A stretch of DNA of 64,000 nt, taken from the NCBI GenBank assembly GCA_030068145.1, contig JAPJBO010000239.1, forward strand, positions 203,378 to 267,377, read 5' to 3'. Below, piece by piece: positions 1 to 64,000 of the stretch. The translations under genes and the position numbers were made by a program. Under the pieces are notes generated by a model that had not been told where the DNA came from, searched no databases, and saw only the letters and a program-made list of their open reading frames with translations. Source of the DNA: Diplonema papillatum (lineage: Eukaryota > Euglenozoa > Diplonemea > Diplonemida > Diplonemidae). How positions within the stretch are numbered: the stretch's first letter is position 1; each line of letters starts with the position of its first letter.

Positions 1-1
1 A

Positions 2-751
2 CAACCTCCGCAGCAGGAGCAGGAGCAGGAGCAGGCGCCGCAAGACGCGCCGGCCGCTGCAGCATCCACCGGGTACTCCTTCACCGCCGCTGGCCACAAC
101 CAGGTTGCCGCCCAGCAGCTTCTCCTTGAGCAGGCCAAGGAGAAGGAGCGCATCCTCCTGGAACGCGTCGAGAAGGAACGCGCCCTTGAGGAGCGCACCA
201 GGGAACTGGAACAGCGCCTCAGCCAACTGGAGCAGTCGAAGAACTCGTGGGAGCGTGACTTCCGCGAGAAGGAGCACCACCAGAAGGCTCAGTTCGAGCG
301 CTTTTTGCAGGAGAAGGAGGACTTTGACCGCAAGCAGGCCGCGGCACTGCAGGCTAAGTACCAACAAGAGAAGGCAGAACTGGAGCGCAACCACCACATC
401 AAGGAGCAGGCAGCGCGCGAGCAGCTTGCCCGCGAGCAGGCGGCGAGAGATCAGGCGGCCCGGGAACAAGCCGCACGCGACGCTCGGGAACAAGTGGCCC
501 GTGAGCAGGCTGCCAGAGAGCTCCAGCAGCAGCAACAGCAGCAGCCGCAGCCGCCGCAGAGGCCGCAGCCGCCGCAGCACGTGGCTCATGACTTGCCCGA
601 GAAGCGAGATGCGCCGCAGCCGCCGCAGGACCACATGATGCCGAGACACGACGACCAGGACCGCGCCAGGGGCCCGCGCGTCGCGTTCGGCAAGGTCCAC
701 GAAGAAAAGGACCACTTCAACCACCACGCCTCGTACCAGCAGTCCCACCAC

Positions 752-782
<31 letters not shown>

Positions 783-3700
783 CGCCGCCGCAGCAGCCGC
801 CGACGCAGCAGCCGCCGCCGCAGCAGCCGCCCCAGCAGCAGGCGCAGCACCACTCCCGCGTCAACGCACACATGCTGCCGGGCGGCCCAGTCCCCCCGAA
901 GCACCAGCAGCCGGCCATCCCGCAGGGACACCTTCCCAACAGCAGCCAGAGCCAGCAGCAGCACCACCACCACCAGCCTGCCCAACAACAGCACAACTCG
1001 CACCTTGGAGCCGGCATTGCCAGGTGGAACCGAGAGGTATATTTTTCGTCGTTTCAGACAATCGTCTTAGAAGATCAATCTTAACCGACACATAATAGCA
1101 TACTATGAGCCAGTCCACCCTATTTCCTGGAAGTGCATCGAATTGCTGGCTGCTGTCTAACACAGGCCCGACAGGCTTATCGTAGGCTATCGCAGGCCCG
1201 CACAGGCTATCGTAAGCTATCACAGGCCCGCACAGGCTATCGTAGGCTATCACAGTCTTATCAGCAGGGGGTAGACCGGCACAATACTGTGGTACATGCA
1301 GGGCTTCTCGCTGCTCACACACAACCGTCCACGCTCTTGATGGAAAGGTTCTTGCGCAACACACGAAGATCGATTGGCAGTTGGCTTTAACATTCCGCAG
1401 ACCAGCAAACAGCAGCACAAAGCGCACGGCACGGAAGAGAATATTGTCACTTTTTTGGCGAGCGTGTACTCTAGTCTCCCAGTACCGTGTACGTGCGTCA
1501 CCTGGGCCAGGCCACTGCGGGAGAGATGCCACACCATTTTCGAAAGCAGAACACTTTACACACCGTAATTGGAATACTGTAAAACTGGACTAAAGCTGGA
1601 ACGGGTTAATGACGAACCAGGTAAAACCGGGGACACCTGGGTATGTAGGACCAGCCAGCAGGACATCCTACAGCCCGTGCCGCTGTCATAGGATGGGACC
1701 ACCACTCGTAGATACGATGACATATCTTACCTTGTGTGCATCGAGGGGTTGACCTGCGTATTGAGCAGGCGAACGTCCCCTCAGGCGCGGGCAAGCACCA
1801 GGGTCGATCTTCTGCAAATTACGCAAACCCCGAAGAAGAAGAGAAGAAGAAAAAGGCCGCTCCCGGTCCAGGAACGTGACGGTCAACCACAGCTTGCAAA
1901 GCTTGAGTCGGAGGCAGCTCAGTGCCACAACCCCGTCCGCTCTGCCCTGTGGCTGACCGTCTCGACGAGCTTGTGTTCAGCGCAAGCGCCAAGCCCCAAG
2001 GTGCGCCACGCCTTGATGCTTTAGTTTGGGAAATCGGTAGCCACTTGACCCGTAGGCCCGTGGCTCTGCAGTACCGCCGAACACGTGAAGCTTGGCTCCC
2101 GTGTAGCAGGCTTTCCCTGGTACCTTAAACCCCGAAAAAAAAAAAAGCCGAACCGGGTATACACCGTCCGATATGCGCAATGCCGCAAACAACCGCCTGA
2201 TCAATCGCAGTTGAACTGAGAGGGAATCATCGTTTCGCCTTTTCTCTGTCAGCACGCGCACCCTTCTTAATCAAATGAAATAATTGTTATTAAAGCAGCC
2301 GACCATCTCGCGAGAGCAGGACGTGCCGTCGTACAACAAAGGCGGCTCACACCACCAGAGCCACCACGGGCAGCAACAGCAGCACCACCAAAACCACCAC
2401 CATCAGAACCACACTTCGTCGCACCACAACCAGCACCAGTCGCACCCGGCCCACCACCAGAGCCAGCAGCCAGACAGCAAACCCGGTATGCCCCGCTAGT
2501 TCTGCAAACGTACTTGCGCCGTAAGCAGGGTTCCTTTTGTCTGATTGGCCCTCCTCTCGGTTTTGCGAAGCGGGATCCTGAACAAATCCGTAGCTGAAAA
2601 CAGGCACCGTAGCCGGACGAGCCACTGCATTGCAAGGTGTCCAACGGCCTACCCTGGAACAACAGCGTGGCCAGCAGAACGTGAGTGGTTGTGACAACGA
2701 ACAGACAACCATCTTGTCAAGACTACATTTGCATTGCGTACTCGTTCGCAGGCTCAAAAGGAATAAGCAAGAACCACGACGACATCACCACACAGGGTAC
2801 CAGAACACCTTCTCGTCGCAGAACAGAGAGCAGCCGTACGGCATGCAGCACAACAACAACCGCGGGGTGTGCATCTTTTTTCCTTTCCTTGGGGAACCGA
2901 AGCCGCCCAAACATTGAATATCGGCCAGCACAAAGTAACATTTGCTAGCGGGACAGTTGAACTTAGCTCGTAGGATCAAGCTGGTATGGTCCTCACATTG
3001 TCCCTCAGAGGGCTGGCAACTCTTGGAAGCTTTCGACGAAACCACTCCGAAACAGATCCGAAGGCCCCAGTCCAAATCCCACTTGGGAAACATTTTTCTT
3101 CGCTCCAAGTGCGCCACTCAGGAGCGACAGACAAACTATTATCAGTCTGAGTCCAGAATTCAGAATATCACGGGATTTGTCGCCTTCTTCAAGCAACCTG
3201 GGGGCGAATCCAAAGTGCTAAATGGGACGTGAAGGTTCCGCACGTCATTCGTGGTGATTAGAACAGTCCGGCGTGTGTCAGTGCACCTACTTGTACTCTG
3301 GCTTGTCAGGTAGTCAAGCAAAAGAGGTCGGAAGAAGACCGCAGCAGGCTTGAGTCATACTTATTGGGGATTCCACAACACACACACACACACTCTCTCG
3401 CACCCTGTTGTTGCTTCAGCCCGAGGCCCGCCACGCCTACGGGAGTGCGCCTTGCGTCCAAGAACTCACACCCTGCAGCAGCGCAACAGCAACCTTGGAG
3501 GTGGCATCCGCAACCAGCGCGACGTCCGTGACCAGCCCTCGGCAGCACCGCAGGTATTCTTCATCAAAAATATCACCCGCTTCACTTTCCTTTCTTCAAA
3601 AGAGCAGTGTGCCAAGCTAAGTGGCGAGATTTGGCGCCCCCTGTACCGGCTATCCTAGTAAGTGCACAGGGCGGAGCCCTGGTGTTCTACGGATATCCGG

Positions 3701-5642
3701 AATGTGGCGCAAGCTGCTTGGGGACACAACTGGCGTCGAGGTAAGAATCCTGGAATGGGGTATCCACAGAGGGTGAGAGTCCCGTATTTCCTCGACGAGC
3801 CATCTTGGCTTTCTCCTTGCAAGCACGAGTCGCTCAGTTGGGGAATGCTGAGCTAATCGGGAGGTATCCCTCTGCTACGGAAGAAGAAGAAACTGTCGGA
3901 GAAAAGAAAAAGGAACGTCCGCACCGTGACAAGGTCGAATCGGGCAACCGCAGCACGCGAGTCGGGGTCAACCGAGTGCTACAACCCCGCCCGCTCTGCC
4001 CTTTGTCAGACATCTCGTGTTCAACCTAAGCGCTCTCGTCCATCGGTGGGCACTTCGAACCGTGGGCTGACTCCCGTGGCTTTTCCACATGCACGTGTGC
4101 ATCAATGTGGACCTACTCCACGGGCCGAAATGCTAGCATGGGGAACTGACCTTTGCCGTTTTTCGCGAGTCTCCCCAAAAGCAGGTTCTGAAACCCCAAC
4201 CCCCGCGCAGCAAACAGTTGTATCAGCGAATAAAAAGTGAAATGAGGACTCTCATTCGTAAAAAAGATGGCCTGCAGAACTCAGTGACCATATCGTGAAT
4301 CCGTCCAACAAACAACAGAAGCCGGTCCAGCAGAGCACGCCCGCTGTTGCCAGCAACACGACGAGCAGCACACAGCCGGCCGAGGCGCCTGCTGGCGCGA
4401 ACCCGTACCAGCAGATGGGGTACCCGGCATTCTCCTTCCCTCCGTACTACCCGCCCTACCCGTACCACCCGAGGAGTGCCTACCCTTTCCCGCCCTTGAG
4501 TATGTTCTGCTTTCTTACGCCTCACACGAACCCATGATTGTACCTGTGCCAAGTTCTCAGTTGAGGCTACATCATTCGCAGGTCGGAAAACCGTCGATTA
4601 TTCGTTGTCGTTGTCATTGACAGCGCAATACGTTTCAGGTTAGTGTGAGTTTGATCAAAGTAACACAGTCAACGCCGCGTGGGTGTGGGCTTTGGATATT
4701 GTCGTGTTTCAAACCCCCCCCGATTGCGCGTTACCTGGAAGCACCCAGAGGATTCCGGTGCACGAAGGTGCAGTTGCCCGCATCCAACCGGCAATCATCT
4801 CGCAAAAGGGTGGTGACGCTACCCACCTGGACAAGGTGTCCTGCTGCCCCAGTAGCGCAATACGAGTTCCGGACTTTCTTTACCAGGTCCTCTTCCCGCC
4901 TCCTCTCATTATTGCTACTGCGCTGTCCAAACAGAGGGAGCGGAAAGCTATGTCAGCCAGGACTGCGAGTATGCGGGATCATTGTTTCCGGGCTGCTAGG
5001 TGCACCGGTCACAGCAGGGTCAACAGCAGCACCGGTGCAGCTCGCGTTCACCATGCAAGTGTCGTCGGATGAGGAATGCCAGACCTGTGCGGACACTGCG
5101 GAGCGGTTGGCGGGGCCGACGGCCATCCGGCATCATGTCCTCCAATCACCCTGCGACACGATGGTAACCTGGCAAATAAAAACACACAGGCTACCCGCAC
5201 CCGTACAGCTACTCGTGGCCAGGCTACCCAATGCCGGGGTTCCCAGGAGCCAGTATGCGTTTTCTTTTCGTGACGTGAACAAGATCACACAATTCACTTG
5301 TGTACCGTACAGGAATCTTTTGCAACCTGCCAAACCACGCACACAGCTGGCGCGACACCCGCGCAGGCTTCGGGTACAAGCTCGAACGACGATGCGCCGA
5401 CTGGATACCCGTCAGGCCCAGCTGACAGGCAAGCGAACCCGTCTTTCCCGCAGCAGCCGCAGAACGCGGCGGCTTGGAACGCGTGGCAGTGGCAGCCGGG
5501 CCAGGGGCAGTCGAACGACCAGCCCCGCACGTCGACCTCCAGCGCCCTCCCCTCGTCCACCTTCCCGGGCCTCGCCCCGGGCTGGGGCTACAGCGCGCAG
5601 CAGAACTACCCTGGCACCAGAAACAACCGGCCCGGCAGCTAA
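2..5642 (+). CDS. Coiled-coil, Gln/Pro-rich prion-like protein, 5' partial, seven exons
   Basis: The window opens inside this gene. I assembled exons 2-1036, 2299-2485, 2796-2866, 3479-3553, 4319-4499, 5190-5252 and 5347-5642. All reading phases agree (0,1,0,0,1,1), and five of the six donors read GTAT while one reads GTGT. The result is about 635 residues ending in TAA. The N-terminal third is a charged coiled coil (many EKER, REQAARE-type heptads). Poly-Gln, Pro-Gln and His-rich tracts follow, then a Tyr/Pro-rich stretch spanning the 4499/5190 junction, and a Gly/Trp/Gln-rich tail. I recognise no folded domain. The composition resembles RNA-granule or prion-like scaffold proteins, but that is inference. 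Introns 1 and 4 carry copies of a dispersed repeat. A small alternative exon at 2637-2680 was considered, but its phase does not fit the next exon. Confidence 0.62.
1161..1255. repeat. 30-bp minisatellite, three copies, in intron 1
   Basis: Three near-identical 30-bp units are built around CACAGGCCCG and AGGCTATCGTA. The array lies wholly in the first intron of the 5' gene. Copies differ by one or two bases. Confidence 0.8.
1832..2124 (+). repeat. Dispersed repeat family R1, copy 1 (intron 1)
   Basis: This begins with an A/G-rich AAGAAGAA stretch and an AAAAAGGCCGC motif, and ends near GGCTTTCCCTGGTACC. Most of it matches 27909-28146 with scattered substitutions; copy 1 carries about 50 extra bases near its 3' end. 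The size and dispersal suggest a short non-autonomous retroelement or MITE, but I see no clear pol III boxes. Confidence 0.7.
3885..4030 (+). repeat. Dispersed repeat family R1, diverged copy (intron 4)
   Basis: A weaker relative of the 1832 and 27909 copies. It starts with an AAGAAGAAGAAA stretch and shares the core around ACAACCCCGCCCGCTCTGCCC and the following TCTCG segment. It lies in the fourth intron of the same gene as copy 1. Confidence 0.5.
4628..4664 (+). repeat. Short motif shared with 38956-38990
   Basis: A stretch of about 36 bases, CGTTTCAG followed by TTAGTGTGAG and TTGATCAAAGTAACA, is repeated with two mismatches immediately upstream of the CCAATA array at 38.99 kb. Here it lies inside intron 5 of the first gene. 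Its function is unknown. Confidence 0.65.
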
Positions 5643-7207
5643 ACCCGCCTTCTTCCCCCTTTTCATTGCCTTTTCCCTCCAACGGAAAACCGAGGAAGGC
5701 CGCACACACATCGTCTCACATCGAGGCCCAAGGCCAGCACCCAACACGGAACGTATGGGCTAACGCGGATTCGACATTCGCACTGACCCCCCCCCCCCCC
5801 AACACCCTTCAAGCTAAACCATTATACAACGACCCCCCCCCCCCCAACCACCCCTCCACAGTCCTTGCAATTCCCCTTTTCCATCTTACACGTAGATTCC
5901 TTTTTTTCAACGCCGAACACGGGAAGAGTTAAAAGACAGACCGTCTCTTTTCTTCTTCTTCTTCGTTCACACGACACATACTGCTGGTTCCATTCTTTGA
6001 CCCACGCTTTCTTTGCTTGCGAAGACTTCGCCTATCTCTCAACGTCAACAGGGTCAGCTGGGTTGTAGCTGAGCAAGCCGCAATTTCACGTACCTTTTTG
6101 TATCAGACTTCTGAGCATCATCCCCACCCCCCGACACCATGCCCATAGAATGCATCAAGACAGCTTTGAAGTACGACAGAAAAAAGCCGAAGCGAAGTCA
6201 GTAACACAGCGAAAAAAAAAAGAAGAAAGAAAAGGAAATTTGTCAGCTGTTGTCCCAGCCCTTTGTTTCCCCCCCTTTCGCGCAGACAGCGGCAGCGCAA
6301 GGCCTGGAGAGAGAGCCGGATCATCTAAAGTCTCCCCCGCTCCGTCCACTGGGGCTGAAACGGGCTTCGCTGCACGCATGGCTGCCCGGGGGCTCTCTGG
6401 GTGCCCAGCGCAGTCTATCGTATGCCAACGATCAAAACCGTACACCGCGAGAGTAGGAGAAAGTAGAAAAGGAAACTAGAGTTTTCGTTGACCGCACTAC
6501 CCTGAGCCCAAATCCTGGACGTAGTTTCGGGTGGCAAATTTGCAGATGATCATGATCAAAAGGCGGTTCAGTTTCCTCACATTGCATGTGGCTAATAATT
6601 CCCGTCGGTAGCTGGCCTACCACAAAGAGTGACCCCAGGCAGGGTTTCTTTCTCCCCGAAAGACAAGTCGGGCAGTGCAAAAACTATCCACAACCCCCCC
6701 TTCCTCCCCACCACTGAGAAGTGCGAAATCTCCCACGAGGCTAGACGATCGGGGAATCGTCAGTCGCTTTCACGAAACCATTTGCCACGCAGCATCCGAG
6801 GTATTCAAACCTTTCGACTTGTCAAACACTCGACCCGGAGATTCTTGGTAGAGCATCCGTCGACAAATTTTGTTGCTGATCCGCTGTGGTTTGCGCGACG
6901 TGCGCTCACGTTCAGTACCTGCTTCAGTACCAAATTCACCTATTTCGCCCCCCCCCCTCGCTCACCCCCCCTCCTTTCTACCTTCGTGGGTTCATCTTTC
7001 AATCTGATACTGTTTTGTTTCAAAACACACCCCCGGCACTTCTTCCCCCCCCCTTATTTTTTACATTCCGCGCTGTGACCGCCCGCCCACTCCTGTGTCT
7101 GTGGTTGAAGGCCTGAGTTGTGTACGCGTCACTCCAAGCATGCCCGCCCCCCCTTGCCCCTCCCCGCCTCTTTTTTGCCCCTGCCCCATTGCTACACGGT
7201 GGACCGG
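5643..7207. other. Intergenic region downstream of the first gene
   Basis: No supported gene. Two long C runs lie near 5787 and 5832, in what should be the 3' untranslated region. The stretch 6435-6597 is a dispersed repeat (family R2). Further C runs occur near 6946 and 7047. Confidence 0.5.
6435..6597. repeat. Dispersed repeat family R2, copy 1
   Basis: It matches 33471-33610: both contain ACCGTAC..CCGCGAGAGTAGGAGAAAG, then GACCGCACTA, then TCCTGGACGT, then a GTTGCATATGGCTAA-like end. Order and spacing are conserved, so the two are copies of one element. Confidence 0.65.
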
Positions 7208-7498
7208 TCATGGTCATAGTCATGGTCATAGTCATGGTCATAGTCATGGTCATAGTCATGATCATAGTCATGGTCATAGTCATGGCCATAGTCATGGTCA
7301 TAGTCATGGTCATAGTCATGGTCATAGTCATGGTCATAGTCATGGCCATAGTCATGGTCATAGTCATGGTCATAGTCATGGTCATAGTCATGGTCATAGT
7401 CATGGTCATAGTCATGGTCATAGTCATGGTCATAGTCATGGTCATAGTCATGGCCATAGTCATGGTCATAGTCATGGCCATAGTCATGGTCATGGTCG
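7208..7498. repeat. 12-bp minisatellite GGTCATAGTCAT
   Basis: About 24 tandem units of GGTCATAGTCAT, with a few GGCCAT and ATCAT variants. Because 12 is divisible by three, all frames are open and predict His-Ser-Gly-His or Val-Ile-Met repeats. These are not evidence of a gene. Confidence 0.95.
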
Positions 7499-9936
7499 AG
7501 ACCGCAGTTTTTATCTGCAGCCTGGACTGGTATTTGTGGCCTGAATGGCCCAAATTGACCGCTGTAGATACCGGGAATCCTCTCGTGCCGGCTCGATGGG
7601 CTTTCTCGTCATCAGTCGGAGAAAGCCAAGTTCTTTTGACCGCAACCCATGCAGACAATGGCCGCAACCAGCACATGACCTGTCTCCCGTGTATTGTTGC
7701 CGCCTTACTACCCCCTCTGTTCCTGATCCAATGCCTTGCCAACGAAAGAACTAAAGTAAAAATATCCCGCCAGAATCATCAAGCTTGAACGCAAAAGAAC
7801 AATTCCATGTTCCATTTCTTCTTTTTTTAAACTAGGAGCAGGCATTGAAAACAAAAAAGCGAGAAGTCATAGATCTTTCTTTTTTCTCTTTAATACACAC
7901 GCACACACCCGCGCACACTCTTTTTCTCCCCCATCCATTTAGAACGAGGCATGCTTCGAACAAGTCAGCCCTCCAGCGAACAAGCGCATCGGAAATATGG
8001 ACCCCTGCAGCCAGGTTGCACTGCGCCAGCCCCTAGTTCCTGAATTCACGTGCGGGGACATGAAAGGGTACTCAAACTTGTGCCGACGGTAGCGAAGACA
8101 CATTGTCACCGTCCATCGACAGACTGCCAGCCTCGAGAGTGCTCGAAACACGCCGGCTTCGTGTCACCAAGCGCACAAGCTCACTAGGCTATCGTAGAAA
8201 GTGGGTATCCGTGGCAAGAACGTCGTGAATGTCTTTACGCACCTTACACCAACGCCTTTTCTTTCTTTTCTTCTTCCTTGGCTTTTTCTCCCTGTTGCCG
8301 CCTGCACCTCGTGTCGCCGCTACGCCCCCCCCTTGATCTATTATGCGTTTCTTATCTTCTGTTTTTCCAACCGGACCGCCCGCCCCGCCCAGTCCCGTTT
8401 TCTTCACGTTCCCTTCATGTTTCTTTTTCGTTTCATCTCAAGTGTACGGAGAAGGCTTGCTGAAGTCCTCCGGTGTTCGGCGGTACTGCGGAGCCACGGG
8501 CCTCCGGGCCCAGTGACAACAGACCCCCCCAAACAAGAGCATCGGTTCGGCGCGAACTGTGGGCACAGTGCTCCGTAGAGACGGTTGGCCGACATGTCTT
8601 CGCCTGAACTCCTTATCAAGCTTTGCATGCTGCGGTTGACTGTCGCGCTCCTATCTAAGGGCGCTTCTCTTCTCTTTCGTTTCTTCTATTCATTTCATTC
8701 TGGGCTCCGGGCGACTCTTCTTCGAAGAAACCCACTTCTTGAAAGGTGAATGCTCTCAAATTGAAAAAAGAAAAGAAAGCGCCCTCCCACGTCTTCTCCC
8801 GCTTTTGCTCCACGTTCAATTTCTTTCGCCATCCCCCTTGAAGGAAAACAAAGCAACACCGCATAGCCTTTCATCATCACCACACCGCCTTCCAATTTTC
8901 TCTTCCCCCAGACCCGTGTTTTTAATCAGGTTCATTCATTCCTTGTTTCTTTCAAAGCCGCTTCCCCACCGGATACGTTAAAAAAGATGATAAAGGAGTC
9001 TAAAAAGGACTCCCTTGAACCCTACACATCAATCCCGGGCTGCTCTCCTGCTGCTGGGCAGGCTTCCATGCTCTCACTCACGAAACGTGTCGGAGATCTC
9101 CAGCCGGGAAGACGCACGCAGATCCGTGTGGTCCGTGTACTTAAAAGTTCCCAATGCTTAACGGCTTCATTGCGTGGGCGGCCCTGAGATTACCCCTCTC
9201 AGTGGGCATCACTGTTTTATCTTTCGTCTTGCCGTCCGTGCAGCTGCCTTCTTCCGTGCCAGGGGCTCGTCAGCGTGAGCAGGACCCTCACGATCCCAAG
9301 CAGAGAACTGAGAAAGACGAACACAAAACACCCAACCCGCACCGCCCCCTACACAAGACGAGATGCTTCGATGGGCGTCTCCACACAGTGAACCGGGGCT
9401 GCCCCCCCCCCCCGCTTCGTTGACCCTGCTCGTCTTCTCAGTTGCCGAGCCACCGGGCACAGTGCTCGAAGGAGATGGTCCTGGTCTGCTGTAACCAGAA
9501 CGACATACACCTCGTGGTTTGCGCGCTCGTTTCCCCTTTCAGCCCTCTCTTTCCTGGGCCTTGCACCCGCATCACAAACCCTTCTAATTTCGTGCCAAAC
9601 CCTTTTTCTTTTTCCTTTTCACATTATCCTGGTGTTTCTCCTTTCTTCCTTGTTGTTGGTTCCGCTTCATTTTCTTTGAATCTGACGTTTTTATTTCCCC
9701 CTGATTCCCCGTTTCGTCTCTTCTTTGATTCCTTCGCCTTACCTGCCCTGCTCTTCCCCGTGATTATTTTGCTTCCTTCATCCTTTTTCTTTGGGTGTGC
9801 CGGCCTAAGAGGATAAAAAGATGACTCTTTTTTTTTTTTTTTTTTAAACCAGTCTTTTTTCGATGGAAAGTCGGGTTTTCTTTTTCTTCTATCTCCTTTC
9901 TCGTGCTTCAACCGCTTCAAGAAGAAGCGGCGCAAG
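7499..9936. other. Intergenic, strongly pyrimidine-rich in places
   Basis: No supported gene. Long C/T-rich stretches on the plus strand lie near 8240-8430, 8660-8960 and 9530-9790. A run of about 20 T ends near 9845, just before the 18S fragment. Confidence 0.5.
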
Positions 9937-10075
9937 CCGTGGTTGATCCTGCCAGTAGTCATATGCTTGTTCCAAGGATTAAGCCATGCAAGTCTCAGAG
10001 TAAATGGATTAACAGTGGGTCTGCAGACGGCTCATTAAATCGGTGGCAATCTACGCGGGGAAGGTGCCGTTGCTA
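9937..10075 (+). pseudogene. Degenerate 5' fragment of 18S rRNA
   Basis: The stretch starts with the near-universal 5' end of eukaryotic small-subunit rRNA (GGTTGATCCTGCCAGTAGTC, then ATATGCTTGT, ATTAAGCCATGCA and GGCTCATTAAATC) and reaches about GCTAATACATG. Substitutions and small deletions occur between these blocks. Beyond 10075 I cannot follow the gene: the universal core GCGGTAATTCCAGC is absent. A short stretch near 10350 (CTCTGATGCCC) recalls an internal 18S segment, but this is weak. I read it as a dead, truncated copy. Confidence 0.75.
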
Positions 10076-11023
10076 ATACATGTCCGAAGGATTCAACTCG
10101 ATTCAGGGGCGGGTGGAGAGGCGAAAAGCGACGCGTTCTTGCGAAAACACGGCACCAGGCTGCGGTGCTGCGCGTACTGGCGGGGACGCTACCAAGCGGC
10201 GAAAGCGTTGCTGATGATGGGGTTAGTATCCAACCACGCATTCCGCCGGACAACAAGCCGAGTTGTGTGCGCTACCCGCAAAGGTCGGACAGCACAGAAC
10301 CATGTTCCGCACGATAGCATGCATCGCCTAAATCTCATGGCCGAATCTCTGATGCCCATTATATCCCCTGCTCGAAGACGCTTTACCCCTGGGACACGGT
10401 CGCCGGGTGTCTTCCAGGCACATAGTAGTAGTTGTAAGTTTGTTGCATTATTGTGTGTGGTCCTTTTTAAGATGGATTGTGTCTGGCGCTCTCTCTCCCT
10501 TAGGGTTGCCGCCCGAGGGAACCGGCTGTGAGCCGAAACTCGACGCCGGTCTCTCCGGACTGCACCAGGAGAGAACTTCGCGGCGGATCACAAAGCACCC
10601 GCCCTGCATGAGGCACGCGCTACCGTTGCATCCTCCATGTTTGCACCTTCCCCGCGTTCTGCGTGTGGGGTCACCGGGCAACTGCCGCAGCAGCCGCAGA
10701 TACGTCCTTCGCCCTTGGCTCACTTTCGGGAGGTGTCGCTGCTCACCTACCAGTGTGTTCCTGGTTGTTGCCCTAATTTGTTGCATTATTGTGTTTGTCA
10801 GGCCTTCGATTACCCTGAGCAACGCACTGTGCGTGTGTGTAGTAAAACGATCAACCGGCACGCACGAACAAGCCAAGCGCCTGTCTTTTTATTCGTGCAA
10901 CAGCTTTACGAACCGTACTCTTATCTTAGCCAATTCACCCCCCTGCCCCTTAGTTGTCGAGCCTGTTAGAACATAATCGCCCGAAACAGGGTCGGCGCTG
11001 GCCACGCGTACAAGAAAATAGCA
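10076..11023. other. Region between the 18S fragment and the long helical gene
   Basis: No supported gene. It may contain further unrecognisable rRNA remnants and the 5' untranslated region of the next gene. An 18-base word (TTTGTTGCATTATTGTGT) recurs near 10438 and 10782. Confidence 0.4.
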
Positions 11024-14000
11024 ATGTACGCGCCGACGCCGCCGGCGCACCCGCGCAAACCGGGAGGGGGTAGCTTCCGGGACACGCCGGCGTTTCTGAT
11101 GGGGCAGAGGGACTGGCAGGGCATGAAGCTGCTGACCGGCGGAACCAAGAGAAGCAAGGTGCTCAAGCGGGCCGTGTCCGAAATCGGGTCGCTGGCCATT
11201 CTGTGCGAAGCGGAGCAGGGCCTCCGCAATTTGGTGGAGTGCAACGCGTCGCGGCGGCGGGCGCAAGTCGAGCTGCGCTTCTTCCACAGCCTCGAGCTCA
11301 TCTTCGAGCACGAAAGCTTCACCGGCAACGAAACGCGCCTCCGCGCCGCCCTCGACGCTGCCGAAGACCACGAGCGGACTAATCTCCTCTCCGACGTTGC
11401 ACAAACGTGCGTCGCGTCGGGCCACATCGCGCCCGCAGACCTTCGTCTGTACTACGCATTGGTCGAACAGCACGCAAGCGGGAGCCATCTCGTTCAAACC
11501 GAAGAGCAATTCCAGCGATCCGGAAGTTTGCATCCGGCGTTTTTGTCCGTGTCCACCGAAGTGTTCCCCGCGGTTGAGTTCGGGAGCCGCGCGTGCGTCG
11601 AAGGCGAGGAGGGAGTGGTGCGGGGGCAGTGGGAAGGCAGGCGGGCGGTGCAGGCGGGGTTTCTGGCCGGCGGGGCGCGCGTCGGAGAGGAGCGGGCGGA
11701 GGACTGGTGCAGGCTGCGGTGTGCGGCGAGGGACAGGCGGGAGGTCGAAGAGGAGGAAGGAGAGGCGCGCGACGAAGTGTGCTCGGACCGCGCCCGCGGC
11801 CTGCTGCAGACGAAGGGCGACGAACGGAACCGGCGCCGAAACCTGCACGTGTTCGACGTGCCCGGCCGGGAGACAGCCCAGCGCTGCGCCCTCCTCGACT
11901 GGGAGTACCGCGAACGCAGACTCCTCGAGCTCCGCCTGGAACAGGTCGCCCGCGCCGCGCTGTGGTTCCACCACACCCACCCGCTCGAGCAGGAAGAAGT
12001 CGGGCAGCGGCTGCACGAGGAGTACCTCGAAGCCCACGGCTTCACCGACCTCAAAATCGCGCACAATCGCGGCGAGGTGGACGTGCTGCAGCACCAGCTC
12101 ACCGTGCTCGAACCCCCGCGAAAAACCCTCGCGGCGGCCGAGGTGAACGCGCGCTTGCTTGCCGAAGGGGCCGAGCAGCGAGAGGCCGGCGCCCTGTGGG
12201 CCGCGCAGGGGCGCCTCGTCGACTTGCGCGAGCGGTTTGCCGACGGCGTCGGGGCTTTGGTGTCGAGGGAAACGGTGCAGAGGGGCGGCGTCCGGATCGC
12301 GGAAGGATCGTCGAGGGAGGTTCTGTTGGAGGAGCGCGGGTTGGAAGGGGCGCTGCTCGCAATCGACGGGCAATTGAGGCGCGAGGAGGCTTCCGAAGTC
12401 GAGCACCGACTACGGTTGGAGGCAAGGCGCATGCGTGGGTTCTGCCGTGCGGTGTACACAGGGTTGCTGCTTCCGTTGTGCGAGGAAAGTGAAAGAGGCG
12501 GCCGACTTGAAGTTGTCAAGGAATGGAGAGAGGATCGCGTCCGTCTAGCTGGAAAAATGCTGCCCTGGTTGACAGAGGCTGCGGTGTCCGGCCGTTCCTT
12601 GGCGGAGCTTCTGGCGTACGAAGAAGAGTCGCGGGAGCAGATTGCGCACGCGGCGTGGGTTCTACTGTCCAACGTCCGCGACGCCGCGGCATCCTTTTTC
12701 GAGCGAAAGCACGCCGAAGCCCTCGAAATGCTCGCCCTCCGCCGACAGAGGCTCGTCGTGGCCCGCGAGTCTTCCGATCGGCTGCTACTGGCAGAAGCTG
12801 CCGACGCTTGCTTCGGCGACGCGCTCGCACGCTTTTCATGGCAAGGCGAATACGTGAGCAGGCGCTCGATCATCCGCTTGGAAACCACCGAGTACGCCGA
12901 CCTGCTCATTTGGGCCCTGCAGTGCGCGGAATCATGGCAGCGGTACGTCATCAAGGCGGAATCGATCCTGGGCACCGTTTACTTCCCCTTATACTGCTTT
13001 GACTCCATGTGTACCGACGCGAGGGGCAACATCGAACTGTGCGAAGAACAGACTCGGTGCTTTGCAGAGAACCGGTTCCAACAGCAAGGCTACGCGATCG
13101 AGAACGAGTGTCTCCTGCAAAAGGCGCTCACCGGAGACGACACCCAAGAGCCTCCGGTAGCAGGCCAACGGCAGGACAACATGCCCGCCACTGAAGCCGA
13201 GCTCCCATTAGAAGAACACCCCGCAGCGGTACCGCAAGAAAGCATGCCGCCCGTCATTGAAGCTAACCTACCGTCTCAGCAGGCAAAAGAGCCTTTGGCA
13301 GAGGGCCAGCACGACAGCCTCCCTATCGCCGCTGATACCGAAGCCACCTTTAACGAAGCGCAACCATTGTCGCTTGTCATACAGTACGCCCGGCATTCAA
13401 GCCGTGAAGATACCAACCCGAGCGAGTACCAGCCTCTGCAGCTCCTTCTATCCCTGCTCGACCAACACAACCGCGAAACCACCGCAAAATCCGAACCTCA
13501 GCCCTTCTTGCCGGAATCAGTCAGTACGTGGCTTCCGCAATCCCTCGCCGACGTGAAAAGCGTCCTCGTCGCATCTGACAACACACCAACACTCGAGCTG
13601 CTCTTTGAGCACGTCAGCGTGCCCTGCGCACCTTCCACGACATCACGGCCGTCGCGGCATTTGTCCGAGGCGTTCGACGTCGAAACTTACCGGACGCTCT
13701 CACTCTCACATTCGGGTGCCCGAGATCGCTGGAGCAGCCGAGCTTCGTCGTCGCTTACGCCTCGTAATTACGTTGAGTTGATGCAACTGCTTGACTTGGC
13801 AGACGCGTCTGAAGTCGAGGCTTTGCAGGAGGTTGTTGATGCTGCGGTTCGGTTCAGGAAAGATTCCGTTGCCTCGTGCTCTTCCACGGATCGTGCGGGT
13901 ATCGCGTGTGCGCGTGTGCTCCAGCGTGTCTGCCGTGGTGGGGCGCTGCGCCTCGCATTGGCACAGCGGAGAGACCAACAACGCAACGACACAACGCTGC

Positions 14001-14125
14001 AGCCGTTCGATGCGCGCTCTATCACTCGCAGGGAAGCCACCGCGCGCCAGGCCATCACCATCTTCATGGAACAAGTCATGGTCAACACCATCTCCAACTT
14101 CTGGAACACCCACCCACAGGTCTAG
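11024..14125 (+). CDS. Large charged, probably coiled-coil protein of unknown function
   Basis: An uninterrupted frame of 1033 residues from the first ATG to TAG. Residues of about 60-640 are rich in Arg, Glu, Leu and Ala with heptad-like spacing (RRAQVELRFF, YRERRLLELRLEQVARAAL and similar), so a largely helical protein is likely. The segment of about 690-860 is Pro/Glu/Gln-rich and probably disordered. A short helical C-terminal part ends FWNTHPQV. No transmembrane segment or catalytic motif is visible. Codons are GC-rich in the third position, as expected for a real gene here. The antisense 505-codon frame over the first half is Pro/Arg-rich and looks like a shadow. No family recognised; a cytoskeletal or scaffold role would be a guess. 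Confidence 0.65.
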   Translation: MYAPTPPAHPRKPGGGSFRDTPAFLMGQRDWQGMKLLTGGTKRSKVLKRAVSEIGSLAILCEAEQGLRNLVECNASRRRAQVELRFFHSLELIFEHESFTGNETRLRAALDAAEDHERTNLLSDVAQTCVASGHIAPADLRLYYALVEQHASGSHLVQTEEQFQRSGSLHPAFLSVSTEVFPAVEFGSRACVEGEEGVVRGQWEGRRAVQAGFLAGGARVGEERAEDWCRLRCAARDRREVEEEEGEARDEVCSDRARGLLQTKGDERNRRRNLHVFDVPGRETAQRCALLDWEYRERRLLELRLEQVARAALWFHHTHPLEQEEVGQRLHEEYLEAHGFTDLKIAHNRGEVDVLQHQLTVLEPPRKTLAAAEVNARLLAEGAEQREAGALWAAQGRLVDLRERFADGVGALVSRETVQRGGVRIAEGSSREVLLEERGLEGALLAIDGQLRREEASEVEHRLRLEARRMRGFCRAVYTGLLLPLCEESERGGRLEVVKEWREDRVRLAGKMLPWLTEAAVSGRSLAELLAYEEESREQIAHAAWVLLSNVRDAAASFFERKHAEALEMLALRRQRLVVARESSDRLLLAEAADACFGDALARFSWQGEYVSRRSIIRLETTEYADLLIWALQCAESWQRYVIKAESILGTVYFPLYCFDSMCTDARGNIELCEEQTRCFAENRFQQQGYAIENECLLQKALTGDDTQEPPVAGQRQDNMPATEAELPLEEHPAAVPQESMPPVIEANLPSQQAKEPLAEGQHDSLPIAADTEATFNEAQPLSLVIQYARHSSREDTNPSEYQPLQLLLSLLDQHNRETTAKSEPQPFLPESVSTWLPQSLADVKSVLVASDNTPTLELLFEHVSVPCAPSTTSRPSRHLSEAFDVETYRTLSLSHSGARDRWSSRASSSLTPRNYVELMQLLDLADASEVEALQEVVDAAVRFRKDSVASCSSTDRAGIACARVLQRVCRGGALRLALAQRRDQQRNDTTLQPFDARSITRREATARQAITIFMEQVMVNTISNFWNTHPQV

Positions 14126-14980
14126 CAGAACAGCTTCAACAGATGCTTCGCTACCTGTCGTCCAATCTGTCGGGTAGGCAGGCCCACCGTAGATGCGGTA
14201 ACAAAAGAGAGAGGGCACCGAGCGTACAGCTGAACGTGATACACAAGCGAAGTCTCACTCTAACAAAGCGAGCAGAGAACACTGTGACCGTCTGCAAGTA
14301 CGCCGAGGGTTTTTGCATTCTAGCTCCAATCACTGTGGTTGAAGAAGAAATCTGCCCGATCCTTAGCCACTCTTCAGCGTCTGATACAAGCACCAACGGC
14401 TGCACACGAGGGACTCAATAATATCAGTGACAGGAGACGGCGTTTGTGCCGTATCTCCACCTTTGACCTCATCGCGCTTTGCTTCATTTTTCGCTGCCCT
14501 CCTGACACCCAGGCCGACAGCCTTGGAGGAGGATACACTTTTTTACACGCTCGTCTTCAGCTTCCGTTTTGCTTCCGTGTGGGTTTGTTCGTTTCTTCGC
14601 AGTGCCCGATGCTTCCGCTTTGGCGCAATGGCGTGACCAATGAAAGGCCCTTCTCCTTCTCAGAAGCGTTTGCCCGACACTATGTCTCAGTATTCGTTTC
14701 TTCGTGTTTAGCTTATTGCTTGTTCAAACTAGTTCAACTTATATCGACGTCCCGTAGCACCTGCCGTACCCACAGCTTCACAAATGGAACCCGGAGCATC
14801 CACCGAAGTGCCGCCTCGTACGCGTCAGAACTAGGGCGACATTGCTCTAGTTGCCTCCGCGGGCTTGTGCTATTAGGCCAAGTTATTCTAGTTCGACGAG
14901 ACGTTCCGCGCAACTTAGGCTATGGACACTGCGCACAGTCTAATCAGCTTCGAAGCTGTTCTCACACCAGTACTGCATAA
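14126..14980. other. Spacer between two long genes
   Basis: No supported gene. It should hold the 3' end of the helical gene and the promoter and leader of the poly-Asn gene. An upstream exon of the latter cannot be excluded. Confidence 0.4.
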
Positions 14981-21990
<7,010 letters not shown>

Positions 21991-24900
21991 AACAGACTCC
22001 CGGAGCAGCCGCGCTGCGCGTCTTTCGTGCTCATCAAAAGCATGTCGTACCATGCGTTCAATGTATTGCAGGCTAAAAAGACGTGCGTTGATCAGAGTTC
22101 CTTGCCTGAAATTGACACACGGTAAATAAAAATAGGAAATCGATCAACCGGCACTCGAGAGGGTCTAGTCGAATGTCAGACGGTTAGTTGCCGAGCCACC
22201 ATGCCATCCCGGGGGTGCTCCAGAGTTCCCGATCGCAGAACAACCATGTACACAAAATAGACGGTGCAAGGGAGCGACGCAAAAGTTTCAAAGCAAACTA
22301 CGCACTTCTTCCAATTGTATATTCGTACACAACACGGGAAACCGACCTGCGTGCGATTTGTCTGCGCAGGTGGAAACACGTTAGCGCAACTTTCCCAAAC
22401 CCCTTCGGCGGTCTTCGAGAGAGAGCGAGGTTGCTTGCCAGTCATTTCTTTCCTCCCACTACTCTCAGAAAGGTAGACTAAACCAAGGCCTCTGGGAAGT
22501 GAGAGGTTCTATTGATGCAACGAAGCGGGGAATGGATCGATTGCATCGCTGGCCTGGGTCGCCTCGCTCGCGGTGTGTCGGGCACTCGATAGCCTGGTGC
22601 TTGACACGAACCGAAAGCTGTAGTCAGCAGCAGCAATTCGATGTAGTTCGAAAATTGGTGGACCAAATGCTGAGAGGGTTCGGCATGCAAGCACACCGTA
22701 AGATTGGCATCTGTTTTGCGCCGAAGCTCACAGCGACGTCCAGCAAGCAAGCCAAACTTTAAGACTTGACGGGAGAGAAAAAAGTCTGCAGAAGCAGAAA
22801 GAACCCTTGCCAAGACAACGCAAGGCGTCGTTTTCGGCACCAGAACTGGAGCTGACGAGTACGTTTTTTATTGCTCTCGTGAACCAGCTTTGTATTCCTT
22901 GAAGGTGCAGTGGGATTGTGTGCCGATTTTTGTGTCGAGGAACCTAGTCCCGACATGGCATTGCACTACCCTCTTAAATGACAGAGGCCTGAAAACATGG
23001 GACTGGCAGGCGTAACACACACTTGCTAGCGAACACCTCAAACCTCCTCCTAAAGCGTACTCAACCATCGGCAGTGTATTTATCCGTTCGGATCCGATGC
23101 CCGGGATATGATATTTGTTTCCACAGTCAAGTTTGACGAAATCAGTTGAAAACGCCACAGTCGTGAAACCTACACCATCTTCGTCTCGGCTCTCCCACGA
23201 ACTGCGACTGGGAAGAAAAACTCCGACATGGGGCTCTGAAGGTTTCGGGACCGTCGCGACTTTTGTGTTGAAGAGCGAAAGAAACTGCCTCCACTGCCGG
23301 TTCACTGACTTTTCTGCAACCCACTCTAGGGCTACTTTTCTGCGCTGCAGGCTCAGTTCCCTGCACTAGAGGGATGCAGAGTCAGCGGACCGGCAGTAAA
23401 TCAATCTTCTTACCTCAAAGATCGTCGTTTTGTTGCAGTCGGGTTTCCAGATTGCCACTCGAGTCCTACGGGCTTTCGTGGCAATCTGAAAACCCCGTGT
23501 GCAGCATAACGACTTTCTCTCAGCGATTAAATAGGTACTTCTATCATCACAAGGTGTCTGCATCAAAAGGGATTCACCTGAGTGTAGATCCACACCAATT
23601 CGGTATCCCGCTTGTCCCGAGAGAGTCGACACTTTTGTAGAGTGTGAGAAGGCCCTTCCACAACTGCATCAACCTCAACCTGCCTGCTAAAAAAGAAAGA
23701 ACTTCGGGCACAGGCAGGTAGGCTTCGGCTCAAGCCACACCACGCTTGTGCGACCCGATATGCGTCGTGCAGAATGAGAAGCGTTGCTCTTGCAGCGCTA
23801 GCATCGTTGTTGTTGATAGGAGGAACGAACCCCGAACTTATAGATCCCATCATGCTTGGCGCTGCCCTCTGCTCGTATTGTTTTAATTAATCCAAGAAAG
23901 ATAAAGACACAGAAGAAGCATGCCGCAACCCCGTTGGCACTGCTTGTACTATACACAAGCCAAGTTTGTGAAAGGGCCTCCGGCCCTGGTTGCTGGAAAA
24001 AGACTTATGTCCATCTGCATCCTTGCACCCGGAAAAGGAAGTGTGGCTAAGAAGCCAAACTCAGAGCATCGTGTTTACGCTACGGCAAACCTTGTGCCGC
24101 ACAGATGTAGTTCCGTGTACATGGTTATCTGCTAGCTAGCCATTCCAGAAATAGCATCGTGAGAAGACACAGATAGCAGGACTTGAAAATAATATCGGCA
24201 GTGAAATCATCCCTAGCCTCTTCACACATGAGCAATTCTTGCGCTCTTCTGTGTCTCCCGCTGCAGAAATAGCTTTAGCGTGGCGACCCACGATTGCCAC
24301 CCATCATACGGCGTTGGTCTGATCTTTTCAGACTGAGTAGCCAGACACGATGCATTTCGTATCAGCTTCTGCACACATCCCATTCCTTTGGGCTGAATAA
24401 TGGCCAGCCTGCGACTCGAATTGTTCTTATCTACAACACTGGTCGCAACTCCCGGCACCACTTCCACAACGCGCACCAAGCAACAGATTCCGCACGCTCC
24501 GTCTAACCATCTATCTACGTCTTCCACCCCGTGTCTATGTCCTCGTCTTTCTTCTCATCTCAGGTTCTTTTGCTTCACAGCTTTTCGCGTGCTTTGCTCC
24601 TCCAATAATATTTCCATTCTTCTCACTTCTTTCCGGCAGAAACACGCATGCCTGTCCTCTTTTACTTTTGTGCTTCCAAACTACCGGGTCTGCCGAATCG
24701 GGTTGCCGTGGTAAATGCGCCAATTGACAAGCCGGTGTTCGGCGGTGAACAAAGCTCATTGCGGTTGACTATGGCCTGATGTGTAGAACCCGGCAACAAC
24801 GACTCTTGTGGTTGCTTTCGTGCAACAACAGTCTTGAATGGTAACAACGAGCATGCTGTTATTCTCAAACACAAGACGTGTCGGAGATCTCTATTGCCAA

Positions 24901-25085
24901 GAAGACTGACTTGGCATGGCAATGGCCGAAATTCAAGCTCGCACCGCTCAGGCCACCGTCTTGGGACTCACCCGATGTCAGCCGGACAGGAGTGAGAGAT
25001 ACGGCCACGACCACCTCGATACATTGAAAAGGTAGCGGGGGAAAAGGGCGGGCGACTCTTGTAAAAAGCAACAAAGCGCCAGAAC
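21991..25085. other. Intergenic region before the kinase-like gene
   Basis: Only short unrelated frames with no recognisable domains or consistent splice structure. The stretch 24878-24895 shares the word ACGTGTCGGAGATCTC with 9085-9100, too short to define a repeat. Confidence 0.4.
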
Positions 25086-26921
25086 ATGACCGCCGTCGTG
25101 TGCAAGGGCGCTTCGAACATGCTCTTTTCCCGCATCGGGTACTCGGCGCCGGCGATGTGCCCGCCCGCCGCAGAAAACACCGAGGCGGCGGTGTCCTCAA
25201 GCGAAGGCAGCAGAAATCCCGCATGCGAGCTCTCGGCAGTGGAGACCCTCCCCAAGCCGTTCCTCGGCACCGCTTGCGACAAGAAAGTGCATGTGTTTGT
25301 AAAGCGGACGAGGCAGTACCACGAGGACACATCGTCCAGCTCTGAGAACGATGACACCGAGGCAAAAGTGCCAAATGCAGGGTCTCCTCGAGGATGTGTG
25401 CCGGGCAGTCCAGGCCGTGCGGTGCAACGAGGATACCGGGACATAAAAAATGAATTCGATGCTGAAACGTACAACGGAGACCTGAACCTGGTCGCACACC
25501 TTCAGCCTTGGGTGATTCGGTTCCTGCAAAGCGAAAGATACGGCAAAGGAGGCATTCACGCCGTCAGTTCGACGGTGATCGTTGCCGAGGACTTCGTCGT
25601 GAAAGCCACAACGAAGGTCGAGGCCAAACGCATGAGCCAGGTCCAGAAAGTTTGCGACAGCGAGACCGTGCCGCAACTGTATTCCTCCCTCCCCGCAAAG
25701 GAGGCCTTCCTCCCATCGAAAGTGCCCGCCAACACGAACACCGTCGTCATCTACTACAAGCGAAAAGGCGTCGTGGCTTCTGACCTGGTCACCCACCTCA
25801 CCCGGCGGTACATAGCAAATCCAGAGGACGACACACCTCTGTCGTGCATTAGCGCTGTGGTAGACAAGGCCGTGGTGGCGGCGAAGACGCTGTTCTCACT
25901 GGGAATTGTGCACCAGGACTTGTGGCTCGGCAACATTGTGCTGTCGTCGCTGTCTGGCGAAGCCGAGCAGGGCTCGGGGTCTGTCCAGGAGTACCAGGCG
26001 AGCGTCTTGTCCTTTCTCGACGTCGGCGACTGCTGCATGGCAGGGCACGCAAGCTTTTTGGGGTCCGTCGGCGGTCTGTGCGTTTCGACACTCTGCATGC
26101 TGCTCGGCATAGTCGCGTTCGACACCCCTCAAAACTTCACACCCGAATACCTGTGGAAGGACAGACCGCTCCCCTGGTGGATCCACACGCACTGGACACC
26201 CCCCAGCCAGTTGTGCGACTCCCAAAAGGCATTGTTCACTAGAGAGCTTTGCCGCACTCTTCTCTTCACGCTGCCGGTGATCAACGAGTGGCCTGTCATC
26301 AAGATTGGGCTGGTGACACATCTCGAGCGTTTTGTTGGCATCCGGCATCCAATGGTGCTGGACTTCCGCAAGACAGCGCTTGCGGGAACGAAGTATGTGA
26401 CTCTCAGTGTAAAGAGAGCAGCACTCGCGAGTGGCATGATGACCCAGCAGATGCTGAAGGATTGTCTAACAGAGGTGAGAGGAGCGGGCTTGTGGACTGT
26501 ATTGAGACAAGAGCTTGGCCGCCCCGTTGCTGATGAAATAAGATCTTGCGTCGCGCGGAAGTTGAACCCAGCGCCAAACGACTTCGGCTCGCCTTGTCCC
26601 ATCATCGACGCTCCAGCGACACCTCCGACGAGGCTGTGCACGGGGCTGTTGCCTTCCTCGCTCACTGCCCACCAAATTGCGGCACATACTCGGAACGACC
26701 ATCCTTACGGTCAAATCAACCTGGCATCACAGGTGCCGCCCACCCCGTGTGACACCGTCAGAGGCATCTCTATCGACCACGACCTGATCTCAAATTTCAT
26801 CACCATCGAGCACATGATGCTGTGCGGTGAGCTGTCCGAAGATATTACTGTTCTCTTGTCACGGTGGAGCATGTCTTACGGGTTCGATTTCAAGTCACCC
26901 GACGAGCTGACTGACATCTAG
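25086..26921 (+). CDS. Divergent protein-kinase-fold protein
   Basis: An intronless frame of 611 residues. Kinase-fold signatures appear in order. A candidate ATP-binding lysine is K173 in DFVVKATT. A catalytic loop, GIVHQDLWLGNIVL, has H276-Q277-D278 in place of HRD, with the expected asparagine five residues after the Asp. LDVGD with D312 stands at the DFG position. Residues 1-120 look disordered (Ser, Glu and Pro rich). The spacing and WLGN loop recall atypical or aminoglycoside-phosphotransferase-like kinases rather than canonical Ser/Thr kinases, and no glycine-rich loop is obvious. The C-terminal 230 residues match nothing I know. Since Lys, Asp, Asn and Asp are all present, activity is possible; substrate unknown. 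Confidence 0.72.
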   Translation: MTAVVCKGASNMLFSRIGYSAPAMCPPAAENTEAAVSSSEGSRNPACELSAVETLPKPFLGTACDKKVHVFVKRTRQYHEDTSSSSENDDTEAKVPNAGSPRGCVPGSPGRAVQRGYRDIKNEFDAETYNGDLNLVAHLQPWVIRFLQSERYGKGGIHAVSSTVIVAEDFVVKATTKVEAKRMSQVQKVCDSETVPQLYSSLPAKEAFLPSKVPANTNTVVIYYKRKGVVASDLVTHLTRRYIANPEDDTPLSCISAVVDKAVVAAKTLFSLGIVHQDLWLGNIVLSSLSGEAEQGSGSVQEYQASVLSFLDVGDCCMAGHASFLGSVGGLCVSTLCMLLGIVAFDTPQNFTPEYLWKDRPLPWWIHTHWTPPSQLCDSQKALFTRELCRTLLFTLPVINEWPVIKIGLVTHLERFVGIRHPMVLDFRKTALAGTKYVTLSVKRAALASGMMTQQMLKDCLTEVRGAGLWTVLRQELGRPVADEIRSCVARKLNPAPNDFGSPCPIIDAPATPPTRLCTGLLPSSLTAHQIAAHTRNDHPYGQINLASQVPPTPCDTVRGISIDHDLISNFITIEHMMLCGELSEDITVLLSRWSMSYGFDFKSPDELTDI

Positions 26922-28924
26922 TGTCACCAGCTATGTTCGTTGCAACCTGCTGGTCAAGCACAAACTACATGTTGGAGGCGACCTGTACACTTTCAACACG
27001 TCCGTGTGTGCCCCATATGAGCTCAGATAGATTGGAGAAATCAATCTACCTGTATCCCTCTGTTCCCAGACACACTACGGAATGCAGACAGTTGTATCCT
27101 TCTCTTCGTAGTCTCCAACAACAGACGCCCACTGGGGTCAACTTTGTGCCAAAAGTCTGGACCATTCGAAGTCCGCTGTTCCACTCTAGAACGCCTTCAT
27201 TTTCCGCCTTACTCTAGCTGCGGAAAACGACGATGTTCTTTGCTCCCCTGACGTTCTCATGTCACGTGCACGTCTTGACGCAGCTGCACACTGCAGAGGA
27301 CAATCTCAAACGCTCAACTGACGAAGTTCCTTTCCCCCGAAGACGGGGAAAAAGGAGGTTCCGTGTTTCAATTTTATGGTACCGTTTATGGTAAGGTTTC
27401 TTACGTTTCCCACTGCTCTTTCACAGCTATCTGATCGAGCCTTTGACTTCCTCGCCTACCTCTCAGTTGCAAGCGAGCCACGTTTGGGCGGATCACTTTT
27501 CATCGGCGCACCTCGAACTCACCTTCCCCCTCAGCCGCATTCAATGGCTGAAAACCGACGGCAGCACCTGTTGATTGCGAACACGCAGATTATCCCATCT
27601 TCAGGCTGCTCGGAAAAGATGCCAGCTCCTGCACCGTTATCAGGAACAGCGGAAGTGGCAGTGGGGGGTGGGGTGTTTTCCCGTCGACTCGACAAACAAC
27701 ATGCCAACAACCCAAGTCCCATGCACGTCCGTTTCAGCTCGCATCACTGGTCTTTCCGTACCGGAGAAGGAACAGGTTAGTTGCAGCAGCACGTGGCCGC
27801 TATACTTGGCAACCCACTCTCTCTCTCTCTCTCACACACACACAGAGAAGACACCGAGTTTCAGGGATTTATACGCTATGATGAGCAGTGGTGCCCAAAG
27901 CACTTCTACAAGAAGAAAAATAAAACGAAAAATAAAAAAGGCCGCACCGGGTCCAGGAACGTGACGGTCAACTGCATAGCTTGCAAAGCTTGAGTCGAAG
28001 GCAACACAGTGCTGCAACCCTGTCCGCTCTGCCCTGTGACTGACCGTCTCGACGAGCTTGAGTTCAGCGCGAGCACCAAGCCCCAAGGTGCGCTTTGATG
28101 CTTTAGTTACGTAAAGCTTGGCTTCCGTGTAGGCTTTCCCCGGTACACTCGTGCTCGCATTAAGAGAAGGTGTCGCTGCTCACCTTGCACATCCGTCTAA
28201 GCGAGTTTGCGGGTTTCCGGGTCCTGTGGTGGTCTCGGCCAGATCCAGCTGCTGCCAGCAGTTCTACAAAAGAATACAACTCCGGTTCAGGTCGTGTTGT
28301 ACCTTCGTGGGCAGGCTTACAGGGCCAGCAGCTCGCCTGGTGGCCACAGATGTCGTACATTTTCAAGGCAACAAATTTTGACGTGGACTTAGGCGTTTTG
28401 CCCAAAAAGAAAATTTGAACAGTAACCACCTGTTTGGCACCCGAACACAAGCGAAGCTTTGAAGGCCGTATACAACCCTGTCCGAGAATAGGAAAAGATT
28501 GAAAGACAACGGACTGAAGGAAACACAAAAACTTTCACTCTAAAAAAAAACAAATGAACGAAAACATCGATCGCATCACGCTGTTGTGGTCAGTAGAGTT
28601 ACTAGAGTCCCGAAAAAGTTGAAAGAAAACTGAAAAGTGTTGATCGCGAACAAATCGGATCGAACTACTCAATCTGGGCGGTGCACTCTGCGGCGCAAGA
28701 GTCTACCTAAGATAGATAGACAAAGGAGTTCGGGGCTTGGGGCCGTTCCGAATGCGGACTCCTTACCCCGCGTTTTGCTGCTGAGGTGGTGTCGCTTGAC
28801 ACCCGTTTAGCTCGCCTCTGCACGCAGAACTCAGGACTCTGCACCGTCAAAAAAGAGGAAACAAAAGTCAGAAAATTTCTGGGGAAAAAAGTTTCCGGAT
28901 TTCTGTTTTGCCACTGTGAAGGCT
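26922..28924. other. Intergenic region with one dispersed repeat
   Basis: No supported gene. It contains a (CT)n-(CA)n microsatellite near 27820-27845 and R1 copy 2 at 27909-28146. Confidence 0.5.
27909..28146 (+). repeat. Dispersed repeat family R1, copy 2
   Basis: Closely related to 1832-2124: the same AAAAAAGGCCGC start, GTCCAGGAACGTGACGGTCA, GCTTGCAAAGCTTGAGTCG, CTGACCGTCTCGACGAGCTT and AAGCCCCAAGGTGCG blocks, and the same GGCTTTCCCCGGTAC end. It lacks about 50 bases present in copy 1. Confidence 0.75.
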
Positions 28925-29229
28925 GGAAATTTTCTCGTGGAAACTACTGGCGGAAATTTCTTTCGTGGGAAGGGAAACTGGTGGTGGAAATTTTTCTCAC
29001 GACAGGAAACTGATGGAAATTACTCGAGGCGAAAGCTACTGGCGGAAATTTCTCTCGTGGCGGAAACCTGATGGAAATGTGTTCTCATGGAAACTGCTGG
29101 CGGAAATTTCTTTTGTGGAATACTGTTGGGGGAAATTTTTTCGTGGCAGAAACCTGATGGAAATTTTCTCGTGGAAACTACTGGTGGAAATATCTTTGTG
29201 GAATACTGTTGGTGGAAATTTTCTCATGG
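28925..29229. repeat. Degenerate GGAAATTTTCTCGTGG array
   Basis: About ten variants of CTGGTGGAAATTTTCTCGTGG with AAACTACTGG or CAGAAACCTGATGG linkers. The same sequence resumes in the same orientation at 32404-32440, so the 29238-32402 element appears to have inserted into this array. Confidence 0.85.
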
Positions 29230-29237
29230 CAGAAAAC

Positions 29238-29414
29238 GGGTGATTCCCCATTATGCTATTAAAGTTTGCTAATTTCCCCATTATGCTATTAAAGTGGTGC
29301 TAATTTCCCCATTATGCTATTAAAGCTGCTAATTTCCCCATTATGCTATTAAAGCGGTGCTAATTTCCCCATTATGCTATTAAAGTTTGCTAATTTCCCC
29401 ATTATGCCATTAAA
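29238..29414 (+). repeat. Left inverted end array of the foldback-like element
   Basis: Six tandem units of about 30 bp, each with CCCCATTATGCTATTAAAG. The last unit is slightly changed (GCCATTAAAAC). Confidence 0.9.
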
Positions 29415-29613
29415 ACATTTTTTTGGGTTTTGGCGGGTTTCCACCGGTTTTCCACAGTTTCCCGCGGCCTCTACCACGAACATGTCCAACCTTTTCGGGA
29501 ATGGCTTCCCGCAAACCAGGGGTGCCCGGGGTTCCGGGGGTATTTTGGGTTTTAGGCGATGCGGGTCCCGGGGTTTTTCCCGGTTTCGCCAGTGCAAAAT
29601 GGGCGCTGCAAGA

Positions 29614-29825
29614 CTCCAAGGGGGGGGGTGTACAAGCCCCCGCGGTGGTAATTCGGGCTAATTTGGGCCTGATTTTGTGTCTGCTGGACGCCAAGGCTCC
29701 AAGGGGGGGGGGGTGTACAAGCCCCCGCGGTGGTAATTCGGGCTAATTTGGGCCTGATTTTGTGTCTGCTGGACGCCAAGGCTCCAAGGGGGGGGGGGGT
29801 GTACAAGCCCCCGCCAAGGTTCCAA
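29614..29825. repeat. 84-bp tandem repeat, about 2.5 copies
   Basis: Units start TCCAAGGGGGGGG, continue TGTACAAGCCCCCGCGGTGG and end CTGCTGGACGCCAAGGC. The third copy is cut short. The G run lengthens slightly from copy to copy. Confidence 0.85.
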
Positions 29826-30426
29826 GGGCGCGCAAGAATGCGCCTATTCGGAAGAGGGTGCAGTGCGTCTCCGCTTTTCCGGTTGCTCGTCATCACTCTC
29901 GTCCTCGTCCAAAACTTGTGAGAAGGTCACTCTCGCTGTGCAGTGGAATAAAACGAGCAGATTGTTTTGTTTGGGTACGCAGCCCACCGCTTACTCAAGT
30001 CCGCGAACACTGTCGCGCACAACTGCCGGCGCCAGCGTTGAATACCCTGCTTTGTGAGTTCGTCCATGTTGTTCTTCCCGAGGATGCTGCACAGAGCTTG
30101 TTGAGCCAATCCACCTACCCCCCGCTGAAGCTGAGTTTAGTTGACCACGCCTGGGTTGCCCCGATTATAGCGGCTTGCTCGACTATGTCTCTATTACACC
30201 GGACACAGACAGGCTATATGCAATGCAAATAACCCGGCAGGCATACAACCCCCTCGTCCACAACGCGGCGGGCTGAGCCCAATAACGAGGCGTTTCTGTT
30301 TCTTCGATTGGACGATTGCGTCCGCAACAACAAAGTTGAGTGGATACAATATTTTTTTGGCTAAAAAACATTGGGGGAAAAGGGTAATACCAAGGAGAGT
30401 GAAACCGGGAAAAATAGCTATTTTTT

Positions 30427-30554
30427 ACCGGTAAATAAGGGGCCTTTTTGTCCCGAGGGCAAGTTTTTTTCACGAGACGAGCCCGAGGGCGAAGCCCGAG
30501 GGCGAGTCGAGTGAAAAAAACTTGCCCGAGGGACAAAAAGGCCCCTTGACCGGT
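30427..30554. repeat. 128-bp near-perfect palindrome
   Basis: Arms start ACCGGT, continue AGGGGCCTTTTTGTCCCGAGG and GCAAGTTTTTTTCAC, and return in reverse order to GACCGGT. The centre is a CCCGAGGGCG repeat. The arms are long enough to extrude a cruciform. Confidence 0.85.
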
Positions 30555-30563
30555 ACAACGTAA

Positions 30564-30622
30564 TTTTTTTTACCGGCTGGATTTTTTTTGCCTGCCGCTG
30601 AACAGCTGCAATGAGGCCCAGG
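30564..30622 (+). repeat. Left inner terminal inverted repeat
   Basis: It begins with a T run and TACCGGCTGG, then CTGCCGCTGAACAGCTGCAA, and ends AATGAGGCCCAGG. It matches the reverse complement of 31271-31330 with one substitution and a 2-base indel. Confidence 0.85.
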
Positions 30623-30667
30623 AGCAAAAGGAAACGGAATGAGCATTCCTCACCACAAGACAACATG

Positions 30668-31165
30668 CTAAAAGGGTTGTGCTAAGAAAGGGCGGTGTTC
30701 ATGAACACCTCGTAGGTCATGTACTCCGGTCGATGGGCTCGAAACGTAGGTCATGACTTCGTCGATGGTGAACGCCTTTGCTTTTTTGGTCGTGTAGTTG
30801 CGGCTCTTCACCTTCAGGCGTGCTGCCAGCTTTGGGTACTTGTCTTTCAGAGTGACGCCGAATTCTGAGGTGTGCTTTGCATTCAGCATGCTGTAGATTG
30901 ACCACATGGTTGAAGGCTTGAAGCTGCGGTCGTCTACCAGGTGCTTGAAGAAGGTTGCGTACTGTGCCTCCGTCGGCTGCTTCTTGGATGGCTTTCCCGA
31001 GAGGGGCTTTGGGTACTTGCAGTGAACTTGAATGTAGTCTATGAAGTCCCTCCACACCAACGTGTAACGTTGCCTGGACTTCTCCGGCAGAGCGCTGTCG
31101 CTGCTTTCGCCTTCAGAGCTTTCGGGACTGGAGTCGCTGACTCCTTCTTTCTTCACCTTCGGCAT
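30668..31165 (-). CDS. Truncated tyrosine-recombinase-like protein (N-terminal domain only)
   Basis: 165 residues on the minus strand. Residues 1-25 are Ser/Glu-rich and basic (MPKVKKEG start). Residues of about 30-145 resemble the helical core-binding (SAM-like) domain of phage-type integrases and Crypton recombinases: a conserved Trp in VWRDFIDYIQ, FKPSTMWSIYSMLNAKH, and the basic ARLKVKSRNYTTKKAKAFT block before the hinge. The catalytic domain with its Arg, His-x-x-Arg and Tyr is missing; the frame ends soon after the hinge. It probably derives from a deletion and would bind DNA at most. Assignment is by pattern only. The gene is enclosed by the inner inverted repeats. Confidence 0.55.
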   Translation of the reverse strand: MPKVKKEGVSDSSPESSEGESSDSALPEKSRQRYTLVWRDFIDYIQVHCKYPKPLSGKPSKKQPTEAQYATFFKHLVDDRSFKPSTMWSIYSMLNAKHTSEFGVTLKDKYPKLAARLKVKSRNYTTKKAKAFTIDEVMTYVSSPSTGVHDLRGVHEHRPFLAQPF

Positions 31166-31201
31166 TTTGTGGTCTTGTTTCCTTTAATCCTGTAGGTGTT
31201 G

Positions 31202-31275
31202 CTATGAAAATGTCTCCAGGGACAAAAAAAACTTTTTGTCCCTGGAGGGACAAAAAGCTCCCTTATTGTCCCTGG
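31202..31275. repeat. GGGACAAAAA palindrome cluster
   Basis: CCAGGGACAAAA followed by TTTTTGTCCCTGG forms a 13-bp inverted repeat; further GGGACAAAAA and TTGTCCCTGGG words follow. The same GGGACAAAAAGG word occurs in the palindrome at 30.5 kb. Confidence 0.7.
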
Positions 31276-31330
31276 GCCTCATTGTAGCTGTTCAGCGGCA
31301 GGGACAAAAAAAATCCAGCCGGTAAAAAAA
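31271..31330 (-). repeat. Right inner terminal inverted repeat
   Basis: The reverse complement of 30564-30622, beginning CCTGGGCCTCATTGTAGCTG and ending CCAGCCGGTAAAAAAA. Confidence 0.85.
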
Positions 31331-31564
31331 GTTTTTTTGGTTACGAAGCCCCCAGCAACGAAACCGGGAAAAAAAGTTTTTTCCAGGAAAAGCGGGTACC
31401 GGGTCCCGACCCCTGCCGCAAACCCTTTTTTTTTTTTTTTTTTTTCCCTTGTTACGTATGTGAGGATACGGCTAATAGCTTGCTGGTCATGAAATCTTCA
31501 GTACACTCCTTCAGGAGTCCTTGGTTGGTCCAAGACATGCAGCATGGCCGACGGGAACACGTCC

Positions 31565-31602
31565 AAACCCGAAGTGCCCGCCCTGGCACTTCGGGTTTGA
31601 CC
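31565..31602. repeat. Perfect 15-bp-stem hairpin
   Basis: CAAACCCGAAGTGCC, a six-base loop, then GGCACTTCGGGTTTG. It lies inside the foldback-like element and outside any reading frame I trust. Confidence 0.85.
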
Positions 31603-32177
31603 CGGCGCCCATCATGGCCACCGCAGCGGCATTCCACTGTATCTGAATCCACAACTGTGACAAGACAAAACTGGGCTCATGAAATGATGAAAAGCCTCAT
31701 CAAATTTCCAAATGAGTACCACAAAGGTCCACGCTGCAGTGCAGCCTACAGTATGGAAGCGTTGCTTTGCTACAGTGCAGCTGAGACAGTGAGAGCTTAG
31801 CTTCGGTGCAGCTGTCTTTAGTCTGCTCCAACTTAGTCTGGTGTCAGATCACCAGCTGAGCTGTCAGTGCGAACCCTGCTGACCCCTTTTGGTGAACATG
31901 CTGATTGTTTCCCGCGGACCAGCACAGTGCCAAGACGGAGTCACAGTGTGACTTGCAAAGTTAACTGTCCGGTGGAAATAAGCCGTTTTCTCGAAACAAT
32001 CTACTGACAGTAGGCTAAGTAGCGCCGTCGAATCGATTTCATCAAACGACTGCTCGCGTTAGGCACGGTTAGAAAGTGCAGTGTCATTATCTTCCTCGAA
32101 AATGGACAAAACTACTCACAAAAAGTCTTGACCAGACTACCTGTGCTGTACTACGACCGCCAGTAGCCCAGTCGCAG

Positions 32178-32402
32178 AATGGGGAAATTAGCAAACTTTA
32201 ATGGCATAATGGGGAAATTAGCGCCACTTTAATAGCATAATGGGGAAATTAGCACCACTTTAATAGCATAATGGGGAAATTATCAACTTTAATAGCATAA
32301 TGGGGAAATTAGGAAAAAAACCCCCCAGAATGGGGAAATTAGCAGCTTTAATAGCATAATGGGGAAATTAGCAAACTTTAATAGCATAATGGGGAATCAC
32401 CC
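32178..32402 (-). repeat. Right inverted end array of the foldback-like element
   Basis: About seven units of AATGGGGAAATTAGC plus CTTTAATAGCAT, the inverse of the left array. One unit is interrupted by a short AGGAAAAAAACCCCCC insertion near 32312. Confidence 0.9.
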
Positions 32403-33470
32403 ACAGAAAACTGATGAAATTTTCTCACGGCAGTGCACCAGAGGCGGCACATGCACACAGCTACACGAGGGGTGGGGGTGACTCACCGCTGATTCCCCAA
32501 AACCGAGCGTAGTTTTTCGTCCCAAGGCATCCCTGCTGCCCAAGTGTTGGAAAAAAATATTTGACCTCACACCGGGTTTTTGGCTGACACCGGGTTTTCC
32601 GCTCCAACCCCCAAACTTTTAAAGACCCCTGACCCACAGAGACAGTGCTCCCACTAAGGAAAAACCCGGAGGAATTCCTCAAAAAAAAAAGGTGCTGAAA
32701 AAGGCCCCGGAGGAATTCCTCCGGAGGAATTCCTCCGGGGGGACCTGAGGAATTCCTCCAGCCTGGTACCAGTCCACCACAAAACTGTGAAGAGGGAAGG
32801 ACAGTGTCTATCCTCATGCTTATCAGGAGTCTTTGTGCTCTCAAATACTCTTTGGGCAGACCGCTGCGTGTGACACCATGCCAGTTTTCGGGATCTTCGT
32901 ACTGCCCCTGACAAGGCCTCCAATTTTTTTCCGCGCCTGCGGCGCAGGTATTCTTGACTATGTAGGACTATCTCATCATTTGTCTCGTTTCGTCCAAGTG
33001 TCCACTGGCAAAGGATTCATATCAAATTTATAAGGTGTGCTGATGACTGGTAGGAGTGCAGTGATATCCCGGCATGAGATCTCGCTTGTGGGGATTTCCA
33101 ATGCTCAGCACCTTCGGCTGACACTGCCAACCGTACCCAGCTGTGCACTGCACGAACAGCATGAAATTGCTGGTGTTTGCTTCCTCCGGCATGTCGGGGG
33201 GTTGGCGGTGGGATCCAATCTCAGAAGCTGGAGTCAAAGCTACAGTGAAAAAAGTGGGTGTGGTGTGGATTCACGCGCATTTTGGTTGTGGTGGAGCAAC
33301 CCATCTCTAGCTCCAGCTCACCCTGGGAGCACTGACAGACACTGCTAAAAAAAGCGCGACACTGCGACAGCGCCAAAAAAGAAAAAAAAACTTTTCCTGA
33401 TTTAGGCTTCCTCCGGCATTTCGGAGGTAAGCGGGAGCACTGCACAGAGATGATAAAAAGAAAAAAGAAA
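32403..33470. other. Intergenic region with GAATTC palindromes
   Basis: No supported gene. The stretch 32665-32760 holds several copies of the palindrome GGAGGAATTCCTCC. Confidence 0.5.
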
Positions 33471-33610
33471 ACCGTACCCCCGCGAGAGTAGGAGAAAGAA
33501 GAAAGAAAAACTAGACTTCTTCCTGACCGCACTAACCACCTGCACTCCTGGACGTGGTTTCTGTGCAGCTGAGCGTTCTGTTTTTTTCACACGTTGCATA
33601 TGGCTAAAAC
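33471..33610. repeat. Dispersed repeat family R2, copy 2
   Basis: It matches 6435-6597 in order of blocks (ACCGTACCCCCGCGAGAGTA, GACCGCACTAACC, TCCTGGACGTGGTTT, GTTGCATATGGCTAA). Confidence 0.65.
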
Positions 33611-36600
33611 ATCTTCTTCGATGCCAGGCAATCAGCTTCTTCGCGCCAGACTTCTAACCTCTTTCGTTCCTCGCATCTGGCCGCAGGAAGTCCGCACCTA
33701 TAGGCAGAGGAACTGGCAGCATACATGAATGGGGTCTCTATTGACTGTTAGGACTTCGCACTGTCGATGTGCAGGTTCGCAACGGGTGTGCAAGTCACCG
33801 TAAAACAGGCACCACGCGCCACCGCGCACTACTCCAGCGGGTTTGCGATAGCGAGTGACGAGGCGATGAGGCGAATGGATCCGCAATCAGTCGAGAAAAG
33901 ACTAGAATTACCTGTGCCTCGGAGGTAACGAGTGTCATCCTCCACGCCTTTCGAACCCAAACCGCTCAACACGAGATGGGATGTTGACACACCGCAGCTA
34001 GTCCGCTTCTCATCTGTTACCTCCCCAACCCGTAATCTAACATCGTTTTGTTCCGTTTTCTTTTTCCGGTGGTCATTCCCGCTATTCTGCGTGTAGAAGA
34101 AAGCCGCTGAGAAATGCATCAAAAGCTGTCTGCTCTGAGACTGACAGGGCCACATCTGCATGCTATCCACCAAATGCTGTGCGCTATGCACAGCAGATCT
34201 GCATGCGAGTGCAGTGCGGGTTTGCGGGTTTGCAACCTGGAGACCCCGTCGATTTCTTATCGCAACCGAGCACAAAAAGCTTTAACGCTAAAAAAGGAGG
34301 ATGCACAAAAATATTGATGGGCCTAAAGTTACAAGTAAGCATGACATTTACGTTATGTGCCTCCTGCAGTCGCCGACTGCTGCGGGCGGTTGTGTGCCAC
34401 AGCCAAGGACAGCAACAGACAATACCTGCTCACAGCATGCTGCCGCCTTCTTGTCCTTGGTTGTACACACAGCTAGGCCCGAAAACACCACTGTTCCCAT
34501 GTGAACACTGCAAAACGCTGAAATATGCGCTGTGTCACGCCTTCCTTTCCTAGACCCGTCTCCTCTCCCCTCCTTTGTTTTTAGAGTGCCCAGCGCTGCA
34601 GCTGGGACCGACACATTGCTGACGAGCGTGCAGACTCCATTTCGCAGCCACCCAATGCAGTTCAGCAGCGGGGATGCAGGTAGGTGGCGCTGTTGTGCAG
34701 TCGCTCTCAGTGCAATCTCCAGCAGGAACGATCGTCACAACATCACGGGGAGGTGTTCGCCCCTCCTTGTGGAACAGCCGTTGTAGCTGGACTCACTCAC
34801 TGCTGCGCCATTTGAAGGGATGCACAGTTCGCATGGGCTCGATGGACTCATCCTGACACCTTATATATTCACGCACTGCTTTCCCTCCATTCCTCCCCCT
34901 CCATGGTCGCTCGATCGTTTTTTGTTGTTGTCGGAATTCACCCGGTGAACTGATACATCCACCCAAGGCAGCACTCCCTGGCAAGATATTTCTTTCCGGT
35001 CGTATCCTCGTAAGTCTTACAAGTCTGTACCCGCATATTCATGCATTGCTTACAAGCCGAGTCTCGCTTAGGGTTCTGGATGCACAACAGATTTCAAACG
35101 GGCTTGGTTTGAATTGCCTCAAAATGAGGACAGAACTATTATCCTCCAAGTGGGCCAGTTGCTGACAGGACAACCCACCACCAGGAAAGACTTTAGGTCT
35201 GATGACAAGACCATAGTGCAACTGACACAGCATTTCAGCCGATCCGTCCATGTTCTTTTTTTTCCCACCTCCGTTTGTAAGAACAGGGCAGCTGCCTCCC
35301 TGTGTGAAAAATCGAAACAAGAAAAAGCACCCCCCAAAAACGTGGAGCTCGCTGGTTGTAAGCAGCGGCTCACCTTCACAAACAACCCCTCCCCCACACG
35401 TTTCGCTTCATGCGACCGTAAAAAGAAGACAAGTCAGTGCTGCCTAGCGAGTCGCAGTCACAATTAGGGCGGGCCCTGTTTTTCTTAACTGATTGCTCAG
35501 ACACGGCTGTAGGGGCCTCCTCCCTGTGACGGATTCGTCCGCTTGGTAGCATAGGTAGTCCTGGCTGAGACGAGCTACGAACAGCCGCCTGACAAATCAG
35601 ACTCATACGACTGTCCTGTCTGCAGACACTCAGGTTCCGTGCTGATGATGGTCCGCTTTGTGTGTCCGTGGCTTAAAGGACCGAAACACGATGCAGACAT
35701 GACCAGTGCAGTGTTGAACATATCCATTCCACGCACGTTCTTGCAGTCCCTCACTCCGGGATGCAAAAAGCCTTTTGATGGTGTTTTTGTGCGTGTGTAT
35801 CGTACCAAATAACGGCAACGGTCTTTAGCACCAGCTGTTTCAAAATAGCTGGACACATCCAGGCAGTTATCTGGCGAACCCCATCCACTCTCGGTGTAGC
35901 CGACCATGAAAGAGCACGAGGGCAACACACAGCGAGTCAGCATGCCATAGAGCGAACTCTCACTCCAAAAGCTGAGCACTCACGCAGAAGGTTACCGGCA
36001 GTGTTTTATTCTCAGGTGGTTTCCAGGGGAAAACCCACAGCAACTGCTCTTTGCTGGTCTCTTCACAACATTGCCCCTCAGGTGCATCACAGAAGCCACA
36101 CTCGAAGGTCGCAACTGTAAAAGGCATGCGAGTAGTAATTGGGTGTCCGGCGTCACACATCACCCGAAGCATCCGACCGACACGCATTCAGGGGTTCGGC
36201 TGCCAGAAAACAGAAGCCTTCGGCCAGAACTGAAGGAGCATTCCAGTAGGAAGCCCCATTCGGCACCTCTGTAGCCACCCCGATCCCGGGGTCTCAAAGG
36301 TACAGATGCAGCTGAACTTGTGTCGATGGCCCGCCTTTTCACTACTTTTTGGGTTAGTGTTGCATTAGTGGGGTGTCATTGCTATGCCGATGCGTGGCAC
36401 ACGATGTCACCGTTTTGTATCCTGCACGGGAAAGTTACCACCGGCCAGCTAAGGCGACAGCGCCATGGCGAAGACGACACCACTGTCGTGTTGTGCTTCC
36501 TCACCTACCTCTGCGACGCCCCTCTTGAACCTTTGCCACATCAGCTTGCCTTTTTCCGAACCGTAGCAACTCATAGTAATGGGTAGGCTCTGTTTGTTTC

Positions 36601-38393
36601 GTTCTGCGACACCGATCATTAAGTTCGAACCTATCATAAGAAAATAAAGAAGGATCTCAGACGCGTGCAGGCATGCCTGCACGTTGCGCTTTTGGCGCAG
36701 CATCAATGTTTCCCCCCTCATAGATATCTGGAGCTGGCGAGTGGGCTCAGCACTCTCGGGTGGCCAGGTACATATTACCCTGTCCATGTTGCAGTCCTGC
36801 ACTCCGTAGGCAAAACATCCTGGCTTGGTTTACATGTCAACGACACTATTACTGGGAACTTCGAATGTGCTCGTGCTTGGTGTATGAATTCTTATGGACA
36901 TTTTCTTTTGCATATACAGCCTTCATTTATAGAGTGCAAGTTTATAGTTGGTGCTCAATAAATTTCATAAATTTCATTGAATAAATGCAGGAGACTAGCT
37001 TTAGTTCTGCAGAAATAGTACTTTTAGAGTTGTCAGGCAGCCTCGGACAAATATCATCCAAAGCATACACACCTTCTGCGGTTTCCAGCCACCTTTCTTT
37101 AAACCACCAGTGTGTGGCGACTTCTACTCGCGAGATTATTTCCAGATTGCATCCTCAGCGCAGGAAGTACGACCAATAATTTGAAAACATGGAGTATCGC
37201 TTGATGAAACCTGTTCTGACAGTTGGCAGGGAGCTGAAGAAGTTAGGTATCCCCCAAACTACTACACTCTGTTTCCCACTCTTCCCCCCGAATCACCCAT
37301 TCTCTCAACGCTCTGTTCCATGTGCCACCGGAGTTCCGTCTTATTCATTTGTCTTTCGCATTGTTTTTGTTCTGTCCATCAAGCCGTTTTCCCGTCTCAT
37401 TCGTCTCCTCCTCTTTTCTGTATCTAATAAATCACATTTCATATTGGAACTCGACGAGTACCTGTTTAGCCGAAACAACGTCTTCCCGTTGCACCTTTTG
37501 TGTTAAACATACAGTCTGCTATAGTTCTGGATGAAGAAGAGCAAAGCTAGTAAGCAGAGGCGAAGCGAAAACGCTCATCGAAAGGTGTGGCCCCACCTCA
37601 GGTGGGCCAGGCTATATTCGGGGTGCTCCCGACAGGGGCGGGGGTAGTCACACCTTATCAGTCCCAGTAGTCGTCCCAGGGCCTCTTCTCGTGGCATCGC
37701 TGCAGCGCTGACCTTAGGAACACATAGAACAAATCAAAAGGTGTGGCACATCACCGCGGAAGCGGAAAGCGGCGCCGGGAACCGTTCCAACGAGATCCCG
37801 TGTGTACAGGTAGGTCCGCCATAGCGAGAGAAACAAGCCTAAAATGGATAAAGGGCAGCTATGGTACACCGCGCTGGTAACCACTAAAGCCGACGCGTGT
37901 CTTGTCAGCTCGGCAAATCTTCTGCTAGCAACACACACTCCGAGCACAGGCATGAGAGTATCGGCCGGGAAATTTATCAAGGAACCGTGTGCTACTCACC
38001 AACACAGGAGTCTTTAGGGGTCTGGTGGGCGTGGGCACACTTTTCGTTCCGACAAGATGTTGGCGAAAAGCAACCGTGAGGTGGGGTTCTCGGTATGCAC
38101 TTGCATTCACCTGTTAGTTGCCCTGCGCACCATATCATCATACAAGTACAAACAAGAACACCAATTCCGATTCTAATCCCCATCCCAAGCCATTTCACCC
38201 ACTGCCCGATCGGATGTGGCGAGCCATGTAGTTTGGATGGAAATGCAAATAATATGTGGCGATAATCTGCATCGCCGGCGTCGCTGGCTGTTATCTCTTC
38301 GCACGTGATGTCATGCTTTCACCTCTTTCGTCTTGATTGTCGCGTTCAGGCGCGCTCTGGTGCTTCGCTTCTCCTTCGACTGCTCGTCCAGGT
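33611..38393. other. 4.8-kb region without a convincing gene
   Basis: Only short frames, none with recognisable domains or consistent splice sites. Composition is lower in GC than the coding regions. I see no repeats of note. Confidence 0.4.
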
Positions 38394-38954
38394 TCATCGG
38401 TTGCGCGTGAAAGTTGCTTCTGTGTTGTCCTCTGTGGAGTAGTCTGCCCGCCCGGCTTCTTCGGTTGCGCTTCGATGGTCCTCCTTTACACCGTTGAATT
38501 CTCGGCTGCGAACGCAGAGGTCGTTCGTTGCTTCTTCGCTCGTGTCGGTGCCGTCTTTTCGACCTTCGCTCTTGATGGCAACGAGAGCTTCCGCTCCGGG
38601 TTCGTAACATATTCGAGTTTCGTAGAGCGTAATCGAGTGATAGCCGCGTAATCGTTTAACGAATAAGTTAGGAGACAAAGAATCTGTGGCGATAATTTGC
38701 GTTTGCTCTCTTTCGTGACAACCTCTTAAAGCGTACCGTGTCATGTTTCCGGCGTTCTGGCCCATCGGTCTCGGGCGGTCGTTTTTCGTGCTGGGGGTCG
38801 ATGGTGGGGCGTCGGCTGCTTCTTCACCGGCGCTCACAGCTTGCGTCTCGACTTCGGTGTCGCTTCGGGCCTTCCTGGGGGTGAAGGCCCGCGCCTCGTC
38901 TCTTCTACTGGTCGTGCTCGGATTGTGCTGTAGCACCCGGCGGTGGTGATGCAT
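38394..38954 (-). CDS. Possible small gene, divergent from SF3A2
   Basis: A minus-strand frame of 186 residues starting MHHHRRVLQ. The first 70 residues lie in GC-rich DNA like other exons here and are Ala/Pro/Glu-rich. The rest may contain an intron, since a GTACGC donor-like site lies near 38735 on this strand. A competing plus-strand frame at 38743-38949 is hydrophobic and less like other proteins in the window. No family recognised. Confidence 0.25.
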   Translation of the reverse strand: MHHHRRVLQHNPSTTSRRDEARAFTPRKARSDTEVETQAVSAGEEAADAPPSTPSTKNDRPRPMGQNAGNMTRYALRGCHEREQTQIIATDSLSPNLFVKRLRGYHSITLYETRICYEPGAEALVAIKSEGRKDGTDTSEEATNDLCVRSREFNGVKEDHRSATEEAGRADYSTEDNTEATFTRNR

Positions 38955-38955
38955 A

Positions 38956-38990
38956 GTCGTTTCAGATTAGTGTGAGGTTGATCAAAGTAA
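38956..38990 (+). repeat. Short motif shared with 4628-4664
   Basis: CGTTTCAG, TTAGTGTGAG, TTGATCAAAGTAACA in the same order as at 4628, two mismatches. It sits about 40 bases before the hexamer array. Confidence 0.65.
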
Positions 38991-39025
38991 CAACAGGCAG
39001 CCCTTCCAAAGACCAGCCACAGTCA

Positions 39026-40162
39026 TACCAATACCAATACCAATACCAATACCAATACCAATACCAATACCAATACCAATACCAATACCAATACCAATAC
39101 CAATACCAATACCAATACCAATACCAATACCAATACCAATACCAATACCAATACCAATACCAATACCAATACCAATACCAATACCAATACCAATACCAAT
39201 ACCAATACCAATACCAATACCAATACCAATACCAATACCAATACCAATACCAATACCAATACCAATACCAATACCAATACCAATACCAATACCAATACCA
39301 ATACCAATACCAATACCAATACCAATACCAATACCAATACCAATACCAATACCAATACCAATACCAATACCAATACCAATACCAATACCAATACCAATAC
39401 CAATACCAATACCAATACCAATACCAATACCAATACCAATACCAATACCAATACCAATACCAATACCAATACCAATACCAATACCAATACCAATACCAAT
39501 ACCAATACCAATACCAATACCAATACCAATACCAATACCAATACCAATACCAATACCAATACCAATACCAATACCAATACCAATACCAATACCAATACCA
39601 ATACCAATACCAATACCAATACCAATACCAATACCAATACCAATACCAATACCAATACCAATACCAATACCAATACCAATACCAATACCAATACCAATAC
39701 CAATACCAATACCAATACCAATACCAATACCAATACCAATACCAATACCAATACCAATACCAATACCAATACCAATACCAATACCAATACCAATACCAAT
39801 ACCAATACCAATACCAATACCAATACCAATACCAATACCAATACCAATACCAATACCAATACCAATACCAATACCAATACCAATACCAATACCAATACCA
39901 ATACCAATACCAATACCAATACCAATACCAATACCAATACCAATACCAATACCAATACCAATACCAATACCAATACCAATACCAATACCAATACCAATAC
40001 CAATACCAATACCAATACCAATACCAATACCAATACCAATACCAATACCAATACCAATACCAATACCAATACCAATACCAATACCAATAAATACCAATAC
40101 CAATACCAATACCAATACCAATACCAATACCAATACCAATACCAATACCAATACCAGTACCA
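39026..40162. repeat. 1.1-kb CCAATA hexamer array
   Basis: About 190 nearly perfect copies of ATACCA, broken once by an AAT insertion near 40088 and decaying to GTACCA and ATGCCA at the 3' end. The six-base period keeps all frames open and yields Tyr-Gln, Ile-Pro or Gly-Ile repeats. It may be untranslated leader, intron or a translated Ile-Pro tract fused to SF3A2. Confidence 0.95.
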
Positions 40163-40882
40163 ATGCCAATGCCAATGCCCCAGCCACCCGATACCCCAAT
40201 ACCAACACCTCAATACCAAAACCGTGCATCAATCAATCAGCAGCACATGGACCCATGCATAACCACACAGCAAACCGATCTCGAGAAGGACAAATGGTTC
40301 AGCAAAAACGCGCTGGGGCACATAGAATGCAGGCTGTGCCTGACGACCCATAAAACCGAGGGCAACTACATGGCACATGCCCAAGGCAGGCGGCACCAGA
40401 CGAATCTCCTCCGGAAAGAAGAAGAGAAGGCGAAAAACGTCCAGCCCGCCTCTGTGGTCACGAAGAAAGTTGCCGTGGCCAAAACGCCTAAGATCGGTCG
40501 GCCCGGGTATCAAGTGCAGCGAAAGCGTGACCCAACTTCAGGCCAGCGCATCCTCAACTTCCAAGTATACTACGCTGACATCCGCGAGGGAGTAACTCCC
40601 CGCCACAGGATCATGTCTGCTTTTGAACAGAAAAAGGAACCCCCTGACAACCGCTACCAGTACCTTCTCTTCGCCGCTGAGCCGTATGAGACCATTGCTT
40701 TCAAGATCCCCGGTGACGAAATTGAACAGGGTGACTCGTTCTTTGCGACATGGGACAAGGAGAAGCAGGTCTTCACGCTCGAGTTTGCGTACCGCTTGAA
40801 GAAGAACACACAACAAAGCAACCAGCACCCATCATCAGCGCCCTCTTTTGAAGCGCCGCCGCCACCACCTCCTGGAATGTAA
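40163..40882 (+). CDS. SF3A2: Splicing factor 3A subunit 2 (SF3A2/PRP11/SAP62)
   Basis: A component of the U2 snRNP SF3a complex, acting in the nucleus in branch-site recognition. A matrin/U1-type C2H2 zinc finger is clear (ECRLCLTTHKTEGNYMAHA, then GRRHQTNL). The family signature KIGRPGYQVQRKRD follows, then the conserved C-terminal block (TPRHRIMSAFEQKKEPPD and YLLFAAEPYETIAFK). It ends in a short proline run, as in many relatives. Length from the ATG at 40163 is 239 residues, near yeast Prp11. The usual N-terminal GKTGSGG element is absent, so the true start may lie in an upstream exon joined at an acceptor near 40272 (ACCACACAG). A start at ATG 40248 is also possible. Confidence 0.93.
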   Translation: MPMPMPQPPDTPIPTPQYQNRASINQQHMDPCITTQQTDLEKDKWFSKNALGHIECRLCLTTHKTEGNYMAHAQGRRHQTNLLRKEEEKAKNVQPASVVTKKVAVAKTPKIGRPGYQVQRKRDPTSGQRILNFQVYYADIREGVTPRHRIMSAFEQKKEPPDNRYQYLLFAAEPYETIAFKIPGDEIEQGDSFFATWDKEKQVFTLEFAYRLKKNTQQSNQHPSSAPSFEAPPPPPPGM

Positions 40883-40899
40883 GCAATGTCACGGATCTT

Positions 40900-40927
40900 G
40901 AGAATGCATATTCCATCATGCATTCTC
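40900..40927. promoter_or_regulatory. Perfect 10-bp-stem hairpin just after the SF3A2 stop
   Basis: GAGAATGCAT, an eight-base loop, then ATGCATTCTC, starting 18 bases after the stop codon. It would be in the 3' untranslated region. A regulatory role is inference. Confidence 0.5.
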
Positions 40928-42039
40928 CTCGTCTTGGCCATTCCTCCAGAGGCCGTTGCCTGCCATGTTTTGTCAAGGTCGGGAACTTGTGGAGTTGTTG
41001 GGGCTCGGTCCTCGTGCGATTCGGAGCTACACCCCTGTTTCGCTCCGATGAGTGTGCTCACCGAGAGAGAAGCTTCGGAAAGATTTCGGACATCCTTCGA
41101 TCCTTCCATTGCCGCCTCTCTTTTTTGGGCTGGCCGTCTCCTTCTGTGGCTCGTAACTCCTGAAAGCAAAGAGCGGCCCAGAAACAGATGAGTAGTCTAT
41201 TGTTCGGGATCGAGCTTTGTAAAGGGTCGGCCATTTTCACAAAGTGTAGCATCTGGCAGTTTCGGCTGTGATACCGTACCACCTTCTCAGTCAGAAGTCA
41301 ACAAAAAAGATCAGATGGAGTGATCCCCAGCCTTTTGCTCGCTTTACATGACACTACAGCATCACCGGTGCGATGCTTTACAGTGCCATTCTCAGCCACA
41401 TGCTTTTGCGAGGACGACACAAGTACAGTGGTGCTCAGGTGCTCTCCGTTCCATTGCACATTTCTGATACATTTGCGAATGTCCTTGTACTCAGCTCTGT
41501 TTGATGCCGAAATCCAGGTCTATACTCAGCTGAGCTAAGATCTGTGCTTGTTCAAAGATGCTCAAATACTACACAATGATTCACCAGGGACCGCTGGAAT
41601 CAGACGCCTGCAACCAGGGAGCAAGCTTCTTCTCTGCCCGAGGAAGTCGGAGCATGTTGCCGAGCTTAGCAGGAGGCACCCAGACAGACCACGAAGGTGC
41701 ACGACAACGACCGCTCAGCATTGTTCCAGCAACCTAGTTTCCAATGACCGTATCTCACCCGGCAACATGTTCTTGCTTAGTTAAGAAAAAGATGCAATGC
41801 CGCAATGCCTGCTGTAGGGCTATAGGACCAGGATCGAAGGTTGAGTAACGCACAAGCAAGCACATGACACACCCCCTTTTAATACCCTGTGCGGTATTAC
41901 GACTCGGTCTACATTCGACACATCGGTTAAGTCTCAACCTTCCACTACCACAATCCCGGGCTAAACACCAAGGAGTCGGGCCAGAAAGAAGAAGAAAAGC
42001 GAAAAGAGAAGATACAAAAAACCAGCAGCAGAGAAAATC
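40928..42039. other. Spacer between SF3A2 and metacaspase 1
   Basis: No supported gene. Presumably 3' end of SF3A2 and promoter of the metacaspase. Confidence 0.4.
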
Positions 42040-43455
42040 ATGAAGAAGCTTCTCCAAAAGGCAGAAGCGGCCCTTGGTGTGGATCTCGATGGCGATGGCC
42101 ACGTCGGCAAGCCGAAGCAGGGAGGTGGCCGCGGGGGGTACTCACAGCCGGCTCATGGAAACCAACAACAGCAAGCATACAGTCAGCAGCCGCAGGTCAA
42201 CCCTCAAGTCTTCGGAGCGCCTGGAAAGGGGCACGTGAAGGCGTTGTTGATCGGCATCAACTACTACGGTCAACGAGGACAGTTATCCGGCTGTGTCAAC
42301 GATGTGCGAACAATGCAAGGACTGATCCGGAAACAAGGCCTGGCCGGTGGGTCATTCCAAGAGGTAGTCCTCGTCGATGACAAGAATTTTCCCGGTGCGA
42401 AGTTTCCAACCAAGCAGGAAATTCTCACGGCACTGAAGTGGCTCGCAGCCAACAATCGCCCAGGCGACACCCTCTTCTTCCATTTCTCCGGCCACGGAGG
42501 CCAACAGAAGGACCTCGACGGTGATGAAGGAGACGGCTTCGACGAGACGATAATCCCTGTCGACTTCCAAAGGGCAGGACAAATTACAGACGATGTTATC
42601 TTCAATACACTTGTGGCACCCCTTGCAGCAGGAGTTAGACTAACAGCAGTCATGGACTGCTGCCACTCCGGAACTGCGATGGACCTTCCGTTTATGTTCA
42701 AAGCCTCAGACCAGGCCATGAAGAGTGCCTTGGACGATCCCGCAAAGTTGGCAATGTCACTGATGAACACCGGCTCACGCAAGAAAATTGTTTCGCAACT
42801 TCTCTCTGAGTTCATGGGTGGAGGCGGGGGCAAGGCCAAACAGGACGCGCAGAAAATGTGCAACGGGGATGTCGTTATGTTTTCGGGCTGCGCCGACTCA
42901 CAGACATCTGCAGACGTTGCCAACGTTCAGCAATTCGGCCTTCCACCAGGCTCAGGCCCTGGAGGTGCAGGAGGGGCCTGCACCAATGCAATGGCTGTTG
43001 TCCTGCTGCGCGAAACACGCGGTCTTCGCTTTGCAGATTTGCTCGACAAAATGCGTCACGAGCTGAAGCGCAAAGGGTACAAGCAAGTTCCACAGGTTTC
43101 ATCATCGAAACCGATCGATCTGTCCACTCAATTCAGCTTCTTTGGTGGTCTCTCCGGCGCACGTGTGATGCCGATCCAGCCTGGTCAGGCTGGGTGGGAT
43201 ATTGGGCATGGGCCGGCACCAGTCCAAAACATGTACCACGGCAACCAGCCAATGGCAAACCATCAAGCCTTCCCTGCTCAAAGCTACCCCCCACAGCAGC
43301 AGGCTGGTGGCTGGGGAGGACCACCACAAGGCCCACCCCCAGGTGGCAACGCTTATGCCAACCACAGCGCACCATCCAACCCTTATGGTCCCCCAGGAGG
43401 CGCACCGTCCCCGTTTGGTGCACCACCAGGTGGCTACGGCAACGATGCTGTGTGA
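42040..43455 (+). CDS. Type I metacaspase, tandem copy 1
   Basis: A cysteine protease cleaving after Arg or Lys, involved in stress and cell-death responses in plants and protists. 471 residues, no intron. The p20 domain (about residues 65-245) has the catalytic His152 in HFSGHGGQ and Cys208 in DCCHSG. The p10-like part (about 280-380) has DVVMFSGCADSQTSADV and GACTNAMAVVLLR. No long linker separates them, so it is type I rather than type II. The N-terminus is short: MKKLLQKAEAALG followed by VDLDGDGHVG, which looks like half of an EF-hand loop. The C-terminal 90 residues are Pro/Gln/Gly-rich. The plant type I zinc finger is absent. The start is chosen because copy 2 begins with the same peptide. 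Confidence 0.95.
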   Translation: MKKLLQKAEAALGVDLDGDGHVGKPKQGGGRGGYSQPAHGNQQQQAYSQQPQVNPQVFGAPGKGHVKALLIGINYYGQRGQLSGCVNDVRTMQGLIRKQGLAGGSFQEVVLVDDKNFPGAKFPTKQEILTALKWLAANNRPGDTLFFHFSGHGGQQKDLDGDEGDGFDETIIPVDFQRAGQITDDVIFNTLVAPLAAGVRLTAVMDCCHSGTAMDLPFMFKASDQAMKSALDDPAKLAMSLMNTGSRKKIVSQLLSEFMGGGGGKAKQDAQKMCNGDVVMFSGCADSQTSADVANVQQFGLPPGSGPGGAGGACTNAMAVVLLRETRGLRFADLLDKMRHELKRKGYKQVPQVSSSKPIDLSTQFSFFGGLSGARVMPIQPGQAGWDIGHGPAPVQNMYHGNQPMANHQAFPAQSYPPQQQAGGWGGPPQGPPPGGNAYANHSAPSNPYGPPGGAPSPFGAPPGGYGNDAV

Positions 43456-45079
43456 AGAGGGATTGTTTCTCGGCGTTTTTCTTTTCAGGAGCTGAACTGG
43501 CTGCAAGCATGATCGGAAAAGCCGAAGGTCATTCATGTTTGACAGATGCATTGTTATAACGAGCATTCTTTGGAAGAAGTTCCTTTTTCACAGGCGGACC
43601 ACTACCAACAATGTGGCCTCCTATTCTTACCAGGAGGCTGCACCTCAAAACAAAAAGAACCCCTTCTTAACCCCGAAATTGTATCCCAAAAGGTCTACAT
43701 GCCGTGATGCCACCGCAGCCACATTGTAGTTCTTCCCACCAGCGGTTGGGCCTGTCCCCCTTCTGCTTCTCATTGCCGGCACCATCGTACAGGCGGAGCT
43801 CAAGGACCATCCTTGCCGAGGTCTCAACAAGCTCTGCAACGTTGCTCCAAACGACTCAGACAACATTTTTTCCATCCAGGTTGCCAGCTGTCTGCGCTGG
43901 GCATCTCACAACGAGGAGTATCTACTTTTGCTCGTGTTGACCCCCAAAACCCCCACTTGAGATGAACCTGAAGAGTAAGCCGAACCGACTACAAATTTCT
44001 TTTGTGATACCCACCCTTGAACTTCCTGCGTGGGTGAAATGCTCAAGGTACTGACCGTTGTGTACTCTCGTGCCAGCAAAAGCCAAGATGACATCTGGGC
44101 TGCTGCAAGGTGATTGCGTTCAGGTAGCTTGAGACACTTGTTTCCGACCAGCCAAACAGAAGGCCAGACAAGTTGTTTTGTATGTAGTGTGTGTGAGAGA
44201 GAGTTGAGTGTGAGTGTGAGCGAGTGATAGAAGCGGTGGTCATCCGAGCATTGCTAGCCTGCCAACTTTGCCCTTCTCCTCTCCCTTTTGTCCTAGCCAC
44301 CAACACCATTGCAGTACTTACCAAGAAGGCTTTATGTGACAAAGATTCGCAAGTTGCCATCCACATTTCCTGTTGTGTCGACATCAACCCACTCCAACAT
44401 CTATAGGTTCAGTTCACACACAATCCCTCAGCAATTCCCCGACAGTTATCTGTAGTGAGCTTTTTGCAAATGATGCCAAAGAACCAACCGTTAGGGCGGA
44501 AGTATGTCACACAATGGGATTAAAACCATCCTGCCTCTGCACCGGCCTGTTGAGCCGCTCTCCACCACACTTTTGTTTTCGGATACATGAGTGAACAGTC
44601 TCTCTATCTCTTCTTCGTCCAGTTTTTGGGGACCTTCGTGCACTTGGGGGTTTCCTCTTTGTTTCGTTGCCGTAACTATGTTCACCACACTGGGTTGAAT
44701 CAACTCAAAGAAGTAGCAGCAAGGGAGCAATTCAAAAAAAGCACCGGTAAGAAACGAGTGTTTCTGATAGGTAACTGTTTGTATTTCAGTCTCCGTTTTT
44801 TGGCTCCTTCGGATGATTACATTGAGCTGAAGACAGGAATCTTGCAAGTCGCCTGCTTAAAGCGACTTTAAGAGTGACCACCACACACAGAGTGAGATCT
44901 GCCAGTTTAGTACTCTTGAGTTCAGAGAGCTGTCCCATCACACACCAACTGCAATCTCCCAGGCACACACAACATGCCTACGTGTAGCATGCCAGTCTGA
45001 ATGTTTGACAAAGTATCACTCTGTCAACCGACTACACGAAAACAACAGGTGCCTGTGCCTCAGAAAACAAAAAATCACC
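43456..45079. other. Spacer between the two metacaspases
   Basis: 1.6 kb with no supported gene; no remnant of a third metacaspase seen. Confidence 0.5.
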
Positions 45080-46558
45080 ATGAAAAAGCTACTTCAAAAA
45101 GCAGAGTCGTTTCTTGGCGTGGATCTCGATGGTGATAGACAAATTGGGAAGCCGCAACCAGGTGGATACACTGGTGGCACTTCTTATCAAAACGGTCATC
45201 AGCAAGAACTGTACAGAGGCCCACAAGTTGACCCGTCTTTATTTGGTGCCCCAGGTAAGGGACATGTGAAAGCTTTGTTCATCGGAATCAACTACTATGG
45301 CCAGAGAGGTCAGTTGTCAGGCTGCGTCAACGATGTTCGTACAATGCAGGGACTCATTCGGAAAATGGGCTTGGCTTCTGGCTCGTTTCAAGAGGTGGTG
45401 CTTGTGGATGATAGGAAGTTTCCAGGGGCAAAGTACCCAACTAAGCGAGAAATACGCACAGCATTGAGATGGCTGGCTTCGAACAATAGACCAGGAGACA
45501 CTCTGTTCTTCCATTACTCTGGGCATGGTGGACAAGTGAAGGATTTGGATGGTGATGAAGCTGATGGATATGACGAAACCATTATTCCGGTTGATTTTCG
45601 CACTGCTGGGCAGATCACAGATGATACAATATTCAGCACACTTGTTGCCCCTCTCCCAGCTGGAGTTCGGCTGACAGCAGTTATGGACTGCTGCCACTCA
45701 GGAACCGCTATGGATCTGCCCTTCATGTTCAAAGCTTCAGAAGAGAACATGAAAAATGCATTCGACAGCCCTGCAAAGCTAGCCATGTCTTTGTTGGATG
45801 GTCGCAAACGCAATCAACTTGTTATGCAAGTGCTATCTGGCCTTATGGGAGGTGGTGGCGGGCTGTTCGGTGGTGGACAGTCCAAAGAGGATAGGAAGAA
45901 GTACTGCAATGCTGATGTAGTCATGTTCTCGGGCTGCTCTGACTCACAGACTTCAGCAGATGTCGCAAATGTCCAAAGTTTTGGCCTACCACCAGGATCT
46001 GGTCCGGGAGGTGCTGGAGGGGCCTGCACAAATGCCATGGCTGCTGTGTTGCTACGTGAACCGCGAGGGTTGAGATTCGTTGACCTGCTCGACAAAATGC
46101 GTCATGAGCTCAAACGCAAGGGTTACAGACAAGTTCCGCAGTTATCATCTTCTAAACCAATCGATCTTTCAACACCATTCAGCTTCTTCGGGTCCCTGCA
46201 GACTGCTCAGGTTCAACCTCTGGCACCAGGCCAAGCAGGTTGGGGCTATGGGCATGGACCAGCACCCACACCGAATCTGTATCATGGCAATTATCCACAG
46301 CAAAACGTACCACCAAGACCTCCACAGAACTACCCGTCTCAGAACAATTCATGGCAGCCTCTGCCTCAGTCGTTCAACAATGCAACCCCAACCAACCCCT
46401 ATTCGAACCAAAGTTCAAACATACCACCACAGGGGTTTCGTGTGACCAATCAGCCACCTAGCCCATACCGCACCCCGCCCGCGGCTCCTCTAACTGCAGG
46501 GGGTCTTCCCTCACCTTATGCTCAATACTCAAGCCAGGCCCTCGATGATGCTGTCTGA
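45080..46558 (+). CDS. Type I metacaspase, tandem copy 2
   Basis: 492 residues from the ATG that matches the start of copy 1 (MKKLLQKAE); an in-frame ATG 75 bases upstream lacks such support. Catalytic His149 in HYSGHGGQ and Cys205 in DCCHSG are intact. The p10-like block DVVMFSGCSDSQTSADV and GACTNAMAAVLLR is nearly identical to copy 1. The EF-hand-like peptide has changed to VDLDGDRQIG. A short Gly-rich insert (GGGGGLFGGGQ) precedes the p10-like part, and the Pro/Gln/Asn-rich tail differs most. Third codon positions are clearly richer in A and T than in copy 1. Both copies look functional; their divergence is mainly synonymous and in the tail. Confidence 0.94.
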   Translation: MKKLLQKAESFLGVDLDGDRQIGKPQPGGYTGGTSYQNGHQQELYRGPQVDPSLFGAPGKGHVKALFIGINYYGQRGQLSGCVNDVRTMQGLIRKMGLASGSFQEVVLVDDRKFPGAKYPTKREIRTALRWLASNNRPGDTLFFHYSGHGGQVKDLDGDEADGYDETIIPVDFRTAGQITDDTIFSTLVAPLPAGVRLTAVMDCCHSGTAMDLPFMFKASEENMKNAFDSPAKLAMSLLDGRKRNQLVMQVLSGLMGGGGGLFGGGQSKEDRKKYCNADVVMFSGCSDSQTSADVANVQSFGLPPGSGPGGAGGACTNAMAAVLLREPRGLRFVDLLDKMRHELKRKGYRQVPQLSSSKPIDLSTPFSFFGSLQTAQVQPLAPGQAGWGYGHGPAPTPNLYHGNYPQQNVPPRPPQNYPSQNNSWQPLPQSFNNATPTNPYSNQSSNIPPQGFRVTNQPPSPYRTPPAAPLTAGGLPSPYAQYSSQALDDAV

Positions 46559-46884
46559 CACAGCTAGTCAAATTTAGCATAAAACGTCTATGGGACACCC
46601 CACTTTTTCATAGTTTGTGTTGCTACTGTCTCCTAGCTGCTGATCTTTCTATCCTTTGCACAGTGCATACCTATGCCGCAAGACCTCTACAGCTAGATCA
46701 TCACACAACTTCTGGTGCACTTCCCCTGGCTATCCCTTTGGATTCTAAAGAACCCAATTGTTCTAGCTTGTCCTGCCTTTCCCTCTTGCCATTGCTTCAA
46801 CGACAGCGACACAATACATGTTTCTTCTACTTCGATTCTGCCTTGTTTTCGCATTCTGCATCCACACCAGTGCAGATCAAACTT
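46559..46884. other. Short spacer after metacaspase 2
   Basis: Nothing recognisable apart from the presumed 3' untranslated region. Confidence 0.4.
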
Positions 46885-47460
46885 TCCTGGGGTTTCCGAT
46901 TGTTTTTGGGTTCCCTTTGCGGTTGTGTCCTAGTCGGGCTGTTTTTTGTGGCTGCGGTTTGGGTTTTTGATGATTTTCCTTAAGGAATTGCCTAGGAATT
47001 GGCTTGTGGGGGTGTTTAGGACTTGTTTTCACGTTTCTGCAGCCGTTATTTCAGCCTAAACGAGCGTCTGACCACGTTTTTCGCCGTTTCGGAGCATTTT
47101 ATGAGCACCTGAGTGGTATGTTTCGAGTTTTGGATTTCTGGTGACACCCCCCCTGGGGTTTCTGATGTTTTCCTTAAGGAATTGCCTAGGAATTGGCTTG
47201 TGGGGGTGTTTAGGACTTGTTTTTGCGTTCTGCAGCCGTTATTTCAGCCTAAACGAGCGTCTGACCACTTTTTCCACCGTTTCGGAGCATTTTATGAGCA
47301 CCTGAGTGGTAGGTTTCGAGTTTTGGATTTCTGGTGACACCCCCTGGGGTTTCTGATGTTTTCCTTAAGGAATTGCCTTGCGGGAGGTGACGCTGTCTTG
47401 TTTTTGCATTCTGCAGCCATTATTTATTTTATTTCAGCCTAAACAAGCATCCGACCAAAA
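46885..47460. repeat. Tandem repeat with 194/191-bp period, about three copies
   Basis: The word CCTTAAGGAATTGCCT recurs at 46978, 47172 and 47363. Other anchors are TTATTTCAGCCTAAACGAGC and CATTTTATGAGCACCTGAGT. The CCTTAAGGAATTGCCTAGG part resembles CCTAAAGGAAATTGCCTAGG in the 50.0-kb repeat. Confidence 0.9.
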
Positions 47461-47559
47461 ACCGCGCCTGCCAGTGGAGTGGTTGTGCCTTTTGCTGTTT
47501 GTGTAAGAACCGAAAAAAAACACGGAGAACACCGACCAGGCACCAGGTAAACGTCTGGA

Positions 47560-47710
47560 AACAGTATGGCGCAAACCCCGCAAACCCGCACTCGGTTGCC
47601 CTGCGGGCCCCCTCGTGTATTGGATTGATTCTCAGTGTGTATCAGCCTTCCTTCTAGAAACAGCCTCTTTGTGAAGAGGCCGACTCGAAAGAGAGCGAAA
47701 AACGCAACAA
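47560..47710. repeat. Relative of the 398-bp repeat at 50.4 kb
   Basis: It shares CAAACCCGCACTCGGT, CCCTGCGGGCCCCCTCGTG, and the GTGAAGAGGCCGACTCGAAAG block with 50425 and 50823. Confidence 0.75.
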
Positions 47711-47821
47711 AAACAGGAAAATTTAGTACCAAAAAACAAGTTCACAATGTATAGCGACAATGTCGGACGAATTTGGTGATCCGAAAAGCTGGTCTTTGAA
47801 GTTTCGCGCGAAACCAACCAA

Positions 47822-49390
47822 GGTATGCCCACTTGCGAGTCATTGAAGAGGTTCTGGGAGAGCTATGGGTACCCGTTTTCTCGAATTTTTGACCAATTCA
47901 TCCAAAGAAACCCTCACAGGAATTCGTAGCTCATACGAACAGTGTTCTTTCGCCGGTCGGAACTTCGGAAGTACAAGCCCCCCCCCTTTTGAAAGGGAGA
48001 AGGTCTCTTATCATGCGTTTCTTTACATGAGGGACAAGAATCTGACCTGCACCTCCTCGTGGTGTCCCTCGGAAACGTGCTGAACGCGCGGCCGACGCAG
48101 GCAGTCTTTGATATTGTTTCCCCAGTTGGTTGGTCAACAATGACCGTGTGTTTGGTTGATTGGAAAAGCTCTTCTTGCGGAAACCGTCAAAGCATGCGGA
48201 TTTGCGAGTCATTGAAGAGGTTTTGGGAGAGCTATGGGTACCCGTTTTCTTCCGTTTTTGACCGATTCATCCAAAGAAGCCCTCACAGGAATTCGAAGCT
48301 CAGACAAACGTCATTCTTTGAAGGGTCGGAACTTCGGGGAACAAGCCCCCCCGAATTCGACATCAGGAGAAGGTCGCGTGTTGCCGTTTTTGACGTTCCT
48401 CGAACAAGATGGCCCTTAAAGTCCAGGAAGTGAAGAAGACTGGCCTCCGGGTTATCAATGAGTGGTTCTGCGGGTCTCGTGTGGAAACAATCAGGGTATG
48501 CGGATTTGCGAGTCATTGAAGAAGTTGTGAGAAAGCTATGGGTACCCGTTTTCTTCCATTTTAGACCGATGCATCCAAAGAAGCCCTCACAGGAATTCTT
48601 AGCTCAGACAAACGTCATTCTTTTAAGGTCGGAACTTCGGGGAATTCGACATCAGGAGAAGGTCGCGGATTGCCGTTTTTGACGTTCCTTGAACAAGATG
48701 GCCCCTAAAGACCAGGAAGTGAAGAAGACTGGCCTCCGGAGGCCCAGGGGTTATTGATGAGTGGTTCTGCGGGTCTCGTGTGGAAACAATCAGCGTCATG
48801 CGGATTTTCTAGTCATTGAAGAGGTTGTGAGAGAGCTATGGGTACCCATTTTCTTCCATTTTTGACCGATTCATCCAAAGAAGCCCTCACAGGAATTCGA
48901 AGCTCAGACGAACGATGTTCTTTCGAGGGTCGGAACTTCGGGGAAGAAGCCCCTCCGAATTCAAGAACAGGAGAAAGTCGCGTATTGCCGTTTTTGGCGT
49001 TCCTTGAACAAGATGGCCCCTAAAGACCAGGAAGTGAAGAAGACTGGCCTCCGGGGCCCAAGGGTTATCGATGAGTGGTTCTGCGGGTCTCGTGTGGAAA
49101 CTATCTGGGTATGTGGAGTTGTGAGTCATTGAAGAGGTTATGAGAGAGCTATGGGTACCCGTTTTCTTCCATTTCGGACCGATGCATCCAAAGAAACCCC
49201 CACAGGAATTCGATGCTCATGCGAACAGTGTTATTTCGATGGTCAGAACTTCGGAAGTACAAGCCCCCCTTTTTGAAAGCGAGAAGGTCTCATATCTCGT
49301 GTTTCCTTACTACATGAGGGACAAGAATCTGACCTGCACCTCCTCGTGGTGTCCCTCGGAAACATAGTCTTAGATGTTGTTTCCCCAATT
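47822..49390. repeat. Array of about 300-370-bp repeats, five copies
   Basis: The anchor GAGCTATGGGTACCC or a near variant occurs near 47860, 48230, 48533, 48831 and 49146, followed each time by ATTCATCCAAAGAA, CTCACAGGAATTCG and GTCGGAACTTCGG-like blocks. The first and last copies share an extra segment ending GACCTGCACCTCCTCGTGGTG, also seen at 59.8 kb. Related sequence lies at 50706 and 51106. Confidence 0.88.
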
Positions 49391-49424
49391 GGTTGGTCAA
49401 CAATGACCGTGTGTTTGGTTGATT

Positions 49425-49900
49425 GGAAAAGCTCGTCTTGCTTTGGGCGTTCCTCACAACCGGCCGAAAAAACTTTGTCTCACAACATTGTATGTGGCCA
49501 ACTGTAGTGGAAACAAAACAGGGGGAAGCAAACCTTTCGAGGTCTGTGTGTTCAAAGTTCTGATGGTCCTTAATCGGTGGAAGTTTTGGGCAGATTAGAG
49601 ACAGACAAAGCACATGCATAGCAACAATCTTTGGCATGGGATGTGATTCTTGAACTTTCCTCCTCAAATTTGCGGTTTTTGGAAACTTTTTGAAATAGCC
49701 AGGAAAGCGAAAGCAGAAAACAGCAGCCAAAATCAGCAGCAGAGACCAGCAGCAGCTCCAAGAGGGCCCCAGCAAGACCAAGAGAATGCCTTGACAGGAT
49801 TCCTTGGTTGAAGAAAGAGAATGTAGACACACAGGACTCCAACACTATCCATTTGCTTCCCGTTCTGCGCCGTTCCTTCTGGAGTCCTGTGTTTGCCCCG
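49425..49900. repeat. Dispersed repeat family R3, copy 1
   Basis: It matches 55085-55690. Shared blocks include GGCCGAAAAAACTTTGTCTC, GCAAACCTTTCGAGGTCTG and CAGATTAGAGACAGACAAAG. Both copies end in a foldback: ACACAGGACTCC near 49829 and GGAGTCCTGTGT near 49881. Confidence 0.85.
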
Positions 49901-50032
49901 CCTGAAATTGCAAAAGTGGGATGCCAAGCCCGAAAAAGCAGAAGCCAAAGGTTTAAGGAAAAGAGGGTTGGGGTGAGAGCAGAACCGGAAATGGCAGGTC
50001 CAGGGGACCAACGCGCTGCAAACCCGACCAAA

Positions 50033-50422
50033 CCTGGTCTGATCATCTTGGGGTCTGACCCGCTAGAATTGGATGCTGCCAAAATTTTGCAGTTTTCCTA
50101 AAGGAAATTGCCTAGGAAAATGGATTTTTGGATTTTTTTTTTCAGGAATTTTTTGGAATTTTTTTTTCTACAAAGGTGAAATTTTTGCTTGGAGTTTTTC
50201 ATTGTGACACACGGACAGATTCTTAACCCGCATATTTGTATAGTAACCTGGTCTGATCATCTTGGGGTCTGACCCGCTAGAATTGGATGCTGCCAAAATT
50301 TTGCAGTTTTCCTAAAGGAAATTGCCTAGGAAAATGGATTTTTGGATTTTTTTTTCAGGAATTTTTTGGAATTTTTTTTTCTACAAAGGTGAAATTTTGC
50401 TTGGAGTTTTTCATTGTGACCC
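50033..50422. repeat. 214-bp tandem duplication
   Basis: Two copies start at CCTGGTCTGATCATCTTGGG (50033 and 50247). The GAATTGGATGCTGCCAAAA and TTTTTCATTGTGAC words show kinship with the 190-bp satellite at 55.7 kb. Confidence 0.88.
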
Positions 50423-50424
50423 CC

Positions 50425-51080
50425 CGCAAACCCGCACTCGGTGGCCCTGCGGGCCCCCTCGTGCATTTGATGGATTCTTAGTGCTTCGATGTGGGCCTTC
50501 TTGTCCAGGTTCGGCCTCTTGTGTGAAGAGGCCGACTCGAAAGAAAACAGGATTCAGCACACACAACGCAAACAGGAACTAGAAGAAGGAAAGAAATTCA
50601 CAAGATGGTTCGGGTCGGAGTTGTGCTTGAAAAATCTGGTGTTCGAGAGTTCGTGTGGAAGCAGTCAAGGTATGTGAGTTACGAGTCAGCGATAAGGTTC
50701 TGACAGAGCTATGGGTACATATTTTTGTTGATATTTTGACATGCAACAGTTGCCATCACGTTTTCGGTGTCTCACAGGAATTCGGAGCTCATGCGAACAG
50801 TGTTGGGGGACAAAATCTGACCCGCAAACCCGCACTCGGTGGCCCTGCGGGCCCCCTCGTGCATTTGATGGATTCTCAGCGCTTTGATGTGGGCCTTCTT
50901 GTCCAGGTTCGGCCTCTTGTGTGAAGAGGCCGACTCGAAAGAAAACAGGATTCAGCACATACAACGCAAACAGGAACTAGAAGAAGAAAAGAAATTCACA
51001 AGATGGTTCGGGTCGGAGTTGTGCTTGAAAAATCTGGTGTTCGAGAGTTCGTGTGCAAGCAGTCAAGGTATGTGAAGTTC
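50425..51080. repeat. 398-bp tandem duplication
   Basis: Two copies start CGCAAACCCGCACTCGGTGG at 50425 and 50823, and stay nearly identical through GTGCTTGAAAAATCTGGTG to GCAGTCAAGGTATGTGA. Confidence 0.88.
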
Positions 51081-51499
51081 CGAGTCAGCAAAAAGGTTCT
51101 GTCAGAGCTATGGGTGCATATTTTGTTGATATTTTGACCGATGCATCCAACGAAACCGTCACAGGAATTCGAAGCTCCTACGAACGACGTTCTTTCGGTC
51201 GCAACTTCGGGAGAACGTGCCCTCCCCATTTCGACATGCAACAGTTGCCTATCACGTTTTCGGTGTTCCTTCAGCAAAGTGGTCCTGAGAGGTCGTGAAG
51301 TCCAAGAAGCTGGCCATCAAAGGCCCCTGGGTGGTCTTGGGGTTGGGGGACAAAATCTGACTTGCCACCTCCTCGCGGTGTCCCCTGGAAACGTGTTTTT
51401 CGAAACGCGGCCAAGGCAAGCAGTTCCTTTGCTGTGGGTGAAAGCCCCTAACTTCGTATCTGGCCTCCGAGCTGCGCACCTACCCTTCCCAGGCGTAAA

Positions 51500-53440
51500 A
51501 AAGGTCGGCAAGAAAGCAGCAGCAGCAGCAAGGCAGCCCCGCAAGGCAGCAGCAGCAAGGCAGCAGCAGAAGCAAGACAGCTGCGGGAAGACACGAGCAG
51601 TAAGGCAGCTGCGGCAAGGCAACAGCGGCAAGGCAGCAGCAGCACGACAGCAGCGGCAAGGCGGCATCCGGAAGGCAGCCGCGGCAAGGCAGCAGCAGCA
51701 AGGCAGCAGCCGCAGCAAGGCAGCCACAGCAAGGCAGCCGCAGTAAGGCAGCCGCAGCAAGGCAGCAGCAGCAAGGCAGCAGCAAGGCAGCAGCAGCAAG
51801 GCAGCAGCTGCACAGCGGCAAGGCGGCAGCATCGCGATGGCAGCGGCAAGGCGGCATCAGCAAGGCAGCAGCAGCAGCAAGGCAGCAGCAGCAGCAAGGC
51901 AGCCACAGCAAGGCAGCAGCAGCAAGGCAGCAGCAGAAGCAAGACAGCTGCGGGAAGACACGAGCAGTAAGGCAGCTGCGGCAAGGCAACAGCGGCAAGG
52001 CAGCAGCAGCACGACAGCAGCGGCAAGGCGGCATCCGGAAGGCAGCCGCGGCAAGGCAGCAGCAGCAAGGCAGCAGCCGCAGCAAGGCAGCCACAGCAAG
52101 GCAGCCGCAGTAAGGCAGCCACAGCAAGGCAGCAGCAGCAAGGCAGCAGCTGCACAGCGGCAAGGCGGCAGCATCGCGATGGCAGCGGCAAGGCGGCATC
52201 AGCAAGGCAGCAGCAGCAGCAAGGCAGCAGCAGCAGCAAGGCAGCCACAGCAAGGCAGCCGCAGTAAGGCAGCCACAGCAAGGCAGCAGCAGCAAGGCAG
52301 CAGCAGCAAGGCAGCAGCTGCACAGCAGCAAGGCGGCAGCATCGCGATGGCAGCAGCAAGGCGGCATCAGCAAGGCAGCAGCAGCAGCAAGGCAGCAGCA
52401 GCAGCAAGGCAGCAGCAGCAGCAAGGCAGCAGCAGAAGCAAGCCACCAGCAACAAGGCAGCAGCGGCAAGGCAGCAGCAGCACGATAGCAGCGGCACAGC
52501 GGCAAGGCGGCAGCATCGCGATGGCAGCGGCAAGGCGGCATCAGCAAGGCAGCAGCAGCAGCAAGGTAGCAGCAGCAGCAAGGCAGCCGCGGCAAGGCAG
52601 CACCAGCAAGGCAGCAGCAGAAGCAAGCCACCAGCAACAAGGCAGCAGCGGCAAGGCAGCAGCAGCACGATAGCAGCGGCAAGGCGGCATCCGCAAGGCA
52701 GCAACAAGGCAGCCGCGGTAAGGCATCAGCAGCAAGGCAGCAGGAGCAGCAAGGCAGCAGCAGCAAGGCAGCAGCAGCAAGGCAGCAACGGCAAGGCAGC
52801 AGTAGCAGCAAGGCAGCCGCGGCAAGGCAGCACCAGCAAGGCAGGAGCAGAAGCAAGACAGCAGCAACAAGGCAGCGGCGGCAAGGCAGCAGCAGAAGCA
52901 AGACAGCAGCGGCAAGACACCGGCAGCAAGACAGCATCGGCAAGGCAACAGCGGCAAGGCGGCAGCAGTTCGATAGCAGCGGCAAGGCGGCATCAGCAAG
53001 GCAGCCGCGGTAAGGCAGCAGCAGCAAGGCAGCAGCAGCAGCAAGGCAGCCGCGGCAAGGCAGCAGCTGCAAGGCAGCAGGAGCAGCAAGGCAGCAGCAG
53101 AAGCAAGACTGCAGCGGCAAGGCAGCAGCGGCAGGGAAGCAGGAGCAGCAACACAGCAGCGGCACGGCAGCAGCAACAAGGCAGCAGCAGCAGCAGCAGC
53201 AGCAGCAACAAGGCAGCAGCAGCAGCAAGAGGCAGCAGCAGCAGCAAGGCAGCAGCGGCAGGGAAGCAGGAGCAGCAACACAGCAGCGCCAAGGCAGCAG
53301 CAACAAGGCAGCAGCAGCAGCAGCTGCAGCTAGGCAGGAGCAGCAACAAGGCAGTAGCAGCAAGGCAGCAGCGGCAAGGCAGCGGCAGCGGCAGCAGCAG
53401 CAGCATCATAGCAGCGGCAAGGCAGCAGCAGCAACAACAG
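51500..53440. repeat. CAG-rich low-complexity array with higher-order units
   Basis: Variants of GGCAGCAGCAGCAA. The stretch 51565-51830 is repeated at 51929-52180 (offset about 364 bases). A CACAGCGGCAAGGCGGCAGC block near 51810 recurs near 52150, 52320 and 52500. Long frames on both strands (Ala/Gln/Arg or Leu/Cys/Pro) result from the composition and are not called as genes. Confidence 0.92.
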
Positions 53441-54545
53441 ACGAAGTTTGTTTGAAGCGCTTAAGTTGGAAAACGAAGCTTGCGATGAACATCAGTCTTT
53501 GCAAGCCTTTCCATTTCGAAGTGGGGAAGGTCGTTGACCACAGTGTTTGGTTTTGCGAGAATTCCACAGCTTTGGGGAAAGGCAGCAGAGCAGCAGGAGC
53601 AGCAACAGCAAGAGTAGCAGCAGCAAGACAGCAGCAGCAAGACAGCAGCGGCAAGGCAGCGGCAGAAGCAAGACAGCAGCAAAGCAAAGCAGCAGTAGCA
53701 AGGCAGCATCAGCAAGGCAGCAGCAGCAAGAAGACAGGAGCGGCAAGGCAACAGCGGCAAGGCAGCAGCAGCAAGGCAGCAGGGGCAAGCAAGGCAGCAG
53801 CAGCAAGGCAGCAGCAGCAAGGCAGCAGCAGCAAGGCAGCAGCAGCAAGGGAGCAGCGGTAAGGCAGCAGCAGGAAGAGCACCAACAGAAGGCAGCAGAC
53901 AGAATAGGAGCTTTCAATTTAAAGAAACATAAACAGAAAATCAAAACACAGACGAAGTTTGTTTGAAGCGCTTAAGGTGGAAATCGAAGCTTGCAATGAA
54001 CATCAGTCTTTGCAAGCCTTTCCATTTCGAAGTGGGGAAGGTCGTTGACTGCAGTGTTTGGTTTTCCGAGAATTCCACAGCTTCGGAGAAAGGCAGCAGG
54101 AGCAGCAGGAGCAAGAGTAGCAGCAAGAACAGCAGCAAGAGCAGGAGCAAGGCAGCAGCAAGGCAGACAGCAACTTTCAGTTCAAAGAAACCTAAACAGG
54201 TTATCCAAACACAGACGAAGTTTGCGAATCTGGGCTTTGATGAAAAATGCAAGCCTTTCCATTTCGAAGGGGGGGAAGGTCGTTTACTGCAGTGTTTGGT
54301 TTTGAGAGAGTTTCACAGCTTCGATGAAAGGCAACAAGAGAAGCCCCAGCACAAACAGCAGTGAGCAGCAAATCAGCAGGAAGTAAACAGTTACTGTGTT
54401 GTTGGCGGGATTGTCGCAGCTTCAGGGAAATCAGCAACAGCAGCAGGAGCAAGAGTGGCAAGGCAGCAAACCAAACACAGGAACAAGAGGAGCAGCAAGA
54501 GGATCAGCAGCAAGGCAGCAAAAACCCCATCGAAGTCAAGAGAAG
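53441..54545. repeat. Three-unit repeat combining a unique block with CAG tracts
   Basis: Units begin near 53441, 53950 and 54211. Each has ACAGACGAAGTTTG, GCAAGCCTTTCCATTTCGAA, GGAAGGTCGTT and CACAGCTT(T/C)G, followed by a CAG-rich tract of different length. One frame reads CKPFHFEVGKVVD in the first two units; the third has shifted. Confidence 0.85.
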
Positions 54546-54724
54546 GTTGCTTTAAGCCTTTTGTCCACACTTTTCTTCTTATTGTAAAGAAATAAAAAGA
54601 TCCCAGTTCTGGCATGGCAGGCCCCTTTTGGCCCAAAAACAGGTAGCCACCGTTGTCAGCACATGGGATTTTCACTCATTCACCTTTTTTGCAGCAGCAG
54701 CAACATCAGCAAGACTGAAGCACC

Positions 54725-54840
54725 AGCAGGGAGCAGGAGCAGGAGCAGAAGCAGCAGAAGCAGCAGAAGCAGCAGAAGCAGCAGAAGCAGCAGCAGCAGC
54801 AGCAGCAGAAGTAGCAGCAGAAGCAGCACAGCTTTAGCAG
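54725..54840. repeat. AGAAGCAGC microsatellite
   Basis: Tandem AGAAGCAGC and AGCAGC units; all frames open, no gene inferred. Confidence 0.9.
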
Positions 54841-55084
54841 AAGTAACAATCACAGCATCAGCAGAACCAAACCAGGAACCCAAAACCTTGGGAGGAAGGA
54901 TGGGAGGGGAAAATGGCTATTGGTTGTCTCTTGTGTGCGTGCTTTGTCCTATCTTTGAAGGGTTGAAAGGAAGCTGCACTTTGCAACGCGGGAGTACCTG
55001 TCGAGCCAGTCAGCAAGATCAACCCGTGTCACTATGCCAGCATTTTGGATCAGATGCGAGCCCCTCCATAGGCTTTGTTGAGCG

Positions 55085-55690
55085 TCCTTGACGTTCATGC
55101 TTTGAGCAACTCCTGCAGGCAGTTCCTCGCAACTGGCCGAAAAAACTTTGTCTCACGACATTGTATGTGGCTAACCGCAGTGGAAACGAAACAGGAGGAA
55201 GCAAACCTTTCGAGGTCTGCGTGTTCATAGTTCTGATGATCCCTAATCGGTGGAAGTTTTGGGCAGATTAGAGACAGACAAAGCACACGCATAGCACAAT
55301 CTTTGGCACGGGGACTTTGATACTTGGGTATATTTTTCGAATTTTCAAGTTTCGGAAAAAATATTATGAGCACCAGGCAGCACCAGCGGGAGGCACACAC
55401 CAGCCAGCACCAGCAGCAGGCAGCACCAACGGCAGACAGCACCAACAGCAGGCAGCACACGCAGGCAGCACCAGCAGGAAGCACATAGCAGGCAGCGCAG
55501 TACCAGGAGACACCCAGGCTAGCACCCAGCAAGTCAGCACCAGGAAGTCAGCACCAGCAAGTCAGCACCAGCAAGCCAGCCAACAAAAAGCCTTGAGTGA
55601 GAGACAAGCCCCTAGACACACAGGACTCCCACCACTCATCCTTTTGCTTCCCATTCTGCGTGTTCTTTGGGGGTCCTGTGTTGCCAAGCC
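55085..55690. repeat. Dispersed repeat family R3, copy 2
   Basis: It matches 49425-49900, but the internal CAG-type stretch is longer here (55370-55585, AGCACCAGCAGGCAGCACC-like). The terminal foldback is kept (ACACAGGACTCCC near 55617, GGGGGTCCTGTGT near 55669). Confidence 0.85.
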
Positions 55691-55717
55691 TGATTGCAAG
55701 AGATAGAGGGGGGCAAA

Positions 55718-56985
55718 CCTGACCTGTGGAATTGGATGCTGCCAAAAAATGGCTGGTTTGCGGGTCTGGTTCATAGGAAAACCAATAGAAACTGGATTCT
55801 GAATTTTGAGTTTTTCAGAATTTTTTTTTGACAAAGGTGAAATTTTTGCTTGGAATTTTTCATTGTGACGAACAGACAGACAGACAGACAAGCCACATAA
55901 TTATATAGTAACCTGACCTGTGGAATTGGATGCTGCCAAAAAATGGCTGGTTTGCGGGTCTGGTTCATAGGAAAACCAATAGAAACTGGATTCTGAATTT
56001 TGAGTTTTTCAGAATTTTTTTTTGACAAAGGTGAAATTTTTGCTTGGAATTTTTCATTGTGACGGACAGACAGACAGACGGACAAGCCACATAATTATAT
56101 AGTAACCTGACCTGTGGAATTGGATGCTGCCAAAAAATGGCTGGTTTGCGGGTCTGGTTCATAGGAAAACCAATAGAAACTGGATTCTGAATTTTGAGTT
56201 TTTCAGAATTTTTTTTTGACAAAGGTGAAATTTTTGCTTGGAATTTTTCATTGTGACGGACAGACGACAGACAGACAAGCCACATAATTATATAGTAACC
56301 TGACCTGTGGAATTGGATGCTGCCAAAAAATGGCTGGTTTGCGGGTCTGGTTCATAGGAAAACCAATAGAAACTGGATTCTGAATTTTGAGTTTTTCAGA
56401 ATTTTTTTTTGACAAAGGTGAAATTTTTGCTTGGAATTTTTCATTGTGACGGACAGACGGACAGACAAGCCACATAATTATATAGTAACCTGACCTGTGG
56501 AATTGGATGCTGCCAAAAAATGGCTGGTTTGCGGGTCTGGTTCATAGGAAAACCAATAGAAACTGGATTCTGAATTTTGAGTTTTTCAGAATTTTTTTTT
56601 GACAAAGGTGAAATTTTTGCTTGGAATTTTTCATTGTGACGGACAGACGGACAGACAAGCCACATAATTATATAGTAACCTGACCTGTGGAATTGGATGC
56701 TGCCAAAAAATGGCTGGTTTGCGGGTCTGGTTCATAGGAAAACCAATAGAAACTGGATTCTGAATTTTGAGTTTTTCAGAATTTTTTTTTGACAAAGGTG
56801 AAATTTTTGCTTGGAATTTTTCATTGTGACGGACAGACGGACAGACAAGCCACATAATTATATAGTAACCTGACCTGTGGAATTGGATGCTGCCAAAAAA
56901 TGGCTGGTTTGCGGGTCTGGTTCATAGGAAAACCAATAGAAACTGGATTCTGAATTTTGAGTTTTCCAGAATTTTTCGAGACTGG
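55718..56985. repeat. 190-194-bp satellite, about 6.6 copies
   Basis: CCTGACCTGTGGAATTGGAT recurs at 55718, 55912, 56106, 56299, 56489, 56679 and 56869. Copies are almost identical. Length differences come mostly from the number of GACA units at the end of each copy. Confidence 0.97.
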
Positions 56986-57242
56986 AGGTCCTATGAACAT
57001 GCAATGTGAATAGCCTCTATTCGAGCCAACCCCACTTTTACTTACTGTACTGTTTTGTACTAGATAATAGCGCGGAGCTGGCTTTTTCCGTTTTTCGGAT
57101 TTCATGCCTGTATGGTCCACTTTAACAGTGCGACGGTCTCAGGACCCACAGGTCCGCGGTTCGATCCCCGCGCGAAGTGTTTTTTTCGGTTTGAAGTTTT
57201 TGAGAATTTTTCGAGACTGGAGGTCCTATGAACATGCAATGT
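56968..57242. repeat. 40-bp perfect direct repeat flanking a 195-bp segment
   Basis: An identical 40-mer containing CGAGACTGGAGGTCCTATGA lies at 56968-57007 and 57203-57242. The enclosed segment carries the tRNA-like sequence. Confidence 0.9.
57118..57179 (+). pseudogene. tRNA-like sequence with pol III boxes
   Basis: A B-box match (GGTTCGATCCC) lies in a T-arm with a perfect five-base stem. An A-box-like TTAACAGTGCG stands upstream, the ends pair in six of seven positions (CACTTTA with CGAAGTG), and a T run follows at once as a pol III terminator. It is only 62 bases long and no sound anticodon arm can be drawn, so a tRNA pseudogene or tRNA-derived SINE head is likelier than a working tRNA. 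Confidence 0.5.
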
Positions 57243-57243
57243 T

Positions 57244-58430
57244 CACCAGAACTTTGCTTCACCCGAACTTCGCCCGAACTTTGCTTCGCCCGAACTTAGC
57301 TTCACCCGAACTTAGCTTCGCCCGAACTTTGTTTTGCCCGATCTTAGCTTCACCCGAACTTAGCTTCGCCCGAACTTTGTTTCGCCCGATCTTAGCTTCA
57401 CCAGAACTTTGCTTCACCCGAACGTTGCTTCCCCCAGAACTTAGCTTGGTAAGAGGGTTCTTCTCGTATCCCACGAGAAAATTGAAAAGGAACTAGCCCA
57501 ACACACCCCTAGCCCCATTTGTTTCCCGTGCGATGCTCCCAGTTGAAAAAAAAAAAAAAAAAAAAAAAAACTTAGCTTGACCCGAACTTTGCTTCGCCCG
57601 AACTTTGCTTCCCCCAGAACTTTGTTTCGCCCGAACTTTGCTTCACCAGAACTTTGCTTCATCCGAACTTTGCTTCCCCAGAACTTTGCTTCGCCCGAAC
57701 TTTGCTTCACCAGAACTTTGCTTCCCCCAGAACTTTGTTTCGCCCGAACTTTGCTTCACCAGAACTTTGCTTCATCCGAACTTAGCTTCGCCCAGAACTT
57801 TGCTTCGCCCGAACTTTGTTTCGCCCGAACTTTGTTTCGCCCGAACTTAGCTTCACCAGAACTTTGCTTCACCCGAACTTAGCTTCGCCCGAACTTTGCT
57901 TCACCAGAACTTTGCTTCCCCCAGAACTTTGTCTTCGCCCGAACTTTGCTTCACCAGAACTTTGCTTCATCCGAACTTAGCTTCGCCCAGAACTTTGCTT
58001 CGCCCGAACTTTGTTTCGCCCGAACTTTGTTTCGCCCGAACTTAGCTTCACCAGAACTTTGCTTCACCCGAACTTAGCTTCGCCCGAACTTTGCTTCACC
58101 AGAACTTAGCTTCACCCGAACTTTGCTTCACCCGAACTTAGCTTCGCCGAACTTTGTTTCGCCCGATCTTAGCTTCACCAGAACGTCCGAACTTTGCTTC
58201 ACCCAGAACTTAGCTTCGCCCGGACTTTGTTTCGCCCGAACTTAGCTTCACCTTCGCCCGAACTTTGCTTCACCAGAACTTTGCTCACCCGAACTTAGCT
58301 TCGCCCGAACTTTGCTTCGCCCGAACTTTGTTTCGCCCGACTTAGCTTCACCCGAACTTTGCTTCACCAGAACTTAGCACTTGCCCGAACTTAGCTTCGC
58401 CCAAACTTTGCTGTTCCCCGAACTTTAACT
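57244..58430. repeat. 16-bp minisatellite CGAACTTTGCTTCACC
   Basis: About 70 units with variants in the TTTG/TTAG and CACC/GCCC/CCCCAG positions. It is interrupted at 57447-57570 by unrelated sequence ending in a run of about 28 A. Confidence 0.95.
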
Positions 58431-58477
58431 GCTGCCTCCAGTCTCGCCACGCGCCGGCCTTAGCCGAGCGCACGTGC

Positions 58478-59105
58478 TTTTTGACAAAGGTGAAATTTTT
58501 GCTTGGAATTTTTCATTGTGAACGGACAGACGGACAGACAAGCCACATAAATACTAGTAACCTGACCTGTGGAATTGGATGCTGCCAAAAATGGCTGGTT
58601 TGCGGGTCTGGTTCATAGGAAAACCAATAGAAACTGCGATTCTGAATTTTGCAGTTTTTCAGAATTTTTTTTTTGACGAAGGTGAAATTTTTGCTTGGAA
58701 TTTTTCATTGTGACGGACAGACGGACGGACAAGCCACATAATTATATAGTAACCTAACCTGACCTGTGGAATTGGGATGCTGCCAAAAAATGGCTGGTTT
58801 GCGGTCTGGTTCATAGGAAAACCAATAGAAACTGGATTCTGAATTTTTTGTTTTTCAGAATTTTTTTTTGACAAAGGTGAAATTTTTGCATGGAATTTTT
58901 CATTGTGACGGACAGACGGGCAGACAAGCCACATAAATATATAGGTAACCTGACCTGTGGAATTGGATGCTGCCAAAAAATGGCTGGTCTTGCGGGTCTG
59001 GTTCATAGGAAAACCAATAGAAACTGGATTCTGAATTTTGAGTTTTTCAGAATTTTTTTTTGACAAAGGTGAAATTTTTGCTTGGAATTTTTCATTGTGA
59101 CGGAC
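58478..59105. repeat. 190-bp satellite, degenerate copies
   Basis: About 3.3 further copies of the 55.7-kb satellite with more substitutions and small indels, beginning partway through a unit at TTGACAAAGGTGAAATTTTT. Confidence 0.93.
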
Positions 59106-59114
59106 AGACGGACA

Positions 59115-59647
59115 GACAAACCCGCAAACCCGCAAACCCGCAAACCCGCAAACCCGCAAAACCCGCCAAACCCGCAAACCCGCAACCGCAAAACCCCGCA
59201 AAAAAAAAAAAAACCCGGCCCCAAAAAATAAAAAAAAACCCGCAAACCCGCAACACCGCAAACCCGCAAACCCGCAAAACCCGCAAACCCCGGCAAACCC
59301 GCAAAACCAGCAAGTCCCCGCAAACCCGCAAACCCGCAAACCCCACCCGCAAACCCGCAAACCCCCCGCAAACCCGCAAACCCGCAAACCCGCAAACCCG
59401 CAAACCCGCAAACCCGCAAACACCGCAAACCCGAAAACCCGCAAACCCACAAACCCGCAAACCAGCAAACCCGAAAACCACAAAAACCGCAAACCCGCAA
59501 ACCCGCAAACCCGCAAACCCGCAAACCCGCAAACCCGCAAACCCGCAAACCCGCAACCCGCAAACCCGCAAACCCGCAAACCGCAAACCCGCAAACCCGC
59601 AAACCCGCAAACCCGCAAACCCGCAAACCCGCAAACCCGCAAACCCC
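59115..59647. repeat. Octamer array AAACCCGC
   Basis: About 60 units of AAACCCGC (G-rich strand GCGGGTTT), interrupted near 59195-59240 by A runs. Minus-strand frames predict Gly-Phe-Ala-Gly-Leu-Arg-Val-Cys repeats and are not called. Confidence 0.95.
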
Positions 59648-59970
59648 GCACTAGAAATGAGCACGTGACCGAAGCAGGTTAGGAGAGTTGGGTTTGGTGT
59701 GGTTTCCGCCAAGTTTTCGAACATATTTCGAAAGGGCCCTTAAGCCCATGAAAATGCACCCCTTGCCTTTTCATGGGCCTAAGGATTCTGTGGGGGACAA
59801 AATCTGACCTGCACCTCCTCGTGGTGTCCTCTGGAAACGCGCAAGCCGCGGCCAACGCAGGCAGTAACGTAATCATTTATATTTGCCTGGTTGGGGCGTT
59901 CTTCGGGGCAGATAGCATTTCATTCTTAAAACAAACAGGAAATCTAAAAAAAAAAACACGCACTTTGAAA

Positions 59971-61507
59971 ATGAACAACTATCTTGGTGTGCCGTTGCTG
60001 CCTCCGTTCGAGCTGCGCCCTGGGCCTGCCGTAGAGGTACCGCCTAAATCTCCACTCTCGGAACCGAATGGATTGGAGAACACTGCAGACTTTGAGAGAC
60101 ACGCCCAAATCATGGCAGAAAACCCGGTAAGACCCCCACCGCAAAGGATGTCAAGGGTGATCATCGTCCTTAATGGCCGTTATGATGTAATCCCTCTTCT
60201 CCCAAGATTCTTCCTGGCACCCCAGAAACCGGAGAACCCTCCGGCCATTTCAAGGTGTGAAGACTTTGGGGGTTCGGTAGACGTCTGCCCCCCTGAATCG
60301 CTTGACGAAGGTATGGAACAAATTTCTTTGTGGCATTACTTTCCAAAATTGTAATAGCACCCTGCTGCCCAGATATAGCAGATAATTCTAAACAATCAAA
60401 ATGATCACAGGTGACCTGGGAATGGCAGACCTTGTGGAAGACGCCATGTCAGAAGAGAAGGCTGATTATGAATCTGGCTGGTGCCCTGAAGATGACTGGA
60501 TCCAGTATCAGAAATTGCAAACCCGGGACACAGGTATATATAGTTTCTTTGTCCGTTGTTAAAAGTGCTTGCCGTGTGCCACGGTAACTTTATTTGCAAT
60601 ACATGCTCTGGAATTCCTTTGGGAAATGCCTCCTACCAACCCCTAAACCGGCAGGCCGCAAGGTGACGTTCTTCTTTCCTGAGGAGGGGCCATGCGAAGA
60701 CAGAGATGATGATGAAAATGGGCCCATTGATTCGGACCAAAAGGTCCCATGCGCAGAAGAAAATGCTGTTCACCACCTGCCGGCCAATGAAACAGATCAA
60801 GGTATGTGCCAAAGGGCCTAAATTTTCTTTAAGTATGGAATCAGCACCAAAGGGCCCTACAATCCCACACAACCCAAAATTCAACAGGTGACACGGATCT
60901 GGATGAGCCTACTCTTTTGGAACTGATGATTGGAATTCAAATGTGTGAACAAACAATTCTTCTCAGCCAGCCTGGCCGTCCAGGCTGGCTGAGAATTTAT
61001 CCGCAAACCCGTTGTGCGAGAAGTGTTGTGAGAAGTGAGCATTTGGTTTGTGACCAAAGCAGCCTGTACACCCGATTTGGCCCCCCAGAAGATGAAGAAG
61101 AGGAGGAGGAAGGAGAAGAGGAAGAAGATGAAAATGAAGAAAGAAAGGACTGGAACGAGGACATTGATAGGAGTGTTCGGGATTTCATTGGTAAATCGGA
61201 TTTTTGGGTCTATGACACAGATCTTGATGGAAACAGCTTTTTTTCCAGTATTTGTGCATTCCAGGTCTGCCCTGATACTGACCCTGGTGAACTTAGGATT
61301 CGTTCTGCAAATCTGGAAGTTCCAGATTTTGTCACTGAATCGGACAAGATTAATGGACTAAACTCCCCATTGTTTCTTGAAGACGACCCTCTTTGCCAAG
61401 ATGCCTGGGTACAGCTGTCATACGAAGAACGGCTTTCCACTTGGAGAAAGGCAATGCAGACACCAGGGGTTCCAGCAGACAGGTTTATGCTTCAGCTCTT
61501 TGCTTGA
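59971..61507 (+). CDS. Acidic protein of unknown function, four exons
   Basis: Exons 59971-60310, 60411-60533, 60655-60801 and 60888-61507 give 409 residues. All three introns (100, 121 and 86 bases) have GTATR donors and AG acceptors, and all interrupt a glycine codon after its first base (phase 1). The start MNNYLGVPLL follows an A-rich leader; upstream sequence belongs to the satellite block. Exon 2 encodes DLGMADLVEDAM, like the start of the second exon of the next gene. Exon 4 carries an acidic run of about 20 residues near 61090-61150, and a C-terminal part with Trp and Arg (SYEERLSTWRKAMQTPG). No known domain. The last exon might splice onward to the zinc-finger exons, but TGA at 61505 is the simplest end. 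Confidence 0.65.
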
Positions 61508-61800
61508 ACACGAACAGACCATTGACAGGTACTGCCTTTTCCATCAGTTCTAGCCCGTGGCATTTTCTCCTTTTGCTTTTGTCTAGCCAATATTTCTTTC
61601 TTAAAAGCCTTTCCCGAATCATGACTCCATGAAGCACTTTTTCTTTCCGTTTAAAGTTTGGACCTCAATGCAAGATCCTGTTATGCCAAGGCCCTTGGAA
61701 ATGCCAAAAAGCCAGGGATGGCTGAAAAACAAAAACAAACCAGGAATACCAAGATACCAAGAACAAAAAAAGGAGAACACCTATAGCGGAGCCGCCTGGG
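61508..61800. other. Spacer between the acidic and zinc-finger genes
   Basis: Fewer than 300 bases. A short frame at 61629-61814 (MKHFFFPFKVW) is the only open stretch; it could be an upstream exon of the next gene but has no support. Confidence 0.3.
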
Positions 61801-62523
61801 ATGGACATGAATAGGGGCGGAGAGTTCCCGGATGAAGGTATGAATTTCCTATTCGCCAACACCCAGGTCTTTCGTTTTCCTCAGCTATATATTTCAGTTT
61901 TGTTCAAAAGACCCCACAAAAATACAGGAGATCTCCGTATGGCTGAATTCTTGGAGGGCGAGCAGCTTGAAGAAGACTTGAAGCTAGATGGCAACAATGA
62001 TTGGGAGGATGGATGGCCCAGTTCCCCTGATTATGATAGCCCACCAGAACTCCCACCTGAGACAATCCAGCCAAGAGAGAATGTTATGCCAGTCCGCTTT
62101 CGGTGTTCCTATGAAGAGTGTGATTGGACGTTCGGAAAAAAGACCGAGTGCAAGAAACATGAGAAGATTTGTTTCCATAACCCGGGTTCAACGGATTTTA
62201 TGATTTGCAAGTTCTGCAGAACTGTTATCAGGAGGAAGAATATAGAGAGGCATATGGAAACAATGGCTTGCAGGAGGCATTGCAAGGTATGCATGAAAAA
62301 AAAAAAGACCCTCGAAATTGCCAACGCATGTTGCAAAAGGGCGAAGAGAAAGAGGAGGAACAGCATTCACGATGGAAGCGCTAAAAAAGCAAACAACCCC
62401 GACGATGGAGCAACTCACCCTGACAATGTGCGTTGCCATCGCTGCTTCAACCTGTTTAACATAGCAGATTATGAATGTTGGCATGACGAGTACTGTTCAT
62501 ACCTGTACAGACCATTGGTTTAG
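61801..62523 (+). CDS. Putative zinc-finger protein with three C2HC modules
   Basis: Exons 61801-61837 and 61928-62523 give 210 residues; the 90-base intron (GTATGA...ACAG) contains no in-frame stop and keeps frame, so a 240-residue retained form is possible. The intron is phase 1 within a glycine codon, as in the upstream gene, and the second exon starts DLRMAEFLEGE. Three cysteine/histidine modules are visible: C-x4-C-x12-H-x3-C (CSYEEC start), C-x2-C-x11-H-x5-C (CKFC start) and C-x2-C-x12-H-x3-C (CHRC start). A basic KKKK/KRKRR stretch between the second and third could be a nuclear signal. Probably nucleic-acid or protein binding; family unknown. Confidence 0.65.
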   Translation: MDMNRGGEFPDEGMNFLFANTQVFRFPQLYISVLFKRPHKNTGDLRMAEFLEGEQLEEDLKLDGNNDWEDGWPSSPDYDSPPELPPETIQPRENVMPVRFRCSYEECDWTFGKKTECKKHEKICFHNPGSTDFMICKFCRTVIRRKNIERHMETMACRRHCKVCMKKKKTLEIANACCKRAKRKRRNSIHDGSAKKANNPDDGATHPDNVRCHRCFNLFNIADYECWHDEYCSYLYRPLV

Positions 62524-62934
62524 GATTGCCTTGAATGCTAGCCGGCCCCATTTGTTTTCCCAAGCGTTTCTCTCCTATCATCTTGATGGAAATTCCATTC
62601 TTCCCAGCCATACGAATTTATCCTTTATCAGTGCGTTCTTCTTTCCATTTGATTGCTGCAACAGTGCTCGCTCGCATGCAGAACATGTTCCAGAATTGGT
62701 GTTAAGGAAAACAGGGCCAATAAGCAAGGGCGGAGACAACACCAAACCCAACTTGACTGCACTCTGGGGCCCTCTGGGGCAGGACTTAGGCCATATGTGG
62801 TTCAGAATGGGATGCCTACAGCTGAACTGGGTTCAGATCACCATTCTTGGCTCATTTTGTATGTGGGTCTATTGTCTAGGACCCAAGAAGGCTGTGGATT
62901 GTTTGCTGGCAGGTGTTGGGGCCACAAAAGCTGA
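62524..62934. other. Spacer before the last satellite
   Basis: No supported gene; presumed 3' region of the zinc-finger gene. Confidence 0.4.
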
Positions 62935-63700
62935 GTGGGACGTTTGAATCATTATATGGGCCGTCGACTGTCCGAATCCAAGAACCGACACCTGATTTGG
63001 ATCCAGATGTCAAACCCAGACTCATTTTGTATGTGGGTTTCTTCGTATAGCCCAGGGGGCGCGTGTGGGTTTCTCGAAAGAAGGTTCCAAGGGCCCCCGG
63101 GACCATGAATCACTGTACTGTATGCTGTGGGGCGTTCGAATCATTTTACGGTCCGTCAACTGTCCAAATCCAGAAACCAACACCTTATCTGGATCCAGAT
63201 GTCAAATCCAGACTCACCTGGTATGTGGGCTTCCGTGTATAGCCCAAGGGACGCGTGTGGGTTTCTCAAAAGAAGGTTCCAAGGGCTCCAAGGCCATGAA
63301 TCACTGTACTGTGTGCTGTGGGACGTTTGAATCATTATACGGACCTTCGACTGTCCAAATCCAGAAACCCACACCTTATCTGGATCCAGATGTCAAGTCC
63401 GGACTCACTTGGCATGTGGGTTCCCGTGTATAGCCCAAGGAACGTGTGTGGGTTCCTCAAAAGAAGGTTCCAAGGACCCCAAGGCCATGAATCACTGTAC
63501 CGTGTGCTGTGGGACGTTTGAATCATTATACGGGCTTTCGACGGTCCAAATCCAAAAACCCACACCTGATTTGGATTCAGATGTCAGATCTGGACTCATT
63601 TAGTATGTGGGTTCCTGTGTATAGCTCAACGAACGCGTGTGAGTTTCTCAAAAGAAGGTTCCAAGGACCCCAAGCCAGCAAACCCATTCTTGATTCGGCC
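62935..63700. repeat. 191-bp tandem repeat, four copies
   Basis: GGGACGTTTGAATCATTATA or a variant occurs at 62937, 63130, 63321 and 63512. Other anchors are TCTGGATCCAGATGTCAA and AGAAGGTTCCAAGG. Unrelated in sequence to the 190-bp satellite at 55.7 kb. Confidence 0.95.
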
Positions 63701-63703
63701 TGT

Positions 63704-64000
63704 GATTGATAATGAATCCCCTCCCAAAATTCCTGGTGAAAATGGCTTGGGGAAAGAATGTTGAAGCATTCTGGAGGCCGAAAAACTGTCAAAACGTTAA
63801 ACCCACATATGGGATGAATCAAGATCGAAGATCTGGTTTCATTGGTGGCATAATTTTCTGGGTTTGGAGGGTTTTTAAAAAAATTAAGACGTGGTACCAA
63901 AAAAGTCCGCAAAGGGTAGGGGGTGGGGTTGATTCAACGAAGGATTGATGATGAATGCCCTCCCAAAATTCCTGGTGAAAATGGCTTGGGGAAGGAATGT
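63704..64000. repeat. 240-bp duplication, second copy cut by window end
   Basis: GATTGATAATGAATCCCCTC at 63704 recurs as GATTGATGATGAATGCCCTC at 63943, and both continue CCAAAATTCCTGGTGAAAAT. Confidence 0.85.

What the first reader, a model, noticed from the sequence alone, without database searches (positions are those of the whole stretch)
29230..32411. Foldback-like transposon with a reconstructable empty site and 8-bp target duplication
Inverted ends are made of 29-31-bp subrepeats, the outer 12 bases are exact inverse complements, and CAGAAAAC flanks both sides. The flanking GGAAATTTTCTC array becomes continuous if the element and one 8-mer are removed. This is strong evidence of transposition, yet no transposase for these ends is present, so the mobilising family is unknown (8 bp is compatible with hAT- or P-like enzymes, among others).
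Basis: partly seen in the sequence, partly recalled or inferred. Interest (0 to 1): 0.75.

Follow-up and report, generated by a model that had tools for sequence, protein, structure and literature searches.

The report
Foldback Mutator-type transposon with nested insertions
This is one damaged copy of a jumping-gene family of the well-known Mutator group, with long repeat-built ends, that landed in a simple repeat array and was later hit by other mobile elements; it is a good example of a known kind rather than a new one.

Summary
Window 29238-32402 is a foldback-like DNA transposon whose arms are built of 29-31-bp units, inserted in a GGAAATTTTCTC minisatellite. The target duplication is 9 bp, not 8: GCAGAAAAC/ACAGAAAAC, one mismatch. 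In the genome (271 Mb, unnamed eukaryote) the end motifs form 43 converging pairs. Both flanks were held for 31: 25 have a perfect 9-bp duplication, 3 match 8 of 9, one has 8 bp, one 7 bp, one none. The mobilising family is not unknown. Among paired elements, C1567 (9/9 duplication) carries a Pfam MULE transposase fragment and C359 a pseudogene of it (93% DNA identity over 633 bp). An unpaired member, C206, shares one end and interior with the short copies and carries a 558-aa MULE frame. So this is a non-autonomous Foldback/Mutator element, structurally close to Tm1 of root-knot nematodes. hAT or P is not supported for the outer element. The middle of the window copy is a later nest: a hAT-like element (29517-31415, TIR CAGGGGT, duplication CCGCAAAC), itself holding a third insertion with a possible recombinase-like frame. 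Unusually, both ends of the window copy carry the same terminus type, probably through gene conversion. New member of a known kind.

The parts
28985..29228 (.). host GGAAATTTTCTC minisatellite (target) on the left of the insertion; it resumes for about one unit at 32412-32433
   Evidence: tandem repeats; joined flanks align to the array, score 58; 0 of 1000 controls reach it, highest 56
29229..29237 (.). left copy of the 9-bp target-site duplication, GCAGAAAAC
   Evidence: 8 of 9 identical to 32403-32411
29238..29414 (+). left arm: terminus GGGTGATTCCCC plus six 29-31-bp units
29415..29516 (+). left interior of the outer element (102 bp); its first 60 bp or so are shared with the MULE-carrying copy C1567
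   Evidence: C1567 matches element positions 1-239, 96%
29509..29516 (.). left 8-bp target duplication CCGCAAAC of the nested hAT-like element
   Evidence: uninterrupted CCGCAAACCCTTG in 19 of 22 other copies
29517..31415 (.). nested hAT-like element, TIR CAGGGGT...ACCCCTG; other genomic copies begin at this same base
   Evidence: 17 of 82 rows begin exactly at this base; copy C1845 has 8/8 duplication GTCAGGCG and ends CAGGGGT/ACCCCTG
30415..31328 (-). third-level insertion inside the hAT-like element (boundaries approximate); the C1845 copy lacks it
30668..31183 (-). 171-aa open frame, weakly like an N-terminal tyrosine-recombinase (SAM-like) domain; many relatives in the genome
   Evidence: Phage_int_SAM_4 E=0.073, 13.9 bits, cut-off 27; 156 matches
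31416..31423 (.). right 8-bp duplication CCGCAAAC of the nested hAT-like element
31426..31445 (.). run of 20 T, absent from the 19 other copies whose junction was shown
31446..32173 (+). right interior of the outer element, shared with the short copies and in part with the MULE-carrying C206
   Evidence: short copy C82 against C206: 97.9% over 529 bp
32174..32402 (-). right arm: six recognisable units and terminus GGGGAATCACCC, which is of the left (TG) type here instead of the usual GGGGAATGTCCC
32403..32411 (.). right copy of the 9-bp target-site duplication, ACAGAAAAC

Best explanation
A non-autonomous Foldback-like member of the Mutator (MULE) superfamily. Shown: it ends in GGGTGA/GGGACA-type termini followed by arms of 29-31-bp units, it belongs to a multi-copy family flanked by 9-bp duplications, and family members with the same ends carry MULE transposase sequence. 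Inferred: a MULE transposase supplied in trans binds the repeated arm units and termini, cuts the element out or copies it, and inserts it at a 9-bp staggered cut. The short copies arose by internal deletion of a coding element like C206. Unit number changes by slippage or unequal exchange. In the window copy the right terminus was overwritten by the left type through gene conversion, because both duplication copies are still there. Later a hAT-like element, and inside it a third element, landed in its middle.
For: Duplications: of 43 pairs, 31 had both flanks held; 25 perfect 9 bp, 3 with 8 of 9 (the window is one), 1 of 8 bp, 1 of 7 bp, 1 none. Of 930 mismatched pairings, 2 reach 9 (as expected from C1725 and C1796, the same locus on two contigs), none 8, 1 reaches 7. 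Ends: 40 of 43 pairs are one TG-type plus one AC-type end. Transposase: C1567 (2023 bp, both ends, duplication GTTGGGAAG 9/9) holds a 369-aa frame, Pfam MULE E=1.4e-11. C359 (both ends, 8-bp duplication) holds a MULE pseudogene 93% identical in DNA over 633 bp. C206 has the TG end, a 558-aa MULE frame (E=8.7e-9) and part of the right interior of the short copies at 97.9%. One of the 150 Pfam MULE hits scored (of 245 candidates) lies in the 43 paired elements against about 0.07 expected (my arithmetic: about 121 kb of 271 Mb); C359 was found only by protein search. Mobility: C365 and C962 are identical at 735 aligned interior positions, gaps ignored, with different duplications. Nest.
Against: No copy with both ends and a whole transposase was found. 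C1567 is truncated, C359 is a pseudogene, and C206 shows no right end in the 8.2 kb read. The C206 and C1567 transposases are only 32% identical, so which lineage moved the short copies is unsettled. C1567 has no match to the short copies' right interior, only ends and about 60 bp of left interior. C403 has no duplication, C112 has 7 bp and C359 has 8 bp. 64 of 150 end sites had no partner within 30 kb, and 12 of 43 pairs lacked flanks. Nine of the longer paired elements were read only in part or not at all. Catalytic residues were not aligned, and no sequence comparison with any named MULE was made.
Confidence: 0.9

Rival explanations
1. A hAT- or P-superfamily foldback element (as Galileo is of the P superfamily), with an 8-bp duplication.
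For: The exact flanking repeat in the window copy is 8 bp; C359 has 8 bp. Foldback arms have arisen in other superfamilies: PMC3169594, discussion part 1, names Galileo with a P transposase.
Against: 25 of 31 testable pairs have exactly 9 bp and 3 more have 8 of 9. Transposase sequence between these ends is MULE. The hAT-like ends (CAGGGG, 8 bp) belong to the nested element instead. No search with hAT or P transposase models was made.
Confidence: 0.03
2. The ends are MULE-like, but the MULE frames in C1567, C359 and C206 are chance nested insertions or captured pieces, and the real mobiliser is another, unseen 9-bp-duplication enzyme.
For: No intact complete element was found; two MULE lineages (32% identical) occur with these ends; another member holds unrelated nested DNA, a retroelement (C1796).
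Against: C1567 and C359 are separate insertions carrying the same MULE segment in the same order beside the TG end. In C206 the MULE frame lies about 150 bp from the interior shared with the short copies. The 9-bp duplication fits MULEs.
Confidence: 0.07
3. Two unrelated satellite arrays that happen to face each other, with a chance flanking 8-mer.
For: The arms are tandem arrays, and foldback units can found satellites (Tetris, PMC4079207, passages). 6 of 100 listed units were not assigned to an end motif.
Against: 43 converging pairs with fixed end motifs, duplications far above mismatched pairings, 94 of 100 listed units lie within such ends, and the empty site is restored.
Confidence: 0.005

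Closest known systems
Tm1, Mutator/Foldback family of Meloidogyne root-knot nematodes (PMC3169594; passages and part 1 of 2 of the discussion read)
   Same: Composite inverted arms of a variable number of short tandem units; different terminal motifs at the two ends; mostly 9-bp duplications (8-10 bp in 45 of 53 complete elements there); many short non-coding copies and very few with a MULE transposase; one copy there also has the same terminal motif at both ends.
   Different: Units are 13-15 bp there and 29-31 bp here; terminal motifs differ. The same-motif copy there lacks a duplication, while the window copy keeps it (8 of 9). Here no complete coding copy was found. No sequence comparison with Tm1 was made.
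Tetris, foldback of Drosophila virilis (PMC4079207; passages read)
   Same: Foldback arms with internal tandem repeats, 8-10-bp duplications, non-autonomous copies that its authors suggest belong to Mutator.
   Different: Repeats are about 220 bp and seeded satellites there; 94 of 100 listed units here lie within the arms. MULE sequence was found with these ends here, not there.
FARE of Arabidopsis and Drosophila FB (named from PMC3169594; the FARE paper is not held)
   Same: Foldback arms; FARE is said there to contain a MULE-domain transposase.
   Different: No sequence comparison was made.
hAT superfamily, for the nested element 29517-31415 only (defining features recalled)
   Same: 8-bp duplication and CAGGG-type ends in 2 of 2 copies read.
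   Different: Transposase not looked for.

Membership tests
Mutator (MULE) superfamily | Mostly 9-bp target duplication (commonly 8-10 bp; 9 bp as the usual MULE size is stated in PMC3169594) | tested here: met
   25 of 31 perfect 9 bp, 3 with 8 of 9, one 8 bp, one 7 bp, one none
Mutator (MULE) superfamily | MULE transposase encoded between the same ends (in the family, not in the window copy) | tested here: met
   C1567 (Pfam MULE E=1.4e-11) and C359 pseudogene, 2 of 43 paired elements, not all of them read; C206 unpaired. No intact complete copy found.
Mutator (MULE) superfamily | Catalytic DDE residues and enzyme activity | not tested
   Pfam matches only; residues were looked at by eye, not aligned
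Foldback-like elements | Long inverted arms built of tandem units, variable in number | tested here: met
   left arm 2-14 units and right arm 4-10 units in 24 copies counted
Tm1 | Sequence homology of transposase or unit to Tm1 | not tested
   no Tm1 sequence was fetched
P superfamily or hAT (outer element) | 8-bp duplication as the rule (recalled) | tested here: not met
   1 of 31 has exactly 8 bp
hAT (nested element 29517-31415) | 8-bp duplication and CAGGG-type inverted ends (recalled) | tested here: met
   CCGCAAAC in the window, GTCAGGCG in C1845; 2 of 2 read
hAT (nested element 29517-31415) | hAT transposase in the family | not tested
   no search made

The most novel reading that the evidence does not exclude
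Ends and transposase are modular in this family. The same foldback ends are found with two MULE transposases only 32% identical, so the repeat-built arms may be recognised by, or handed between, diverged enzymes, keeping the short copies mobile (some interiors still identical) while complete coding copies vanish.
Probability: 0.15. Interest if true: 0.45.

Novelty: new member of a known kind. Interest (0 to 1): 0.25.

Why it matters
It answers the open point of the finding: the mobilising family is Mutator-like, not hAT or P. It also adds a well-sampled foldback MULE family, with 31 testable duplications, three loci carrying MULE sequence and copies with identical interiors. The window copy itself is a neat order-of-events record: minisatellite, then foldback MULE, then hAT-like element, then a third insertion.

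Tried and rejected
An 8-bp hAT or P reading of the outer element: rejected. A satellite-only reading: rejected.

The 5-9-kb members C117, C145, C1199 and C1796/C1725 were fetched as candidate complete autonomous copies. A search of them with the C1567 and C206 MULE proteins found nothing in any of these, nor in C403. For C1199 two pieces had been joined with one piece in the wrong orientation (the file was reused), so only the pieces, not the joint, were properly searched; the genome listings of MULE matches show none there either. C1796 turned out to hold a nested retroelement. C1088 has one end near an 832-aa MULE frame, but no second end in the 6.5 kb read, so it is not counted. C403 has no duplication.

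Rows left out of counts: 12 of 43 pairs (flanks not held), the 16 of 116 sites that were not listed; C424 and C1567 from the 24 copies compared (C424 has a long insertion in the interior, C1567 no matching interior).

Naming the organism failed. Cymbomonas was considered; the assembly sizes in passages of PMC10675990 do not fit. A search for a 271-Mb assembly gave a listing with nothing usable. Rfam gave no hit above the gathering scores in the window. A literature search for an algal case gave 0 papers, but its terms were narrow and it shows nothing; a broader one listed Tm1 and Tetris among others. No claim is made that this family is absent from print.
Full report
What is there. Window 29238-32402 is bounded by GGGTGATTCCCC and its inverse complement, and the two ends match for 57 of 57 bases. 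The arms are 29-31-bp units. The unit core occurs 12 times in the window, all in the arms, with none in 100 shuffles. The flanking repeat is best read as 9 bp with one mismatch (GCAGAAAAC/ACAGAAAAC). Removing the element and one copy restores the GGAAATTTTCTC array: score 58, against a mean of 34.8 and a maximum of 56 in 1000 controls with random right halves.

Family. The window lies in a 271-Mb assembly of 2910 contigs; frames for SF3a2 and caspase-domain proteins mark it as eukaryotic. Searches with the whole element and with its right part found many relatives, mostly without the middle. The end GGGTGATTCCCCATTATGC with up to two mismatches has 116 sites, of which 100 were listed, and GGGACATTCCCCATTATGC with up to one mismatch has 75. 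I used 73 TG-type sites and 77 AC-type sites; two of the latter were GGGTCA-type sites added. They give 43 converging pairs under 30 kb: 40 TG/AC, 2 AC/AC (one of them with a GGGTCA end) and one TG/TG, the window copy. 64 of the 150 sites had no partner; mutated or lost partners and contig ends are likely reasons, but were not examined. The pairs were made by coordinates, so a few long ones may be false.

Duplications. Both flanks were held for 31 of the 43 pairs. Without selecting on the duplication, 25 have a perfect 9-bp repeat, 3 match 8 of 9 (C995, C117 and the window), C359 has 8 bp, C112 has 7 bp and C403 has none. C1725 and C1796 are the same locus on two contigs (99.96% over 6851 bp with flanks), so 24 of 30 independent sites are perfect. 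Of 930 mismatched pairings, 2 reach 9 (as that shared locus must give), none 8 and 1 reaches 7.

Are the arms free satellites? The unit with up to three mismatches has 555 sites. Of the 100 listed, 94 lie within 400 bp inside an end motif and in register. Of the other 6, C16 (2) and C223 (3) lie in elements whose other end is recognised, so their own terminus is probably mutated; C65 (1) is unexplained. The unlisted 455 were not placed. Unit numbers vary between copies: 2-14 left and 4-10 right in 24 copies.

Transposase. Pfam MULE has 150 matches in the genome (150 of 245 candidates scored). One lies in a paired element, C1567: 2023 bp, TG and AC ends, duplication GTTGGGAAG on both sides. Its 369-aa frame scores E=1.4e-11 for MULE and 1.4e-7 for Transposase_mut. 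By chance about 0.07 would be expected (my arithmetic). A protein search with it found C359 as next best, 63-73% identical in three pieces with stops. C359 lies in a second paired element, 93% identical in DNA over 633 bp to C1567 and in the same order beside the TG end. A DNA search with the C1567 interior gave 10 rows: itself, C359 and 8 fragments of 44-333 bases. C206 has the TG end, a 558-aa MULE frame (E=8.7e-9) and, about 150 bp upstream of that frame, part of the right interior of the short copies (97.9% over 529 bp against C82). No right end was found in the 8.2 kb read. C206 and C1567 are 32% identical. The short copies share part of their left interior with C1567 and of their right interior with C206, so deletion from a parent of this kind is likely, but which lineage it was is open.

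Activity. Among 22 interiors (of 24 copies), the median pairwise identity is 98.4% with gaps ignored; with gaps counted, BLAST identities to the window copy run from 87.8 to 98.2%. C365 and C962 are identical at 735 positions, gaps ignored, with different duplications. The family moved recently in evolutionary terms, although no complete coding copy was found.

The window copy. In 19 of 22 other copies the junction reads CCGCAAACCCTTG where the window has an insertion; in 3 the probes did not match. That insertion runs from CAGGGGT (29517) to ACCCCTG (31415) between two CCGCAAAC. In the genome, 17 of 82 rows begin at exactly base 29517. One copy, C1845, has the same ends between two GTCAGGCG, 8 of 8. 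By ends and duplication it is hAT-like; no transposase was sought. C1845 lacks a further insertion at about 30415-31328, which carries a 171-aa frame with 156 matches in the genome and a sub-threshold match to a phage-integrase N-terminal domain (E=0.073). So hAT features do occur here, but in the guest, not in the host element. A run of 20 T at 31426-31445 is absent from the 19 copies shown.

The right terminus. Of the 23 other copies printed, 22 end in GGGGAATGTCCC and one (C39, second copy) in GGGGAATGACCC; the window ends in GGGGAATCACCC, with the next inner unit as in relatives such as C223. Since both duplication copies remain, gene conversion from a TG end is likelier than a crossover between two elements. 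A Tm1 copy with the same motif at both ends lacks the duplication (PMC3169594).

Comparison. Tm1 (PMC3169594: passages; discussion part 1 of 2) matches in most structural respects. Tetris (PMC4079207, passages) is another foldback that its authors assign to Mutator. Membership in MULE is supported by the 9-bp duplication and by MULE sequence with the same ends; catalytic residues were not tested. Filed as a new member of a known kind.

Noticed in passing
L068 3998-6751 (-) and 3468-4415 (-), inside the member C1796:21590-28250: A retroelement copy sits just inside the AC terminus. Its 918-aa frame has reverse-transcriptase-like motifs by eye (Pfam RVT_1 only E=0.02, below cut-off), then a UCH (ubiquitin protease) start (E=0.092, below cut-off), and an overlapping 316-aa frame has UCH at E=1.4e-11. 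Relatives are abundant (50 scored of 874 candidates), many with single frames of about 1450-1525 aa. A reverse transcriptase joined to a deubiquitinase domain deserves its own look; one literature search was too broad to judge novelty.
   Followed up: partly
window 30415-31328 (approximate): Small multi-copy element with a 171-aa frame weakly like a tyrosine-recombinase N-terminal domain; relatives have frames up to 442 aa, possibly Crypton-like (recalled, not tested).
   Followed up: partly
window 29517-31415: hAT-like nested family with 85-bp GC-rich internal tandem repeats; many genomic matches (82 rows).
   Followed up: partly
window 41965-43455 and 44861-46558: Two neighbouring frames with caspase-domain (Peptidase_C14) matches, E=1.2e-37 and 9.6e-39; probably metacaspase-like genes.
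   Followed up: no
window 40091-40882: Frame matching splicing factor SF3a subunit 2, E=1.1e-33, overlapping the end of a 1.15-kb ATACCA array at 39025-40176.
   Followed up: no
C1725:3600-10480 and C1796:21500-28350: Same locus on two contigs (99.96% with flanks): the assembly holds at least one duplicate, probably haplotigs, so copy counts may be inflated.
   Followed up: partly
L070 480-1031 (+), inside the paired member C403: A 184-aa frame with a weak UCH-like start (E=0.041, below cut-off); no match to the C1796 frames at E 1e-6.
   Followed up: partly
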